From contig CACBYG010000006.1 in assembly GCA_902543535.1 (NCBI GenBank), forward strand, positions 1-64,000: DNA of 64,000 nucleotides, written 5' to 3'. Positions within the stretch are counted from its first letter, which is position 1; each line of letters opens with the position of its first letter. Both the position numbers and the translations under genes were made by a program. Source of the DNA: an uncultured Pelagibacteraceae bacterium (GTDB lineage: Bacteria; Pseudomonadota; Alphaproteobacteria; Pelagibacterales; Pelagibacteraceae). Below the pieces are notes generated by a model. The model saw only the letters and a program-made list of their open reading frames with translations. It searched no databases and had not been told where the DNA came from. Below are positions 1 to 64,000 of the stretch, piece after piece.

Positions 1-1210
1 AAATCCTAAAGATAAAGAAAATTTAGAACTAAAAATTATTTTTTTAAAATTAAAATTATCAGTATTAGTAAAATTAAAAAAATATTTTATTAATAAAAAA
101 GAGAGTATTGGAAATATTACAAAAACAAGGCTTTCTAAACTCCATAAAACGCTAAGAATAAAAGATAAATAAAATATTATTATTTTACTTATATTTTCTT
201 TATCCTCATTTATAAGGTCAATGAACAATAGGATAGTTATTAGAGAGGGTAAAAATCTAAAAACCGATGACGACGGGATGAACATGGCTCCAGATAAATT
301 TTCATACCCATAATTTCCAAAAATTAAAAAAGATAAAAATAATGTTAATAAAGTATAATTTAATTTTACTAATTTAAAAACTTTCAATGAAAATAAAAAA
401 TAAAAGATTAAAAAAAAAGCAAATTATTATAAACATAAAAACTTTGTTTGAATCAATGTTGGTAAAGTTACTTAATTTATTAATGAATAATATATTTAGA
501 TATCCATATTGACTCACAGCATCTTCTAATAATCTAAAATCTTCACCTATTGAATTAATTGGACCCAAAAACCAACTGTAGTGAAATGCATCTTTAGGTG
601 CTGACAATAAAAAAACTTTAATAATAATTAAAAAGATAATTGTTGAAAGAAAAATATCAATCCATTGATGAAATTTGTTGAGTAAGATATTTAGTAAAAC
701 AAATATTATTGACAAAGCTGAAAGAATTAAAAAAACAGATAAAGTCGAGTAGCTAACTTGAAAGAGTATTCCGCTAAATCCTAGTGATAAAAAAGATATT
801 AGTAAAAAATTTTTAGTTTCTAAATTGTTAGATTTTAATAAACTTTCATTTTCAAGTAAAAATATGATTGGAATAACTAAAACAAGATGAAAAACCAGAA
901 ATATAGCTGTATCAGAATAACTTCTAATTATTTCTAGATTCCAAACAATGTATATAAATATGAATGTAAATAATAATAAAATACTATCTGAAAAAAGCTT
1001 AGATGAATCATTAATATGCTTATTTGAGAATAATAAATATATTAGTTCAATTGATAAAACACATGTAATTAAAAATATTTTGTCCGATAATTCTTCATTA
1101 TGTATGAATCCTTTTGATATTGTATATGCTAAAAAAAATAAAAAAAAATTTAAAACAATAAATTTATTAATTTGATTTTCACTTAATATCCTATCTAATT
1201 TTAAATCCAT
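1..1210 (-). pseudogene. Polytopic membrane protein, apparently frameshifted; continues beyond the window edge
   Basis: The first 278 codons (start ATG at 1210) encode an almost entirely hydrophobic protein with many predicted membrane helices, ending at a stop at 374-376. In the neighbouring frame the coding continues to base 1 with the same composition and no stop, including residues reading GNYGYENLSGAMFIPSSS. A T9 run on the coding strand (A9 at 410-418) lies just before the break; one T fewer there joins both parts into a single frame. The simplest reading is one gene with a 1-nt indel, either a real mutation, a sequencing error or a slippage site. The gene starts 4 nt after the nadK stop, so it is probably cotranscribed with nadK. 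I do not recognise the family; large membrane glycosyltransferases and polysaccharide proteins look similar, but no motif supports that. Confidence 0.6.
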
Positions 1211-1214
1211 TAAA

Positions 1215-1985
1215 TTAGGAGGTTTCTTTTCTTAACTGTTCGATTTTTATTTTTTTTTGTAAGCTTCTACTTTTATCATATAGAAGATTAAACTTTATTT
1301 TGTTATTAGTTTTAACTGTAATTGATTTTGCATTTCTTACCTCTAGATTATCAGCAACTGCACTTATAGGTCTTTTTATAGGGTTTAAATTAGTGATAGT
1401 AATTTTTGATTTATCGTTAACAATTTTCCCCTTCCATCTTCTGGGTCTAAATGGGCTTATTGGAGAAATAGATAGTTTTTTTGAATTCAAACTTAATATT
1501 GGTCCATGAACTGACAAGTTATAAGCAGTACTTCCTGCAGGAGTTGAAACTAGAACACCATCCGAAACTAAGTTTTTTATTATCTGTTTTGAACCCTGTT
1601 TGATCGATAGTGAGGCAGCTTGCCTACTCTGTCTCAGAACAGAAACTTCATTAATAGCGAGTGATTTTTTTATTTTATTATTCTTGTTTTTAACAGTCAT
1701 TTCTAATGGTGAAATAGAAATCATATTGGCTTTTTTTAGATTTTTAATAATATTTTTTGAGGAAAATATATTCATTAAAAAACCGTAATTTCCTGAATTA
1801 ATTCCATAAAAGTATTTTTTTGAATTCTTATTTTTTTTAAGCGTTTGAAGCATAAAACCATCACCACCTATTACAATTATAAGGTTTGATTTTTTAAATT
1901 GATTAGCTTCAATTTTTTTTGTGAGTAAAGATTTAATTTTAAGAGATTTTTTATTTTTATCTGAAATAATTTGGAGTTTACTCAT
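1215..1985 (-). CDS. nadK: NAD kinase
   Basis: ATP-dependent phosphorylation of NAD to NADP in the cytoplasm. The 256-residue protein has the family signature GGDG at residues 40-43, an Asn-Glu pair at 112-113 within AINEVSVLRQ, and the conserved DGVLVSTPAGSTAY segment at 142-155. Its length fits the shorter alphaproteobacterial NadK form. The ATG at 1983-1985 lies directly beside the tRNA-Leu 3' end, leaving almost no room for a separate promoter, so read-through from the tRNA promoter or a promoter inside the tRNA gene is likely. A membrane-protein gene follows after 4 nt. Identification is secure. Confidence 0.95.
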   Translation of the reverse strand: MSKLQIISDKNKKSLKIKSLLTKKIEANQFKKSNLIIVIGGDGFMLQTLKKNKNSKKYFYGINSGNYGFLMNIFSSKNIIKNLKKANMISISPLEMTVKNKNNKIKKSLAINEVSVLRQSRQAASLSIKQGSKQIIKNLVSDGVLVSTPAGSTAYNLSVHGPILSLNSKKLSISPISPFRPRRWKGKIVNDKSKITITNLNPIKRPISAVADNLEVRNAKSITVKTNNKIKFNLLYDKSRSLQKKIKIEQLRKETS

Positions 1986-1989
1986 TTAG

Positions 1990-2075
1990 TGGTGCCCTCG
2001 GCCAGACTCGAACTGGCACTCCGCAAGCGGCAAGGATTTTAAGTCCTTTGTGTCTACCAATTTCACCACGAGGGC
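1990..2075 (-). tRNA. tRNA-Leu (anticodon UAA)
   Basis: The reverse strand folds as a long-variable-arm leucine tRNA. The 7-bp acceptor stem is GCCCTCG paired with CGAGGGC, the D-arm region reads TGGTGAAATTGGTAGACAC, the anticodon stem-loop is GGACT-TAA-AATCC, the T-loop contains GTTCGAGTC, and the 3' CCA is encoded. It is the left attachment site of the adjacent island: bases 2037-2075, the 5' half, form part of the 87-bp direct repeat found again at 9131-9217. Confidence 0.95.
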
Positions 2076-2123
2076 ATTAATGAATTTCATGAGTGTTTAT
2101 GCCAATATTTATAATTGAACAAG
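2037..2123. repeat. Left 87-bp direct repeat (attL-like)
   Basis: Identical base for base to 9131-9217. It covers 39 nt of the tRNA-Leu 5' half and 48 nt of leader upstream of the tRNA. Beyond the perfect block the similarity continues imperfectly for about 16 more bases (left agtaataagtaaaatt, right cctaatatgtaaaatt). This suggests that the homology once extended further and has begun to drift. Confidence 0.9.
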
Positions 2124-2157
2124 AGTAATAAGTAAAATTTTTTTATTTTATTTTCCT

Positions 2158-2200
2158 ATGTACATGTTGTGTACAGGTTATCCCATAAAATCTTATATTA
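2158..2200. repeat. Paired GTACAGGTT-type motif, island site 1
   Basis: GTACATGTT at 2160-2168 and GTACAGGTT at 2171-2179 form a direct pair with an 11-bp period. They are followed by two 10-bp units, TCCCATAAAA and TCTTATATTA, at 2181-2200. The same paired motif with the same 11-bp period occurs at 3562-3581 and 8985-9004. Likely recombinase or excisionase binding sites; the function is inferred. Confidence 0.6.
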
Positions 2201-2207
2201 ATAATCC

Positions 2208-3503
2208 TTAAAATTTTCCTTTATCTATAGCTTTCAAAACAAGAGACTTGTAATTGTAGTTTCGGTGAACTGCATGGGTATAAACAATTCGATTATCATC
2301 AAAATTAATTAACAACCCAATCCCACCATATCCATCCATACCCATCACCGCATCACGTATTCCAGGATAATTGGTGTGAAAAAAACCTGCATAAGATTTT
2401 GAGTAACCATCACCAAACCCTATATCTTGGCCCTTTGAAATACTATTTGCGTAAACATCTTTGAGATAATTTCCTATGCATGTGCCACTGTTCCAATCAT
2501 TCAAGATAGCTATGCCAATTCTTAATGTATCGTAACGTGTTGCTTTAAAATTTGATTGAATAACACCCTTTGACTCAATTCCAGTACCATTAAACTCTAG
2601 CCTTCCAGCAAGACCAACATGATCTTTTAGGACGTTATTAATAAATGAAGAAAATTTATGTCCAGTTTTAAATGAAATATAATTCAAAGCTACATTGGGA
2701 GAAAATTGCGAATAGTTAAAACGTTTTTTTCCTGGTTTGGTATTTGCTAATTCTTTTTTTGCAATGCTAGCAATAGTTAAATCACCTATGTCTCTTCCTG
2801 AACTTAATATATGATCCATAATATATTTTTGATCACCCGTACTGGCGTTGATAACATCTTGCATTGTTGCTGTTTCAAGTAATGTTCCTTTCATGATTGG
2901 CCAATCAGCCAAAGTTGATGATAAAGAATTAATGTAACCTTTACAGATCGCATGACCCATGAGGTAACCACCTAAACTTTTTCCTAAAGACATGCTGTAT
3001 ATCATCGTGTCATTATCTATTAAATCTCCAAATCTTTCAGGGTGAGATAGCTGATCAATAACAATCTCTCCATCTTCATACATTAAATAACTAATTAGAC
3101 CTGTAGACTGCATCTTCTTAACAATCTTTTTTATGATCTTTGGTTCTTTTTGAAGATTAAATTTTAAAGCAAGGGGTTGAGAAGATGGTTTGGTATAAAA
3201 CTGATTACTTCTCCCTCTCTTGTTATAAGCAAGAAAATGGTATCTCAATGTCTCAAGATTTGGTCGTTTATAATCGCTAGGAATTTGTCTATTTTTCCAT
3301 GTTTTAACTTTCGATGATTTCAAAGAATTTTGTTTATTTTCAGATGTTTTAACTTTCGATGATTTCAAAGAATTTAGTTCGTCACACTTATTGTAATACC
3401 AATGATTACTATATTTGGTTAATGATTTACATTTTTCACTGTCTGCAAAAGCGTTACTACTCAACAACAAACCCAGAACAACGATCCCTAAAAGTTTTTT
3501 CAC
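2208..3503 (-). CDS. Secreted serine hydrolase of the beta-lactamase/DD-peptidase fold
   Basis: This 431-residue protein begins with a clear signal peptide (residues 1-20, ending in Ala-Phe-Ala) and should act in the periplasm or outside the cell. The nucleophile motif S-x-x-K is Ser172-Leu-Gly-Lys175. The second motif, usually Tyr-x-Asn, appears as Tyr264-Ser-Gln266, so the Asn is replaced. A Gly-rich stretch near the C terminus (MDGYGGIG) is in the place of the KTG/HxG element. Residues about 46-75 hold a 15-residue tandem duplication. This fold includes class C beta-lactamases, esterases and D-amino-acid peptidases; the substrate cannot be told from sequence. It is the leftmost island gene and is flanked on both sides by GTACAGGTT pairs, so it may have arrived as its own module. 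Confidence 0.75.
   Translation of the reverse strand: MKKLLGIVVLGLLLSSNAFADSEKCKSLTKYSNHWYYNKCDELNSLKSSKVKTSENKQNSLKSSKVKTWKNRQIPSDYKRPNLETLRYHFLAYNKRGRSNQFYTKPSSQPLALKFNLQKEPKIIKKIVKKMQSTGLISYLMYEDGEIVIDQLSHPERFGDLIDNDTMIYSMSLGKSLGGYLMGHAICKGYINSLSSTLADWPIMKGTLLETATMQDVINASTGDQKYIMDHILSSGRDIGDLTIASIAKKELANTKPGKKRFNYSQFSPNVALNYISFKTGHKFSSFINNVLKDHVGLAGRLEFNGTGIESKGVIQSNFKATRYDTLRIGIAILNDWNSGTCIGNYLKDVYANSISKGQDIGFGDGYSKSYAGFFHTNYPGIRDAVMGMDGYGGIGLLINFDDNRIVYTHAVHRNYNYKSLVLKAIDKGKF
3299..3375. repeat. 45-bp tandem duplication inside the serine hydrolase gene
   Basis: Bases 3301-3330 are repeated exactly at 3346-3375, giving a 45-bp period that keeps the reading frame. The result is two copies of LKSSKVKT, each with a 7-residue variable tail, between the signal peptide and the catalytic domain. 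This looks like a recent slippage or recombination duplication in a Lys/Ser-rich linker. Confidence 0.85.
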
Positions 3504-3561
3504 AATCCAAGACTAACAAATCCTGAACCGTAAGTCTATTTGCTAAAATCTATCTATCTAT

Positions 3562-3602
3562 GTACAGGTTTCGTACAGGTTGTCCTACAGAGTCCTATAA
3601 GT
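3562..3602. repeat. Paired GTACAGGTT motif, island site 2 (internal)
   Basis: GTACAGGTT occurs at 3562-3570 and 3573-3581 (11-bp period), followed by 10-bp units TCCTACAGAG and TCCTATAAGT at 3583-3602. It sits between the serine hydrolase gene and the 112-residue gene and overlaps the latter's stop codon. An end-like site in the middle of the island suggests two modules joined together. Confidence 0.6.
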
Positions 3603-3933
3603 CATCATTGTTCCATGTAAACAAATCTGCATCAAATTCTATATTTCTGAATTTTAATAATTTCTTATATTTTTCTAACCTCTCTTCTTTTTTAAAATTC
3701 TTAAGATAGATAAGTATATCGTCATAACTTAATCCATTAAGTTTATCTTTCTTTACATCGACATATTCCTCGTATTCCATACCACATATTGCAAATCCTT
3801 TTTTGGGATCTATATGCTCTGAATAACTAATCGAGTCTTCAGTTTCTTTAAGAATATCGTACCAATGTGCTACTTGGTTTTCAGAATCAAAAATATAATC
3901 TCTTCTATAATCAAACAGTTCTAGTTGTTCCAT
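3595..3933 (-). CDS. Small acidic protein of unknown function, downstream of hsdR
   Basis: I do not recognise this 112-residue protein. It is charged, with no membrane segment or signal peptide. The N terminus reads MEQLELFDY; residues 3-7, QLELF, match the pentapeptide consensus QL(S/D)LF known for proteins that bind the DNA polymerase sliding clamp. The C-terminal half is helical and Lys/Glu-rich. It lies 78 nt downstream of the hsdR stop on the same strand, so it may be the last gene of the restriction operon or an accessory gene. Roles such as restriction control or replication coupling are guesses from position and the motif only. Confidence 0.6.
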   Translation of the reverse strand: MEQLELFDYRRDYIFDSENQVAHWYDILKETEDSISYSEHIDPKKGFAICGMEYEEYVDVKKDKLNGLSYDDILIYLKNFKKEERLEKYKKLLKFRNIEFDADLFTWNNDDL

Positions 3934-4011
3934 ATTTTGGGGGTTGTTAAAAATTCAGAAATGAACCTTAACAATTATTAATATAGTTAATAATAGTGGC
4001 AGAATTTTGAG

Positions 4012-6342
4012 TTAGTAAAGATGTTTTTGAAAATCTATAAAGGTATTTCTTATATTATCTGCATCACCTAATACTTTTTGACCATCGTGTAATGATTTAT
4101 ACTTCAGCTTTATAAGGCTACTTAATCTATTAATATCAAGTTCCTCGACACCACCCTCAACGTATTTGCTTAAGACAAAATCTATAAACTCTTTTTGTTT
4201 TTCATTTAAATCTTTGTAAATTTCATCTTCTGCATTAGCTACTCTAGTAGCTCTTTGAATAGGTTTTTTACTATAAGCAATATGCTCTAAAACATCAAAG
4301 ATATCACTATCTTCAGCTTCTATTAACGTTTGAATAGATTTTAAATCTTGTTTAGTGAATCCATTATCTTCAAGTTTTTTAAGTAGTTCATTCCTAGTTA
4401 TAGGAGATGACCATAGTTCTCTTAATTCTTCCTCACTCTTTAAGATTTCTGGTAAAGTTATCGTATTAAATAGTTTTTTAATAAACTCTTCTGCTGAAAC
4501 TGGTATTCCATGAAAGTAAAACAAAGAAGTAGACATGGACTTAATTGATAGTTCTTTTCCTTCAGCTAATTTAATTATGATTTTTTCTCTTGGTGGTTTA
4601 GGCTCTGGTGGTTCTTCACCACCTCCTTCTTCACCTGGTTCAAAAGGTTTTTCTGGTTTTTCTTCTGGTGGTTCCTCAGGTATTGGTTCACCATCCCATT
4701 CAGGGTCAGCAAAGTTTGCTGAAGCACCTACAAAATCAACAACAGTAAAATAAAACTTATCTTCAAATAATCTTGTTCCTCTTCCAATTATTTGCTTAAA
4801 CTCAATCATATTGTTAACTGGTCTCATCAATACAATATTTCTAATATTCAATGCATCAACACCAGTACTAAGTTTTTGACTAGTAGTTAAAATTGTTGGA
4901 AGTGTTTTTTCATTATCCTGAAACTGTCTAAGATGAGTATCACCTGTTGTTGTGTCTTTAGCGGTAACCCTTACGCAATAATCAGCAGGAGGATTAACAG
5001 ACTCTTGATTAATTAAATCTCTAACCATTCCAGCGTGAGCAATACTTGCACAGAAAACTAAGGTTTTTTCTTTAGGGTTAATACTATTAAGCATTAACTG
5101 AACTCTCTTACGCTCTCTACCTTCGATAACAATTTTCTTATTCATATCTTTTTCTTCAAACACTTCACCTTCAGAGATTTCTTCTTCACCAGCTAAAATA
5201 TCATCGTCACCTGTGTAAACATATTCATCCATAGTTGTTTGAATTCTCTTAACTTTAAATGGTGTTAAGAAACCATCTTTAATCCCATCTTTTAATGAGT
5301 AAGTATAAACAGGTTCACCAAAGTAATTATACGTATCAGCATTAAATTTTCTTTTAGGTGTAGCTGTTAGACCAATTTGTACAGCAGATGAAAAATAGTC
5401 CATTATTCCTCTCCATCTACTCTCATCTTTAGCTCCACCTCTATGACACTCATCAATTATAACTAAATCAAAGAAGTCAGCAGGGTATTGACCAAAGTAA
5501 GGTTTATTTTCTGGCCCCGACATAAAGCTTTGGAATATTGTAAAGAAAACTGAACCGTTAGTTGGAACATGACCTTTGTCTTTAACATCTTTAGGAGTAA
5601 TTCTAACTAAAGCGTTCTCATCAAAGGCACTAAAAGAATTAAAAGCTTGGTTAGCTAAAATGTTTCTATCAGCTAAGAACAATATTCTAGGAATTCTTTT
5701 ACCATCTCTTTGCATATTCCATCTGGATTGAAATAATTTCCAAGCAATGTGAAATGCAATTACAGTTTTACCTGTACCTGTTGCAAGAGTTAAAAGTATT
5801 CTTTGTTGCTTGTCGGCAATTGCATCTAATGCATTATTGATTGCTATTTCTTGATAGTATCTTGGTTCCTTTGTTCCTCTAAAAGGTTCAAAGTTAATAG
5901 CATCAAACTTACTAGACCATTCGTTTTTATCTTTAAAAGTTTTAATCCACAACTCCTCTGGAGATGGGAACTTATCCACTTCACTTTCTGATGTAATAAA
6001 CATTTCCCCTTTTTCATTTCTAGAATAATTAATCTCGTAAATCTTATGACCATTTGTAGAGTAAGAAGTGTATATCTTTAGTTTTTGTGCATAATCTTTT
6101 GCTTGGCTAATACCTTCACTTACTGGTAAATCCTCTTTTTTAGCCTCAATTACTGCTAACTTTCTATTCTTATAAACTAGAACATAATCAGCTCTAATAA
6201 TACCAGCTCGAATTCCACCTGGTTTGATTTCACCATTAGTAATTTTAAATTCCCTTCTAACAACGCTGCCTTCAACTATGCCCCATCCAGCTTCTTTTAC
6301 TTTAGGGTCAATTAATTCTGCTATTGTTTCTGCTTCATTCAT
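4012..6342 (-). CDS. hsdR: Type I restriction enzyme, R (endonuclease/translocase) subunit
   Basis: Motor and nuclease subunit of a type I restriction complex, which translocates unmodified DNA and cleaves at a distance. The 776-residue protein has an N-terminal PD-(D/E)xK nuclease (Asp52, Glu66-x-Lys68), then a superfamily 2 helicase core: Walker A ATGTGKT at 187-193, DECH at 297-300, LTATPKR at about 325-331, and QIIGRGTRL at 517-525. Residues about 546-586 form a Pro/Glu/Gly-rich linker before a helical C-terminal domain that should dock onto the methylase. All catalytic residues seen are intact. Its ATG overlaps the hsdS stop (ATGA), indicating translational coupling. Confidence 0.93.
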   Translation of the reverse strand: MNEAETIAELIDPKVKEAGWGIVEGSVVRREFKITNGEIKPGGIRAGIIRADYVLVYKNRKLAVIEAKKEDLPVSEGISQAKDYAQKLKIYTSYSTNGHKIYEINYSRNEKGEMFITSESEVDKFPSPEELWIKTFKDKNEWSSKFDAINFEPFRGTKEPRYYQEIAINNALDAIADKQQRILLTLATGTGKTVIAFHIAWKLFQSRWNMQRDGKRIPRILFLADRNILANQAFNSFSAFDENALVRITPKDVKDKGHVPTNGSVFFTIFQSFMSGPENKPYFGQYPADFFDLVIIDECHRGGAKDESRWRGIMDYFSSAVQIGLTATPKRKFNADTYNYFGEPVYTYSLKDGIKDGFLTPFKVKRIQTTMDEYVYTGDDDILAGEEEISEGEVFEEKDMNKKIVIEGRERKRVQLMLNSINPKEKTLVFCASIAHAGMVRDLINQESVNPPADYCVRVTAKDTTTGDTHLRQFQDNEKTLPTILTTSQKLSTGVDALNIRNIVLMRPVNNMIEFKQIIGRGTRLFEDKFYFTVVDFVGASANFADPEWDGEPIPEEPPEEKPEKPFEPGEEGGGEEPPEPKPPREKIIIKLAEGKELSIKSMSTSLFYFHGIPVSAEEFIKKLFNTITLPEILKSEEELRELWSSPITRNELLKKLEDNGFTKQDLKSIQTLIEAEDSDIFDVLEHIAYSKKPIQRATRVANAEDEIYKDLNEKQKEFIDFVLSKYVEGGVEELDINRLSSLIKLKYKSLHDGQKVLGDADNIRNTFIDFQKHLY

Positions 6343-7493
6343 ACAACTTCACTTGGTTGAATTTTTTGTTTAAGAATTGCTAATTTTAAAGCATTCAAAT
6401 TTGAAATCTTTTTTTTATAATTATTCGCAAGTAAATTTACTTTAGATTTTACATCTGAAATTTTTTTAATAAATATCTGTTGTGTTTCTAATTTTTTGGG
6501 ATAAGAAAAAATGAATTCCTCAATATCTTTCTTAGTGATAGCTTGTCTTGTTGCGCCTGCACTGTTTCCAATTTCAAGTAATTTTTTCTTATTGACTCGA
6601 GCTATCAATCCATAAGCCAATAGTTGTGGGCTTAATATAGTTCTATCTGTACGAATAATTGAAACGTGCTGGTTAACACGAGCTGGGAGCGACTCACTTG
6701 GAACAAGTGTACACCTTGCTACAGAAGCACCAGTTATATTTAACAATACATCATTCTTTTGAACCTCAACATTTGCTAATTTTTTTGATTGAAATTCGTC
6801 AATTTTAGCAAGTTCTTTCCAAGAAAATCTCATATCATGAACATTCATACTTCTTATCAATGAAATTCCCTGTTCTTTGTAAGATGCCTTTCCTCCTCTT
6901 GGAGTTGCTCCGCTTCCAATTTTAGATGTAATTTCTTTAAGTCGTGACTCAATCCAACCCTCACCTTTTTGTTCAAAAATCTGTGACAAAATATTTGTAT
7001 AAATTTTATCTGCACCTGCCACTTGTTGTTGAGATGATTTAACCATGTTATCAATTTTTTCAAAAGCAATATTAAGTTTAGCCACAATGCGTTTTTGCTC
7101 TGATAATGAGTTTGGGAACGATATTTTTATCAACCTTAATTTTTTCATGTCGAGATTTCTTTGGGCTGTGCCTCTTCCTAAATCATAAATTAGGTCGTTT
7201 ATACCAAGAATAATTAAATCCAAATATTCTTGTAATAATTCATTATTCTTTGGAGACAATGTTAGTCCACTGTCATTTAGAAAAAAGTCACCTTCAACAA
7301 AGCGGGTACATTTTTGTGACATAGCAAAACGAGAGATAACAACTCTATTGTTTCGGTTTGTTTTATCTAGATAAAAAGTTTTTCCTCCACCTCCATAAAC
7401 TGGATATATTTCTCCTCCATCTTTTTTTCTTGTAACTCTAGTTCCGTATTCAATGTTGCATAATTCATCTATTGTTGATGATATGATTTTCAT
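6339..7493 (-). CDS. hsdS: Type I restriction enzyme, specificity subunit
   Basis: DNA-recognition subunit of the type I complex. The 384-residue protein has the expected layout of two target-recognition domains, each followed by a long conserved helix. The first helix region starts near SEQKRIVAKL (about residue 117) and the second lies at the Lys-rich C terminus. The second domain opens with GSGATPRGGKASY, a typical type I TRD entry. It overlaps hsdM by 4 nt upstream and hsdR by 4 nt downstream. The target sequence cannot be derived from sequence alone. The gene is full length, so the system is probably active. Confidence 0.9.
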   Translation of the reverse strand: MKIISSTIDELCNIEYGTRVTRKKDGGEIYPVYGGGGKTFYLDKTNRNNRVVISRFAMSQKCTRFVEGDFFLNDSGLTLSPKNNELLQEYLDLIILGINDLIYDLGRGTAQRNLDMKKLRLIKISFPNSLSEQKRIVAKLNIAFEKIDNMVKSSQQQVAGADKIYTNILSQIFEQKGEGWIESRLKEITSKIGSGATPRGGKASYKEQGISLIRSMNVHDMRFSWKELAKIDEFQSKKLANVEVQKNDVLLNITGASVARCTLVPSESLPARVNQHVSIIRTDRTILSPQLLAYGLIARVNKKKLLEIGNSAGATRQAITKKDIEEFIFSYPKKLETQQIFIKKISDVKSKVNLLANNYKKKISNLNALKLAILKQKIQPSEVV

Positions 7494-8947
7494 AAAGTTT
7501 CTTTTATTGATTTTATTATTTTACGAGATTGATTTTCAAGTTCTTCTATTTCAGAAATAATTTGTTCTGGTGTTCTCTCATCTATATCATCAACAATATT
7601 GGGATTTGAGACTCCTAAATCTAAAGTTTTACTATTTATTTTCTCAATATCTAAAGACCAGCTATTGTGACTAAGTTTTTGTGTTTTGTTTAAGTTTATA
7701 AAATCTTTTAAATCATTTTCATTTAAAGGGTTTGTTTTTCCCATGCTTCTTTCAACATTAAGTTGATAGTACCAAATTTTCTTAGTGGGGTTTCCTTTTT
7801 CAAAAAATAAAACTACAGTTTTAACCCCTGTTCCCAGAAAAGCGCCTTTCGGTAAGTCAAGTATTGTAAATAAATTACATTCTTCAATTAACTGTCTTCT
7901 AAGGGCAACACTTGCATTATCGTTGTTACTTAAGAAGGTATTTTTAATAACAACCCCACACCTTCCACCAACTTTAAGTTTCTTAATAAAATGCTGTAAA
8001 AATAAATATGAGGTTTCACTTGTTCTTATCGGAAAGTTTTCTTGAATATGCTTTTTTTCAGTTTTTCCACCAAAAGGAGGATTTGCTAAAATAACATCTA
8101 CTCTATCTTTATTTTGAATTTCTTGGATATTATCTTCAAGTGTATTTTTACGAATAATGTTAGGACTTTCTATTCCATGAAGTATCATATTCATTAAGCC
8201 TATAACGTAAGCTAATGATATTTTTTCAATTCCATAAAATGATTTATTTTGAAGAGTTTTGAGTTCACTAGTTGTGAGTGATTTTGATTGACTCATGTAT
8301 TCATAAGCTTCAATTAAAAATCCTGCACTCCCAACGGCTCCATCGTAAATCGTTTCACCAATTTTTGGATCAATTACTTGAATAATGGATTTAATTAATG
8401 CTCTTGGTGTATAATACTCTCCACCATTACGACCAGAGTTTCCCATATTTTTGATTTTTTCTTCATACAATGCACTAAGTTCATGTTTTTGCTCACTACT
8501 TTTAAATTGAAGTTTATCAACCGCATCAACAACTTCTCTGATAGAATATCCGTCAGATAATTTATTTTTTATCTCATGAAAAATTTCACCGATTTTGTAT
8601 TCGAGTGTATTTGTGTTTTCTGCATTATTTCTAAATGATTTTAAATATGGAAATAATTTATCATCAATAAAGCTTTTTAAATCTGGTCCTGTAAGTGTTT
8701 TGTTAAAGTCTACTTTTCCAGCTTTGTCTTTGACAACAGCCCATTTAGACCACTGAAATTCTTTTTTCAATGTAGGAATGAATTGTTTATTTTCTAATTT
8801 AGCTTTTGTTTCTTTATCTTTTTCATAATCATCTAACCATTTAAGGAATAGTATCCATGAAGATTGCTCAGCATAATCAAGCTCAGTACTACAACCATCA
8901 TCCTCCCTGAATGCATTGTCTATATTTTTAAAAGTTTGCTCGAACAT
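7490..8947 (-). CDS. hsdM: Type I restriction enzyme, adenine-N6 methyltransferase subunit
   Basis: Modification subunit that transfers a methyl group from S-adenosylmethionine to adenine in the target. In 485 residues it shows an N-terminal helical HsdM domain (about 1-130), EYYTPR at 177-182, the AdoMet-binding segment DGAVGSAGF at 202-210 and the catalytic NPPF at 289-292. The AdoMet segment differs from the common DPACGSGGF form, but to my recollection this variant also occurs in intact type I methylases. It is the first gene of the hsdM-hsdS-hsdR operon. The paired GTACAGGTT motif lies 38-57 bp upstream of its start codon, where it might also influence transcription. Confidence 0.93.
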   Translation of the reverse strand: MFEQTFKNIDNAFREDDGCSTELDYAEQSSWILFLKWLDDYEKDKETKAKLENKQFIPTLKKEFQWSKWAVVKDKAGKVDFNKTLTGPDLKSFIDDKLFPYLKSFRNNAENTNTLEYKIGEIFHEIKNKLSDGYSIREVVDAVDKLQFKSSEQKHELSALYEEKIKNMGNSGRNGGEYYTPRALIKSIIQVIDPKIGETIYDGAVGSAGFLIEAYEYMSQSKSLTTSELKTLQNKSFYGIEKISLAYVIGLMNMILHGIESPNIIRKNTLEDNIQEIQNKDRVDVILANPPFGGKTEKKHIQENFPIRTSETSYLFLQHFIKKLKVGGRCGVVIKNTFLSNNDNASVALRRQLIEECNLFTILDLPKGAFLGTGVKTVVLFFEKGNPTKKIWYYQLNVERSMGKTNPLNENDLKDFINLNKTQKLSHNSWSLDIEKINSKTLDLGVSNPNIVDDIDERTPEQIISEIEELENQSRKIIKSIKETL

Positions 8948-8984
8948 ATTATCTAAGGATTTAATATTTAAATTATCTCATCAT

Positions 8985-9004
8985 GTACAGGTTATGTACA
9001 GGTT
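8985..9004. repeat. Paired GTACAGGTT motif, island site 3
   Basis: GTACAGGTT at 8985-8993 and again at 8996-9004, an 11-bp period, in the same orientation as the copies at 2160-2179 and 3562-3581. It lies just upstream of hsdM and 127 bp inside the right direct repeat. Confidence 0.65.
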
Positions 9005-9062
9005 TGAAATAATTAATTATTTCTTATCTTTTAATATTAATTAAAAACTATCTAAAAATTAT

Positions 9063-9112
9063 GAGATTTTATAGGATGTTATAGACTACCTTGGACTTCT
9101 ATGGACTGACTC
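9063..9112. repeat. Five phased 10-bp units at the island right end
   Basis: Consecutive 10-bp units read GAGATTTTAT, AGGATGTTAT, AGACTACCTT, GGACTTCTAT and GGACTGACTC, with a loose consensus (A/G)GA-C/T-T-T-N-TAT. On the opposite strand these resemble the TCCCATAAAA/TCTTATATTA units at 2181-2200. The arrays therefore point in opposite directions at the two island ends. Helical phasing suggests cooperative protein binding. Confidence 0.5.
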
Positions 9113-9122
9113 ACTTGTGAAT

Positions 9123-9169
9123 CCCTCGGCTTTTAAGTCCTTTGTGTCTACCAATTTCACCACGAGGGC
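9123..9169 (-). pseudogene. tRNA-Leu remnant at the right island end
   Basis: Bases 9131-9169 equal the 5' half of tRNA-Leu up to and including the anticodon loop. The next 8 bases, 9123-9130 (GCCGAGGG on the minus strand), match the 3' acceptor-side sequence of the intact tRNA. The roughly 33 nt between, covering the variable arm and T arm, are absent, so no functional tRNA can be made. Either this is the chromosomal half left by integration or a full duplicate that suffered an internal deletion. Confidence 0.65.
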
Positions 9170-9217
9170 ATTAATGAATTTCATGAGTGTTTATGCCAAT
9201 ATTTATAATTGAACAAG
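9131..9217. repeat. Right 87-bp direct repeat (attR-like)
   Basis: Perfect copy of 2037-2123, in the same orientation, 7,094 bp away. See the left copy. Confidence 0.9.
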
Positions 9218-9267
9218 CCTAATATGTAAAATTGTTATTTAATTGAATATTTTATAAACATCTTTAA

Positions 9268-10074
9268 ATGGAAAAAGCATTCAAAGTTTTGATATTTACC
9301 GATCTTGATGGCTCACTTCTTCATAGAGATACTTTCAAATTTGATGAAATAAAAGACTATATAAAACAATTAATATCTAAGGGTATTTTCATAATTCCTA
9401 ACACAAGTAAAACGGAAAAAGAAATTTTAGAGTTTAATAATGAGCTAGGTTCAAGTTTACCTTATATTTGTGAAAATGGAGCAGCTATTAAAGGTTTAGA
9501 GCTACTAAATTCTAATTTACCTAAAGAATTAATTCTAAGTAAAGAGAAAAATAATATTATAAAAATATTTGAAAAGTCAGTTCCAATAGATTTACAAAGT
9601 AAATGCAAATGGTTGTCTAACATGGATAAGAAAAAACAAAGCTCTATTTTTGGTTTAAAAGATGAACAACTTAAAATGGCTTTAGATCGTAAATATACAA
9701 TTCCTTTTATATTTGATGGAATTAAAAGTGAAAAAAATGAGTTATTCAAAATTGTCAAAAAAAAAGGTTTAGCTTTACAGGAAGGTGGGAGAGTTATTAA
9801 TTTAACTGATAAAGTAAATAAATCTAAAGCACTTCAGGTATTTGTCAGATTTTTTAAAAAAAATAATAAAAATGTAAAAACAATCGCGGTTGGTGATAAT
9901 TACAATGATTTAGATATGCTTAAAGTTAGTGATTTTCCTTGCTTAGTATTCAATGATAAATTTACATTAGATCAAATCCCTATAGATGATTTAATAACAA
10001 CAAATAAGCCATCACCTGAGGGCTGGGCAGATGTGATCAAAATGGCCCTAGTTAAAATAAATAAAAATTACTAA
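9268..10074 (+). CDS. HAD-family phosphatase, probable glucosyl-/mannosyl-3-phosphoglycerate phosphatase
   Basis: Expected to remove the phosphate from glucosyl-3-phosphoglycerate, giving the compatible solute glucosylglycerate. The 268-residue cytoplasmic protein has HAD motif I DLDGS with Asp12 and Asp14, a Thr in the motif II region, and motif IV GDNYND at 209-214. The layout fits subclass IIB, to which mannosyl-3-phosphoglycerate phosphatases belong. The glycosyltransferase that would make its substrate starts 8 nt downstream, which is the main reason for the specific call. The island right repeat ends 50 bp before the start, so the promoter borders the island junction. Glucose versus mannose specificity is not decided by the sequence. 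Confidence 0.8.
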   Translation: MEKAFKVLIFTDLDGSLLHRDTFKFDEIKDYIKQLISKGIFIIPNTSKTEKEILEFNNELGSSLPYICENGAAIKGLELLNSNLPKELILSKEKNNIIKIFEKSVPIDLQSKCKWLSNMDKKKQSSIFGLKDEQLKMALDRKYTIPFIFDGIKSEKNELFKIVKKKGLALQEGGRVINLTDKVNKSKALQVFVRFFKKNNKNVKTIAVGDNYNDLDMLKVSDFPCLVFNDKFTLDQIPIDDLITTNKPSPEGWADVIKMALVKINKNY

Positions 10075-10082
10075 AGTTCATT

Positions 10083-11303
10083 ATGAGTGATTTTTCTCAA
10101 AATGGAATAATTTCAACACTCCATGATTTTGGAACAAAATCTTTAGAGCAAATAGAAAAGGAACTTTTAGGTTTTTCTAAAGAAAGAAAGATGGAGCTTA
10201 TCTTGCCATGTCTTTATTCAGAATTAAAAGGTGATGCGTTACCTAATATTGTAAAAGAGATAAGTAAAACTAATTATTTACATCATATAATCATAGGTTT
10301 AGATCAAGCAAGCGAGGCCGAAGCAAGGAAAGCTTGGACTTTTTTTGAAAAACTAGAAACTCCTTTTACAATCCTTTGGAATGATGGACCTAATTTAAAA
10401 AAATTAGATAAAGAGTTACAAAAAAAAGGTTTAGCTCCAAATGAACATGGCAAAGGAAGAAATGTTTGGTATTGCATAGGAATGTCTATTGCAAGAGATA
10501 GTGCAAGATCTGTTGCATTACATGATTGTGATATTAAAACTTATGACAGAAGAATGTTAGCAAAACTATTTTATCCAGTTGTAAACCCCCTGTTCAACTT
10601 TGAATTTTGTAAAGGGTTCTATCCAAGAGTTGCTGATAACAAGATGAATGGACGTGTAGCAAGATTATTAGTGTTTCCTTTATTGAATGCTTTAGAAAAA
10701 ACTATTGGCAAAAGTGACTATTTAGATTTTATGAAATCATTTAAATACCCATTAGCTGGCGAATTTTCTTTTAGAAGAAATATTTTACCAGAACTAAGAA
10801 TTTCATCAGACTGGGGTATAGAAATAGGAATTTTATCTGAAATGCAAAGAAATTTTTCGCCTCAAAATATTTGTCAGGTAGATCTAGCAGATACTTATGA
10901 TCATAAACACCAAGATCTATCTCTAAATGATGAAAAGAAAGGCCTATCAAGAATGTCCGTTGATATTATTAAAACTTTCATCAAAAAACTAGCAACTCAA
11001 GGTCATTCATTCAGTAGAGAGCAATTAAGATCTTTAAAAGCAACATATTACAGATCTGCTTTAGATCTTATAGATGCTTACAGAGCTGATGCTGAAATGA
11101 ATGGTTTAAAATTTGACTCTCACACTGAAGAAAAAGCAGTTGAGTTATTCTCAAGTAATATAATTAGAGCTGGGGAGGATTTTTATTTAAACCCAATGGA
11201 TGCACCTTTTATACCTACATGGAGTAGAGTAAAAAGTGCTATACCAGATTTTCTAGTAAGATTAGAAAAAGCTGTTAATGAAGATAACAAGCGTTATCTA
11301 TAG
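10083..11303 (+). CDS. gpgS: Glucosyl-3-phosphoglycerate synthase-like glycosyltransferase
   Basis: Likely transfers a sugar from a nucleotide sugar to 3-phosphoglycerate, the first step of glucosylglycerate synthesis. The 406-residue protein has a GT-A fold with the nucleotide-sugar/metal motif HDCDI at 147-151 and a conserved LPCLYSEL opening at 41-48. It resembles GT81 glucosyl-3-phosphoglycerate synthases more than GT55 mannosyl enzymes, judged from memory of the families. It lies 8 nt after the partner phosphatase gene, forming a two-gene synthesis operon. A 121-bp gap with a strong ribosome site separates it from the uptake genes. Confidence 0.8.
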   Translation: MSDFSQNGIISTLHDFGTKSLEQIEKELLGFSKERKMELILPCLYSELKGDALPNIVKEISKTNYLHHIIIGLDQASEAEARKAWTFFEKLETPFTILWNDGPNLKKLDKELQKKGLAPNEHGKGRNVWYCIGMSIARDSARSVALHDCDIKTYDRRMLAKLFYPVVNPLFNFEFCKGFYPRVADNKMNGRVARLLVFPLLNALEKTIGKSDYLDFMKSFKYPLAGEFSFRRNILPELRISSDWGIEIGILSEMQRNFSPQNICQVDLADTYDHKHQDLSLNDEKKGLSRMSVDIIKTFIKKLATQGHSFSREQLRSLKATYYRSALDLIDAYRADAEMNGLKFDSHTEEKAVELFSSNIIRAGEDFYLNPMDAPFIPTWSRVKSAIPDFLVRLEKAVNEDNKRYL

Positions 11304-11341
11304 CATTTTTAAAAAAGGTAAAAATTATAATTCAACTATTA

Positions 11342-11368
11342 ATTGATAGTATTTAATTTGTATCAAAT
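11342..11368. promoter_or_regulatory. Inverted repeat upstream of the sugar-binding-protein gene
   Basis: ATTGATA at 11342-11348 and TATCAAAT at 11361-11368 are inverted halves about 12 bp apart, roughly 60 bp before the start codon. This spacing and position could serve a repressor operator or a promoter element, but in such AT-rich DNA the match may be chance. Confidence 0.3.
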
Positions 11369-11424
11369 ATTTGCGACATCATTTCAAATATAGTATTTTT
11401 TTATAAAAAATCTCAGGAGGAGAA

Positions 11425-12753
11425 ATGAAAAATATAGTTAAAATATTTTGCATAATTTCATTATTCATTACAAATGTAGTTTATGCAGATATTAAATTTT
11501 GGACTACAGAAGTCCAACCTGCTCGAATGGCTAAACAAGAGGAAATGGCCAAAGCTTTTGAAGCTAAGACAGGTATTAAGGTTGATGTTATTCCAATTGA
11601 AGAAAAGGAATTAGGTACAAGAGCAACTGCCGCTGCGGCAGCTGGTGATTTACCAGACGTGATTTATCACACTTTACAGTATGTGTTACCTTGGGCAGAA
11701 GCTGGAATTTTAGATGTTGATGCTAATAACGCTGTAGTAAAAGAACTTGGTAAAGATACTTTTGCTCCAGGTGCTCTAAACATGGCTAAGTCAGGATCAA
11801 AAATTGCTGCTGTTCCAGTTGATGGATGGACGCAAATGGTAGTTTATAGAAAAGACCTTTTTGACAATGCTGATCTAGAACCGCCAACAAGTTATGCTAA
11901 CATTGTGAAAGCTGTTGAAAAACTCTCAAAAACAAATGGGATGTTTGGATTTGTGGCAGCTACTAAGACTGATGAAAATTTCATGAGTCAGGTTTTGGAA
12001 CATGTTCTTTTAGCAAATGGTGTTAACATAGTTAAAAAAGGTGGGATTAAGAAACAAGGGAAAAAGTTAAAAGAGGCATTAGAGTTCTATAAAGTTATAG
12101 CTAAAGCTAGTCCTCCTGGTGAACTTTATTGGAAACAATCAAGAGCACTTTATTTTGCTGGAAAGACACCAATGATAATTTGGTCTCCATTTATTATGGA
12201 TGAGCTGGCAGGTTTAAGAGACTCTGCCCCACCAACAATAAATAGTGATCCAACATCACCTGAACTAGCATCTAAAACTGGTTTCATAACTAATTTTAGT
12301 GGACCAAGTAATAAAAAAGGTGCTGCATGGGCAGATGTTAGATACTTTGGTATAACAGCTGATGCTGATACTGATGAAGCTAAACAATTTATCATGTATT
12401 CAATGGATGAAGGATATACAAGTACTTTGTCTATTGCTCCAGAAGGTAAATTTCCAGTAAGAAGAGGAAATGCAAGTGATCCAGAGGCATTTACAAAAGC
12501 TTGGAGTAAACTGCCAGTAGGAGTTGATAGAAAAGCTCCTTTGTCAGATCTGTATGACCCTGATGTTATAAATAACATTGTTGCTGGTTTAGATACTGCA
12601 AATAGATGGGGAGTTAAAGAAGGCGAGCTATCTAGAGCTTCAAAAGTCATTAACTCTCAATTTATAAATAGAATCACTAGACTTTATATTGATGACCAAA
12701 TCGACGTTGATGAGGCTGTTGATATGATTAATAAAGCATTAGCTAAATTCTAG
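11425..12753 (+). CDS. ABC transporter sugar-type solute-binding protein
   Basis: Periplasmic binding protein of a carbohydrate uptake system. The 442-residue precursor has a signal peptide (1-21, cleavage after Val-Tyr-Ala) and a family 1 extracellular binding fold. It starts with IKFWTTEVQPARM, then a TGIKVDVIPIE segment and a conserved FPVRRG near residue 345. The start is fixed by a strong AGGAGGAG ribosome site 5-6 bases upstream, one of the best in the window, consistent with high expression. It sits between the glucosylglycerate synthesis genes and a GH63-like hydrolase, so glucosylglycerate or a related glycoside is the likely ligand (inference). A terminator-like hairpin separates it from the permeases. 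Confidence 0.88.
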   Translation: MKNIVKIFCIISLFITNVVYADIKFWTTEVQPARMAKQEEMAKAFEAKTGIKVDVIPIEEKELGTRATAAAAAGDLPDVIYHTLQYVLPWAEAGILDVDANNAVVKELGKDTFAPGALNMAKSGSKIAAVPVDGWTQMVVYRKDLFDNADLEPPTSYANIVKAVEKLSKTNGMFGFVAATKTDENFMSQVLEHVLLANGVNIVKKGGIKKQGKKLKEALEFYKVIAKASPPGELYWKQSRALYFAGKTPMIIWSPFIMDELAGLRDSAPPTINSDPTSPELASKTGFITNFSGPSNKKGAAWADVRYFGITADADTDEAKQFIMYSMDEGYTSTLSIAPEGKFPVRRGNASDPEAFTKAWSKLPVGVDRKAPLSDLYDPDVINNIVAGLDTANRWGVKEGELSRASKVINSQFINRITRLYIDDQIDVDEAVDMINKALAKF

Positions 12754-12768
12754 TAATTTCAATTAATT

Positions 12769-12803
12769 AAAAAAGCGGATAAGATTACTTATCCGCTTTT
12801 TTT
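12769..12803 (+). terminator. Intrinsic terminator/attenuator between binding protein and permeases
   Basis: AAAAAGCGGATAAG pairs with the inverted copy ending in CTTATCCGCTTTTT around a 3-4 nt loop, followed by a T run directly before the permease ATG at 12804. A GC-centred stem plus T run is a classical rho-independent signal. Read-through would allow a low level of permease mRNA. Confidence 0.85.
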
Positions 12804-14064
12804 ATGAAAAATACTTTAGCAAATAATGAAAAGAAAACAGCGTATATTTTAACATTACCTGCAGTTGCTTTAGTTTTTGCAATAATTCTATTTCCTATCT
12901 TTGCAAATGTTTGGATTAGTTTTAAAGAAGTTGAATTAAAAGATATTAGAATTCCGGAGCCAAGAGCAAAAAAAGATTATTAAATCTATTCCAGAAGATA
13001 CTTCAAAAATAAAAATTTTATATAAATTAAGAAATAGCTCTTTACTTCAAGAAATCAGAGATGTTTCATTTCAAGATAAATTCCCAAAAAATTTTAAAAT
13101 TGAAAAAATAGACACAAGATGTGAATACAAAAAATATACTTTAAAGTGTAAATTTGGCAATTGGCCAGCTAAATATAGGGAAAATTTTCAAGTAGTATTT
13201 GAAACAAATGACGGATCGAAAATTAATAAAAAGGATCTTAAATCAACACAACCTAGCTTGAATGGAACCTCAGATAATATACTGCTAAATACAACTTTTA
13301 CTTTAAAAAATTTTAAGAAAGTTTTATTTGATGATGAGTTTGTAGAACTACTTCTAACAACTTTTTACTACACTTTTTTTGGTACAGTTGGCTCAATTAT
13401 CTTTGGTATTTTGACAGCCCAAATGGTTAATCAAAAATTTTATGGAAGAACCTTTATGCGAAGTGTTTTACTTTTTCCCTATGTTGCTCCAGTAGTAGCG
13501 TTAGCTTACACATGGGAACTTCTTTTAGATCCAAATAGTGGAACATTAAACAGCTTGTTAATAAACTACCAGGTTATAGAGACACCAATAAATTTACTTG
13601 GGCAAAAATATATTGAAATTAATATTTTAGGCTTTGATTTTAAATTAAGACTAGCCCTTACTACAGTCATTATGTTTGAAATTTGGAGATATTTCCCTCT
13701 AGCCTTTTTATTTATTCTTGCAAGACTTCAAGCAATTCCAAAAGAGTTATATGAAGCAGCTGATGTAGATGGAGCGAGCCCTTTTCAAAAATTTTTTAAA
13801 ATTACGCTCCCTCAAATTACAGCAGTTATATCTATTTTATTTATGATAAGATTTATTTGGAATTTTAATAAGTTTGAAGATGTTTTCTTACTTACCGGAG
13901 GAGCCTCAGGTACCAGAACTTTACCAATTAATGTTTATCAACAAGGTTTTGCAATATCTGATATTGGAATGGGATCTGCTGTTTCAATAGTAATAGTCGT
14001 TTTACTTTTATTATTTATGTTTTTTTACTTCAAACTTTTAGGAAAGAGAGTGGATGAAAACTAA
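12804..14064 (+). pseudogene. ABC sugar transporter permease 1 (MalF-like), apparent frameshift in an A7 tract
   Basis: The reading frame opening at ATG 12804 encodes a typical permease N terminus with one membrane helix but stops at 12981. The rest lies in another frame open from 12940 to 14064. Removing one A from A7 at 12968-12974 joins them into a single protein of about 419 residues, a normal MalF-like length. In the joined protein, residues about 55-150 form a periplasmic loop with two Cys. The core then carries about five helices and the EAA signature (KELYEAADVDGA, then ITLPQI) that docks the ATPase. Both halves look conserved, so a sequencing error, a very recent mutation or polymerase slippage is more likely than long decay. 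The downstream part alone would need a TTG start at 13258 and would lack helix 1. Confidence 0.85.
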
Positions 14065-15247
14065 AAATTTAATTTTTTTTGGATTAATATCATCTTTTTT
14101 TTTGATTTTCTTAGTTTTCATATGGAAAATATTAGCAACTTTACAAGGTTTAAATATTCAAAACTTTAATTTACAAATAGTATTTATTTTTGGTCTCCTA
14201 ATATCATTTGCTAACCTAAGAATAGGCAATAAAATTAAAATTTTTTACAAATCAATTATTTTTTCTCTAATTTTTGTAATCTGTGATGGTTACATTATTC
14301 AAAAGTTACCGTTGTGGTATAATGTTGGTATTTTTTTGGTTTTATATTTTTTTATTAATAAAATAAATAAATATAGTTTTGAAGATCTAAAGCAGGAACA
14401 TTCTACACAAGTAATCTTTTTTGACTTTTTAACTTTATTTGGTATTTTATTTTTTTCATTTGTAATTCTTTTCCCTTTTTACATGATGTTGATAACAAGT
14501 TTTAAAACCCAAATAGCTTTATTGGTTAACCCTTTAGACTTCAGTATAAATTTTACTCAAGATTTAAGAGACTTATTTAATTCTTATTTTGTAATATTTA
14601 AATCTTATAAATTCGGTAAATATATTATAACTAGTTCAATTGTTTCTATAGGTACTGTATTTATAACTCTTTTTTTTGCAATACCAGCAGCATATGCAAT
14701 AGCTAGATTAAATTTTATTGGCAAGACATTTTTATCAACATCAATATTAATAATTTATATGTTTCCAGCGATAGTATTGGTAATTCCTCTATATACAATT
14801 TTTAGTCAACTTGGCCTGAGAAATTCTATATGGGGTTTATTAATTGTTTATACAGCAACAACGCTCCCAGTAGCGATCTACATGTTGCAAGGTTATTTCA
14901 AGAGTATCCCAAAGGAATTAGAGGAGGCAGCAATAATGGATAAACTTAGTTGGTTTGGAATAATTTCTAAAATTATTGTTCCATTAAGTATTCCTGCGAT
15001 TTCTTCTGTGGCATTATACGTATTTATGATAGCTTGGAACGAATTTTTATTTTCTTTAATGTTTCTTGATAATCCAAACTCATTTACTCTTTCAAGAGCT
15101 ATACAATATTTAAGTGGTGACGCAGAAACACCTAGGCAATATTTAATGGCTGGGTCAGTGATTGTGACTTTGCCTGTTCTGTTTATCTTTGTTTATTTTG
15201 AAAAATATCTAGTTAGTGGTCTTACTGCAGGGAGTGTCAAAGGTTGA
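14054..15247 (+). CDS. ABC sugar transporter permease 2 (MalG-like) with extra N-terminal helices
   Basis: Second membrane subunit of the uptake system. The last about 270 residues are a standard MalG-type core with six helices and the EAA loop KELEEAAIMDKL followed by IIVPLSIPA. The first about 125 residues add roughly four hydrophobic segments, not usual in MalG proteins, which are about 280 residues; this one has 397. It overlaps permease 1 by 11 nt and the hydrolase by 4 nt, so the three genes should be translated together. No ATP-binding subunit is encoded here; a shared ATPase elsewhere is required. Confidence 0.88.
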   Translation: MKTKNLIFFGLISSFFLIFLVFIWKILATLQGLNIQNFNLQIVFIFGLLISFANLRIGNKIKIFYKSIIFSLIFVICDGYIIQKLPLWYNVGIFLVLYFFINKINKYSFEDLKQEHSTQVIFFDFLTLFGILFFSFVILFPFYMMLITSFKTQIALLVNPLDFSINFTQDLRDLFNSYFVIFKSYKFGKYIITSSIVSIGTVFITLFFAIPAAYAIARLNFIGKTFLSTSILIIYMFPAIVLVIPLYTIFSQLGLRNSIWGLLIVYTATTLPVAIYMLQGYFKSIPKELEEAAIMDKLSWFGIISKIIVPLSIPAISSVALYVFMIAWNEFLFSLMFLDNPNSFTLSRAIQYLSGDAETPRQYLMAGSVIVTLPVLFIFVYFEKYLVSGLTAGSVKG

Positions 15248-16524
15248 AAAATAAATTAATTGAAAAAGCAAAAAAAGTTTTACTAGGAAATAAAAAAAAA
15301 GGTTACACGCTTCCTACAAATAATAAATTGTATCCTGCACAATGGAAATGGGACTCCGGCTTTATATCTCTTGGCTACTCATATTTTAATCTAAAATATG
15401 CACTAGATGAGATAACAACACTTTTGAGAGGTCAGTGGAAAGACGGCATGATACCCCATATTTTATTCCATGATTTAAAAACAGATTATTATCCAAACCA
15501 TTCTGTGTGGAATTGTGGTAACAAGATTAATTCATCAGGAATAACTCAACCACCTGTTCTTGCAATAATATTAAAAAAAATTTTAGATAAGAATGAAATT
15601 AAAATTTCAGAAAAAATAAAAATTAAGTCAATAGTTCAAAAATTAAAAAAATATCATGAATGGTTAATAAAATACAGAGATCCCAAAAAAACAGGTTTGG
15701 TCTCAATATTGCATCCTTGGGAAAGTGGATACGATAACTCTCCACTTTGGGATTATTCAATGAATGAAGTTAAGGTTGAAAAAAATTTAAAGTATAAGAG
15801 AGGAGATAATAAAGTTATAAATCCAGAATACAGACCACTAGATACAGATTATGACAGATATGTAACTATTAAAAATCATCTAAGAAAAAATAAATATAAT
15901 CCAAAACATCTTTACAAAAAGTCAATGTTCAATGTTGTAGATGTTGGTTTTAATTCAATATTTTTAAGAGCAAATAAAGATTTATTAGTACTACTTAAAA
16001 TTTTTAATTTTGAACATAAGAAATTACAAAAATTTATTTTAAAATCCGAAAATCAAATTGAAAAATTATATAATCAAAAAAAAGGAGTTTTTACTAATTA
16101 TGATATTAAAAATAAAAAAAAAATTATTGTACCATCAATAACAAATTATTTTATTTTATTTGCTGATCTTAAAAACCAATCTATTAATAAAAAAATAATT
16201 AAAAATTTAAAGAACCATAACCAAAAAGAAAAATACTTGTTCTCAAGTATAAAACCTAATTATAAAAAATTTGAGGAAAAGCGTTACTGGAGAGGTCCTG
16301 TTTGGGTAAATTGTAATTGGATTATCTATCAAGGATTAAAAAATAAAGATTTGAAATTTGCTAACAAAATTAAAAAAAAAACAATTAACCTTATTAAACA
16401 AAATGGTTTTTATGAATACTACAGTTTTAAAACTGGAAAAGCATTTGGAGCAAGTAACTTTTCTTGGACTGCTTCTCTTTTTTTAGACTTAATATTAGAA
16501 AAGGAAGTGAGTAATAAATACTAA
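15244..16524 (+). CDS. GH63-like glycoside hydrolase, probable glucosylglycerate/mannosylglycerate hydrolase
   Basis: Predicted to split glucosylglycerate into glucose and glycerate. The 426-residue protein has the (alpha/alpha)6-barrel features of family 63: YPAQWKWDSGF at 30-40, HPWESGYDNSPLWD at 157-170, RYWRGPVWVNCNW in the C-terminal third, then a Glu at 391 in YEYYS and FSWTASL at 406-412. The acidic residues of ESGYD and EYYS fit the catalytic pair of bacterial mannosylglycerate hydrolases. There is no signal peptide, so the substrate must be imported first. The start is TTG at 15244, overlapping the permease stop as TTGA. Its 3' end overlaps the convergent glycosyltransferase by 4 nt. 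Confidence 0.78.
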   Translation: MKNKLIEKAKKVLLGNKKKGYTLPTNNKLYPAQWKWDSGFISLGYSYFNLKYALDEITTLLRGQWKDGMIPHILFHDLKTDYYPNHSVWNCGNKINSSGITQPPVLAIILKKILDKNEIKISEKIKIKSIVQKLKKYHEWLIKYRDPKKTGLVSILHPWESGYDNSPLWDYSMNEVKVEKNLKYKRGDNKVINPEYRPLDTDYDRYVTIKNHLRKNKYNPKHLYKKSMFNVVDVGFNSIFLRANKDLLVLLKIFNFEHKKLQKFILKSENQIEKLYNQKKGVFTNYDIKNKKKIIVPSITNYFILFADLKNQSINKKIIKNLKNHNQKEKYLFSSIKPNYKKFEEKRYWRGPVWVNCNWIIYQGLKNKDLKFANKIKKKTINLIKQNGFYEYYSFKTGKAFGASNFSWTASLFLDLILEKEVSNKY

Positions 16525-17225
16525 TAACCAAATATTTTATTTTTTAAAATTTCAAATACACCTGGAAACATATGATAAAATTTTACTTTTTTATCTGTAT
16601 TGTTATATCTAGGATTATATTTAACGAATAATTCTTCAACTTTATATTTCTTAGTCATCAATATACTTTTAAGAGCAAAATCAAATCTAAAATGATTATG
16701 TTTAATTTTAATATTTTTTAAGCTTTTAACTTTATACATTTTAGATCCAATAACATCTGTGAAGTTTTTATTATAGAGAAAATTGTATAAAAAGGTGAAA
16801 ACAAATGTACCTAAATAAGCAGGTTTGTTTCTAAAATATTTAATTAATTTTTTTGATGATAGGCCTTTCAAACGAGATCCAAATATTGCATCTAAATTTT
16901 TTTTTTCTGCCAAATCATACATTTCATAAATCGAATTTATATCGTACTCACAATCTGAATAATGGATATACATATATTTATATACAGACATTTTTAAACC
17001 TTGTTTAACAGTACACCCATATCCTAGGTTTTTTTTTCTTAAAACAAATTTGAAATTTTTTTTTTTAGAATATTTTTTTATTATATTTTGTGTACCGTCT
17101 GTGGAACCATTATCAATAATTATAATTTCTTTTTTAATACTTTTAAGATTTATTGCTTGTAATATAGATTTTTCAATTAATTTCTTTTCATTGTAGCATG
17201 GAATTAAAATTGAAATTTTTCTCAT
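16521..17225 (-). CDS. Family 2 glycosyltransferase (DPM1/GtrB-like)
   Basis: Likely transfers a sugar from a nucleotide sugar to polyprenyl phosphate or to a growing glycan at the inner membrane. The 234-residue protein has the GT2 opening ILIPCYNE at 6-13, DNGSTDGT at 38-45 and a metal-site region SDCEYD at 90-95 where many relatives have DAD. No strong C-terminal membrane helices are present, so it is the soluble catalytic type. A GtrA-family protein encoded at 23293 could be its flippase partner. The gene converges on the hydrolase with a 4-nt overlap and marks the left edge of the surface-carbohydrate block. Confidence 0.85.
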   Translation of the reverse strand: MRKISILIPCYNEKKLIEKSILQAINLKSIKKEIIIIDNGSTDGTQNIIKKYSKKKNFKFVLRKKNLGYGCTVKQGLKMSVYKYMYIHYSDCEYDINSIYEMYDLAEKKNLDAIFGSRLKGLSSKKLIKYFRNKPAYLGTFVFTFLYNFLYNKNFTDVIGSKMYKVKSLKNIKIKHNHFRFDFALKSILMTKKYKVEELFVKYNPRYNNTDKKVKFYHMFPGVFEILKNKIFGY

Positions 17226-17316
17226 TAAAAAACTATATTGAAATAATTTAAGCTAACAAACTCTTTTATTCTGTAAAAAATAACTTATACAGACTATAAT
17301 TAATATTTTGTGAAAT

Positions 17317-19137
17317 ATGAAAAAAAATACTGTTTCTGATTTAATCTTCAAAAGTTTAGTAAACAAAGGTGTTGATACATGTTTTATGGTTACAGGTGGT
17401 GGTGCCATGTTTCTAAATGATGCATTACAAAGAAATAAATCTATTAAAAAAATTTTTTGTCATCATGAACAAGCATGTGCAATGGCAGCTGATAGTTATT
17501 TTAGACTTACAAATAAACCAGCCATAGTTCAAGTTACTACAGGCCCAGGCTCTATTAATGCTCTTAATGGTGTTTATGGAGCATTTGTAGACTCAGTTGG
17601 AATGATAGTGATTGCTGGACAAGTAAAAAAAACTGATATGGTTAGTTTAAATAAAAACTTAAGCAAATTAAGACAATTTGGAGATCAAGAAACAAATATT
17701 AAATTAATATCAAAAGCTATCACAAAAAAAAATTTTACCATAAAATCTTCTGATCAAGCTCAAAATATCATAGATGAGGCTTATGAAATCAGCATTCAAG
17801 GTAGACCTGGTCCTGTATTAGTAGAGGTTCCACTAGATATTCAAAATTATCCAATTAAAAAAAAAGATAGTTTAAAAAAAAGGTTTGACCTAAAAATTAA
17901 AAATAATTCATATCTAAATAGTAAAGTTAAAAATTTAGTTAATAGAATTAAAAAATCAAAAAGACCTATAATAATAGTTGGCAATGGAGTAAGATTTTCT
18001 GGCTCCTATTCTTTATTTAGAAAAGTTGTTCAAAAACTTAAAATACCTGTTTTAACTGTTTGGAATTCTCATGACATAATTGAAAATGATAATCCTTATT
18101 ATGCTGGAAGACCGGGCTTAGATGGAGAAAGAGCAGGAAATTTCAATATTCAAAACTCAGACTTATTAATAATAATTGGGGCTAGAATGCATGTAAGACA
18201 AATTGGGTATAATTTTAAATCATTTGCAAGAGAGGCTTACAAAGTTATGGTTGATATTGATAAAGCTGAAATTGATAAATTTAATTTAAATATAAACCTA
18301 AAAATTGTTGCTGATATTAATTTCTTTTTAAAAAAGCTAATTAAAATCAAAAATAAAAATATTATGAATCAAGATCATAAAAATTATTTAAATTGGTGTA
18401 AGAATAATGTTAAAAAATTTAATATTATTCAGAAAAGACATTTAAACTATAATCTCAATTATATAAATCCTTACGCATTTATATCGAGTTTGTTTGAAAA
18501 ACTTAAATCAAACTCAAATATTATAACTGGTGATGGTACAGCTGCTGTCATGACATTTAAAGCAGCTAGATTAAAAAGAAATCAAAGATTATTTACAAAT
18601 AAAGGTTGTGCATCAATGGGTTATGATCTTCCGGCTATAATAGGTGCTTACTTTGCTGATAACAAAAAAGATTTAATATGTATAACAGGTGACGGCAGTC
18701 TAATGATGAATCTTCAAGAGCTTCAAACTATTTCAGGATATAAAATTCCAGTTAAAATATTTATATTAAACAATGAAGGATATCACTCGATTAGACAAAC
18801 ACAGCATAATTACTTTCAAGGTAGAGAAATAGGTTGTGGAAAATCAAGTGGATTAACATTCCCTTCTTTTAAAAATATAGCCAATGCTTTTAATTTTAAA
18901 TACTTTAGAATAAAAAATATAAAGGGTTGTGATAATAATATTAATAAAATCATGAAATGCAAAAAACCTCTTATATGTGAGGTAAATATTGATAAAAATC
19001 AATTATTCGAACCAAGAATTGTGTCATATAAAGATAAAAATGGTAGACTTAAAACTCCTCCATTAGAAGAAATGTCACCAAGACTTGATACAAAAATTTT
19101 TAATGAGACAATGATTATAAAAAGATGGGAAGATTAA
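17317..19137 (+). CDS. Thiamine-diphosphate-dependent enzyme, acetolactate-synthase-like
   Basis: First gene of a five-gene overlapping operon. The 606 residues show all three TPP-enzyme domains: the N-terminal pyrimidine-binding domain with catalytic Glu51 in HHEQ, a central domain, and the C-terminal pyrophosphate domain with GDGS from 458 and NN at 485-486. It is clearly of the ALS/IlvB superfamily. The setting (sugar-phosphate cyclase, kinase, NeuB-like synthase) and the lack of a regulatory-subunit gene argue against a role in branched-chain amino acids. Related enzymes attach two-carbon units to keto-sugars (YerE) or open cyclic diones (IolD), so a carboligase or hydrolase acting on a sugar or cyclitol is plausible. 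The substrate is unknown. Confidence 0.82.
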   Translation: MKKNTVSDLIFKSLVNKGVDTCFMVTGGGAMFLNDALQRNKSIKKIFCHHEQACAMAADSYFRLTNKPAIVQVTTGPGSINALNGVYGAFVDSVGMIVIAGQVKKTDMVSLNKNLSKLRQFGDQETNIKLISKAITKKNFTIKSSDQAQNIIDEAYEISIQGRPGPVLVEVPLDIQNYPIKKKDSLKKRFDLKIKNNSYLNSKVKNLVNRIKKSKRPIIIVGNGVRFSGSYSLFRKVVQKLKIPVLTVWNSHDIIENDNPYYAGRPGLDGERAGNFNIQNSDLLIIIGARMHVRQIGYNFKSFAREAYKVMVDIDKAEIDKFNLNINLKIVADINFFLKKLIKIKNKNIMNQDHKNYLNWCKNNVKKFNIIQKRHLNYNLNYINPYAFISSLFEKLKSNSNIITGDGTAAVMTFKAARLKRNQRLFTNKGCASMGYDLPAIIGAYFADNKKDLICITGDGSLMMNLQELQTISGYKIPVKIFILNNEGYHSIRQTQHNYFQGREIGCGKSSGLTFPSFKNIANAFNFKYFRIKNIKGCDNNINKIMKCKKPLICEVNIDKNQLFEPRIVSYKDKNGRLKTPPLEEMSPRLDTKIFNETMIIKRWED

Positions 19138-19805
19138 AAAATAAAACTATTATATTTGGCTCCTCAGGAGATATCGGTAAAAAAATAAAACAAGTTTTAA
19201 ATAAACATCATTTGCTAGAAATAAATTCTAAAGAATTAGATCTTTCTAATATAGAGGCAGCAAAAAAATTTGATCTCACAATGATGCCAGATAATATAAT
19301 TTTTGTATCTGGAAAAAATAATCCTAAAGAATATTTAAAATTAAGCAATGAAGAGATTATAGAAATTTTTAATACAAACTTTATCTCATTTATAATTGTT
19401 TTAAAAAAAATATTAAAAAAAATTATTAAATCAAAAAAGAAATGCAAAATAATTTTAATTACATCTCTATATTCTCAATTTGGAAGATCAAAAAGATTAT
19501 TATATTCAATTTCAAAACATGCATTATTAGGATTAACAAGAAATTTAGCTGTTGAATTAGGTCCAAAAGGAATATGTGTAAATGCAGTTTCACCAGGTTA
19601 TGTAGATACAAAAATGACAAGAAAAAATTTAAGTTTAAAGCAAATTAAATTCTTGAAATCAAAAACACCTCTTAAAAAAATAATTTTACCTAAAGATATT
19701 GCACTAGTGGTAAAATATCTTATAGAAAGTGAAATTACAGCAATAACAGGTCAAGAAATTGTTGTCGATGGCGGAATTTCTGTAAATGGTGCGTTCGGTT
19801 TATGA
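19125..19805 (+). CDS. Short-chain dehydrogenase/reductase
   Basis: NAD(P)-dependent oxidoreductase, 226 residues. The nucleotide-binding motif is GSSGDIG at 12-18. The catalytic set is Ser115 or Ser118 and Tyr128-x-x-x-Lys132, and the C terminus carries the usual PGYVDTKM and VDGG elements. Its start lies 13 nt inside the TPP-enzyme gene and its stop overlaps the cyclase start by 4 nt. In this operon it would reduce or oxidise a keto group on a sugar or cyclitol intermediate; the exact substrate cannot be told. Confidence 0.85.
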   Translation: MGRLKNKTIIFGSSGDIGKKIKQVLNKHHLLEINSKELDLSNIEAAKKFDLTMMPDNIIFVSGKNNPKEYLKLSNEEIIEIFNTNFISFIIVLKKILKKIIKSKKKCKIILITSLYSQFGRSKRLLYSISKHALLGLTRNLAVELGPKGICVNAVSPGYVDTKMTRKNLSLKQIKFLKSKTPLKKIILPKDIALVVKYLIESEITAITGQEIVVDGGISVNGAFGL

Positions 19806-20959
19806 TAAAAAATTTCCAAATTCAAGATACAAAACTAAAAGTTAATACAGATAATTTAAATAAAAAAAAATTTATCGTATCCTCATTTCCAAAAAATTAT
19901 GAGGTTGAATTTAATGAAAATAAATCCAAATTTATAAAGGCAATAAACAATAATTTATCAGTAATTTTAATTGATAAGAATATTTATAATTTATATTTCT
20001 CCAAAAATAAAATTAAAAATAAAAAAATTTTAAAAATTGAGTCTCATGAGAAAAATAAAAATTTAAAAACCATTGAAAAGATTTTAAAATTTTTTGTTAA
20101 AAATAATATTTCCAAAAGTAACAAAATTTATGCGATTGGTGGTGGTATAATTCAAGATTTAGCAGGATATTCATGTTCAATATATAAAAGAGGATTATAT
20201 TGGGAATATATACCTACTACATTTCTGGGCATGACAGACAGTTGTGTCGGGGGAAAAGTTGGAATTAATTTTGGAGAAGCAAAAAATCTTGCTGCATTAT
20301 TTTCTGCACCTAGAAAAGTTAAAATAGATATCACATATCTAAATTCTTTGTCAAAAGAAGATTTACTCTCTGGTCTTGGTGAGGCTTTAAGACTTCATTT
20401 AACAGGAGGTACTCACTTTGTTAAAAAATTTTATGAAAATATTGATGAAGCAATTAATTTTAATAAAAAAAATTTAATTAATATAATTAAAAACTCACTT
20501 CTAGTAAAAAAAGCAGTTGTAGAAAAAGATGAGTATGAGTTTGATATTAGGAGATCAATGAATTTTGGACATAGTTTTGGACATGCACTAGAGGTGTTAT
20601 GTAATCATTCAATAACCCATGGTAAGGCTGTGACTATCGGTATGTGTATAGAAATCTTATTATGTCAAAAAAAATTTAAAATACAAAAAAAAGTTTATGA
20701 GCAAACTTTACCTTTGGCATTAAAACTTTTGACCAAAAAAGATCATAAGAATTTAAAAAAAGCAAATCTTAAAAATTTAAATAATATAATGCAAAAGGAT
20801 AAGAAAACTTTAAAAGGTGTTATTAAATTTACAGTACCTAAAAAAATAGGATTTATAAAATTTTATGACCAAAAACTTGATAAAAATAATATAGATGAAA
20901 TTATTAGAGCTAATAAAATTTTTATAAAAGCACTTGATGGAAAAAAAAATAGCAATTGA
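19802..20959 (+). CDS. Sugar-phosphate cyclase of the 3-dehydroquinate synthase family (not housekeeping AroB)
   Basis: NAD- and metal-dependent cyclisation of a phosphorylated keto-sugar is the family reaction. In 385 residues it keeps the NAD loop GGGIIQD (113-119), PTT at 138-140, DSCVGGKVGIN (146-156) and metal ligands Glu194, a His in NFGHSFGH (257/261) and His273. It differs from ordinary DHQ synthase at several active-site positions: GGGIIQD instead of GGGVVGD, NFGEAKN instead of the usual N-H-x-x-GKN, and GLGEALRLH instead of GLAEVIKYG. The NFGxxKN form resembles, from memory, valiolone-type or desmethyl-gadusol-type cyclases that use sedoheptulose 7-phosphate. An FGGY kinase that could supply such a phosphate is encoded directly after it. 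The product is unknown. Confidence 0.82.
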   Translation: MIKNFQIQDTKLKVNTDNLNKKKFIVSSFPKNYEVEFNENKSKFIKAINNNLSVILIDKNIYNLYFSKNKIKNKKILKIESHEKNKNLKTIEKILKFFVKNNISKSNKIYAIGGGIIQDLAGYSCSIYKRGLYWEYIPTTFLGMTDSCVGGKVGINFGEAKNLAALFSAPRKVKIDITYLNSLSKEDLLSGLGEALRLHLTGGTHFVKKFYENIDEAINFNKKNLINIIKNSLLVKKAVVEKDEYEFDIRRSMNFGHSFGHALEVLCNHSITHGKAVTIGMCIEILLCQKKFKIQKKVYEQTLPLALKLLTKKDHKNLKKANLKNLNNIMQKDKKTLKGVIKFTVPKKIGFIKFYDQKLDKNNIDEIIRANKIFIKALDGKKNSN

Positions 20960-22163
20960 TTTTGGAGCGTCTAGAATTAAGTCTATTTCCTTTACCAGTA
21001 GAAATAAAATTTTAGATCATTTTGAAACAGTTGGAAGTAATTATTTTAAAAATAAACCAATTAATCCAATTTTTTTTTACAAAAGTTTTTTAGAACATTT
21101 AAATTATTACGATAAAAATATAAGCTTTTCAAAAATTATTTTATGCAGTGAAATGCATGGCTTTTCTCTACTGAATAATAAAAATAATAAACTTTCAAAT
21201 TATCTTAGTTGGCGGTACCAGAGAAATACACCTGAAATAAAAAATATTTTAAAAAAATTATCAGAAAAAAAATTTCAAAATTTAACAGGTTTAAAACCAA
21301 GAGATGGCCTTCCAATAATTAATTGGCTTTTAAAAAAAAATAGTAATAAAAAAAATTTTACCCTATGTGGTATAGGGGAAATTTTGTGTGTTATGGGTGG
21401 AAAATATTGTGGAAATCTTCATTCTACTTATGCTCAATCAACAGGTTTTTTCAAACTAAATAATAAATACTTTTTAAATGAAAAAGTTTTCCTTAATAAC
21501 ATTTCTTCTAATAAAAAAAATTTAATTGGAACTTTTTTATTCAAAGGTAAAACAAAATATATTTCTGGAGGATATGGAGATTTACAAGCAGCTTTATATG
21601 GGTCAAAAATTAAAAAAAATGAAATTTTGATAAATATGGGTACCGGATCACAAATAATTTTAAAAAATAGTAAAAAAGTAAAACACTTTGAAAAAAGAAA
21701 CTATTTTAATGAAATCATTAGTTGTAAAACCCATATTCCCTCTGGAAGGTCTTTAAATATTATTGCTGAAAAAATTGACAAATTAACCAATAAAAAAAAA
21801 TCTTTTTGGAAGATATTTAATAATATTTCTTTAAATGAATTGGAACAGTGCAAAGATTTAATTGATTTAGACTATTTAAAACTTAAGAAATTTCTAAACA
21901 CTAATAAATATAAAAAAAATTATAAGGATTTTATAACAATTGTTTTAAAATCGTATTGTGATCAATATGTTAATTATGTTAATGCACTTCCTTTAAAAAA
22001 ATATAAATTGAAAAATATAATTTTATTAGGAGGTATTCCAAGACAAATACCTATAATTAAACGATACTTTAAAAATAAAACAAATTTAAATACCATTATA
22101 AACAAATCTATAGTTGACGAAACTCTGATAGGGTTGGTAAAACTGTCGAAATATAATTTATGA
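20937..22163 (+). CDS. FGGY-family carbohydrate kinase
   Basis: ATP-dependent sugar kinase of the actin-like fold. Visible elements are the N-terminal DFGASRIKS phosphate-1 loop, EMHGF (compare MHG in xylulo- and sedoheptulokinases), SWRYQR, the ATP-binding GTGSQI and a C-terminal LLGGIPRQ. At 408 residues it is shorter than most FGGY kinases, which run to 450-550. ATG 20937 is preferred over the adjacent TTG at 20934. The gene begins 23 nt inside the cyclase gene and overlaps the NeuB-like gene by 4 nt. A ketose such as sedoheptulose is a reasonable substrate because the neighbouring cyclase family can use the 7-phosphate; this is inference. Confidence 0.78.
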   Translation: MEKKIAIDFGASRIKSISFTSRNKILDHFETVGSNYFKNKPINPIFFYKSFLEHLNYYDKNISFSKIILCSEMHGFSLLNNKNNKLSNYLSWRYQRNTPEIKNILKKLSEKKFQNLTGLKPRDGLPIINWLLKKNSNKKNFTLCGIGEILCVMGGKYCGNLHSTYAQSTGFFKLNNKYFLNEKVFLNNISSNKKNLIGTFLFKGKTKYISGGYGDLQAALYGSKIKKNEILINMGTGSQIILKNSKKVKHFEKRNYFNEIISCKTHIPSGRSLNIIAEKIDKLTNKKKSFWKIFNNISLNELEQCKDLIDLDYLKLKKFLNTNKYKKNYKDFITIVLKSYCDQYVNYVNALPLKKYKLKNIILLGGIPRQIPIIKRYFKNKTNLNTIINKSIVDETLIGLVKLSKYNL

Positions 22164-23260
22164 AAAATTCAAAATCTATATTTAATAATCTGTTTGTACT
22201 CGAACTTGCTAATAACCACCTCGGTTCATTAGAAAGAGGAAAAAAAATTATTTCTGAATATGGTCAAGTTGTGAGATTTAACAAAATAAAGGCCGCAATT
22301 AAACTTCAGTTTAGAGATGTAGATAACTTCATACACGACTCTTATAAAGATTTAGATGAGAGATATATTAAAAAAACACTAAGCACCAAATTAGGTAAAA
22401 AAGGATATAAAATATTAGTTGATCATATTATAAAAAATGACTGTATTCCGATGGCTACACCTTTTGATGAAAAATCTGTAGATTTATGTGTTGATTTTAA
22501 ATTCCCAATTATAAAAATAGCAAGTTCAGATTGTAATGATTGGCCTTTGATAGAAAAGATTGCTACTACTAAAAAACCTGTGATTGTATCAACAGGTGGG
22601 GTTTCAGAGAAGGATTTAGACGATGTTGTTTTATTTTTTAAAAATAGAAAAATAGATTTGGCAATTAATCATTGTGTTTCTCTTTATCCGTCTGAAGACT
22701 ATGATTTAGCACTTAATCAAATAGATTATTTAAAAAATAGATATCCTGAAAACGTTATAGGGTTTTCTTCACATGAATACACAGATTGGTCATCTTCGAT
22801 GAATATTTCTTATGCAAAAGGAGCTAGAACCTGGGAAAGACACATAGATATTGAATATGAGGATGTGCAAGTATCTAAATACAATTCTCTGCCGCACCAA
22901 ATTGACGAATGGTTTAAAGCATTTCATAAATCAGTGGAGATGTGTGGCCCATTATCTGATGAAAGAAGAATAATTTCTAAAAATGAAACAGAGTATTTAG
23001 ATAAATTAGTTAGAGGTGTTTATGCAAAAAAAGATCTTAAAGAGGGTTTAGAAATAAACAGCAAAAATCTTAACAAAAATTTTTTTCTGGCTATTCCACT
23101 TCAAAAAGGGCAACTTTCCTGTAGGGAATTGCTTAATGGTGAAACTTTGACAACTAAATTAAAAAAAGGAGATCCTTTGAAGATTGACAATATTGATGGT
23201 CCCTACTCTAAAATAAAATCCTTGAAACAAAAAATAGAAAAAAGAGGATTTAAAATTTAA
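22160..23260 (+). CDS. NeuB/SpsE-family sialic-acid-synthase-like protein
   Basis: Family members condense phosphoenolpyruvate with an aldose such as N-acetylmannosamine to give nonulosonic acids. The 366-residue protein has the TIM barrel start LELANNHLG (14-22), KLQFRD, TPFDEKSVD, IKIASSDCNDW, STGG and GFSSHE, and ends in a SAF (antifreeze-like) domain at about 285-350. No CMP-sugar synthetase (NeuA), epimerase (NeuC) or aminotransferase is nearby, so ordinary sialic, pseudaminic or legionaminic acid synthesis is not supported. As the last gene of the operon it may add a pyruvyl unit to an unusual aldose. The function is unproven. Confidence 0.82.
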   Translation: MKNSKSIFNNLFVLELANNHLGSLERGKKIISEYGQVVRFNKIKAAIKLQFRDVDNFIHDSYKDLDERYIKKTLSTKLGKKGYKILVDHIIKNDCIPMATPFDEKSVDLCVDFKFPIIKIASSDCNDWPLIEKIATTKKPVIVSTGGVSEKDLDDVVLFFKNRKIDLAINHCVSLYPSEDYDLALNQIDYLKNRYPENVIGFSSHEYTDWSSSMNISYAKGARTWERHIDIEYEDVQVSKYNSLPHQIDEWFKAFHKSVEMCGPLSDERRIISKNETEYLDKLVRGVYAKKDLKEGLEINSKNLNKNFFLAIPLQKGQLSCRELLNGETLTTKLKKGDPLKIDNIDGPYSKIKSLKQKIEKRGFKI

Positions 23261-23292
23261 TAAGAAAATAAATAAATTTTAATTATTTATTA

Positions 23293-23697
23293 ATGGATTT
23301 TTTATATAGCATCTATAACAAGCTACCAAAAAAATTTTTAATTGTAGGTTTTTTAAATACAGTTTTTGGATATTCTATTGGTCTAGTAAATTACTTTTTA
23401 TTTTTTGAGCTTATTGGTATTATTGGAGTAGGTATTTTAAATAACATTATTAATATAACTTTTGCATTTATAATGTTTAAAAGATTTGTATTTAAAACTA
23501 TAAACACTAATTGGTTTTTTGAATATCTTAGATCCTATGTTGTTTATGGTGTAAAAGCTATTGTTGGAATATTTGTTCTATGGTTATTTGTTTCTATTTT
23601 AAATATAAATATCTATATTTCACAAGCAGTTGCTATGTTAGTTACAATATTTCTATCATATACGGGACATAAAAATTTTACTTTTAAAGTTAAATAG
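23293..23697 (+). CDS. GtrA-family membrane protein
   Basis: A 134-residue protein with four hydrophobic helices (about 15-36, 42-62, 80-100 and 105-125) and the short basic link typical of GtrA. Family members are thought to flip polyprenyl-phosphate sugars across the inner membrane for O-antigen or teichoic-acid decoration. It follows the NeuB-like gene by 32 nt on the same strand and may use the product of the GT2 gene at 16521. It converges on the epimerase gene with a 13-bp gap. Confidence 0.8.
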   Translation: MDFLYSIYNKLPKKFLIVGFLNTVFGYSIGLVNYFLFFELIGIIGVGILNNIINITFAFIMFKRFVFKTINTNWFFEYLRSYVVYGVKAIVGIFVLWLFVSILNINIYISQAVAMLVTIFLSYTGHKNFTFKVK

Positions 23698-23710
23698 AAT
23701 TCAACTATTT

Positions 23711-24628
23711 TTAAATATCTTTAAAATTCAATAATTGGTTAATTGATTTATTTAATGTGAAATTTAGTTTTAAATTTAATTTTCTCTTTGCCTTCGAAAT
23801 TGATGGAACATAATAGTCGATTGATTGATTTCTTCTTGCTTTAGTTTTTATTTTTACTGATTTATTAAAATATTTTGCTATGATTTTTGCCAATTTAACT
23901 ATTGTTATTGCTTGATTGGATCCAACATTATAAACATCACATTTTTTGTTGGAGCTGCTTAAAATTTTAAATAGCCATCTTATTAGGTCTTCTGAGTTCA
24001 TATAACTTCGATATATGTCACGACTATCACTTAACCTAATAATTGAGTTATGTTTATCTTTACCCTGGTTAATTAAATCAGTAACTGCAAAATTTTTATT
24101 AATCATAATTCTTTTGCCGATAAAGGAAAATAATCTAGCTATAGAAACACTGTATCCGTGTTTGGCTAATTTTTGAAATTCTTTTTCTATAAGTATTTTA
24201 GCTTTAGAATAACCTTTTTTGTATCCTTTAAAATTTTTTATTTTATTTTGGTTTATGTTTTCTGACTCTTTAAATTTTTTTAAAATATTTCTGGGACCAT
24301 AAACTGCTCCTGAGCTAGTAAAAAGTATTTTTGTTTTTTTATGATTTTCATTTAATAAACTAATAAAATTTTTTATACCACTTAGATTTTCAGAATTATT
24401 ATTTGAATTAGCAGCATAGATTATATAATCAGTTTGAGGAATTTTTTTTATTTTTGAAATACTATTTTTAATATAATGAATTTTAATTTTACTTTTAAGT
24501 TTTTTTTTTTTGCGTGCGATAATTAATATTTTTGATAATTTTATTTTTTTTAATTTTCCTTCATTTATATAATCTAAAAAACTTTGTCCTAAAAAACCTG
24601 TTCCACCAATTAATAAGAGAGTTTTCAT
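23711..24628 (-). CDS. NAD-dependent epimerase/dehydratase (extended SDR)
   Basis: A nucleotide-sugar-modifying Rossmann enzyme of 305 residues. GGTGFLG lies at 8-14, a Ser pair at 105-106 precedes AVYGPRN, and Tyr140-x-x-x-Lys144 completes the catalytic set. It starts immediately after the stop of the PhyH-type gene with no spacer, so the two are cotranscribed, and the oxidoreductase at 25521 probably joins them. Substrate specificity cannot be read from sequence. The very high Lys/Asn content matches the rest of this block. Confidence 0.83.
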   Translation of the reverse strand: MKTLLLIGGTGFLGQSFLDYINEGKLKKIKLSKILIIARKKKKLKSKIKIHYIKNSISKIKKIPQTDYIIYAANSNNNSENLSGIKNFISLLNENHKKTKILFTSSGAVYGPRNILKKFKESENINQNKIKNFKGYKKGYSKAKILIEKEFQKLAKHGYSVSIARLFSFIGKRIMINKNFAVTDLINQGKDKHNSIIRLSDSRDIYRSYMNSEDLIRWLFKILSSSNKKCDVYNVGSNQAITIVKLAKIIAKYFNKSVKIKTKARRNQSIDYYVPSISKAKRKLNLKLNFTLNKSINQLLNFKDI

Positions 24629-25516
24629 TTAGTTTTTTTGAAGCTGATAAATGGAAACAAAATGTTTTTTTTTAGGTAATGGTATTATAACTGGAACATT
24701 AACTGATCTAGGTTTTATAGTTTTTTCTCCTATAATTATATTTTTATCATAATTTTTAAAATCAATTTCAGGATGTGGATTTCCATCATTAAATATGGGC
24801 CAAGCATCACAAGCTCTGTAGCCAAATAAAATTAATGGCCTACTGCTATTCATATGATTATTACCCGAGCCATGTATTGATCTACAGTGAAAAAAAACTA
24901 CTGTGCCGGCTGATCCTGTCAGTGCTACAGCATTTTTTGTTTTAATCTTATTTAGTTTTGTATCTATCTTGCCTACAAAAAATTTATCTTTTTTATGATG
25001 ACTATATAGTTTTTTCTTGTGTGACTCAGGTATAATTTTTAAAGGTCCATTTTTTTCATTGCAGTCTTCTAGATAAATCCCAACTGTTAACAAATCATCA
25101 TTTGTATGTGGATAAAAAGCCCAATCTTGATGCCAAGCTATTTCACTGCCCTTTTTTTTGTTAGGTAGTTTAAAATTTAATTTACCCAAATGAAATCTGA
25201 CAGTTCCACCTAATAATTTTTTTACTATAGAAATTATTTTCTTATTTCTAGAAAGTTCATAAAATATTTTATGTTTATTTTGTGGGTTATTTAATCTTAA
25301 GATTTCTTTATTTTTGGAAGAATTTGAAGTGTATACAAAATGATAGTTATTATAGCTTTGGGTACCACCTTGATCTTTAATTTTTTTTTTACTTTTCTTT
25401 TCTTTGTTTATTTCTTTTAAAATTATTTTATTAATTTTTTGAACTAAATTAAGTTTAATAAGTTTTTTTTTGACTAAAAAGCCTTTCTTTTTGTAAAAAA
25501 TAAAATCTTTATCCAT
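24629..25516 (-). CDS. Phytanoyl-CoA dioxygenase (PhyH)-family Fe(II)/2-oxoglutarate oxygenase
   Basis: Probable non-haem iron oxygenase of 295 residues. The metal triad is visible as His129-x-Asp131 (in AWHQDWAFY) and distal His215 (SIHGSGNN); Arg226 in SSRPL would bind 2-oxoglutarate. The Lys-rich N-terminal 50 residues are not part of the catalytic fold. The gene lies between an oxidoreductase and an epimerase gene on the same strand with gaps of 0-4 nt. PhyH proteins are common in surface-glycan and secondary-metabolite loci, where they hydroxylate small substrates; the substrate here is unknown. Confidence 0.82.
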   Translation of the reverse strand: MDKDFIFYKKKGFLVKKKLIKLNLVQKINKIILKEINKEKKSKKKIKDQGGTQSYNNYHFVYTSNSSKNKEILRLNNPQNKHKIFYELSRNKKIISIVKKLLGGTVRFHLGKLNFKLPNKKKGSEIAWHQDWAFYPHTNDDLLTVGIYLEDCNEKNGPLKIIPESHKKKLYSHHKKDKFFVGKIDTKLNKIKTKNAVALTGSAGTVVFFHCRSIHGSGNNHMNSSRPLILFGYRACDAWPIFNDGNPHPEIDFKNYDKNIIIGEKTIKPRSVNVPVIIPLPKKKHFVSIYQLQKN

Positions 25517-25520
25517 CTTA

Positions 25521-26813
25521 TTATATTAATTTGTATTGATATTCTCTAGCATCAGCAACCACTTCAGGAAGATTTAATTCTACATCCCCCAAAGTAATAA
25601 TGTCGTCCTTTTTAATATTTTTTTTTAATATTGCATTATCACTAAGTCCTAATGGTAAGATTTTTTGGTTTTTTGATACTATTGATGAAACTATTTTTCC
25701 ACGTGCACAATACCCTCCTTCCCCATCAAGTTTTTCTCCTACTTTAAGATTTTTTTTTGCATAACTTGCTACATCTGCATTATAATACTTTGTATGACCA
25801 GTTGATCGACCATCTAAAGCGATAGAATAAATTGATTGAGCTAATTCTAAACCAATGTAATGATAAGGTCTCCAGATTGCAGAATAATTTCCTGATGAAT
25901 CTGTAACCATTCCATAATCTTTAAAACAATTTTTTACATATTCATTTTGTGCTTTAATGACTATATAAACTCCCCATCTCAAATCGTTTGCAATATCTTT
26001 TTTTTCAAAATCAATACTTGATATAACTTCAACTTGTCCTTCAAATTCTATTAGACCACCTTCATTTTTTGGGATCATTTTTTTTGCAATATCGTAAACA
26101 CCAACTGGAGGAAATGTTAATCCATTACTAGGACATTTTAAATTTGCTGCATTACTCACTGCACACATTTCAATGGCTGATTTATCGCCACATAAGAAAC
26201 TGTTAAACATTTTTGGATTCATTCCAGATTCTTTTTCAGCTCGCTCTTTAGTTAAACCATAGTGGCCCCAAACAGTATCTGGTGTAGAATATACAAAAGT
26301 TGGATGATATTTTGTTCCTTTACCAGCACATACTATTGAAAATCCATTTAGTCTTGCCCACTCTATTTGTTCAATAATTAAGGATGGCTGATCTCCATAA
26401 GCCATTGAACAAATAACACCTTGTTGTTTTGCAAGATCAGATAAATATTTTCCACAGGTTATATCCGCTTCGACATTGACTAATATTACATGTTTCTTAT
26501 TTTTTATTATCTTTGTTGCATGAACAGTTCCAACTATTGGATTGCCAGTTGCCTCAATAAAAATTTCGATATCTCTATCCAGAACATTGTCTAATGAATC
26601 TGAAAAATTTATTTCTTGAACTTTTTGTTCACTTAAGCCACTTTTAAAACAATTTTTCTTAGCTTGATCTTCATTAATATCAACTATGCTATCAATTTGA
26701 ATTTTATTTAAATGATTATATTGGGCTAAAAACATACTTACAAATTTACCACATCCAATAAAACAAATTTTGATTGGATCTTTTCGATTTTCTAATTTTG
26801 TGTGTAAGAACAT
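25521..26813 (-). CDS. NAD(P)-dependent oxidoreductase with C-terminal SAF domain
   Basis: A 430-residue protein with an N-terminal Rossmann fold (FIGCGKF, about 18-24), an EATGNP segment typical of the homoserine-dehydrogenase-like/GFO-like group, and a C-terminal SAF domain (about 345-415) containing ARGKIVSS and LPLGLSDNA. The exact role is not known to me. It heads a minus-strand set with the PhyH and epimerase genes, suggesting a short pathway that modifies a sugar or sugar acid. The NeuB-like protein of the neighbouring operon also ends in a SAF domain, a shared feature that may reflect similar ligands. Confidence 0.75.
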   Translation of the reverse strand: MFLHTKLENRKDPIKICFIGCGKFVSMFLAQYNHLNKIQIDSIVDINEDQAKKNCFKSGLSEQKVQEINFSDSLDNVLDRDIEIFIEATGNPIVGTVHATKIIKNKKHVILVNVEADITCGKYLSDLAKQQGVICSMAYGDQPSLIIEQIEWARLNGFSIVCAGKGTKYHPTFVYSTPDTVWGHYGLTKERAEKESGMNPKMFNSFLCGDKSAIEMCAVSNAANLKCPSNGLTFPPVGVYDIAKKMIPKNEGGLIEFEGQVEVISSIDFEKKDIANDLRWGVYIVIKAQNEYVKNCFKDYGMVTDSSGNYSAIWRPYHYIGLELAQSIYSIALDGRSTGHTKYYNADVASYAKKNLKVGEKLDGEGGYCARGKIVSSIVSKNQKILPLGLSDNAILKKNIKKDDIITLGDVELNLPEVVADAREYQYKLI

Positions 26814-26822
26814 TATTAAATT

Positions 26823-27224
26823 TTAGGTTTTTAGTGCAATAATAAGATGCTTTTTATCAAGTTTGCAATCTTTATATCCTCTTTTAACAACACCTAAGTA
26901 TCTTTCTGTTGGAAATTTAAAAGGTGACTTTTTAACCATAGTATAAGTCATTACTCTTTTTCCATAATAATAAAAATAATGCTTCTTATAAAGAATTGGA
27001 TAGTCTTCATATACATCTAGTTTTTTTTCATCACTTTTTGAAATTTCAAAAAGAGCTCCGGGTACCATTGAATTTTTTTTAATTTCAATGTCTGCAGCTC
27101 TATATTTGCTTCTAAAAGTAAGTTTAAAGCCTTTTAAATTAATTTTTTTTATAAATATGCTATCTTTACATCTTCGCTTCATCTGGAAATGGTGCAGATT
27201 ACTACCGTATGCAAAATAAAGCAT
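26823..27224 (-). CDS. Gamma-glutamylcyclotransferase-like (AIG2/GGCT fold) protein
   Basis: A 133-residue protein with the GGCT signature YGSNL at residues 6-10 and the expected acidic catalytic residue Glu73 in DVYEDYP. The fold releases 5-oxoproline from gamma-glutamyl compounds, but many small bacterial members have unproven substrates. It overlaps the CinA-like gene by 1 nt on the same strand, so the two are probably one transcript. Confidence 0.8.
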   Translation of the reverse strand: MLYFAYGSNLHHFQMKRRCKDSIFIKKINLKGFKLTFRSKYRAADIEIKKNSMVPGALFEISKSDEKKLDVYEDYPILYKKHYFYYYGKRVMTYTMVKKSPFKFPTERYLGVVKRGYKDCKLDKKHLIIALKT

Positions 27225-27973
27225 TACCTTTCAACAACTTCAATTTTTTTGTCATTAACAAATTTTAGAATCTGAGAATTACATAAATCTATTTTTGATT
27301 GATCCTCAGATCTAATTACAATTGAAACACCTAATTTCCCAGCATGAAAAAAGGGGTAGCTTCCAATCTCAACATCTTGATTATCATTTTGTACTTTAGT
27401 TAATGAGTTTGCTATTTCACTCTCAACTGTTCTTAAACTTATTGTGTGACTTTTAATTGGCTCTCCACCAACTATGGTGTTAGTTAGACCACCTAGCATC
27501 GATTTTAAAATAGATGGTACACCTGGCAAACAAAAAACATTTTCAACATTAAATCCAGGTGCCCCGCTTGTTGGATTAAAAATTAAATTAGCATTTTCAG
27601 GCATCCAGCACATTTTCTGTCGTCCCTCATTAAATTCACCTGGTTTGTAATATGCCTCTAAAATTTTAAAAGCTTCTTTATGAATTTCATATTTTATCCC
27701 AAAGGTTTTTGAAACGGACTCTGCTGTAATGTCATCATGGGTTGGACCTATACCTCCGGTTGTAAAAACATAATCATAAGTTGATTTTAATAAATTTAAC
27801 GTGTCTATAATTATTTTTTCAACATCAGGAATTACTCTAACCTCCTCTACTTTAACACCAATCGAGTTTAGCCAAACTGCTATGGTTGAAGTGTTGGTGT
27901 CTTGAGTTCTACCTGACAATATTTCATTGCCTATAATTAAAATAGCGGCATTAACTTTTGTTTTTTTAGTCAT
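27224..27973 (-). CDS. CinA-like/molybdopterin-binding-domain protein
   Basis: A 249-residue protein consisting of the MoCF-biosynthesis (MoaB/Mog-like) domain of the CinA family, COG1058 in old terms. It has LIIGNEILSGRTQDTN at about 11-26, TTGGIGPTHDD at about 66-76 and a conserved LPGVP. The nicotinamide-nucleotide deamidase domain found in full CinA is absent. Full-length CinA recycles pyridine nucleotides; the short form is less well understood. Its start is 20 bp from the divergent sfsA start. Confidence 0.85.
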   Translation of the reverse strand: MTKKTKVNAAILIIGNEILSGRTQDTNTSTIAVWLNSIGVKVEEVRVIPDVEKIIIDTLNLLKSTYDYVFTTGGIGPTHDDITAESVSKTFGIKYEIHKEAFKILEAYYKPGEFNEGRQKMCWMPENANLIFNPTSGAPGFNVENVFCLPGVPSILKSMLGGLTNTIVGGEPIKSHTISLRTVESEIANSLTKVQNDNQDVEIGSYPFFHAGKLGVSIVIRSEDQSKIDLCNSQILKFVNDKKIEVVER

Positions 27974-27993
27974 TTTATATATATAGTTTAGTG

Positions 27994-28692
27994 ATGGAAT
28001 TTACCAAGTCTTTAATAAAAGGCAAATTAATCAAACGATATAAAAGATTTTTTACTGATGTGAAGTTACAACAAGAAACTGTAACGGCTCATTGTCCTAA
28101 TACTGGGTCAATGAAAGGCCTGTTAGATGAAGGAAATGAAGTTTACTTACTTCCAAATAATGATCCTAAAAGAAAACTTAAATTTGGACTAGAGATTATC
28201 AATTCAAGAAAAAATTTGGTTGGAGTTAATACTCACATGGCTAACAGAATTGTACAGCATGGATTAGAAAATAATCTGATAAGTGAACTTAAAAATAATG
28301 ATGTTATTAAACCTGAAGTATTTTTTAATAAAGAAACCAGATTTGACTTTTTACTGGAAAAAAACACTCAAAAAAGCTTCTTAGAGGTAAAAAATGTTAC
28401 CTTATTTAGAAACAAAAACACTGCTGAATTTCCTGATGCTGTAACATCAAGGGGGTCAAAACATTTATTAACCCTTATTGATGCCATAAAAAAAGGGTAT
28501 AAAACGTATCTGTTATTTTTAGTTCAAATTCAAAATATGAAATATTTTAAAATAGCTAAAGATATAGATGAGCGGTACTATAAAAATTATCTACTAGCTA
28601 AAAAAGCAGGAGTAAATTTTTTAGCTTATAGGTGTAATATAAGCTCAAAAAAAATTTTTATAGATAAAAAACTTAAAATAATTGATGAGTAA
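27994..28692 (+). CDS. sfsA: Sugar fermentation stimulation protein A homologue
   Basis: A 232-233-residue SfsA protein, a nuclease-like fold whose biological role is still poorly defined. Recognisable features are the N-terminal OB-like part with CPNTGSMKGLL and the conserved C-terminal FLEVKNVTL and FPDAVTSRG segments. ATG 27994 is preferred to the GTG at 27991. The map gene begins inside its last codons, so the two are translationally coupled. Confidence 0.92.
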   Translation: MEFTKSLIKGKLIKRYKRFFTDVKLQQETVTAHCPNTGSMKGLLDEGNEVYLLPNNDPKRKLKFGLEIINSRKNLVGVNTHMANRIVQHGLENNLISELKNNDVIKPEVFFNKETRFDFLLEKNTQKSFLEVKNVTLFRNKNTAEFPDAVTSRGSKHLLTLIDAIKKGYKTYLLFLVQIQNMKYFKIAKDIDERYYKNYLLAKKAGVNFLAYRCNISSKKIFIDKKLKIIDE

Positions 28693-29455
28693 TTATAAGG
28701 AAAAATTTGAAAAGATGAAAGTTGCAGGTAATCTTGCGGCTAGAACTTTAGATATGTTAACAGAAAATATTAAGGAAGGTGTTAGCACAGATTACATTGA
28801 TAAATTGGGATATGAATTCATAAGAGATAATGGAGGCTATTCCGCACCACTTTACTATAGAGGTTTTACAAAATCGTTATGTACATCTTTAAATCATGTT
28901 GTTTGCCATGGTATACCGTCTGATAGAATTTTAAATGATGGTGATGCAGTAAATGTAGATGTTACTGCAATTGTTGATGAACATTATGGTGACACTAGTA
29001 GAATGTTTTGTATTGGCAAAACCCCAATTAAATTAAATAATTTAATTGATACAACTTACGAGTCGATGATGAAAGCAATTAAAATTTTGAAACCTGGTAT
29101 AAAATTAGGTGATATTGGACATACAATCCAATCATTTGTTGAAGATAAAGGTTTCTCTGTTGTACGTGATTTTTGTGGTCACGGAATTAGTACAACTTTT
29201 CATGAATCTCCAAATATTTTACATTATGGAACAAAAAATACAGGAATGGAACTTCGACCTGGAATGACATTTACTATTGAACCTATGATCAACTCAGGAA
29301 AATATGATGTAAAGATGTTAAATGATGGCTGGACAGCAGTTACAAAAGATAAATCTTTATCAGCTCAATTTGAACATACGATAGGAATTACTGAAAATGG
29401 TTATGAAATCTTTACAGAATCTGCTAAAGGTTACTCAAAGCCTCCATACTTATAA
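28685..29455 (+). CDS. map: Type I methionine aminopeptidase
   Basis: Removes the initiator methionine from new proteins. The 256-residue enzyme carries the dimetal-site elements NVDVTAIVDEHYGDTSR, CGHGIS, TIEPM and EHTIG and the conserved substrate region HGIPS. ATG 28685 is preferred to TTG 28682. It overlaps sfsA by 8 nt and is followed 3 nt later by purB. Confidence 0.95.
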   Translation: MSNYKEKFEKMKVAGNLAARTLDMLTENIKEGVSTDYIDKLGYEFIRDNGGYSAPLYYRGFTKSLCTSLNHVVCHGIPSDRILNDGDAVNVDVTAIVDEHYGDTSRMFCIGKTPIKLNNLIDTTYESMMKAIKILKPGIKLGDIGHTIQSFVEDKGFSVVRDFCGHGISTTFHESPNILHYGTKNTGMELRPGMTFTIEPMINSGKYDVKMLNDGWTAVTKDKSLSAQFEHTIGITENGYEIFTESAKGYSKPPYL

Positions 29456-29458
29456 TTA

Positions 29459-30751
29459 ATGATTAAAAGATACTCGCGTAAACAATTAACTGACATTTGG
29501 TCAGAAGAAAATAAATATAAAATCTGGTTAGATGTTGAAATTGCTGCAGCAGAGGCGATGGAAAAACTTGGACAAATTCCTAGAGGAGTTGCATCTATTG
29601 TCAGAAAAAAAGCTAAAATTAATGTCTCAAGAATTCATAAAATAGAGTCTGAGGTTAAACACGATGTTATAGCCTTTTTAACTTCAGTTAGTGAAAAAGC
29701 TGGAATAAAAGCTAGATATCTTCACCAAGGAATGACTTCCTCAGATGTTTTAGATACTAGTTTCAATATACAATTAGTCCAATCAGGAAAAATAATTTTA
29801 AAAGACATAGATCAAATTTTAAGAGTTTTAAAGAAACAGGCTAAAAAATATAAACTAACTCCGTGTATGGGACGAAGTCATGGGATTCATGCAGAACCAA
29901 TTACTTTTGGTTTAAAATTAGCTTCATTTTATGAAGAATTTAAGAGAAATAGGAAGAGATTGGCTGATGCAATTGATGAGGTTGCAACTTGTGCTATTTC
30001 CGGGGCAGTTGGAACATTTGCTAATATTAATCCTAATGTTGAAAAACATGTTGCAAAAAAATTAAATTTAAAAGTAGAACCAATTTCAACACAAGTTATA
30101 CCAAGAGACAGACATGCATTCTATTTTTCAGTTTTAGGAATTATAGCAGGCTCAATAGAAAGAGTTGCTATTGAAATTAGACATCTGCAAAGAACAGAAG
30201 TTTATGAATTACAAGAATTTTTTTCAAAAAAACAAAAGGGCTCTTCAGCTATGCCTCACAAAAAAAATCCTATTCTAAGTGAAAACTTAACTGGACTTGC
30301 AAGAATGGTGAGAAGCGCAGTTGTGCCTGCATTAGAAAATATTGCTCTGTGGCATGAAAGAGATATATCACATTCAAGTGTAGAGAGAAATATTGGTCCA
30401 GATGCTAATATCACTACAGACTTTGCTCTAGTAAGACTCACAAATATTTTAGATAACATGATTGTCTATCCAAAAAAGATGCTTAAAAATTTAAATATAA
30501 CAAAAGGTTTAATTTTTTCACAAGAGGTAATGTTAGAACTAACAAAATCTGGATTAAGTAGAGAAAAATCATATAAAATGGTTCAGAGCTATGCAAAAAA
30601 GTGTTTTGCAGAAAATCTAAATTTATATGATGTTCTTATAGAGGATAAATTGATTATGAATAAAATTTCTCAAAAACGACTAAAATCCATCTTTAGTTAC
30701 TCCAAACATTTTAAAAATGTAAATTTAATCTTTAGAAGAGTTTTCAAATAA
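29459..30751 (+). CDS. purB: Adenylosuccinate lyase
   Basis: Catalyses two fumarate-releasing steps of purine synthesis (SAICAR to AICAR, and adenylosuccinate to AMP). The 430-residue protein has the fumarase/aspartase-superfamily signature [10 protein letters not shown] and the conserved [12 protein letters not shown] and [10 protein letters not shown] regions. It opens a run of purine genes; its stop overlaps the purC start as TAATG. Confidence 0.96.
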
Positions 30752-31536
30752 TGAAAAAAGGAAAAAAATTATACGAAGGAAAAGCTAAAATTATTTATGC
30801 TACAACAGATAAAGATTTAGTAATCCAATATTTTAAAGATGATGCAACAGCTTTTAATAACCAAAAAAAATCTATTATCGAGGGTAAAGGGGTTTTAAAT
30901 AATAGAATTTCTGAACATATACTTTCAAGCCTTTCTCAAATAGGCATTAAAAATCATTTAGTTAAAAGATTAAACATGCGTGAACAAGTTGTAAAACTTG
31001 TAGAAATAATACCTGTTGAGTTTGTTGTTAGAAATGTTGCAACAGGATCATTAACAAAACGTCTTGGAATTGAAGAAGGAACTATTTTAAAAGAACCTTT
31101 AATTGAATATTGCTTAAAAAATGACAAGCTTGGCGATCCATTAATTGCTGAGGAACATATGCTTGCGTTTGATTGGGCATCGAAAAAAGAAATAGAAAAA
31201 GTTAAAAAAATGATTTTAAGAATTAATGATTTTATGATTGGTATGTTTAGAGGTGTTGGGATTAAACTTATAGACTTCAAGTTAGAATTTGGAAGACTGG
31301 ATACTAATGGAAAGAAAGATGTAATATTAGCTGACGAAATAAGTCCTGATACTTGCAGATTATGGGACAATTTAACTGATAAAAAATTAGATAAAGATAG
31401 GTTTAGAAAAGATTTGGGAGATCTAATTCCAGCTTACACTGAAGTTGCTAAAAGACTTGGTATCCTTCATGAACAATCCAACTTAAGCGCAGTGAATGTA
31501 ACAAAACTATCTTCAGTTAAAAGAAAGCGTAAATGA
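30751..31536 (+). CDS. purC: Phosphoribosylaminoimidazole-succinocarboxamide (SAICAR) synthase
   Basis: ATP-dependent ligation of aspartate to CAIR in purine synthesis. The 261 residues start with [12 protein letters not shown] and include [12 protein letters not shown], the family signature DFKLEFGR and [12 protein letters not shown]. There is a 1-nt overlap with purB and a 4-nt overlap with purS, so the operon is tightly coupled. The C-terminal roughly 25 residues are Lys/Ser-rich and probably disordered. Confidence 0.96.
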
Positions 31537-31775
31537 AAATATCGGTAGTTATAACCCTTAAAAAAGATGTTTTAGATCCTCAAGGCAAAGTTATTCATCA
31601 AGCTCTAGATGGAATGGGCTTTAATGACGTTAATGAAGTAAGACAAGGTAAATATTTTGAAATTGACACTAAAGAAACAAATCCTAAAAAAGCAAAAGAT
31701 GAAGTTGAAGAAATGTGTAAAAAGCTTTTAGCAAATCTTGTAATAGAAAATTACAAAATTATTGATGCACAGTAA
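31533..31775 (+). CDS. purS: FGAM synthase small subunit PurS
   Basis: An 80-residue subunit that bridges PurQ and PurL in the three-part formylglycinamidine ribonucleotide synthase. It has the characteristic [16 protein letters not shown] start and a VRQGKYFEI strand. It is followed 3 nt later by purQ. Confidence 0.94.
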
Positions 31776-31778
31776 TTA

Positions 31779-32462
31779 ATGAAATCATCAGTTATAACAT
31801 TTCCAGGTTCTAATTGTGATAGAGATATGGATGTCGCTTTAAAAAAATTTGGTTTTAAAAATAAAATGGTTTGGCATCAAGATGTTGAGTTACCAAAAAG
31901 CGACCTAGTAGTATTACCTGGTGGTTTTTCTTATGGTGACTATCTTAGATGTGGAAGCATGGCCTCTAAATCTAAGATTATGCAATCAGTAATTAATTTT
32001 GCAAACTCTGGTGGAATGGTAATGGGTATTTGTAATGGTTTTCAAATTTTAGTAGAAACAGGCTTGGTCCCTGGAGTTTTGTTAAGGAACAAATATTTAG
32101 AATTTATTTGTAAAAATGTTTTTGTTAAAATTAGTGATAAAGATAATAACTATTTTAAAAACATCAATAACAACTTATTAGAGCTGCATATTGCTCATAA
32201 TGAGGGAAATTATTTTTGTACAAATGATCAATTAAAGGAAATTGAGGATAACACTCAAGTTGCAATTAATTATTGTAATCGAGAAGGAAAAGTTGAAGAA
32301 ACATTTAATCCAAATGGATCAATAAAAAATATTGCTGGAATTTTTAATAAAGAAAAAAATGTTTTAGGGATGATGCCTCATCCTGAAAGAATGATCGACC
32401 CCTCGCTATCAGGTGAAGATGGATCTCTTTTTTTTAAAAACTTAATCAATAACTTAAAATGA
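31779..32462 (+). CDS. purQ: FGAM synthase glutaminase subunit PurQ
   Basis: Class I glutamine amidotransferase that supplies ammonia to PurL. In 227 residues it has the nucleophile region [18 protein letters not shown] at the start, and MMPHPER with the catalytic His near the C terminus. It overlaps purL by 4 nt. Confidence 0.95.
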
Positions 32463-34651
32463 TTGTTAACGAAAAAATAGCTATCGATCATGGATTAAAA
32501 GAAGATGAGTATAAAAAAATCTGTCAGCTTTTAAAAAGAACTCCCAACATAACTGAACTTGGAATTTTTTCAGCTATGTGGAATGAGCATTGCTCATACA
32601 AATCTTCAAGACTTCATTTAAAAAAATTACCAACTAAAGGTAAACAAGTTATTCAGGGGCCTGGTGAAAATGCTGGGGTAGTAGATATTGGAGATAATGA
32701 TGCAATTGTTTTTAAAATTGAAAGTCATAACCACCCTTCTTTCATTGAACCTTATCAAGGGGCTGCCACAGGTGTTGGTGGAATAATGAGAGATGTTTTT
32801 ACGATGGGTGCAAGACCAATAGCTAATTTAAATTCAATACACTTTGGTTCAACACAACATAAAAAAACAAAAAATCTATTAAGAGGTGTTGTCCATGGAA
32901 TAGGAGGCTATGGAAACTGCATGGGAGTTCCAACGATTGCAGGACAAACAAGTTTTGATAGCTCTTATAACGGGAATATCCTTGTTAATGCGATGACCTT
33001 AGGATTAGTTAAAAAAGATAAAATTTTTTACTCAAAAGCTGCAGGTTTAAATAAACCTGTAATATATGTTGGATCTAAAACTGGTCGTGATGGAATTCAT
33101 GGAGCAAGTATGGCCTCAGCTAGTTTTGATGACAAAATTGAAGAAAAAAAACCGACTGTCCAAGTCGGTGATCCTTTTACAGAAAAACTTTTACTTGAAG
33201 CATGTTTAGAATTAATGGCAGGAGATTCCATTATTGCTATACAAGACATGGGGGCAGCAGGTCTAACTTCCTCAAGTATTGAGATGGCTTCAAAAGGAAA
33301 TCTTGGAATAGAAATTAATTTAAATAATGTGCCATGTAGAGAAACTAAAATGACCCCCTATGAAATCATGCTTTCTGAAAGTCAAGAAAGAATGTTGATT
33401 GTTTTAGAAAATGGAAAAGAAGAGCAAGCTAAAAAAATATTTGATAAGTGGAATTTAGATTTTGCTGTAATTGGAAAAACAACCAAATCAAGGAAAATTG
33501 AACTTTATTTTGATAGTGTAAAAGTTGCTGACATTCCAGTTAATACTCTTGTTGAAAATTCACCGATGTATGATCGTAAATGGAAAAAAGCAAAACTTCC
33601 TAAGAGAAATAAAATTAACAAAGATGATATAAACAATTTAAAAATAATTGAGGTACTAAAAAAAATTTTAGCTAATCCAAATGTCTGTAGTAAAGAATGG
33701 ATTTGGCAACAGTATGATCATACAGTTATGGGAGATACTATCCAAAAACCTGGAGGAGACTCTGGTGTGGTTAGAGTTCATGGTACCAATAAAGCAGTTG
33801 CGGCATCAGTAGACTCCTCAGCAGTGTATTGTTGGGCCCATCCTCTTACTGGAGGAAAACAGGTAGTGTGTGAAAGTTTTAGAAATTTAATATCTGTTGG
33901 AGCAAAACCAATTGCTATAACAAATTGTCTAAACTTTGGGAGTCCTGAAAATGAAGAGAACATGGGAGAGTTTGTTGAATGCGTTAAGGGAATTGGAGAA
34001 GCAAGCTCCTATTTAAAATTTCCAGTCGTATCTGGCAATGTTTCTTTCTATAATCAAACAAAAGATCAGGGCATTAAGCCTACTCCATCTATAGGCGGAG
34101 TTGGACTGATAAAAGATTATACTAAAATGATTACTATGGGTTTTAAAGAAATTGATAATTTGGTGTTAGTTATTGGTAAAACAGAGGGCCATATTGACCA
34201 AAGTTTATTTGCAAGAGTTATTTTGGATGAAAAAAATGGTCCTCCACCAGAAATAAATCTATTTAATGAAAAAAATAATGGAGAAACACTATTAAAATTA
34301 ATTGATAATAATTTAATTAAAAGTGCCCATGATATTTCTTTAGGTGGAATAATTACTGCTGTCTCAAAAATGTGTATTAATGGTAATAAAGGTATTAATC
34401 TTAAAAAACCAAAATACTTAATCAGTGAAATAGAATATTTCTTTGCAGAAGATCAAGGGAGATACATTGTTGAAATAAGTAAAAAACATCAAAAAAAAGT
34501 CCTAGATATATTAAACAAAAATGCGGTTCATTATGATGAGCTTGGTACAATCAATGAAAATATGCTATTTTTAAGTGAAAAGACAAAAGTTACAATTGAC
34601 GAATTAAAAGGGTTTAATACAAATTGGTTAAAAGAATATATGAGTAACTAA
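32459..34651 (+). CDS. purL: FGAM synthase large subunit PurL
   Basis: ATP-dependent amidation of FGAR to FGAM. The 730-residue short-type PurL matches the presence of separate PurS and PurQ. Visible elements are [27 protein letters not shown], the metal/ATP region [20 protein letters not shown] and [11 protein letters not shown]. Its stop overlaps the bolA-like gene by 1 nt. Confidence 0.96.
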
Positions 34652-34881
34652 TGGCAATGAACTTAAATGAAATTGAGAGTTTAATTAAAGAGGCAATGCC
34701 TGATGCTATTGTTGAAATACAAGACTTAGCTGGTGATGGAAACCATTATTCTGCAACTATAATCTCGTCTCAATTTTCAGGAAAAAGTAAAATTGAACAA
34801 CATAAAATGGTTTACAACTCATTAAAAGGTAGAATGGGTAACGAATTACATGCTTTAGCAATCAAAACAAAGGAAAATTAA
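34651..34881 (+). CDS. BolA-family protein
   Basis: A 76-residue BolA/IbaG-type protein with the class II KH-like fold and the conserved C-terminal HALAIKT. BolA proteins pair with CGFS glutaredoxins to handle [2Fe-2S] clusters, and such a glutaredoxin gene follows after 1 nt, so the two are likely partners. It is coupled to purL by a 1-nt overlap. Confidence 0.9.
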
Positions 34882-34882
34882 A

Positions 34883-35221
34883 ATGGACCAACAAACAAAT
34901 GATTTAATTAAAAATGAAATTGAAAATAATGAAGTTTGCTTATTTATGAAAGGTACACCCGATGCACCACAATGTGGGTTCTCAATGGCTACATCTAATA
35001 TTTTAAAAGTAATGGAAGTAAATTTTAAAGGTGTAAATGTTTTATCAGATCAGAAACTAAGAGAAGGTATAAAAGTTTATAGTGATTGGCCTACTATTCC
35101 ACAATTATATATAAAAAATGAATTTGTGGGTGGGTGTGATATTATAAAAGAAATGTTTGAGAGTGGTGAACTTGCAAAACTATTTGAAAGCAAAAATATA
35201 AATTTTAAAACTAAAAGCTGA
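34883..35221 (+). CDS. grxD: Monothiol CGFS glutaredoxin (Grx4 type)
   Basis: Carries and transfers [2Fe-2S] clusters together with BolA. The 112-residue protein has the single-thiol motif CGFS at 31-34, preceded by KGTPDAPQ, plus the glutathione-site WPTIPQLY and GGCDI. It is the last gene of the purine-bolA operon; its stop directly abuts the convergent rpsD stop with no intergenic base. Confidence 0.95.
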
Positions 35222-35839
35222 TTATCTAGAATAATATTCAATTACAAGATTAGGTTCCATTACAATTGGATAAGGAACTTCTTCAAATTTTGGAGTTCTA
35301 ACAAATTTGAGTTTTTTATTTTTTTCATCCATCTGAATATATTCTGGAGTTTCTCTTTCCTTATTTGCTAAGGCAATATCAATAATTGCCAATTGTTTGG
35401 ATTTATCCCTTATTTCAATTGTATCTTCTTCTTTAACTAAGTAACTACCAATATTAACTTTTTTGCTATTAACTTTGACATGTCCATGATTAATTAGTTG
35501 TCTAGCTGAAAATATTGTTGTTGCAAATTTCGCTCTATAAATAACTGCATCTAATCTTCTTTCAAGCAAACCTATTAAATTTTCACCTGTATCACCTTTA
35601 AGCATTACAGCTTTTTTATAGATATTTCTAAATTGTCTTTCATTGATGTTGCCGTAGTAAGCTTTAAGTTTTTGTTTAGCTTGTAACTGAATTCCATAAT
35701 CTGAAGGCTTAGATGATCTTGTCTGACCGTGTTGTCCTGGTCCGTAAGCTCTAGTATTAAATGGACTTTTTGGTCTTCCCCATAAGTTAACCTTTAATCT
35801 TCTATCTACTTTATGTTTAGAGTTTAATCTTTTAGTCAT
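35222..35839 (-). CDS. rpsD: 30S ribosomal protein S4
   Basis: Primary 16S rRNA-binding protein of the small subunit. At 205 residues it is normal length, with [15 protein letters not shown] near the start, a C-terminal S4 RNA-binding domain including [12 protein letters not shown] and [10 protein letters not shown], and the conserved C-terminal NLVIEYYSR. It lies alone rather than in an alpha operon and is separated by 40 bp from the methyltransferase gene upstream. Confidence 0.96.
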
Positions 35840-35879
35840 TTAATAGAGGGGGTTATAAACTTACTCATTGTTTTGTCAA

Positions 35880-36593
35880 TCAACGTTTTCTTCCTAAACT
35901 GGCAAATACACTTGATAAAATACGTGTTTCCTTTGAAGATAATTCCATCCTGTAAAAAATATTTCTCAAGTTCTCAAGCATTATAGGTTTCTTTTCTTTG
36001 TGTCTGAAGAATTCGATATCTTCCAAATGTTTAATACATAAATTGGTCATTGATAATATGTCTTTTTTTGAGGCTGACTTTACTTTTTTTGATTTTTTAA
36101 AACTAGAAAACTTTGAATTAATGATACTATGCACAATTTGAGCAATTATAATTAGACTGTGAGACAAGTTTAGAGATTTAAAATCTGGGTTAGTTGGAAT
36201 CTGAAGAGTATAGTTTGCATAACTTATTTCATTATTAGAAAGTCCTGAAGCTTCGGACCCAAATAAAAAAGCCACTTTTTTTTTATAATCAATCTTCTTT
36301 AAATCTTCTAATTGAATATGTTTGATGTTTTTATTTCTAAACCTTGCTGAAGTTGCAATTACTATATCAATATTTTTTAATGCAGACTCTATAGTATTAA
36401 AATTTTTACTCTTGTTTATAATGTTTTTTGCTCCCACAGATGTAGCTAAAATTTTATCATTTGGGTAAATAGGCTTAGGATCTACAACAATCATTTTTTG
36501 AAAATTAAAATTTTTCATCGCTCGCGCACATGCACCAATATTTTCTGAAAGCTGAGGTTTGTGTAAAATAAATGAAATATTATTTTTTGACAT
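35880..36593 (-). CDS. SpoU/TrmH-family RNA 2'-O-methyltransferase (TrmJ-like)
   Basis: Predicted SAM-dependent methyltransferase of 237 residues with the SPOUT trefoil-knot motifs: N-terminal LSENIGACARAMKNF, FLFGSEASGLSNNE and IPTNPDFKSLNLSHSL. These fit TrmJ, which methylates position 32 of certain tRNAs, but other members modify rRNA. The C-terminal roughly 70 residues form the helical extension seen in TrmJ. The start is 2 nt downstream of the DUF1989 stop on the same strand. Confidence 0.88.
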   Translation of the reverse strand: MSKNNISFILHKPQLSENIGACARAMKNFNFQKMIVVDPKPIYPNDKILATSVGAKNIINKSKNFNTIESALKNIDIVIATSARFRNKNIKHIQLEDLKKIDYKKKVAFLFGSEASGLSNNEISYANYTLQIPTNPDFKSLNLSHSLIIIAQIVHSIINSKFSSFKKSKKVKSASKKDILSMTNLCIKHLEDIEFFRHKEKKPIMLENLRNIFYRMELSSKETRILSSVFASLGRKR

Positions 36594-36595
36594 AA

Positions 36596-37459
36596 TTAAT
36601 CTATGCCGTGACTTCTATCATAATTTGAAATTTCGGATAAATCTAAATCTTTCAAATATTTTTTATCTGTTTGCCAGATGCTCACCATTAATGGATAACA
36701 TTTTGCTACATCAGAGGAATGTTCAGATCCACAATCTCCTCCAGGGCAAGCTGATAGAGCTCCCAATAAATCTGTCTCTGCAAAAAATTCCAAATAATCA
36801 CCTGGTCTTACAGGACTTGCTTTCATAAAATATTGTTTAGTATCATTGGTAAATCCAGTTAACATAAAAACGTTTAAAACATCGTGAACTATTTTTTCGG
36901 CTTCATCGATTTTAAGTTTTTTTTCTTTAACCAGAGCTCTAGTTAAATTTGAATGACAGCAATAATGATAGTCAATACCCGATAGAAGCTTTGAAGTATA
37001 AGGGTCGCACCTTGTCCCAATTACATCATGTACTGATCCACCATCATTATCATAATCATACCAATCTAACGTATCCCATGTAATAGTTGCTAGAGATCTA
37101 AGATAAGGAAAACTACTAAACATTTTATCCCCCACTGAAAGATGTGTTCCATAAAGTGCTCGTGTTTTTCCAGAATAAAATTTTTCATTTAAATTATTCA
37201 AATTAAAAAGATTTAAGTCCCCTACTTGAGGCCCATCAACACTTTCAATTCTAAAGAAATCACCTTTTTTAACTTGAAATGTTTTAGCATCTCTCGGAGG
37301 AATTATAATTTCATTTTTTTTATTCAAATTTTTTCGCGCTAGATGTAAAATATTTAAGTTTTTTTCTTCAATATTATTATTGGGATAGCAAATAACTGGT
37401 TTTGCTCCAACTCTTTCACTAATATCAAGCGGTTTATTTGAGAACTTTTTAATCTTCAT
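36596..37459 (-). CDS. DUF1989 / urea-carboxylase-associated-family protein
   Basis: A 287-residue protein of the DUF1989 family, with DGPQVGDLNLF, VHDVIGTRCDPYT, YHYCCHSNLTRAL and the Cys-rich LSACPGGDCGSEHSSD near the C terminus. Several Cys and His residues could bind a metal. Relatives often accompany urea amidolyase or aminomethyltransferase-like genes, none of which is here. The gene lies between cimA (2 nt upstream) and a methyltransferase gene, so context gives little; the function is unknown. Confidence 0.8.
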   Translation of the reverse strand: MKIKKFSNKPLDISERVGAKPVICYPNNNIEEKNLNILHLARKNLNKKNEIIIPPRDAKTFQVKKGDFFRIESVDGPQVGDLNLFNLNNLNEKFYSGKTRALYGTHLSVGDKMFSSFPYLRSLATITWDTLDWYDYDNDGGSVHDVIGTRCDPYTSKLLSGIDYHYCCHSNLTRALVKEKKLKIDEAEKIVHDVLNVFMLTGFTNDTKQYFMKASPVRPGDYLEFFAETDLLGALSACPGGDCGSEHSSDVAKCYPLMVSIWQTDKKYLKDLDLSEISNYDRSHGID

Positions 37460-37461
37460 GC

Positions 37462-39063
37462 TTAAAGGCTAGCTGGAGCATTATCTTTATACAATTTGTA
37501 ATCCAAGCTATCGATGAGTGCTTTAAAGGATGCATCAATGATATTTGGCGAAACTCCTATAGTAAACCAATTTAATCCCTTTGAGTCTGTACTTTCAATA
37601 CTAACTCTAGTTACCGCCTCTGTTCCTGTGTTTAAAATTCTTACTTTATAATCGACTAATCTTAAATCTTTTAGGTATTCAGAATATTTATCAAGTTTAT
37701 TTACGTTTTTTCTGATTGCGTTATCTAAAGCATTAACAGGACCATTACCCTCTCCTTCACACAATATTTTTTGACCATCTACTTCTAATTTAGCTTTTGC
37801 ATGTGAAATAATTTCTCCTGATTTGTCCTTTTTAACAGAAACATCGTATTCATTGATTGAAATATATCTTGGTATGTCACCCATCAACCTTCTTGCTAGT
37901 AATTCAAAAGAAGCATCTGCACCGTCGTAGCTATATCCAATAAATTCTCTATCTTTTACCTCTTCAAGAAGTTTTTTTATTTTAGGATCATTTTTCTCTA
38001 CCTTTATTCCTATAGAATTTAATCTAGACATAATATTAGACTGTCCTGATTGGTCTGAGACAACTATATTTCTCGAGTTTCCTACCTCTTCAGGATTAAT
38101 GTGTTCATAAGTTTTTGGATCTTTTTGAACAGCAGAAACATGCATTCCTCCCTTGTGAGAAAAGGCTGATGCACCAACATAAGGTAAGTGTTTATTAGGT
38201 TTGCGATTTAGTAATTCATCTAACAGCCTTGAACATTGTGTTAAATTTTTCAAATTTTCACGTTTAATATTAAGTTTATAATTTTCATAAAAATCTTTTT
38301 TTAAAAACAAGGTTGGTATCAGAGATGTTAGGTTTGCATTACCACATCTTTCACCTAACCCATTAATAGTTCCCTGGACTTGTCTCACACCAGCTTGAAC
38401 TGCAGTTAAACTATTTGCAACTGCATTTTCTGTATCATTATGAGCATGAATTCCTAAATTTTTTCCTGGTATATATTTTGCAACTTCCAAAACAATTTTT
38501 TCAATCTCATGAGGAAGTGTACCTCCATTTGTATCACACAAAACAATCCATCTTGCTCCATTGTCATAAGCAGATTTTAAGCAAGCAAGTGCATATTCAG
38601 AATTTGCTTTATATCCATCAAAAAAATGTTCAGCATCAAACATAAATTCTTTACCTGATTTAACGATATGTTTTGCACTGTCGCTAATATTGGTAAGATT
38701 TTCCTGATTTGATATACCAAGGGCTACGTCAACTTGGAAATCCCAAGATTTTCCAAACAAGCAAATTGATGAACTTTTCGAATTAATTAATGACGATAAC
38801 ATTGGGTCATTTTCAGCACTATGCTCTGATTTCTTTGTCATGCCAAAAGCAGTTAAATTAGCTGATTTAAAATTGTGATCTTTGTTAAAAAATTCTGTAT
38901 CAGTTGGGTTCGCACCAGGCCAACCTCCTTCAATGTAATCAACACCAAGCTCATCTAAGGCAGAAGAAATTTTCTCCTTATCGTCAATTGAAAAATCAAC
39001 ACCTTGTGTTTGTGCTCCATCACGAAGAGTGGTATCAAATATATATAGCTGATCTTTACTCAT
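37462..39063 (-). CDS. cimA: (R)-citramalate synthase
   Basis: Condenses pyruvate and acetyl-CoA to citramalate, giving a threonine-independent route to isoleucine. The 533-residue protein starts with FDTTLRDGAQTQGVDFS, the HMGL/LeuA-like signature in the CimA version, has HAHNDTENAVANS and GLGERCGNANL, and ends with a LeuA-type allosteric domain (from about residue 380) likely to sense isoleucine. The layout matches CimA rather than LeuA. It overlaps cysS by 4 nt and is followed 2 nt later by the DUF1989 gene. Confidence 0.93.
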   Translation of the reverse strand: MSKDQLYIFDTTLRDGAQTQGVDFSIDDKEKISSALDELGVDYIEGGWPGANPTDTEFFNKDHNFKSANLTAFGMTKKSEHSAENDPMLSSLINSKSSSICLFGKSWDFQVDVALGISNQENLTNISDSAKHIVKSGKEFMFDAEHFFDGYKANSEYALACLKSAYDNGARWIVLCDTNGGTLPHEIEKIVLEVAKYIPGKNLGIHAHNDTENAVANSLTAVQAGVRQVQGTINGLGERCGNANLTSLIPTLFLKKDFYENYKLNIKRENLKNLTQCSRLLDELLNRKPNKHLPYVGASAFSHKGGMHVSAVQKDPKTYEHINPEEVGNSRNIVVSDQSGQSNIMSRLNSIGIKVEKNDPKIKKLLEEVKDREFIGYSYDGADASFELLARRLMGDIPRYISINEYDVSVKKDKSGEIISHAKAKLEVDGQKILCEGEGNGPVNALDNAIRKNVNKLDKYSEYLKDLRLVDYKVRILNTGTEAVTRVSIESTDSKGLNWFTIGVSPNIIDASFKALIDSLDYKLYKDNAPASL

Positions 39064-40415
39064 TTAAATTTCCACGTCGTTTTACCATTTTTATCTTCTA
39101 TTAAAACACCTTTGTCTAAAAGCTCGTCTCTTATTTTATCAGCTTCTTCATAGTTTTTATCTTTTCTAGCTTTATTTCTTTGCTCAATTTTATCTAAAAT
39201 TTCAGCTTCATTTATTGAAAGTTTATTTTTCTTAAACTCTAACCATTCGATTTCAGTTTCATTCAATAAACCTATAAAATTACATGCAGATGTAAATAAT
39301 GCTTTGTCAGTGGAATTACCTTTTTGTGCTTTCTCATACAGTTTATGAAGGTTAGCAATGTAACCTGGTGTATTTAAATCGTCGTAAAGTGGTTTTAGAA
39401 TTTCATCATCAACTTCTTCCTCGTGATAATCAGAGGAGTAAACATTATACCATTTACTAATTGTATTTTGACAATCATTTAAAAGTTTATCGTTCCAATC
39501 TAATGGTTGTTTGTAATGTGCACTCATTAAAGCTAATCTTAATACTTGACCACTTACCTTGTTCCTAAAATCCTTTATTTTTAAAATATTTCCTTTAGAT
39601 TTAGCCATTTTTTCATTCGACATTGTTATGAATGCGTTATGTAACCAGAAATTTGCAAAAACTTTTGTATCATTTGCACATCTTGATTGAGCAATTTCAT
39701 TTTCATGATGTGGGAACAATAGGTCTATACCACCTCCATGAATATCAAACTCATTTCCAAGAAGTTTTTTTGACATAGCAGAACATTCTAAATGCCAACC
39801 AGGTCTTCCTTTGCCCCATGGGGACTCCCAAGAAGGCTCATCATCTTTAGAAGGTTTCCATAGAACAAAATCTTGTGAATTTTTTTTGTTATCACTTACT
39901 TCAACTCTTGAACCAGCAATTAATTCATCAAGATTTTTATTTGAAAGTTTTCCATAATCTTTAAATTTATTTACTTCAAAATACACATGCTGATTTTCCT
40001 CATAAGCAAATCCTTTTTTTGTTAAATCAGAAATCATTTCAATCATTATATCAATATTCTCTGTCGCTTTGGGTTGATGTGTGGGGATATCGCAATTTAA
40101 GTAATTACAATCTTTATCAAAACTCTTAATAACAGTATTGGTCAAATCAGAAATTGAAATATTTTTTTCCTTTGATGAATTAATAATTTTATCATCAACA
40201 TCAGTTATATTTCTAACATATGTAACTTTTGGATATTTTTTTTTAAAAATTTTAAAAAGAATATCAAAAACAACAATAGGTCTTGCATTGCCAATATGAG
40301 GATCGTCGTATACAGTCGGACCGCAAACATACATCCTAATATTTTTTTCATCTATAGGAACAAACTTTTCTTTTTTGTTACTCAGATTATTAGTTAAAAA
40401 AATATCATTACTCAT
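39060..40415 (-). CDS. cysS: Cysteinyl-tRNA synthetase
   Basis: Charges tRNA-Cys. The 451-residue class I synthetase has the zinc-site CGPTVYD, the HIGH element as HIGN (DDPHIGNAR), GWHLECSAMS, GGGIDLLFPHHENE and the KMSKS loop as KMAKS. Length is normal. A weak terminator-like hairpin lies between it and nadE. Confidence 0.97.
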   Translation of the reverse strand: MSNDIFLTNNLSNKKEKFVPIDEKNIRMYVCGPTVYDDPHIGNARPIVVFDILFKIFKKKYPKVTYVRNITDVDDKIINSSKEKNISISDLTNTVIKSFDKDCNYLNCDIPTHQPKATENIDIMIEMISDLTKKGFAYEENQHVYFEVNKFKDYGKLSNKNLDELIAGSRVEVSDNKKNSQDFVLWKPSKDDEPSWESPWGKGRPGWHLECSAMSKKLLGNEFDIHGGGIDLLFPHHENEIAQSRCANDTKVFANFWLHNAFITMSNEKMAKSKGNILKIKDFRNKVSGQVLRLALMSAHYKQPLDWNDKLLNDCQNTISKWYNVYSSDYHEEEVDDEILKPLYDDLNTPGYIANLHKLYEKAQKGNSTDKALFTSACNFIGLLNETEIEWLEFKKNKLSINEAEILDKIEQRNKARKDKNYEEADKIRDELLDKGVLIEDKNGKTTWKFK

Positions 40416-40436
40416 GATTTTAGGAATATACTTAAA

Positions 40437-40458
40437 AAATAGATTTGTGAATCTATTT
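40437..40458 (-). terminator. AT-rich hairpin with T run between nadE and cysS
   Basis: AAATAGATT (40437-40445) and AATCTATTT (40450-40458) pair perfectly around a 4-nt loop. On the minus strand the stem ends in six T. It lies 2 nt past the nadE stop. The stem has only two G-C pairs, so it would be a weak terminator. Confidence 0.5.
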
Positions 40459-40460
40459 GA

Positions 40461-41198
40461 TTAATTTGGAATTATGCATACTGGAATTGGCTCCATTTTA
40501 TGCATATTTTGTTTTCTAATAGTTTCGTATTTAGATCGATTCGGAGAATTAGGATTGGCCATAGCCTCTTCTAATTCTTCATATTTTAATCCTAGTTGGC
40601 CTTCATCAGTTCTTCCATCATCCCACAATCCATCAGTTGGTGCAGCTTCAATTATTTCATTAAGAATCCCAAGTTCTTTTCCTAGTTCCCAAATTTGAGT
40701 TTTATTACAATCTGCTATTGGTGAAATATCTACTCCACCATCTCCATATTTTGTATAAAATCCTACACCAAAGTCTTCGACTTTATTTCCAGTTCCTACA
40801 ACAATGCCTTTATTAGCTGCAGCTACTTGGTAAAGAGTTGTCATTCTTAATCTTGCTCTAGAATTTGCCATTCCATGTTCGTTGTCAAATTTGGATAAAC
40901 TAGTACTAAAAGCTAGAAATAATTCATCTAAATTAATTGTATGCCCTTCAACATTTTTAAAATTTTTTACCAACCATTCTTGATGTTTTAAACTTAAATC
41001 ATGTTGGTGTGATTTTTGTTTAATCGGCATGGACAGAACAATTGTTCTTAAACCTGTCATAGCACTTAAAGTACTTGATACTGAGGAATCTATTCCGCCA
41101 GAGATACCTATAACTAAAGACTCAGCCTTGGATGGCATATTATTTGCATAATCCTTAATCCAATTAGAAATAAATTTAACTTTTTCAAATGAATTCAT
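40461..41198 (-). CDS. nadE: Ammonia-dependent NAD synthetase
   Basis: Amidates deamido-NAD to NAD. The 245-residue protein has the ATP pyrophosphatase P-loop SGGIDSS at 33-39 and VGTGNKVEDFGVGFYTKYGD. There is no N-terminal glutaminase domain, so free ammonia is the nitrogen donor. The last step of NAD synthesis and NAD kinase (1215) both occur in this window but in separate transcripts. Confidence 0.94.
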   Translation of the reverse strand: MNSFEKVKFISNWIKDYANNMPSKAESLVIGISGGIDSSVSSTLSAMTGLRTIVLSMPIKQKSHQHDLSLKHQEWLVKNFKNVEGHTINLDELFLAFSTSLSKFDNEHGMANSRARLRMTTLYQVAAANKGIVVGTGNKVEDFGVGFYTKYGDGGVDISPIADCNKTQIWELGKELGILNEIIEAAPTDGLWDDGRTDEGQLGLKYEELEEAMANPNSPNRSKYETIRKQNMHKMEPIPVCIIPN

Positions 41199-41237
41199 AT
41201 TGTTTTAATTATTAATTTTTAACGATTTTGCAATGTT

Positions 41238-42623
41238 TTAAGATGCCGCTCTATTTGCGTTTTTTGAATAAGAGCTATTCTTTTTAATCTCATCTGATAT
41301 CAAAAAAGCTAATTCCAAAGCCTGATTTGAATTTAATCTTGGGTCACAATGGGTATGATATCTTGACGACAGATCTTGCTCAGATATTTTTTGAGCACCT
41401 CCTATGCATTCTGTTACATTTTGACCAGTAAGCTCAATATGTAGACCTCCTGCGTAGCTTCCTTCACTTTGATGACAAGCAAAAACATCTTTAACTTCTT
41501 TTAAAACTCTATTGAAAGGTCTTGTTTTAAAACCTGTAACTGCTTGAATAGTATTTCCATGACATGGGTCACACGACCAAATAACATTAAGTCCCTCTTT
41601 TTTAATTGCTCGAATAAGTTTTGGTAAATGTTTTGAAACATTATCTGCTCCAAATCTTGAAATTAATGTAATTTTACCTTTCTCATTTTTTGGGTTAATT
41701 TTATTACATAAATTAATTAGATCATCAGCTTTTAATGTTGGTCCACATTTAATGCCAATTGGATTTTCTATTCCTCTGCAAAATTCAACATGTCCGCCAT
41801 CTAATTGTCTAGTTCTATCTCCAATCCAAACAAAATGAGCAGAGGTGTCATGATTTTCACCAGTAGTAGAATCTGTTCGTGTCATAGATTCTTCAAAAGG
41901 TAATAATAAGGCCTCATGTGATGTCCAAAAATTAACAGTATATAATCTGTTGTTAAAATCTGACGTGATTCCACATGCTCTCATAAAAGCTATAGCGTCA
42001 GCAATTTTATCCTCAAGGTCTTTAAATTTTTTAGCTTGTGGACTTTTTTTAATATAATCTAGATTCCACAAGTGTACTTTGTTTAAATCTGCAAAACCTC
42101 CTTTTGAAAAAGCTCTTATAAGATTGAGTGTTGCAGCTGACTGAGAATAAGCTTTGAATAATCTTTTTGGATCAGGAATTCTTGCTTTTTCAGTAAATTC
42201 CATCCCATTAATGTTGTCTCCTAGATAACTGGGAAGCTCTACACCATTTTTTGTTTCAACTGGTGAACTTCTAGGTTTTGAAAATTGACCAGCTATTCTT
42301 CCAAGTTTCACAACTGGTAAAGAGGCTGAGTATGTTAAAACTAAGGACATCTGTAACAATAGTTTAAATGTGTCTCTTATATTGTCTGGATTGAATTCAG
42401 CGAAACTTTCGGCACAGTCTCCACCTTGAAGAAGAAAAGCTTTTCCATCAGCAACTTCAGCAAGTTGATCTTTTAAATGTCTAGTCTCTCCTGCAAAAAC
42501 TAATGGTGGGAAAGTTCCTATCTTATCCAAAACTGTATCCAACTCTTTTTTATCTGGATACTCTGGTATGTGCTTAACAGGATATTTTCTCCAACTATTT
42601 TTTTTCCAATTTTTCATATGCAA
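41238..42623 (-). CDS. Class II 3-deoxy-D-arabino-heptulosonate-7-phosphate synthase
   Basis: First enzyme of the shikimate pathway, joining PEP and erythrose 4-phosphate. The 461-residue plant-type enzyme has [42 protein letters not shown] and the metal-site elements [10 protein letters not shown] and [18 protein letters not shown]. The start could be the second Met two codons later (42617). It lies 29 bp from glmS on the same strand. Being class II, it is unrelated in sequence to the AroG/AroF type of enterics. Confidence 0.95.
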
Positions 42624-42652
42624 CCTGCAGGTGTTTTAGCAGAGTTTAAACT

Positions 42653-44473
42653 TTATTCAACAGTGACAGATTTAGCCAAATTTCTAGGCTTATCGATATC
42701 ATATCCTTTTTTAAGAGCTGAATAATATGCAAGTTTTTGAAGAGGTATTGTTAGAAGGAAAGGTAATAAATCATCATTTGTATTTTCAACTTCAATAGTT
42801 TCCCAAATATTTTCAGAAACAATTTCGTCTTTGCTTTTATTAGTTATCAATAAAACCTTTGCCCCTCTTGCTATTACTTCCTGCATATTAGAAATAGTTT
42901 TTTTATAATAATTATCTCTTGGAGCTAGCACCACAACCGGCATTCCATCTTCAATTAATGCCAATGGACCATGCTTCATCTCACCAGCTGGATAACCTTC
43001 TGCATGTACGTAGGATAATTCCTTCAGTTTTAAAGCACCTTCAAGCGCAATTGGATAAGAAAAACCTCTGCCCAAAAACATTGAACCTTTGGCTTCATTA
43101 AAAGTTGAGGATATAGCTTGGATATCGTTATCTATTAGTAAAGATTTCTCAATTAAATTTGGTAAGCCGAGTAAGTCTTTAATTTTTTCTTTATAATTTT
43201 CTTTATTAATTTCATTTCTTAAAAATCCTAGTTTTAAGGCTAAAATATATAAAATTAAAATTTGTCCTAAAAAGGCTTTTGTAGATGCGACACCAATTTC
43301 TGGGCCACAATGAATTGGTAATACAAAATTTGCATCTCTTGCAATCGAACTTTCAATTACATTAACTACAGCACAAGTTTTCATATCGTTTTTGTTACAT
43401 AGGTCTAGTGCCGCGTGTGTATCTGCCGTTTCTCCTGATTGCGAAACAAATACATATAAAGAGTCCTTTTTAAATCTATTTTTTCTGTACCTAAACTCTG
43501 ATGCAATATCTATAGAGACATCAAGTTGGGTTAATTCTTCAAACCAATATTTAGCCATTAGACAGGAATGATAAGCTGTTCCACAACCTATTAAAGTAAT
43601 TGAATTTATTTCACTTATTTTCCAAGGAAAATTATAAATATTTATTTCTGAATTTGTTTTATCTATATATTCCTTAATTCCGGTCTTAACTGTCGATGGT
43701 TGCTCCTCAATCTCCTTAGCCATAAAATGCTTAAAATCACCTTTTTCATAACTAGCCACATCTGATGAAAGTTCTAAAATTTTTTTATTTATTTTTTTTC
43801 CATCTTCGTTAAAAAAAAGAACTTGGTCCTTTTTAATAATACAAAATTCGCCATCATCAAGATATGTAATTTTATTTGTCATTGACTTTAATGCATAAGA
43901 ATCTGAACCTAGATAATTTTCATTAGGTCCATATCCAACAGCTAAAGGTGAACCTCTTCTTGCTCCAACTATTAAGTCAGGAATATCTTTAAAAACAATT
44001 CCTAAAGCAAAACTGCCATGAAGTTGTTTTAATGTTTTGGTAATAGCTTCATCTAATTGATCAATTTTTAAGTTCTCTGTTATTAGATGGACTATTACCT
44101 CAGTGTCTGTTTGAGATTTAAATACATGCCCTTTGGTTGTTAAATATTTTTTTAATATTGTTGAATTTTCAATTATTCCGTTATGAACAACAGAAACATT
44201 ATGAGATGAGTGCGGGTGAGCATTAATACTATTTGGTACCCCGTGCGTAGCCCATCTAACATGACCAATTCCTATGTTACCTTTTAAATTTTTTAAATCA
44301 AAATTTTGTTCTAAAGTATTTACTCTACCTTCAGATTTTAACTCTTTTATTTTACCTTCAAAAAGAGTTGCTATCCCAGCAGAGTCATAGCCTCTGTACT
44401 CAAGCTTTTTAAGTGAGTTGATAATATTTCCAGAAACAGGCTTATTGCTTGTAATGCCAATTATACCACACAT
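42653..44473 (-). CDS. glmS: Glutamine-fructose-6-phosphate aminotransferase
   Basis: Makes glucosamine 6-phosphate for peptidoglycan and lipid A. The 606-residue enzyme has the N-terminal nucleophile Cys2 (MCGIIGI), the glutaminase part with HVRWATHG and HNGIIEN, two SIS domains (FVSQSGETADT, GRGFSYPIALEGALKLKE) and the terminal PRNLAKSVTVE. It is immediately downstream of the partial glmU (3 nt), consistent with a UDP-GlcNAc pathway pair. Confidence 0.97.
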   Translation of the reverse strand: MCGIIGITSNKPVSGNIINSLKKLEYRGYDSAGIATLFEGKIKELKSEGRVNTLEQNFDLKNLKGNIGIGHVRWATHGVPNSINAHPHSSHNVSVVHNGIIENSTILKKYLTTKGHVFKSQTDTEVIVHLITENLKIDQLDEAITKTLKQLHGSFALGIVFKDIPDLIVGARRGSPLAVGYGPNENYLGSDSYALKSMTNKITYLDDGEFCIIKKDQVLFFNEDGKKINKKILELSSDVASYEKGDFKHFMAKEIEEQPSTVKTGIKEYIDKTNSEINIYNFPWKISEINSITLIGCGTAYHSCLMAKYWFEELTQLDVSIDIASEFRYRKNRFKKDSLYVFVSQSGETADTHAALDLCNKNDMKTCAVVNVIESSIARDANFVLPIHCGPEIGVASTKAFLGQILILYILALKLGFLRNEINKENYKEKIKDLLGLPNLIEKSLLIDNDIQAISSTFNEAKGSMFLGRGFSYPIALEGALKLKELSYVHAEGYPAGEMKHGPLALIEDGMPVVVLAPRDNYYKKTISNMQEVIARGAKVLLITNKSKDEIVSENIWETIEVENTNDDLLPFLLTIPLQKLAYYSALKKGYDIDKPRNLAKSVTVE

Positions 44474-44476
44474 AAT

Positions 44477-45097
44477 TTATCTTTTTTTCTTATAATTTTT
44501 AATTTCTGTTTGTAAAGATCTAGTTAGAGCCAACGATTTTTTAGATACGTTTTTTGTTATAACTGAACCTGCTCCAACAATACTCTCATTCTCAATTGTA
44601 ACTGGTGCAACTAGTGAAGAATTAGATCCAATAAATACTCTATCTTTTATTTTTGTTTTACTTTTTTTAATACCATCATAATTACAGGTTATCGTACCTG
44701 CACCAACATTTGTAGCTTTGCCAATTTCAGTGTCACCAATATAAGATAAATGGTTTACCTTTGATTTTTTACCGACAGTGCTTTTTTTAACTTCAACAAA
44801 ATTCCCTATTTTAGAACCCTCTTTCAAAATCGTTTCAGGTCTTATTCGTGCATAAGGACCAATCTCAACTTTGTTTTCAATTTTGCATGCCTCTAAATTA
44901 GAAAAAGATTTAATTATAACATTATTTCCAATTTTTACTTTTGGACCAAATACAACATAAGGCTCAATGGAAACATTTTTTCCAATTTTTGTATCTTTAG
45001 AAAAGAAAATTGTTTCAGGTCCTAACATTTTAACACCTGCTTTTATAAATTTATTTCTTAACTTAATTTGAATTTTTTGTGAATTTAAGGGTTTCAT
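44477..45097 (-). CDS. glmU: GlmU acetyltransferase half only (glucosamine-1-phosphate N-acetyltransferase)
   Basis: The 206-residue protein corresponds to the C-terminal part of bifunctional GlmU: a short linker helix, left-handed beta-helix hexapeptide repeats (about 35-185) and the acetyltransferase motifs ARIRPE, NFVEVKKSTVG, HLSYIGD and GAGTITCNYDG. The N-terminal uridyltransferase domain (about 230 residues in normal GlmU) is absent. The ORF begins exactly at the domain linker, and the upstream 69 bp hold no remnant before the divergent gph. So a separate uridyltransferase must be encoded elsewhere, or this protein acetylates another amino sugar. It is 3 nt upstream of glmS, which favours a genuine GlmU role. 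Confidence 0.85.
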   Translation of the reverse strand: MKPLNSQKIQIKLRNKFIKAGVKMLGPETIFFSKDTKIGKNVSIEPYVVFGPKVKIGNNVIIKSFSNLEACKIENKVEIGPYARIRPETILKEGSKIGNFVEVKKSTVGKKSKVNHLSYIGDTEIGKATNVGAGTITCNYDGIKKSKTKIKDRVFIGSNSSLVAPVTIENESIVGAGSVITKNVSKKSLALTRSLQTEIKNYKKKR

Positions 45098-45166
45098 TTA
45101 ATTTTTGTTTACATTAAGTATATAACTTAATTAATTCACAAATTATTTCTTTAAAATACTTTTATT

Positions 45167-45847
45167 ATGAAACAAAAATTCACTATTTTATTTGATCTAG
45201 ATGGTACTCTTGTTGATACTGCGCCAGATTTAATGCACGCTCATAATCATGTGATGAAAAAATTTGGTTATCCAAGCAAATCTTTAGCGGACTTAAAAAG
45301 CTCAGTCGGCAAAGGTGCCGGTGCTATGATCGGAAGATCAATATGGAGTCAAGCCAAGAAAGAATTAACAACCATTAATGAAAAAATAAAAAATAAAATG
45401 ACTGACGAATTCATTTCCTATTATGGAAATAATATTTTAAATGAAAGTAAATTATTAAATGGTGTAGAAGATTTTTTAGAATGGTGCAAGAAGGAAACAA
45501 TTTCAATGGGTGTGTGTACAAATAAAACAGAACATCTTGCTGTTGATTTGCTAAAAAAAATTGGGATACATGATTATTTTGAATTTATTGCTGGATATAA
45601 TACTTTTGAGTACTGCAAGCCTGACCCGAGACATTTAACAACAATTATTGAAATTCTAGATGGTGAAAAAAATAAATCTATAATGATTGGTGATAGTGAA
45701 ACTGATGCCAATGCTGCAAAAGCTGCAGAAATACCGATGATTTTATTGGAAGATGGATATACTGAAAAAAATATTGATGAAATTTATCATAATCACTTAA
45801 TAAAAGACTTTATTGGTATAGAAAAAATAATATCAAAATATCTTTAA
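45167..45847 (+). CDS. gph: Phosphoglycolate-phosphatase-like HAD hydrolase
   Basis: A 226-residue HAD subclass IA phosphatase with motif I DLDGTLVDT (Asp10, Asp12), motif II TNKT, motif III Lys in CKPDPRH and motif IV GDSETDANAA. The sequence fits Gph, which removes phosphate from 2-phosphoglycolate, though other small phosphoesters are possible. It is divergent from glmU (69 bp) and 53 bp upstream of prpD. Confidence 0.88.
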   Translation: MKQKFTILFDLDGTLVDTAPDLMHAHNHVMKKFGYPSKSLADLKSSVGKGAGAMIGRSIWSQAKKELTTINEKIKNKMTDEFISYYGNNILNESKLLNGVEDFLEWCKKETISMGVCTNKTEHLAVDLLKKIGIHDYFEFIAGYNTFEYCKPDPRHLTTIIEILDGEKNKSIMIGDSETDANAAKAAEIPMILLEDGYTEKNIDEIYHNHLIKDFIGIEKIISKYL

Positions 45848-45875
45848 TATTGATTAATTTAATTTAACTATTAAA

Positions 45876-45905
45876 AACAAAATATCTTAAAGGAGATATT
45901 TTGTT
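45876..45905 (+). promoter_or_regulatory. 12-bp perfect hairpin enclosing the prpD ribosome site and TTG start
   Basis: Bases 45876-45887 (AACAAAATATCT) and 45894-45905 (AGATATTTTGTT) are exact inverse complements with a 6-nt loop TAAAGG. The loop and the first bases of the 3' arm form the Shine-Dalgarno AAAGGAG, and the TTG start at 45901-45903 is inside the 3' arm. Folded, the mRNA would hide the start codon and part of the ribosome site. As DNA it is also a 24-base dyad fit for a dimeric regulator. Confidence 0.7.
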
Positions 45906-47403
45906 ATTACATACTGTAAAAGTTTATCCATCAAAAATTAACTTACCAAAAAAGAAACAGCTTGCCTGGAAGATTGCAGAAATAGCTAGTGATAATGCTA
46001 AATTAAATAAGGATGCAATCGAAATGGTAATAAATAGAATTATTGATAACGCATCTGTTGCAGTTGCTTCTCTAAATAGGAGACCTGTAATATCTTCAAG
46101 AGAAATGGCATTAAAACATTCTAGAAAAAATGGGGCAACTTTGTTTGGTGTAAACTCAAAATTAAAATTTGATTGTGAGTGGGCAGCTTGGTCAAACGGT
46201 ACAGCTGTTAGAGAGCTCGATTTTCATGATACTTTTTTAGCAGCTGATTACAGTCATCCAGGTGATAATATTCCACCAATATTAGCTGTTGCACAACAAA
46301 ATAAAAAAAGTGGTTTAGACCTTTTAAAAGGAATTATTACTGCTTATGAAGTTCAAGTAAATCTAGTTAAAGGTATATGCCTTCATAAACATAAGGTAGA
46401 CCATATCGCTCACCTTGGTCCAAGTGTAGCAGCAGGATTAGGTTCAATGTTAAAACTTAATACAGAAACTATTTATCAAGCAGTTCAACAAGCTCTTCAT
46501 ACAACGATATCTACTAGACAATCTAGAAAGGGTGAAATCTCCAGTTGGAAAGCATATGCACCTGCGCATGCTGGTAAACTTGCAATTGAGGCTGTGGACA
46601 GAGTAATGAGAGGAGAAGGAGCTCCCAGTCCAATATACGAAGGTGAAGACAGTGTTATCGCAAGAATATTAGATGGAAAAAAAGCAAATTATAAAGTTCC
46701 ATTACCGAGGATAAAAGAGAGTAAAAAAGCAATATTAGAAACTTATACAAAAGAATATTCAGCTGAGTATCAATCTCAGGCACTAATTGATCTGGCAAAA
46801 AAATTAAAGACTAAAATACCAAATGTAAACTTAATTAAAAAAATTGATATATATACAAGTCATCATACTCATTATGTAATTGGAACTGGTGCGAATGATC
46901 CACAAAAAATGGACCCAAACGCAAGTCGAGAAACTCTAGACCACTCAATTATGTATATATTTGCTGTTGCATTAGAAGATGGGGATTGGCACCATGTTAA
47001 ATCTTACACTAAAGCAAGAGCAAATAAGAAAAGTACTATAAAAATTTGGAGATGCATTAAAACTTATGAAGATAAAAAATGGACTAAGAAATATCACGAT
47101 CCTAACCCAAAATATAAGTCCTTTGGTGCAAAAGTAGTGGTTACCTTGAATAACGGTAAGAAAATTACTGAAGCACTTGATAAAGCCGATGCCCACCCAT
47201 ATGGCGCAAGACCATTTAAAAGACAAAATTATATTAATAAATTTCTAACACTTACTGAAGGTATTCTTGATAAAAGAGAGAGTGACCGTTTTTTAAAAAA
47301 TGTGCAGAATTTAGAGAATTTAAAATCTGGTCAGTTAGATAATTTAAATTTAATTGTGAAAAAAAGTAAATTAAAACGAAATCTGAAAAAAGGAATTTTT
47401 TAA
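45901..47403 (+). CDS. prpD: 2-methylcitrate dehydratase
   Basis: Dehydrates 2-methylcitrate in the methylcitrate cycle for propionyl-CoA use. The 500-residue MmgE/PrpD-family protein has [26 protein letters not shown] (read in parts), [16 protein letters not shown], a [13 protein letters not shown] segment and a C-terminal [12 protein letters not shown]-like region. The start is TTG at 45901 with AAAGGAG just upstream; no ATG lies near enough. It is the first of three coupled genes (1-nt overlap with prpB). Confidence 0.93.
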
Positions 47404-48299
47404 TGCACTTTATTGAAAAAGAACCAGGCCAAAAAAGAATAGATTTTGATCTAAAGCTAAAAACTAACAATATTTTAAGAATACCTGGTGCATATAACCC
47501 TTTAACAGCAAAGTTAATCGAAGAAATAGGATATGATGCGGTTTACGTTTCAGGAGGGGTAATGGCAAATGATTTGGGCTTTCCTGATATAGGACTTACT
47601 ACTTTGCAGGATGTAAGCACTAGATCTTATTTGATATCAAGAGTTACAAATCTTCCAACTATTGTTGACATTGATACAGGATTTAAATCTTGTAAAGAAA
47701 CTATTGAAACATTTGAAGAGTTTGGAATTACAGGAGTTCATTTAGAAGATCAAATTGAGAGAAAAAGATGTGGTCATCTGGATAACAAAGAATTAATTTC
47801 AACTGAGGCAATGGTTAAAAAGATAAAAGAATGTGTTGCTTCTAAAAAAGATCCAAATTTTAAAATTATTGCTAGGTCAGATGCAAAAGGAGTTGAAGGT
47901 ATTGATAAAATGATTGAGAGGTGTAAAGCATATATTGACGCTGGTGCAGAAATCATTTTTCCTGAAGCGCTTCAAGATGAAAAAGATTTTGAAAAGGTAA
48001 GGAAGGAACTCAAGTGTTATTTGCTTGCAAATATGACTGAATTTGGCAAATCAAAATTATTTAATTATAAAGATTTAGAAAATATGGGATTTAACATAGT
48101 TATTTACCCAGTTACTACCCAAAGATTAGCGATGAAAAATGTCGAGGATGGATTGAGAGACATTTATGCAAGTGGACACCAGAACAACATCTTAGATAAG
48201 ATGCAAACTAGAAAAAGGCTATATGAATTGGTTGAATATGAAAAATATAACTCCTTAGATGAAAAAATTTATAACTTTAGTACGGAAGGACACGAATAA
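47403..48299 (+). CDS. prpB: 2-methylisocitrate lyase
   Basis: Splits 2-methylisocitrate into pyruvate and succinate. The 298-residue PEP-mutase/isocitrate-lyase superfamily enzyme has the substrate site YVSGGVMAND, the metal region DIDTGFK and the catalytic-Cys motif ERKRCGH. It is coupled by 1-nt overlaps to prpD and prpC. Confidence 0.95.
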   Translation: MHFIEKEPGQKRIDFDLKLKTNNILRIPGAYNPLTAKLIEEIGYDAVYVSGGVMANDLGFPDIGLTTLQDVSTRSYLISRVTNLPTIVDIDTGFKSCKETIETFEEFGITGVHLEDQIERKRCGHLDNKELISTEAMVKKIKECVASKKDPNFKIIARSDAKGVEGIDKMIERCKAYIDAGAEIIFPEALQDEKDFEKVRKELKCYLLANMTEFGKSKLFNYKDLENMGFNIVIYPVTTQRLAMKNVEDGLRDIYASGHQNNILDKMQTRKRLYELVEYEKYNSLDEKIYNFSTEGHE

Positions 48300-49423
48300 T
48301 GAGTGACGAAATCAAAAAAGGTTTATTAGGAATTGTTGTTGATGAGACTGAAGTTTCAAAAGTAATGCCTGAAATTAATTCTTTAACTTATCGAGGATAT
48401 GCAGCTCAAGACTTATGTGAATATTGCAGATTTGAAGAAGTAGCTTACTTGATTTTAAATAAAGATTTACCAAACACAATACAACTTAGAAAATTTGAAA
48501 AAGAAGAAAAAAATCACAGAGAATTGTCAAAAAATTTATATGAGATTATAAAGCATATGCCAAAAAAGTCTCATCCAATGGATGTTGCAAGAACTGCTGT
48601 AAGTGTAATGGGTTTAGAGGATAAAGAAACTCAAGATTCCTCTCATGAAGCAAATATGAGGAAAGCTTTAAGAATTTTTGCAAAAACCCCAACTGCTTTA
48701 GCTGCATTTTATAGAATTAGAAAAGGTAAGAAAATAATAAAACCTAAAAAGAATTTAACTTTTGCTGAAAATTTTTTTTATATGTGCTTTGGTAAAGTAC
48801 CTCAAAAAGAAATTGTTAAAGCTTTTGATGTTTCTTTAATACTTTATGCTGAACATAGTTTTAATGTTTCAACTTTTACAGCAAGAACTATTACAAGTAG
48901 TTTATCTGATATTCATGGAGCAATTACTGGAGCAATTGCCAGTTTGAAAGGACCATTGCATGGTGGTGCTAATGAAGAAGTTATGCACATGATGAACAAA
49001 ATTAAAAAGCCTGAAAACGCACTTAAATGGATCAATAATGCTCTAAAAAATAAAGAAGTAGTTATGGGTTTTGGACACAGAGTTTATAAATCTGGTGATT
49101 CAAGGGTTCCAACCATGAGGGAATATTTTGGAAAAGTTGCAAAACTTAAAAAAGATAAAAAATTTGAAAAAATTTATGACATTGTTGAAAGAGTTATGAT
49201 TAAAGAGAAAAATATCTACCCAAATGTTGATTATCCTACAGGACCTACGTATCATTTGATGGGATTTGATACAGATTTTTTTACACCAATATTTGTTATT
49301 TCAAGAGTAACAGGTTGGTCTGCCCATATTATGGAGCAACACGCAGCAAATAAACTTATTAGACCTTTAGCTAGCTACAAAGGTAACAAACATAGAAAAG
49401 TCCTACAATTAAATCAAAGATAA
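48299..49423 (+). CDS. prpC: 2-methylcitrate synthase
   Basis: Condenses propionyl-CoA with oxaloacetate. The 374-residue citrate-synthase-family protein has the catalytic His elements GPLHGGANEE and GFGHRVYKSGDSR and the Asp-containing TGPTYHLMGFDTDFFTP. Its short length and the prpDB partners support methylcitrate rather than citrate synthase. No prpR-like regulator or prpE is adjacent. It converges on nrdB with a 10-bp gap. Confidence 0.93.
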   Translation: MSDEIKKGLLGIVVDETEVSKVMPEINSLTYRGYAAQDLCEYCRFEEVAYLILNKDLPNTIQLRKFEKEEKNHRELSKNLYEIIKHMPKKSHPMDVARTAVSVMGLEDKETQDSSHEANMRKALRIFAKTPTALAAFYRIRKGKKIIKPKKNLTFAENFFYMCFGKVPQKEIVKAFDVSLILYAEHSFNVSTFTARTITSSLSDIHGAITGAIASLKGPLHGGANEEVMHMMNKIKKPENALKWINNALKNKEVVMGFGHRVYKSGDSRVPTMREYFGKVAKLKKDKKFEKIYDIVERVMIKEKNIYPNVDYPTGPTYHLMGFDTDFFTPIFVISRVTGWSAHIMEQHAANKLIRPLASYKGNKHRKVLQLNQR

Positions 49424-49433
49424 CTTTTAAATA

Positions 49434-50474
49434 TTAACTAAATGCTTCAACCCATGTTCCTTGGGTAGATGCTTTAGAATATTCTGTTGCACGACCTTCA
49501 AAAAAGTTCATGTGCTCTACAGCGTTAAGCATAGTGTCTAACCAGCCTAGAGGATTCTTATCAACATCATAAATTGCCTCTAAACCAAGCTGAACGAGTC
49601 TTCTATTAGCTATAAATCGAATATAATCCTTAACATCTTTTGCAGTTAAACCCTCCATTGGACCCATTTCAAAAGCTAAATCGATAAAAGCATCTTCGTG
49701 CTCAATAATTGTTCTGCAAGCTTCGTAAAGTTCTTTTTTCAGTTTTGGTGTCCATATTTCAGGGTTTTCATTAATGAATTCTTTAAAAACTCTTATCATA
49801 GAATTACAGTGAAGAGTTTCATCTCTGACAGACCAGGTAACAATTTGGCCCATACCTTTCATCTTGTTATGTCTTGGAAAGTTCAACAAGATAGCAAAAC
49901 TTGCAAATAACTGAAGCCCTTCAGTAAATGCACTAAATACTGCAACAGTTTTAGCAATATCTTCTTTTGAATTTACATTAAAGTTTTGCATGTAATCGTA
50001 TTTATCTTTCATTTCTTTATACTTCATAAAAGCAGAATATTCAGATTCAGGCATACCAATTGTATCTAAAAGATGTGAGTAAGCAGCAACATGAACTGTT
50101 TCCATTGACGCAAAAGCAGTCATCATCATTAAAACTTCAGTTGGTTTAAAAACTGTTGTGTAATGTCTTAAGTAACAATTGTTTACTTCAACATCGGCTT
50201 GAGTAAAAAATCTAAAAATTTGTGTTAATAAATTTTTTTCTGATTGAGATAAATTTTTTTGCCAATCTCTTACGTCATCACCTAGTGGGACTTCTTCAGG
50301 TAACCAATGAATTCTTTGTTGAGTTAACCATGCATCATAACACCATGGATATCTAAAAGGTTTATAAACTGGGTTCTCTACTAACAATCCCATTTTTTTT
50401 GGTTGAATAATTTCTTTTTTTTCAGATTGAATAACTACTGTATTGATTTTTTCAGCTACTGACATGATAGACAC
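49434..50474 (-). CDS. nrdB: Ribonucleotide reductase class Ia beta subunit
   Basis: Radical-generating subunit. The 346-residue protein carries the di-iron ligands in ADVEVNNCYLRHY, METVHVAAY and ETLHCNS. The ExxHxxxY spacing supplies the radical Tyr, so a class Ia tyrosyl-radical enzyme is expected rather than the Tyr-less Ic type. It overlaps nrdA by 19 nt, an unusually deep overlap, suggesting tight stoichiometric coupling. Confidence 0.95.
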   Translation of the reverse strand: MSIMSVAEKINTVVIQSEKKEIIQPKKMGLLVENPVYKPFRYPWCYDAWLTQQRIHWLPEEVPLGDDVRDWQKNLSQSEKNLLTQIFRFFTQADVEVNNCYLRHYTTVFKPTEVLMMMTAFASMETVHVAAYSHLLDTIGMPESEYSAFMKYKEMKDKYDYMQNFNVNSKEDIAKTVAVFSAFTEGLQLFASFAILLNFPRHNKMKGMGQIVTWSVRDETLHCNSMIRVFKEFINENPEIWTPKLKKELYEACRTIIEHEDAFIDLAFEMGPMEGLTAKDVKDYIRFIANRRLVQLGLEAIYDVDKNPLGWLDTMLNAVEHMNFFEGRATEYSKASTQGTWVEAFS

Positions 50475-52393
50475 TCCTCGTATTCTGTTTCTTCAGTTTT
50501 GGTTGATTTATTTTTATAAACGTTAGCCATAATATCTGTTGATTTTGCATCATTAATATTTTCAGCTCTTTGAATTGATTTTGATCTACAATAATAAAGG
50601 CTCTTTAAACCTTTTTTCCAAGCATCAAAATGAATTTTATGAAGTTCTTTTTTATGAACGTCAGCAGGTAAGAATAAATTTACTGATTGCGCTTGAGATA
50701 TAAATGGGGTTCTGTCGCCACTTAACTCAATAATCCAGTTTTGGTTTAGCTCAAATGCTGTTTTAAAAACATCTTTCTCTAGATCTGTTAGAAAATCTAA
50801 ATGTGATATAGAGCCTTGATTTGTTGTAATACTCGACCAAGTTTCATCATCATTTTTGCCGTGACTTTCTAAGATTTCCTCTAAATATCTATTCTTGACA
50901 TTAAATGAACCTGACAAAGTTTTGTGAGTGTAACTATTAGCAGCAATGGGCTCTACCCCCGGAGATGCTCCACCACAAATAATAGAAATTGAAGCTGTCG
51001 GCGCAATTGCAGTTTTGTTTGAGAATCTTTCTTGATAACCATACTCTGCAGCATCAGGACACGCACCTCTCTCTTCTGCTAAATCCTTAGAAGCCTGGTT
51101 TACTTTTGCATCTATGTCTTTAAATATTTTTTTATTCCAAGACTTAGCCATTACAGATTCTAAGGGGATTCTATTTTTTTGTAGAAATGAATGAAAACCC
51201 ATTACACCTAATCCAACACTTCGCTCTCTTTCGGCTGAATACTTTGCATCTTTAAATTGATCTGGGGCTTTATTTATGAAATCAGATAAAACATTGTCTA
51301 AGAATCTCATAACATCATTAATCATGTTTGGATCATCTTTCCATTCATCATATTTCTCTAAATTTAAAGAAGACAAACAGCAAACTGCTGTTCTATCTCT
51401 GCCATCTTTGTCTATTCCTGTTGGTAAAGTAATTTCACTACACAAGTTAGAAGTTTTAACAGTAAGATTGGCTAATTTATGATGTTGTGGGATTTGTCTG
51501 TTAACGGTATCAATATAAATTATATACGGTTCACCAGTTTCTATTCTTGCAGTTAATAATCTTATCCATAAATTTCTTGCAGAAATAGTTTGTTGTACTG
51601 TTCCATCAGCGGGACTTTTTAATGCCCATTGCTCATCAGTTTCTACAGCTCTCATGAATGCGTCTGAAACTAAAACACCATGATGTAAATTTAATGCTTT
51701 TCTGTTTGGGTCACCGCCTGTTGGTCTTCTCATTTCTATAAACTCTTCTATTTCCGGATGATCAACTGGAAGATAACACGCTGCAGAGCCTCTTCTTAAA
51801 GAACCTTGGCTAATTGCCATAGTTAAAGAGTCCATAACTTTAATAAATGGAATTATTCCTGAAGTCTTTCCAACTTTACCAATTTTTTCACCAATAGATC
51901 TTAGATTGCCCCAATAACTTCCAATACCACCACCTTTAGCTGCAAGCCAAACATTTTCACTCCACAAATCTAAAATACCACCTAAGCTATCTGATGCTTC
52001 ATTTAAAAAACAAGAAATAGGCAATCCCCTTTTGGTACCTCCGTTTGATAAAACAGGTGTTGCTGGCATAAACCAAAGGTTACTTATATAATTATAAATT
52101 CTTTGTGCATGAAGATTGTCATCAGCATACGAGCTTGCAACTCTAGCAAATAAATCTTGGAAAGATTCGTTATGTCCAAGATATCTATCTTTTAAGGTCG
52201 CTTTACCAAAGTCCGTCAAGTTTGCATCTTTCGAACGGTCAATCTTAATAATGATACCTTTGTCATTTTGAAATAGTTCTGTTTCGTTATTTAGTGAGAA
52301 AAGGTCAGGTCTTTTATCTTTTGAAACCTCATTAACTTGAGGGCTATATTCAGAGACAGCTTTCTTTAGGGCCTGCGATAAAATTTTGTTCAT
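50456..52393 (-). CDS. nrdA: Ribonucleotide reductase class Ia alpha subunit
   Basis: Catalytic subunit converting ribonucleoside diphosphates to deoxy forms. The 645-residue protein has the thiyl-radical Cys in SNLCSEITLP, the redox Cys in AVCCLSSLN and the C-terminal shuttle pair Cys641 and Cys644 (EECLSCQ). At 645 residues it is shorter than many NrdA proteins of about 750, and the N-terminal ATP-cone domain seems to be missing, so dATP overall-activity control may be absent. It heads the nrdAB operon. Confidence 0.95.
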   Translation of the reverse strand: MNKILSQALKKAVSEYSPQVNEVSKDKRPDLFSLNNETELFQNDKGIIIKIDRSKDANLTDFGKATLKDRYLGHNESFQDLFARVASSYADDNLHAQRIYNYISNLWFMPATPVLSNGGTKRGLPISCFLNEASDSLGGILDLWSENVWLAAKGGGIGSYWGNLRSIGEKIGKVGKTSGIIPFIKVMDSLTMAISQGSLRRGSAACYLPVDHPEIEEFIEMRRPTGGDPNRKALNLHHGVLVSDAFMRAVETDEQWALKSPADGTVQQTISARNLWIRLLTARIETGEPYIIYIDTVNRQIPQHHKLANLTVKTSNLCSEITLPTGIDKDGRDRTAVCCLSSLNLEKYDEWKDDPNMINDVMRFLDNVLSDFINKAPDQFKDAKYSAERERSVGLGVMGFHSFLQKNRIPLESVMAKSWNKKIFKDIDAKVNQASKDLAEERGACPDAAEYGYQERFSNKTAIAPTASISIICGGASPGVEPIAANSYTHKTLSGSFNVKNRYLEEILESHGKNDDETWSSITTNQGSISHLDFLTDLEKDVFKTAFELNQNWIIELSGDRTPFISQAQSVNLFLPADVHKKELHKIHFDAWKKGLKSLYYCRSKSIQRAENINDAKSTDIMANVYKNKSTKTEETEYEECLSCQ

Positions 52394-52425
52394 AACTTTT
52401 ATTATATTTACTTAATTATACGAAA

Positions 52426-52471
52426 ACAACTACATGTTGTAGGCGTTTAGTGTTAATATACTATATAAACA
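52426..52471. promoter_or_regulatory. Palindrome-bearing region upstream of nrdA
   Basis: ACAACTACATGTTGT at 52426-52440, 33 bp before the nrdA start, is nearly palindromic (ACAAC...GTTGT, with CTACA...TGTAG inside), and an AT-rich tract TTAATATACTATATAAAC follows at 52453-52470. NrdR boxes are 16-bp palindromes in such positions, usually in pairs. The match to that consensus is poor, so the regulator is unidentified. Confidence 0.35.
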
Positions 52472-52572
52472 GTAAATCAACAGAACATTTATAGAACATA
52501 CCCGATTATTTATCAATAAAAAAAATTAAAAAATTACAGGTAATTAACATAAAAGAGATAAGAAATTAACAA

Positions 52573-54027
52573 ATGACACAAAATATTAAAATTGATCCCT
52601 ATGGTTTTAGAGAATATGACGCGCGATGGTTGTACGAAGAAAGCATAAATAAAGCAGGAATAGAGAATCTTGGAAAAGGTTTAGGAACACAGATAATTAA
52701 TCATACCAAAAAAAATAATCCTACAGTTATAGTTGGTCATGACTATCGTTCTTATAGCAAGGAAATAAAAACAGCTCTTAAAAAAGGATTGCTATCAACT
52801 GGGTGTAATGTTGAAGATGTTGGATTATCATTATCACCAATGGTTTATTTTGCTCAGTTTCGTTTGAATTCTGATGCAGTTGCAATGGTAACTGCAAGTC
52901 ATAATGAGAATGGATGGACTGGAGTTAAGATGGGTATCAAAAAAGGATTAACTCATGCGCCAGAAGAAATGAAGGAACTAAAAGAAATAACTTTAAATCA
53001 AAAATTTAAATCAGGTCGAGGAAAAGAAAAACAAATTGAAAATTTTCAACAAGTTTATAAAGAAGATTTAATCAAAAATAATAAAATTAAAAAAAAAATA
53101 AAAGCAGTTGTTGCATGTGGAAATGGAACTGCCGGTATATTTGCACCAGATATTTTAAGAGGTATCGGTTGTGAAGTAATCGAACTAGATTGCAATCTAG
53201 ACTGGACATTTCCAAAGTATAATCCTAATCCTGAAGATTTAGAGATGCTTCATGAGATAGCAAAGTCAGTAAAAGAAAATAATGCAGATATAGGTTTTGG
53301 TTTCGATGGTGATGGTGACAGAGTTGGAGTAATTGATAATAAGGGTAATGAAATATTCTCAGATAAAATTGGTTTATTAATTGCTAGAAATTTATCTACA
53401 AAACATCAGAATTCTAAATTTGTAGTGGATGTTAAATCTACAGGTTTATACTCAAAAGATAAAGTATTAGTTAAAAATAATTGCGATACAATTTATTGGA
53501 AAACAGGTCATTCACACATTAAAAGAAAAGTTAATACAGAAAAAGCTTTAGCTGGCTTTGAAAAAAGTGGACACTTCTTTTTTAATCAGCCATTAGGATA
53601 CGGATATGATGATGGTATTAATTCTGCAATTCAAGTCTGTCATTTAATAAATAATCAAAATAAAAAAATGAGTGAAATTATTGAGGAATTACCTACCACC
53701 TATCAATCACCTACTATGGCTCCTTTTTGTAAAGATGAAGAAAAATATCAAGTAGTTGAAGAATTAGTGAAACAGGTCGAGAAAATTAAAAATAATAAAA
53801 TAAAAATTGATAATCAAATCATTACAGAGATTTTAACAGTTAATGGAATTAGATTTTCTTTTGAGGATGGTTCGTGGGGTTTAATCAGGGCATCTTCAAA
53901 TAAACCATCTTTAGTTGTTGTTATTGAAAGCCCTACATCAGATAAAAGAAAGAAAGTAATCTTCGATTTTATTGATGATTTGCTTCAAAAAACTGGAAAA
54001 ATTGGTGATTATGACCAAAAAATCTAG
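52573..54027 (+). CDS. Phosphomannomutase/phosphoglucomutase
   Basis: Interconverts hexose 1- and 6-phosphates to supply nucleotide sugars. In 484 residues it has the phosphoserine loop TASHNENGWTG (Ser109), the metal loop GFDGDGDRVG and the sugar-binding GFEKSGHFFF. The family includes AlgC/ManB types with dual specificity. It is transcribed alone, divergent from nrdA, with a terminator-like hairpin downstream. Confidence 0.9.
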   Translation: MTQNIKIDPYGFREYDARWLYEESINKAGIENLGKGLGTQIINHTKKNNPTVIVGHDYRSYSKEIKTALKKGLLSTGCNVEDVGLSLSPMVYFAQFRLNSDAVAMVTASHNENGWTGVKMGIKKGLTHAPEEMKELKEITLNQKFKSGRGKEKQIENFQQVYKEDLIKNNKIKKKIKAVVACGNGTAGIFAPDILRGIGCEVIELDCNLDWTFPKYNPNPEDLEMLHEIAKSVKENNADIGFGFDGDGDRVGVIDNKGNEIFSDKIGLLIARNLSTKHQNSKFVVDVKSTGLYSKDKVLVKNNCDTIYWKTGHSHIKRKVNTEKALAGFEKSGHFFFNQPLGYGYDDGINSAIQVCHLINNQNKKMSEIIEELPTTYQSPTMAPFCKDEEKYQVVEELVKQVEKIKNNKIKIDNQIITEILTVNGIRFSFEDGSWGLIRASSNKPSLVVVIESPTSDKRKKVIFDFIDDLLQKTGKIGDYDQKI

Positions 54028-54099
54028 AGGTTAATAAACATTATTTTCAACTATTAAGTGTTCATAAAATTTTAAAGAATCATTTAACTTTAGTGGTGT

Positions 54100-54137
54100 G
54101 AGGTGATGGAGGGAGACTGAAATCACCTCTTTTTTTT
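54100..54137 (+). terminator. Intrinsic terminator after the hexomutase gene
   Basis: GAGGTGAT (54100-54107) pairs with ATCACCTC (54122-54129) and is followed by eight T. The loop is large (14 nt, purine-rich GGAGGGAGACTGAA). It ends the hexomutase transcript, about 40 bp before the DUF2061 gene; the roughly 70 bp between the hexomutase stop and the stem has no gene. Confidence 0.75.
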
Positions 54138-54177
54138 GTAAGATTTATATAATCTAATTTTCCTATATATCTAAGCA

Positions 54178-54378
54178 ATGGCGGATAAAAAAATAAGATC
54201 AGTTGCAAAAACTTTTTCTTGGAGGCTTTTTATTTTTATTTATTGGGTAGTATTTGGCTATATTTATACTGGTACTTTTGTAGGAGCTGGAATATTAGGA
54301 GTTGGATCAATTATTCCACTTTTTTTCTATTACTTCCACGAAAGAATTTGGAATAAAGTTAAATGGGGAACCAATTAA
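54178..54378 (+). CDS. DUF2061 small membrane protein
   Basis: A 66-residue protein matching DUF2061: basic N terminus, KTFSWRLFIF, two hydrophobic helices (about 15-32 and 36-52) and the conserved HERIWNKVKWG ending. The function of the family is unknown; some members sit beside sulfate-assimilation or folate genes. Its stop overlaps the convergent malonyl-CoA decarboxylase stop by 4 nt. Confidence 0.85.
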   Translation: MADKKIRSVAKTFSWRLFIFIYWVVFGYIYTGTFVGAGILGVGSIIPLFFYYFHERIWNKVKWGTN

Positions 54379-55688
54379 ATAAACTTTTTAAGTTTATCTG
54401 AGATTATTACTTTTTTGTTGTTAATATAATCTTCGTGATTTTTTTCGATATTCTTAAGTTCATATAAGTAATTTACCATAACACCAAATGATCTATTAAA
54501 ACCAACTTCAGAAACATTTGCATTTATATTAATATCCTCAATAATTGCTCCATTTCCTAAATGAAATCTTGTTACATCATTAATAGGTAATTGCTTATGA
54601 TTTTTTTCATTTATCAAATAATGAGCAACTAATTTTAAAATAGCATCCTTATTAGAAACAATTCTTGTATCACCAATTTTTAAATCTGAAGCTTTTAAGA
54701 AAGATATATTTTCAAGTGGAATATTTCCTAGAATATTTTTTATTTTATTGTCCTCTAAATATGAGAACCAATCTCTAAAACCTGGAATAGGTGACAGAGT
54801 TCCAAATTTTTTAATATTAGGTAATTCTTCTTGAATTTCATAAACAACTCTTTTTATTAAAAAGTTACCCAAAGTCACTCTCGATAAACCATCTTGACAA
54901 TTACTAATTGAATAAAAAGTTGCAGTATCAAGATTTTTCCCTGCAACTGAATGCGGTTTTGTTATTTCTTGAATGGATTTACTTAAACCATTAGTAAGTG
55001 CTACTTCAACAAATATTATTGGTTCGTCCTCTAGTGCTGGATGAAAGTAAGAAAAAAATCTTCTGTCATCACCTAGTCTTCTTTTGAGTTCATCCATATC
55101 TTTAATTTCATGAACTCTTTCATATTTCATAATTTTTTCTAAAACAGCTGCTTTAGTATCCCAAGTAATTTTAGCTAATCTTAAAAATCCAGGATTAAAC
55201 CAAGATTTAAATAATTCTCGTAAATCATCATCTAACGGCTTTAATTCTGGATTTTCTTTTAATACTTTTAATAAATCTTCTCTTAATGAAACTATGGTAG
55301 AAATACCATTTGGGGCCATATTCATCCTTCTAAATAATTCTCTTCTCTTTCCTTCAGATACAATAAATAGTTTAAATAAATTTTTGTCATTCTGAGTTTT
55401 TTGATAAGTTTCTATGGCTTCTGAAACTTTGGTGTGACTTGGTTTAAATTTCTCGTTAATTTTTTTAAAGAAAGCTAGTTTGTTCTCAGAAGTAAGACTT
55501 TGATAAAGATCTGTCACATCCCTAGCAACAGTAATTCCAAAAGCTGCACCTTTATTAGAAATTAAGTCATCACATAATGACAATATTGTATCTAAATCAT
55601 TTCTTTTAAGCTCTTTTTTCTTAAATAATTTTTGACCAACATCGGCGATAGATGAAATTATATCTTTTAATTTAAAAATGTTTTTCAT
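54375..55688 (-). CDS. Malonyl-CoA decarboxylase
   Basis: Converts malonyl-CoA to acetyl-CoA and CO2. The 437-residue protein has the helical N-terminal domain and the GNAT-like catalytic domain with FHPALEDEPIIFVEVAL, FYSISNCQDGL, TLSPIPGFRDWF and the catalytic His in RFHLGNGA. It is 2 nt from the TauE/SafE gene and the last gene of a minus-strand run that includes DusA and a TRAP transporter. Family identity is secure. Whether it handles imported malonate or spills of fatty-acid synthesis is not known. Confidence 0.92.
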   Translation of the reverse strand: MKNIFKLKDIISSIADVGQKLFKKKELKRNDLDTILSLCDDLISNKGAAFGITVARDVTDLYQSLTSENKLAFFKKINEKFKPSHTKVSEAIETYQKTQNDKNLFKLFIVSEGKRRELFRRMNMAPNGISTIVSLREDLLKVLKENPELKPLDDDLRELFKSWFNPGFLRLAKITWDTKAAVLEKIMKYERVHEIKDMDELKRRLGDDRRFFSYFHPALEDEPIIFVEVALTNGLSKSIQEITKPHSVAGKNLDTATFYSISNCQDGLSRVTLGNFLIKRVVYEIQEELPNIKKFGTLSPIPGFRDWFSYLEDNKIKNILGNIPLENISFLKASDLKIGDTRIVSNKDAILKLVAHYLINEKNHKQLPINDVTRFHLGNGAIIEDININANVSEVGFNRSFGVMVNYLYELKNIEKNHEDYINNKKVIISDKLKKFI

Positions 55689-55690
55689 AA

Positions 55691-56527
55691 TTAACTTATA
55701 CTTAAATATTCATAAAAGGATCTAATTGAAACAATTAATAAAAATGTTCCAAAAATCTTACTTAATAGGCTTTTATTAATTTTATACACTGCTCTAGCAC
55801 CTAGACGTGCCATAAACATCGTCACAGGTACAAACACAATAAAGCCTAATAAATTTATATATCCAAAACTAAAAGGAGTATTAATATTGTTAATTATTTT
55901 TCCTCCAATAATCATTGTAGTTGTTCCAGTAACAGCAATTAAAATACCCACTGCAGCGGCAGTTCCTATGGATTTTCTAATATCATAGCCAAAAGTTCTC
56001 ATGAAAGGAACCATCAAAGATCCCCCACCTATTCCAAGTGGAACTGAAATAAATCCTATTAAAATTCCCGAAATATTTTTGACTAAATCAGATATTTTTT
56101 TTGGATTTTCTAAAAGCTTCTCTCTAATAAATATGAAAAATAAACCAACAATGAATGCAAATATTGAAAAAAATAGCACTAAATCTGGTGTTCTTAAATT
56201 TACTGCTAGAAAAGTTCCGGCAATTACTCCAAGTAAAATAAAAATTCCAAATGATTTAACCATCTTAAAATCTACAGCGTCATATTCCATATGTGTTTTG
56301 GTTGAAATTATTGAGGTTGGAATAATTATTGCCAAGGATGTTCCAACAGATAAATGCATCCTTGTAACAATATCAAAGTCTAGAACAGTAAAAGCATAGT
56401 ATAAAGCTGGAACCATTATTATTCCTCCACCAACACCAAGTAATCCTGCCATAAAACCAGCTACTGCTGCTGCAATAGCTAAAACAACTAATAAATTTAT
56501 AATTTCATTAATATTTGAAATATCCAT
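55691..56527 (-). CDS. TauE/SafE-family sulfite/anion exporter
   Basis: A 278-residue membrane protein with about eight helices and the repeated family motif: GLLGVGGGIIMVPAL near the N terminus and GFISVPLGIGGGSLMVPFM in the second half. Members export sulfite, sulfoacetate or other small organic anions. It overlaps dusA by 1 nt. Next to a malonyl-CoA decarboxylase and a TRAP system it may move a related carboxylate or sulfonate; the substrate is unknown. Confidence 0.88.
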   Translation of the reverse strand: MDISNINEIINLLVVLAIAAAVAGFMAGLLGVGGGIIMVPALYYAFTVLDFDIVTRMHLSVGTSLAIIIPTSIISTKTHMEYDAVDFKMVKSFGIFILLGVIAGTFLAVNLRTPDLVLFFSIFAFIVGLFFIFIREKLLENPKKISDLVKNISGILIGFISVPLGIGGGSLMVPFMRTFGYDIRKSIGTAAAVGILIAVTGTTTMIIGGKIINNINTPFSFGYINLLGFIVFVPVTMFMARLGARAVYKINKSLLSKIFGTFLLIVSIRSFYEYLSIS

Positions 56528-57531
56528 TATGTATTTGCCTGATTGGCTTTTTCATTATTTTGAACAATTGTCATAATATGTTTTGTTTTTTGAAAATCAG
56601 ATTCTCTAGCCATTAAATTATCACTTAAATATCTTTTCCACTCCTTTGAACCTATTTGGCCATGATACAAACCTACAGTATGTCTCATTATATGGTTAAC
56701 TTTAGTGCCTAATTTAACTTCTTTATCTACATACTCTAAAAGCTGCTCAGCAACCTGTTCTCTTGTAGGATTACTTTTTGTATTAAATATTTCTTTTTCA
56801 ATTTCTACTAATGAATACGGGTTTTGATAAATTGATCTTCCAATCATTACACCATCACAATGATTTAAATGATTATTAATTTCATTTATTTTAGAAATAC
56901 CTCCATTTATAATTATTTCTAAATCTGGGTTTTGTTTTTTAATTTTATAAACCATACTATAATTAAGTTTTGGAATATTTAAATTTTGCTTTGGAGAAAG
57001 TCCTGTTAACATTGCTTTTCTAGCATGTAAAATAAATGTTTTAGTACCCGCATCTCTCATTTTATGAATAAAATTATTTAAATATTCAAACCTTTCTTCA
57101 TTATCAAACCCAATTCTAGTTTTAGCGGTCACTGGAATTTTACATGAATTAACCATCTCATTTATGCATTCAGCTACAAGGTCAGGCTCTTTCATTAAAC
57201 AAGCACCAAACATATTTTTTTGAACTTTTTTACTAGGACAACCTAAGTTAATATTAATTTCATCATATCCCATATCCTCAGCAATTTTTGCAACTTCAGC
57301 TAGCTCCTCTTTATTTGATCCTCCTACCTGCAACGCTAATGGTTTTTCCTCTGGACTATACGATAAGATTTTTTTTCTATCCCCATGTATCGCAGATTTT
57401 GTTGCAACCATTTCGGTATAAAGCATCACATTTTTACTCATTAATCTTAAGAAAAAACGATCGTGTCTATCCGTGCAATCCATCATTGGTGCAACTGAGA
57501 TTTTTCGATTTATTTTATTTTTAGTAGCCAA
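56527..57531 (-). CDS. dusA: tRNA-dihydrouridine synthase A
   Basis: FMN-dependent reduction of uridines 20/20a in tRNA. The 334-residue protein starts with ISVAPMMDCTDRHDR, has the catalytic Cys111 in GACLM preceded by LGCPSKKVQ, and GLSPKQN, IINGGI and GVMIGR. The DRHDR form and the length fit DusA. It overlaps the TRAP large subunit by 11 nt, so an RNA-modifying enzyme is coupled to a transporter operon, probably through genome compaction. Confidence 0.93.
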   Translation of the reverse strand: MATKNKINRKISVAPMMDCTDRHDRFFLRLMSKNVMLYTEMVATKSAIHGDRKKILSYSPEEKPLALQVGGSNKEELAEVAKIAEDMGYDEININLGCPSKKVQKNMFGACLMKEPDLVAECINEMVNSCKIPVTAKTRIGFDNEERFEYLNNFIHKMRDAGTKTFILHARKAMLTGLSPKQNLNIPKLNYSMVYKIKKQNPDLEIIINGGISKINEINNHLNHCDGVMIGRSIYQNPYSLVEIEKEIFNTKSNPTREQVAEQLLEYVDKEVKLGTKVNHIMRHTVGLYHGQIGSKEWKRYLSDNLMARESDFQKTKHIMTIVQNNEKANQANT

Positions 57532-58852
57532 GAGGTTTACCCATTATTTTATCAGGAAGCCATGTCACTATTTCTGGAAAGATACATAAAATTAAAATAG
57601 CTAAAGCCATTATAATCATGAATGGTATCGAGCCTTTTAAAATTTCTGACAAACTAACATCTGGGGTAATACCTTTAATTATATAGAGATTTAATCCAAC
57701 TGGTGGGGTTATTAATCCTATCTCCATATTAATAGTAAATACAATTGCAAACCAATATGGATCAAAACCTAATGTAGTAATTACTGGTAACAATATAGCA
57801 GAAGTCATAACAATAACCGCTACTGGAGGTAAAAAGAAACCAGCTATTAAAAGAAATATATTTATTAATAGAAATACAACCCACTTGTTTGAACTTAGCT
57901 CAACCATACTCTGGGCTAGTGACTGAGTTACATAAAGTTGTGAAAGTGTAAATGCAAAAAGATAAGAGGCTGCAATGATAAACATTATCATTACACTTTC
58001 TTTCATTGAAACTTTAACAATATTCCATATTTTTTTTGGTTGATAAATTTTGTAAACTATAGCGATTAATACAAAAACTAAAAATGCTCCAACACCGGAT
58101 GCCTCTGATGGAGTTGCTACACCACCATATAACACATATAAGACACCTGCTATAATTGCTAAAAATGGAAGAACTCTAGGTAATACTTCAAGTTTTTCTT
58201 TTAACGTTGGAGGTGTTCTATTTCTTAAAGCCTTAGCAGCATCTTTATCAATGAAGTAACTGTGAATAAGAGCCCAAATTGCAAACATACCTGCCAACAT
58301 AAAGCCAGGTACTAATCCGCATAAAAATAATCTACCAATCGATGTACCAGTTGCAATTCCATATACTATTAAAACTATACTTGGAGGAATTAAAACTCCT
58401 AATGTTCCTCCTGCCGCTATAGTCCCTGTAGCAATTTGGTCTGAGTAACCTCTTTTTCTCATCTCGGGTATCCCCATTGTTCCAATAGCTGCACATGTAG
58501 CTGGACTAGATCCACTTAAAGCTGCAAAAATTGAACAAGCACCAATATTAGAAATAACTAAACCACCTGGAAGCCTCCACAACCATCTATCTAAACCGGT
58601 ATATAAATCTTTTCCCGCAGGAGAATTGGCTACTGCCATACCCATTAAAATAAACATTGGTATCGAAAGTAAGACAAATGAATTTAGTCCTGCATAAAAC
58701 GTTTCTGCAAAAACATCTAGCATTTGAAAGCCCTCAAATGACACTAAAAGAACTATTGATACAAAACTTAAACCAAACGCAATTGGAATTCCTGAAAAAA
58801 GTACTATAAGAGTAAATACTGCAACAATAATAGCTATTATTAATGGGTCCAT
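57521..58852 (-). CDS. TRAP transporter large permease subunit (DctM)
   Basis: Sodium-coupled transport subunit with about 12 helices in 443 residues. Typical elements are FSGIPIAFGLSF, SIPMFILMG, GSSPATCAAIGTMGIPEM, GTLGVLIPPS and the C-terminal GLITPPVGLN. It follows dctQ by 3 nt and overlaps dusA. It is the membrane half of a binding-protein-dependent uptake system for a carboxylate. Confidence 0.93.
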   Translation of the reverse strand: MDPLIIAIIVAVFTLIVLFSGIPIAFGLSFVSIVLLVSFEGFQMLDVFAETFYAGLNSFVLLSIPMFILMGMAVANSPAGKDLYTGLDRWLWRLPGGLVISNIGACSIFAALSGSSPATCAAIGTMGIPEMRKRGYSDQIATGTIAAGGTLGVLIPPSIVLIVYGIATGTSIGRLFLCGLVPGFMLAGMFAIWALIHSYFIDKDAAKALRNRTPPTLKEKLEVLPRVLPFLAIIAGVLYVLYGGVATPSEASGVGAFLVFVLIAIVYKIYQPKKIWNIVKVSMKESVMIMFIIAASYLFAFTLSQLYVTQSLAQSMVELSSNKWVVFLLINIFLLIAGFFLPPVAVIVMTSAILLPVITTLGFDPYWFAIVFTINMEIGLITPPVGLNLYIIKGITPDVSLSEILKGSIPFMIIMALAILILCIFPEIVTWLPDKIMGKPLGY

Positions 58853-58855
58853 TTT

Positions 58856-59344
58856 CTAGTCTGTCTCGTCGGTTAACTTAATAATTTCTGCAATGTACTG
58901 AAGTATCATTAAAATAGCCCCAATCATCATTGATGAATATGGTATCCATAGTGGAGGATCCCAAACTGTGCCTGTTGAGTAATTTTTAGTAAATGCCTCT
59001 TCAACCATTATGAAACCAAAATAAAACAGAATTAAAAAAAATAATAAACTTAATAACGAAGTAAAAATTTTTAATCTTAAAACATTTTTTGGGGACAAAA
59101 AGTCGTATATCCACTCCATACTAACATGTGCTTTTTCACTTAAAACATAAGCGCTACCAATGAAAGTAGATGCAACTAACAACATTGTTACTAACTCAGT
59201 TTGCCATGTTATCGCTCTTTGAAAAAAATACCTCTCGAATACTAATTCGACAATCACAAGAATTGACAAAAGCAAAGCCAGAACAGCAAATGCTCCACAA
59301 GCTTTAGCTGTAAAATCACAGAATTTTAAATATTTATTTTTCAT
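58856..59344 (-). CDS. TRAP transporter small permease subunit (DctQ)
   Basis: A 162-residue, four-helix membrane protein with the family's WQTELVTMLLVASTFIGSAYVL region. It lies between the binding-protein gene and the large subunit. A terminator hairpin precedes it, so its expression should be lower than that of the binding protein. Confidence 0.88.
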   Translation of the reverse strand: MKNKYLKFCDFTAKACGAFAVLALLLSILVIVELVFERYFFQRAITWQTELVTMLLVASTFIGSAYVLSEKAHVSMEWIYDFLSPKNVLRLKIFTSLLSLLFFLILFYFGFIMVEEAFTKNYSTGTVWDPPLWIPYSSMMIGAILMILQYIAEIIKLTDETD

Positions 59345-59382
59345 AAAAAAAAACCCCTATTTATTTTTGATAAATAGGGGTT
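59345..59382 (-). terminator. Intrinsic terminator/attenuator between TRAP binding protein and permeases
   Basis: AACCCCTATTTAT and ATAAATAGGGGTT pair around a 5-nt loop (59352-59382). On the minus strand the stem is followed by about nine T. It sits between the binding-protein stop and the small-subunit start, mirroring the hairpin at 12769 in the ABC operon. Confidence 0.85.
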
Positions 59383-59396
59383 CTTTATATATTACT

Positions 59397-60407
59397 TTAT
59401 TTAACTGCCAAAGCCATTTCCATTAGTTTATCTCCACCTGGAACTTTCTCAGCAAAAGCTTTATGAGAAGATTTTTTTGCGATCTCCACCCATGCAGCAT
59501 GATCTTTCTCGTCCATGTAGACTAATTTAACGCCTGCAGCTTTATATGCATCCTCAAATTTTTTATCTAAATTCTCAACTTGAGCAGTCATATATTTTTC
59601 AGCTACTTTTCCAGCAGCCATAAGTGCTTTTTGTTGTTTTGAATTTAAAGCATCATATGATTTTTTTGACATTAGAATTGGTTCATACATAAACCATAAT
59701 CCAAATTTTCCTGGAGGTGTTGCGCAAGTTACTTGCTCATAAATTTTATAACTTACAAAACTTCCTGAACTAGTATTTGCACCTGTTAATACACCTGTTT
59801 GAAGACCAGTATAAATTTCAGATGAAGGCATACTTTGAATACCTGCACCGGCAGCTTCTAACATTTGGTTAAATGCTTTACCAGCAGCTCTCATCACTTG
59901 TCCTTTTGCATCGCTTGGATTTTTGATACATTGAGACTTAGAGGCAAAACCACCTCCTAACCAAGCATCAGATAAAACAACTACACCTGCATCAGTTATA
60001 ATTCTTTTAATTTCAGTCATCATAGGACCTTTATTAAATCTTAACGCGTGATCGTGATTTTTTACAGTACCAGGCATTAAAGTTGCATCAAATTCTGGAT
60101 GGAATTTTGAAGCATATGCTAAAGGAAAAGCAGAAATATCCAACTGACCAGTTGTCATTGGCTTCCACTGTTCTTTTGGTTTGTATAAAGATTTAGCTGG
60201 GTAGATTCTTATATCTATTCCAACATTAGCTTTTTTAACTTCATCTGCAATTATTTGAACCATTTCGTGTCTTGGGTCAAATGAACCGTCAGCTCTTGGA
60301 GTTCCTGGCCATTGGTGACTTGCTTTTAAAGTTACAGCATAAGCAGAACCAATTAAAGTGAACGCAAGAACGAATGAAGTTAAACACAAAGATATTTTTT
60401 TAAACAT
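59397..60407 (-). CDS. TRAP transporter solute-binding protein (DctP family)
   Basis: Periplasmic ligand receptor of 336 residues with a signal peptide (1-24, ending Gly-Ser-Ala-Tyr-Ala). Fold markers include KASHQWPGTPRADG, RIYPAKSLYKPKEQWKPM (a variant of the usual QLG segment), QVMRAAGKAFNQML with the carboxylate-binding Arg, and MPSSEIYTGLQTGVLTGANTS. The start is supported by GAGGGAGAA just upstream. The ligand is probably a small carboxylate; the neighbouring decarboxylase and CoA-transferase suggest malonate or a relative (inference). Confidence 0.9.
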   Translation of the reverse strand: MFKKISLCLTSFVLAFTLIGSAYAVTLKASHQWPGTPRADGSFDPRHEMVQIIADEVKKANVGIDIRIYPAKSLYKPKEQWKPMTTGQLDISAFPLAYASKFHPEFDATLMPGTVKNHDHALRFNKGPMMTEIKRIITDAGVVVLSDAWLGGGFASKSQCIKNPSDAKGQVMRAAGKAFNQMLEAAGAGIQSMPSSEIYTGLQTGVLTGANTSSGSFVSYKIYEQVTCATPPGKFGLWFMYEPILMSKKSYDALNSKQQKALMAAGKVAEKYMTAQVENLDKKFEDAYKAAGVKLVYMDEKDHAAWVEIAKKSSHKAFAEKVPGGDKLMEMALAVK

Positions 60408-60507
60408 TTAATTCTCCCTCTATTGTTATTTATGATAGTTGTATTAAAATGAAGATATCATTAAGAGTCAAGTTAACAAAAAATACACTTAATTTTTAAT
60501 ATTAATT

Positions 60508-61653
60508 ATGGATGGACCACTTAAAAACTTATTGGTAGTTGATTTAACTAGGGTTTTAGTTGGGCCTTATTGTACAATGATTTTATCAGATTTAGGTGCG
60601 AGAGTAATAAAAGTTGAGGCTCCTGAAATAGGTGATGACTCTAGAAAATTTGGTCCTTTTGTTGAGGATTACTCAGCCTATTTTATGTCTCTTAACAGAG
60701 GAAAAGAAAGTATAGCTTTAAATTTAAAAAATTCAGATGACAAAAAAATATTTGATAAAATTTTATCTAAAGCAGATATCTTAGTTGAGAATTTTAAACC
60801 AGGAACCTTAAAAAAATGGGGATACGGTTGGGAAGAGGTTAGTAAAAAGTTTCCTAAATTAATTTATGCTTCAGCGTCAGGTTTTGGACAAACAGGTCCC
60901 TTAAAAGAATTACCTGCATATGATATGGTAGTACAAGGAATGGGTGGACTAATGAGTGTAACAGGTCAACCAAATTCGGAACCTACAAGGGTTGGTACTT
61001 CAATTGGTGATATCACAGCTGGCTTGTTCACAGCAATAGGTATCAATGCAGCTCTATATGATAGACAAAAAACAGGTAAAGGAATGTATATAGATGTTTC
61101 CATGCTTGACTGTCAAATTGCAATTCTTGAAAATGCAATTGCAAGATATTTATCTAAAAATGAAATACCTAAACCTTTGGGCTCAAGGCACCCTTCTATA
61201 GCTCCGTTTGAAGCATTTAAAACTAAAGACAGTTATATAATCATTGCTGCTGGTAATGATAAGTTATTTGAAAAGCTTTGTAATATTTTAGAAGTTACTG
61301 AAATGTTAAGTGATGAAAAATTTAACTCAAATTCTTCTAGGGCAAAAAATATGGATGAACTTAAAACAATTTTAGAAAATAAACTTTCTACTAAATCAAC
61401 AAATGAATGGGTTGTTCAAATGGAGAAAGATAAAATTCCTTGTGGTCCTATATTTAATATAAAAGAAGCGGTTGAAAATCCACAAGTTGAGGCAAGAAAC
61501 ATGATTGTAAAAGCTTATCATAAAGTAATAGGAGATTTTAGATTGGCAGGAAACCCAATTAAAATGTCTACATATGATGATCCTAATAAAAGAGGTGACA
61601 TCCCTGATCTAGATGAACACCGAGAAAAAATAATAAAAGAATTTGTGAATTAA
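60508..61653 (+). CDS. Family III (CaiB/BaiF) CoA-transferase
   Basis: Moves CoA between carboxylic acids through an acyl-aspartate intermediate. The 381-residue protein has VVDLTRVLVGPYCTMILSDLGA, VENFKPGTLKKWG, the catalytic Asp139 in PAYDMVVQGMGGLM and GKGMYIDVSMLD. It is divergent from the TRAP operon with a 100-bp shared promoter region, which suggests that both respond to the same signal. It might activate the imported acid to its CoA ester. The substrate is unproven; a role in amino-acid or carnitine-like metabolism remains possible. Confidence 0.9.
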   Translation: MDGPLKNLLVVDLTRVLVGPYCTMILSDLGARVIKVEAPEIGDDSRKFGPFVEDYSAYFMSLNRGKESIALNLKNSDDKKIFDKILSKADILVENFKPGTLKKWGYGWEEVSKKFPKLIYASASGFGQTGPLKELPAYDMVVQGMGGLMSVTGQPNSEPTRVGTSIGDITAGLFTAIGINAALYDRQKTGKGMYIDVSMLDCQIAILENAIARYLSKNEIPKPLGSRHPSIAPFEAFKTKDSYIIIAAGNDKLFEKLCNILEVTEMLSDEKFNSNSSRAKNMDELKTILENKLSTKSTNEWVVQMEKDKIPCGPIFNIKEAVENPQVEARNMIVKAYHKVIGDFRLAGNPIKMSTYDDPNKRGDIPDLDEHREKIIKEFVN

Positions 61654-61656
61654 AAT

Positions 61657-62178
61657 TTATTGATCTTCTTGAGTATCTTCTTTAGCTAGCTCTTCACTAT
61701 CTGAAATTTCGTCTAAAGATACTTCACCATCTTCACTCATAGTTTCTTCGCCAACTGAACTATCGACGTCAGCTTTTGCAGTTTCAGCTAATTCTGCTAA
61801 ATCTTCTTTTGTAACTTGAATTTTTTCTGGAGTTTTTCTTGCTCTTTTTGATGGAAGAATTGGAGTTCCACTTTTAGAAATTTCACCTTTGTATAAATTT
61901 TCAAAATCATCACCTATATCTTCATCGTCCTCTGCAGTGTCATCAACTTGTTCAACATGTTTTCTAAGTTTATAAACTGCACTATCAGTTAAATCAGATA
62001 CTTGAATTTTTTCTTCTGCAATTTCTCTTAACGAAATAACTGTATTTTTATCATTATCTCTTTCAATTGTTGGTTCTATACCAGCATTTAATTGAGTAGC
62101 TCTCTCTTTAGCGACTAATACTAATTCATAGGGGCTATCTACTTTATCAATGCAGTCTTCTACAGTTACTCTTGCCAT
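61657..62178 (-). CDS. rpoZ: RNA polymerase omega subunit with long acidic tail
   Basis: The first roughly 75 residues are a standard omega subunit ([20 protein letters not shown], then [13 protein letters not shown]). Here the protein goes on to 173 residues, against about 90-130 usual in proteobacteria. The extra part, from about residue 80, is strongly acidic, rich in Asp, Glu and Ser, and probably disordered, with a short basic island [11 protein letters not shown] near 109-119. Its role is unknown. The gene converges on the CoA-transferase gene with a 3-bp gap. Confidence 0.9.
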
Positions 62179-62221
62179 GCGCAGTATCTATACAGTGAGA
62201 CCTACAAAATCAAGGAGTTTT

Positions 62222-63427
62222 TTATGTATATTGTGGATTTAGCTTACTTCTGACTAAATAAAGCAAAATTATTGAGGTCAAAATATATGCACCTGAAATA
62301 ACAGCTATTTGTTCAATTGAAAAATTGAAATCTATTAGAATCCCAAATAAAGCAGTTCCAAAAGCAGTAGCAAATACCATTAATGCTGTTGTGAGAGCTT
62401 TAATAGATCCAATATGTTTAACACCATAAATTTCAGCCCATGTAGATGATCCCAAAACATTAGCTAAGCCGTTAGTAACACCTAAAAAACCAAAGAAAAT
62501 AAATGATGAGACTTCATTATCAAAAAAGAACAGAACTCCTGTTGCAAAAAAAAGTGGAACATTCATATAAATCAGTAATTTTCTACTGGAAAATTTATCA
62601 ATTAAAAAACCTGAAATAAACAGAGTCACCACAGTTGTTATTGAGTAAACCATAAAAGATTGTGCAATTACATAAGGCCCCCAGTCTTTTGAGCTAGTAA
62701 TGAAGGATTGATAAACAAAAGTACCTGTTGCAATCCATGGTGCAGCTAGCATTGTCATACAAACAATATAAAATCTATAATCACTCAAAACTTCTACCCT
62801 TTTCCATTGTTTAATTTCTTTAGTAATGACTTCTTTTTTATTTTCTTCTCTTGTATCTAATTTAATTTCTTTGACTAAGAAATACGAAGTGATTGGTAAA
62901 ACTACTATTACTAAAATAGAAATAAAAATCCATATATCTCTCCACCCAATAAATGTTAATAAAAAAACAATTAGGACTGGTAAGACAAATTCTGCTAAAG
63001 ACAAACCTAACCAACCTGTACTTAAAGCTCTACCTCTACTTTTTTCAAAAAAACGAGAAATTGTTGTTGTTGCTGTATGGCTTGATAGACCTTGACCAGA
63101 TAATCGCATCAAAAAAATTCCAATGAATAAAAAAATTACAGAAGAAATTTTAGAAAATATAAAACAAGAAATTGATAAAAATACTATTACATATGAGGCA
63201 AATTTTAATATATCTACATCATCTATTTTTTTCCCTATCCAGACTAAAACAACACTACTTAATAAAGTTGCAGAGGCATAAATTGAGCCAAATTGTCCGT
63301 GGGTTATTGATAAGGCTTCTCTAATACTAGAATTAAATAGACCAAGAAAAAAACTCTGTCCAAAACTTGAAAAAAATGTAAAAATAAAAGCAAATATTAT
63401 TACTTTTAAACTTAAAATTTTAAACAT
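62222..63427 (-). CDS. Major facilitator superfamily transporter
   Basis: A 401-residue protein with about 12 helices. The loop between helices 2 and 3 reads GKKIDDVDILK, and RFFEKSRGRALSTGWLGLSLAE in the first half is typical of OFA/NNP-like MFS carriers of organic anions. The central cytoplasmic loop is basic. It starts 11 bp from the divergent dehydrogenase gene, so the promoters must overlap coding sequence. The substrate is unknown; a small monocarboxylate or oxalate-like acid is one guess from the fold group. Confidence 0.85.
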   Translation of the reverse strand: MFKILSLKVIIFAFIFTFFSSFGQSFFLGLFNSSIREALSITHGQFGSIYASATLLSSVVLVWIGKKIDDVDILKFASYVIVFLSISCFIFSKISSVIFLFIGIFLMRLSGQGLSSHTATTTISRFFEKSRGRALSTGWLGLSLAEFVLPVLIVFLLTFIGWRDIWIFISILVIVVLPITSYFLVKEIKLDTREENKKEVITKEIKQWKRVEVLSDYRFYIVCMTMLAAPWIATGTFVYQSFITSSKDWGPYVIAQSFMVYSITTVVTLFISGFLIDKFSSRKLLIYMNVPLFFATGVLFFFDNEVSSFIFFGFLGVTNGLANVLGSSTWAEIYGVKHIGSIKALTTALMVFATAFGTALFGILIDFNFSIEQIAVISGAYILTSIILLYLVRSKLNPQYT

Positions 63428-63438
63428 AGAAAAAAATT

Positions 63439-64000
63439 ATGACTTGTAATGTTGCTTTCATAGGTCTTGGGGTTATGGGCTACCCAATGGCTGGATATAT
63501 ATCAAAAGCCGGACACAATGTAACTGTTTTTAATCGAACTAAATCAAAAGCAGAAAAATGGATTGGTGAATACAAAGGCAAAATGGCTAATACTCCTGCT
63601 GAAGCAGCAGATGGAGCAGACTTTATTTTTACATGTGTTGGAAATGATAATGACCTCAAAGAAGTTTCTTTAGGAGAAAATGGATTATTTAGTACAGCTA
63701 AAAAAGGTTGTGTTTATATTGATAATTCAACAGTTTCTGCTGAAATTTCCAGAGAACTATATGCGGCTGCAAAAAATAAAGGTTTTGATTTTTTAGACGC
63801 ACCTATTTCTGGTGGTCAGGCGGGAGCTGAAGGTGGAAAATTAACTGTTATGGTAGGTGGTGATGAAACTACTTTTAAAAAAGCAGAACCAGTAATTGAT
63901 TGTTACAGCCAAAAAGTAAAATTGATTGGTGCTTCAGGTAGTGGGCAGCTTACTAAAATGATGAATCAAATGTGTATAGCTGGAACTGTTCAAGGTTTAT
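63439..64000 (+). CDS. 3-hydroxyisobutyrate-dehydrogenase-family oxidoreductase (partial, runs off the window)
   Basis: About 187 residues of an NAD(P)-dependent beta-hydroxyacid dehydrogenase are visible from the ATG at 63439 to the window end. The N terminus AFIGLGVMGYPMAGY binds the cofactor, DAPISGGQAGAEGGKLTVMVGG is the substrate motif, and GSGQLTKMMNQ holds the catalytic Lys. Family members reduce tartronate semialdehyde or oxidise 3-hydroxyisobutyrate. The gene is divergent from the MFS gene with only 11 bp between the start codons. Confidence 0.88.
   Translation, partial: MTCNVAFIGLGVMGYPMAGYISKAGHNVTVFNRTKSKAEKWIGEYKGKMANTPAEAADGADFIFTCVGNDNDLKEVSLGENGLFSTAKKGCVYIDNSTVSAEISRELYAAAKNKGFDFLDAPISGGQAGAEGGKLTVMVGGDETTFKKAEPVIDCYSQKVKLIGASGSGQLTKMMNQMCIAGTVQGL

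What the first reader, a model, noticed from the sequence alone, without database searches (positions are those of the whole stretch)
2158..9004. Three paired GTACAGGTT sites with a constant 11-bp period
Pairs occur at 2160-2179, 3562-3581 and 8985-9004, all in one orientation and all with starts 11 bp apart. I noticed no copies outside the island, though I could not run an exhaustive scan. One-turn spacing suggests cooperative binding by a recombinase, excisionase or regulator. The internal copy, between the serine hydrolase and the 112-residue gene, suggests that the island was built from two modules sharing the same end.
Basis: partly seen in the sequence, partly recalled or inferred. Interest (0 to 1): 0.65.

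Follow-up and report, generated by a model that had tools for sequence, protein, structure and literature searches.

The report
Integrase address words on SAR11 cassettes
Small mobile gene cassettes in the ocean bacterium SAR11 mostly carry no integration enzyme of their own, but are tagged at their ends with a short doubled DNA word that appears to be the docking site telling which borrowed enzyme can move them.

Summary
The three pairs are real (0.03 expected); the left one has one mismatch. They are the only ones found in the incomplete host MAG. The island lies between a 109-nt direct repeat of the tRNA-Leu(TAA) 5' half and holds no integrase of the family found here. In 16 of 27 non-empty related loci (window included) the same position beside this tRNA carries a pair of the same 11-bp period, but the word differs between elements. 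Across 83 left-type ends, 52 repeat at 11 bp and 12 at 12 bp; other periods give 0-1. Among 33 distinct words the halves agree at nearly every variable position. In 16 testable elements the two ends share a word (0 of 20,000 permutations). Integrase-bearing relatives carry such words in both arms. When the word changes, the integrase's N-terminal arm-binding sheet changes while the rest stays about 94% identical. Best reading: arm-type sites of a tyrosine integrase supplied in trans; the internal pair is the end of a second cassette. No integrase reading GTACAGGT was found; binding is untested. New variant of a known kind.

The parts
1990..2075 (-). tRNA-Leu(TAA), attachment gene; the island lies on its 5' side
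   Evidence: ARAGORN
2034..2142 (.). left copy of the 109-nt direct repeat: tRNA 5' half from the anticodon loop (shared core 2037-2075) plus upstream DNA
   Evidence: 95% identical to 9128-9236; core shared by other islands; anticodon position
2160..2179 (+). left word pair GTACATGTT-gt-GTACAGGTT, at the same distance from the core as in relatives (mostly 84-85 bp)
2180..2197 (+). variant of the constant left-end motif (consensus RTCCTATAAARTCCTAT), a 10-bp repeat
   Evidence: sequence; motif; inverted counterpart at 9060-9077 (I6)
2208..3503 (-).
   Evidence: cassette shared with AG-325-P23
3562..3581 (+). internal word pair GTACAGGTT-tc-GTACAGGTT, boundary between two cassettes, without a tRNA core
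3582..3599 (+). left-end type flank (GTCCTACAGAGTCCTATA) after the internal pair, taken as the start of the second cassette
3595..3933 (-). 112-aa protein, no family found
4012..6342 (-). type I restriction subunit (HsdR)
   Evidence: Pfam, PADLOC
6339..7493 (-). type I specificity subunit (HsdS)
   Evidence: Pfam, PADLOC
7490..8947 (-). type I methyltransferase (HsdM)
   Evidence: Pfam, PADLOC
8985..9004 (+). right word pair GTACAGGTT-at-GTACAGGTT, 146 bp before the right core (elements measured: 146.2 +/- 1.4, n=17)
9060..9127 (+). conserved right-end zone with GACTA-type repeats at about 10-bp period, candidate second site class
   Evidence: (same block in other islands), by eye
9128..9236 (.). 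right copy of the direct repeat (displaced tRNA 5' half)

Best explanation
The pairs are arm-type binding sites. Each is two direct copies of an about 8-bp word (pattern NNNNCNRG, then T), one DNA turn apart. I infer that they are bound side by side by the N-terminal arm-binding domain of a tyrosine integrase that recombines at a core in the anticodon-loop half of tRNA-Leu(TAA). The island is an integrase-less, tRNA-borne cassette element (two cassettes: the 431-aa gene, and the 112-aa gene with HsdR/S/M). It would move when an integrase whose arm-binding domain reads GTACAGGT comes in trans, for example from a satellite-like element of the kind found at this tRNA in related genomes and viral contigs. 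The internal pair is the end of a former separate cassette. Shown: pair position, period, half-to-half and end-to-end agreement, no relative of this integrase family in the island or own assembly, and the association of word and arm domain in relatives. Inferred: binding, mobilisation in trans, and who the helper is.
For: Position: of 32 sequences with an intact tRNA-Leu(TAA), 5 are empty; of the other 27, 16 have a pair of at least 7/9 at the same offset of 82-84, 4 have one at another offset (L116, L120, L132, L137) and 7 have none. Period: 52 of 83 left-type ends at 11 bp, 12 at 12 bp, 0-1 at every other period from 6 to 26; shuffles gave mean 0.11. In 33 distinct words the halves agree 33, 33, 32 and 33 times at the variable positions -9, -8, -7 and -5 (expected 10.5-15.9), but only at chance level at -2 and -1. 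Left and right ends of 16 of 25 complete elements (9 dropped before the test): own identity 0.90 vs 0.63, 0 of 20,000 permutations. Core to right pair 146.2 +/- 1.4 bp (n=17), while right pair to first gene scatters from 26 to 874 bp (n=17). Integrase HMM: 3 of 25 complete elements, not the window's. Words and integrase: same word, L138/L159, sheet 39/42 identical; word changed, L138/L153, sheet 29/42 against 94% and 93% elsewhere (Fisher 8e-6); L154/L156 words GGGCAACT/GGGTAACT, sheet 21/42 against 401/426 after it (8e-13), with the four paired copies in both arms changed. Partial Mantel, 7 integrases: word vs sheet given the rest r=0.59, p=0.0016; word vs rest given the sheet r=0.13, p=0.30. 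The model's best PDB matches are tyrosine recombinases, and arm-binding domains 3jtz, 3ju0 and 3rmp appear with probability 0.99-1.00. Of 6 distinct satellite words compared with 27 cassette words, 3 recur at positions -9 to -3.
Against: No integrase reading GTACAGGT was found; own genome 0 hits, though the MAG is only 79.8% complete. 7 of 27 non-empty loci have no pair beside the tRNA, and 19 of 61 constant-motif sites lack a clean 11-bp pair. Only 7 integrases entered the Mantel test (L194 left out, register unclear; three of the seven are close relatives). L138 and L153 differ by one base in the 8-bp word read in the right arm but by 13 sheet residues, so the sheet may also drift for other reasons; the right-arm copies there are 12 bp apart and not all equal. 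In satellites right-arm copies lie inside or beside the integrase gene, so linked exchange could explain part of the association. Satellite right arms did not pass the 11-bp test used for cassettes (L194 first element, L195, L196). The arm-domain fold matches have E 0.12-0.24, and the model's pTM is 0.43. Half of the 6 satellite words have no cassette match.
Confidence: 0.82

Rival explanations
1. The words are binding sites of an excisionase / directionality factor (AlpA- or winged-helix-like) of the helper, not of the integrase.
For: Satellites encode small proteins next to the integrase that I take by eye for HTH proteins (Pfam named none of those scanned), and directionality factors also bind attP arms (general knowledge).
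Against: Between L138 and L153 these two small proteins are 89/97 and 105/116 identical overall, while the integrase sheet falls to 29/42; single residues were not examined. In L154/L156 such proteins were not examined at all.
Confidence: 0.1
2. The pairs are operators or promoter parts: in the window each lies upstream, on the minus strand, of a transcript (tRNA-Leu, the 431-aa gene, hsdM).
For: In 21 elements outside the integrase-bearing loci, 46 of 49 ORFs of 100 aa or more point toward the tRNA, and 13 of 17 first-gene starts are 26-77 bp from the right pair.
Against: The distance to the core is constant and the distance to genes is not. The word follows the element, not the gene type. 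Empty sites keep the tRNA without a pair. No regulator family recurs among the cassettes in the Pfam overview (only the top 25 of 43 families were shown).
Confidence: 0.05
3. The pairs are themselves the crossover sites, an integron-like cassette junction.
For: The homology between the window and AG-325-P23 starts inside the left pair, and internal pairs lack a tRNA core.
Against: The complete elements end in a tRNA-half core repeat, the expected tyrosine-integrase crossover. The pair is a direct, not an inverted, repeat. Only 3 internal pairs without a core were accepted (by eye). Homologous recombination in the shared end sequence would give the same break.
Confidence: 0.05
4. A repeat family without function, as the same 11-bp unit occurs scattered in Rhodobacteraceae.
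For: Many GTACAGGTT pairs in Rhodobacteraceae genomes.
Against: Those show one fixed unit on many contigs. In SAR11 the word varies between elements, agrees within them and sits at element ends.
Confidence: 0.02

Closest known systems
Arm-type sites of tyrosine integrases with an N-terminal arm-binding domain (lambda, Tn916, P4/SXT-type; PMC8138268 passages, rest general knowledge)
   Same: Short repeats in both arms around a tRNA core, a predicted b-b-b-a N-terminal domain, and the integrase gene beside attP in the satellites
   Different: Here the site word differs between otherwise similar elements and is carried by many elements that encode no integrase of this family
Additive flexible genomic islands with tRNA-fragment repeats (Actinomarinales, PMC7771536, and Methylophilaceae, PMC10872708; passages seen)
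   Same: Gene cassettes accumulated at tRNAs with repeated pieces of the tRNA; the word integrase does not occur in the Actinomarinales main text
   Different: No arm sites, words or helper were reported in the passages seen
Tycheposons (original paper recalled, not read; described in PMC10872708 passages)
   Same: tRNA-bordered cargo elements of streamlined marine bacteria, with tyrosine recombinases
   Different: Most elements here carry no integrase of the family searched; it sits on rare separate elements
CALINs: integron cassette arrays lacking an integrase (PMC11389934 passage)
   Same: Integrase-less gene cassettes that depend on an integrase in trans; here also in arrays and mostly one orientation
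   Different: Cores are tRNA halves, not attC sites; arm words are proposed to give specificity
Phage satellites (PICI, P4, PICMI; recalled, PICMI abstract seen in listing)
   Same: The integrase carriers have integrase, primase-like and RusA-like genes on 7.7-10.2 kb
   Different: The window element has none of these

Membership tests
Tyrosine-integrase arm-type sites | Repeated short sites on both sides of the core at fixed distance | tested here: met
   Left pair mostly 84-85 bp (n=25, range 72-89), right pair 146.2 +/- 1.4 bp (n=17) from the core
Tyrosine-integrase arm-type sites | Integrase with N-terminal arm-binding domain, sites in its own attP arms | tested here: met
   Satellites L138, L153, L159, L195, L196 and viral L154, L156; L157 seen for the left arm only. 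Arm-domain fold by model (weak E-values)
Tyrosine-integrase arm-type sites | Arm domain binds the site | not testable with these tools
   Only covariation
Autonomous integrative element / genomic island with integrase | Encodes its own integrase | tested here: not met
   No hit in the window element or own genome; Pfam scan of the 5 main island proteins found none
Phage satellite (PICI/P4-like) | Integrase plus primase/replication or packaging genes | tested here: not met
   The main genes of the window element are a 431-aa gene, a 112-aa gene and HsdR/S/M
[quoted passage not shown]
   109-nt repeat, 95%
Integron cassette array (CALIN) | attC sites | not tested
   No attC search was run; cores are tRNA halves
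Tycheposon | tRNA-bordered element with tyrosine recombinase and cargo | tested here: inconclusive
   tRNA border and cargo met, recombinase not found in this element; original definition not read

The most novel reading that the evidence does not exclude
A diversifying address code: 8-bp arm words and matching integrase arm-binding sheets change together, are exchanged between helper elements, and decide which helper can move which integrase-less cassette, so that SAR11 populations hold a shared pool of cassettes sorted by word across at least three attachment sites.
Probability: 0.5. Interest if true: 0.82.

Novelty: new variant of a known kind. Interest (0 to 1): 0.7.

Why it matters
SAR11 is among the most abundant bacteria in the sea (general knowledge), yet how its integrase-less tRNA islands move has not been clear. 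If the words are integrase docking sites, the helper of a cassette could be predicted from 8 bp of its end, cassette borders could be called by machine, and the natural set of word and arm-domain pairs offers material for learning how these domains choose DNA.

Tried and rejected
LexA/SOS box: I considered from recall that GTAC-N7-GTAC resembles an alpha-proteobacterial LexA box; no search was made; dropped because words vary while the period stays. Exact word as a family marker: rejected; 46 stretches in genome contigs, of which only L024 and L055 are titled Pelagibacteraceae and many are dispersed Rhodobacteraceae repeats; in 200 relatives only own, G044 and a one-mismatch hit inside a gene that reads like rpoC in G113. 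Constant motif in viral contigs: 16 stretches, none with a pair next to it that I could see. Integrase in deposited phages: no match. Search with the L195 integrase in viral contigs: no relative. Integrase profile in 297 order genomes: 4 with a match, all of the window's genus. Integrase with GTACAGGT: not found; the looser viral scan for the word gave only L146 and L014. Of 23 viral stretches with the same tRNA core, 7 have an exact 8-bp pair at 11 or 12 bp near it and 16 have none, so the pair is not a property of the tRNA site itself; several of the 16 have a 282-297-aa ORF beside the core that I take for a different integrase without having tested it. My early notebook line that every occupied island has a pair was too strong. 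Before the left-right test 9 of 25 elements were dropped: L116, L120 (other att family), L110, L124, L137, one of L129, one of L194, L195 and L196 (weak pair at one end). In one search, 7 of the 33 words were left out as out of register and the L101 word was added.
Full report
OBSERVATION. The pattern GTACAGGTTnnGTACAGGTT with up to 3 mismatches occurs three times in the window, at 2160, 3562 and 8985, all on the + strand; shuffles give 0.03. The left pair carries one mismatch. A lone GTACAGGTT lies at 63013 on -. In the host MAG (1.11 Mb, 21 contigs, 79.8% complete) these are the only three pairs at up to 3 mismatches; the reversed-pattern control also gave 3 at that setting and 0 at one mismatch.

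THE ISLAND. It lies on the 5' side of tRNA-Leu(TAA) (1990-2075) and is bounded by a 109-nt direct repeat, 2034-2142 and 9128-9236, 95% identical, which begins at the anticodon loop and runs through the tRNA 5' half into upstream DNA. The integrase HMM found nothing in the window element, the Pfam scan of its five main proteins shows no integrase, and the family searches give no hit in the own genome.

THE SAME LOCUS IN RELATIVES. The flank gene at 9268-10074 was found in 98 of 300 genus genomes, own included. I fetched the locus from 38 of the other 97, in order of score (G367 passed over), plus AG-439-G13 (G200) and AG-325-P23 (G201). With the window, 32 of 41 sequences had an intact tRNA-Leu(TAA). 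Five are empty (L108, L109, L111, L113, L115). Of the other 27, 16 have a pair of at least 7/9 at offset 82-84 from the tRNA end; 4 have one at another offset (L116, L120 and L137, probably other element families, and L132, AT-rich and perhaps chance); 7 have none. The word differs between elements: TGTGCTGGT, TGTGCAAGT, GGTACTAGT, TTCCGAGTT, ACGTCTAGT and others, while the halves agree wholly or nearly. The left pair is followed by a fairly constant block, consensus ATCCTATAAAATCCTATA. Right ends have the pair, then a conserved zone with GACTA repeats at about 10 bp, then the tRNA half.

STATISTICS OF THE WORD. The constant block RTCCTATAAARTCCTAT occurs in 58 of 300 genus genomes; the reversed control shows 0 in the table. 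Of 61 non-redundant sites (2 more lay at sequence edges), 42 had a pair of at least 7/9 directly before it and 19 did not. In a wider set of 83 left-type ends, 52 repeat at 11 bp, 12 at 12 bp and 0-1 at each other period from 6 to 26; shuffled upstream DNA gives a mean of 0.11, largest 2. Of 33 distinct words (from 55 ends with a good pair), the halves agree in 33, 33, 32 and 33 at positions -9, -8, -7 and -5 against 10.5-15.9 expected, and only at chance at -2 and -1, so the read word is about 8 bp, NNNNCNRG. Twenty-five complete elements lie between two cores. Sixteen gave a pair of 7/9 or better at both ends; nine were dropped (weak pair at one end, or the other family in L116 and L120). 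Own left-right identity is 0.90 against 0.63 for other combinations; 0 of 20,000 permutations reach it. Core to right pair is 146.2 +/- 1.4 bp (n=17), core to left pair mostly 84-85 (n=25, range 72-89, by best window), right pair to first gene 26-874 bp (n=17).

CASSETTES. In the 21 elements outside the integrase-bearing loci, window included, 46 of 49 ORFs of at least 100 aa point toward the tRNA (binomial 7e-11). Cargo is diverse: type IIG restriction enzymes and type I specificity parts, peptidases, transport parts, MORN repeats and others. Tandem elements occur (L099, L107, L121, L129, L194), with different words in L107, L121 and L194. I accepted three internal pairs without a core, by eye from a longer list of internal matches that look like chance or like ends whose core was not recognised: window 3562, AG-325-P23 and L194; the first two have their own element's word, the third a near one. 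AG-325-P23 shares the 431-aa cassette with the window at 99.4% over 1405 bp; homology starts at 2177, inside the left pair, and ends with that contig at the right pair; the left word there is ACGTCTAGT. So the stretch between two pairs behaves as a unit. How the word was exchanged, by homologous recombination in the shared end sequence or otherwise, is open.

THE INTEGRASE. Viral contigs with the same tRNA core (23 stretches) include four (L138, L153, L157, L159; 7.8-13.8 kb) with an integrase of 545-549 aa, small genes that I take for HTH proteins, and primase-like and, in three, RusA-type neighbours; Pfam and PHROGs support integrase and primase in L138 and L195 and a RusA-like gene in L195. 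L138 has the core at both ends. The family is rare: 10 of 399 genus genomes at E 0.001, five of them near full length. Host copies sit at tRNA-Leu(TAA) in G120, G249 and G283 and beside a tRNA-Ser(TGA) fragment in G407. Their arms carry words: TGTGCTGGT, GTTTCTAGT, GTGTGGAAC and about TCTCAAGTT. Of six distinct satellite words compared with 27 cassette words, three recur at positions -9 to -3: L195, L196 and, with a different first base, L157; the other three do not (L194 was not compared).

DOES THE INTEGRASE READ THE WORD? L138 and L159 have the same word and their predicted arm-binding sheets are 39/42 identical. L153 has a changed word: 29/42, against 94% and 93% in the middle and catalytic parts (Fisher 8e-6 for L138/L153 and 0.73 for L138/L159). 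L157 vs L196: similar words, sheet 30/42, middle only 121/235. Partial Mantel over 7 integrases: word vs sheet given the rest r=0.59, p=0.0016; the converse r=0.13, p=0.30; L194 was left out because the register of its word is unclear, and three of the seven are close relatives. The sharpest case came last: viral L154 and L156 carry 515-aa integrases identical in 401/426 positions after the sheet but only 21/42 in it and 26/44 before it (Fisher 8e-13). Their words GGGCAACT and GGGTAACT differ in the four paired copies, two on each side of the core; the whole 170-bp left and 200-bp right arms are identical at 153 and 164 positions, so the left-arm flanks are nearly unchanged. Since the left-arm copies lie on the far side of the core from the integrase gene, linkage alone is a poor explanation. 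The AlphaFold2 model of the L195 integrase (mean pLDDT 77, pTM 0.43, 9 sequences) has strands then a helix at the N-terminus. Foldseek finds Tn1549 integrase (3.9e-6) and, more weakly (E 0.12-0.24, probability 0.99-1.00), the arm-binding domains of HPI and HAI7 integrases and a P4-like integrase entry on attP recognition. Of the 23 viral stretches with this core, 16 have no exact pair.

WHAT IT IS. Taken together, the pairs are best read as arm-type sites, one DNA turn apart, of a tyrosine integrase acting in trans on an integrase-less cassette element. Binding and mobilisation are inferred, not shown, and no integrase with the window's own word was found.

KNOWN OR NEW. Arm-binding domains and arm sites are well known, and high variability of the domain between family members is stated in PMC8138268 (passages seen). 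tRNA-fragment cassettes are described for Actinomarinales (PMC7771536, passages) and Methylophilaceae (PMC10872708, passages). Helper-dependent elements and CALINs are in PMC11389934 (passages). The SAR11 paper PMC7318151 had 0 occurrences of integrase, cassette and additive in a term search. My searches (listings only, beyond the papers named) turned up no account of variable paired words or of word/arm-domain matching at tRNA islands; subscription papers, including the tycheposon original, were not available.

LIMITS. Several classifications (family of a pair, internal pair accepted or not, small proteins as HTH) are my reading of printed sequence.

Noticed in passing
L248 (G233); L218, L235, L242, L256, L263, L267: A third attachment class: cassettes preceded by a 75-aa gene or its 5' region (MNKENASKLWKIIQEAGDYL...), three such ends in a row in L248, with the same constant motif and, in many, word pairs.
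   Followed up: partly
L193 near 14300-14800; L221, L236, L237, L241, L266: The same end architecture beside tRNA-Ser(TGA), including an integrase-bearing element in L193.
   Followed up: partly
L146: A 5.1-kb viral contig starts with a tRNA-Leu core and the word GTACAGGT plus constant motif, followed by genes that read like phage genes, one PhoH-like (names by eye): a cassette end in a virus-called contig.
   Followed up: partly
L016-L059, Rhodobacteraceae loci: Dispersed 11-bp runs such as GTGTACAGGTTGTGTACAGGTTGTG in several Rhodobacteraceae genomes, many in strain IMCC 34051; apparently unrelated to tRNA islands.
   Followed up: partly
L037 and L042: Arrays of GTACAGGTT units at 11-bp period in a Clostridia MAG.
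   Followed up: no
L194 419-4075: A row of similar pilin-like ORFs (reading FTLIELLVVVAIIGILAAVGVVAYNGYT) near a tandem array of cassettes.
   Followed up: no
L024 1-20 (AG-325-P23, also L061 and L063): The single-cell contig ends exactly at a GTACAGGTTATGTACAGGTT pair, perhaps an assembly fork at a repeated end.
   Followed up: no
window 3279-3368: A 45-nt direct repeat (87%) inside the 431-aa gene (D4).
   Followed up: no
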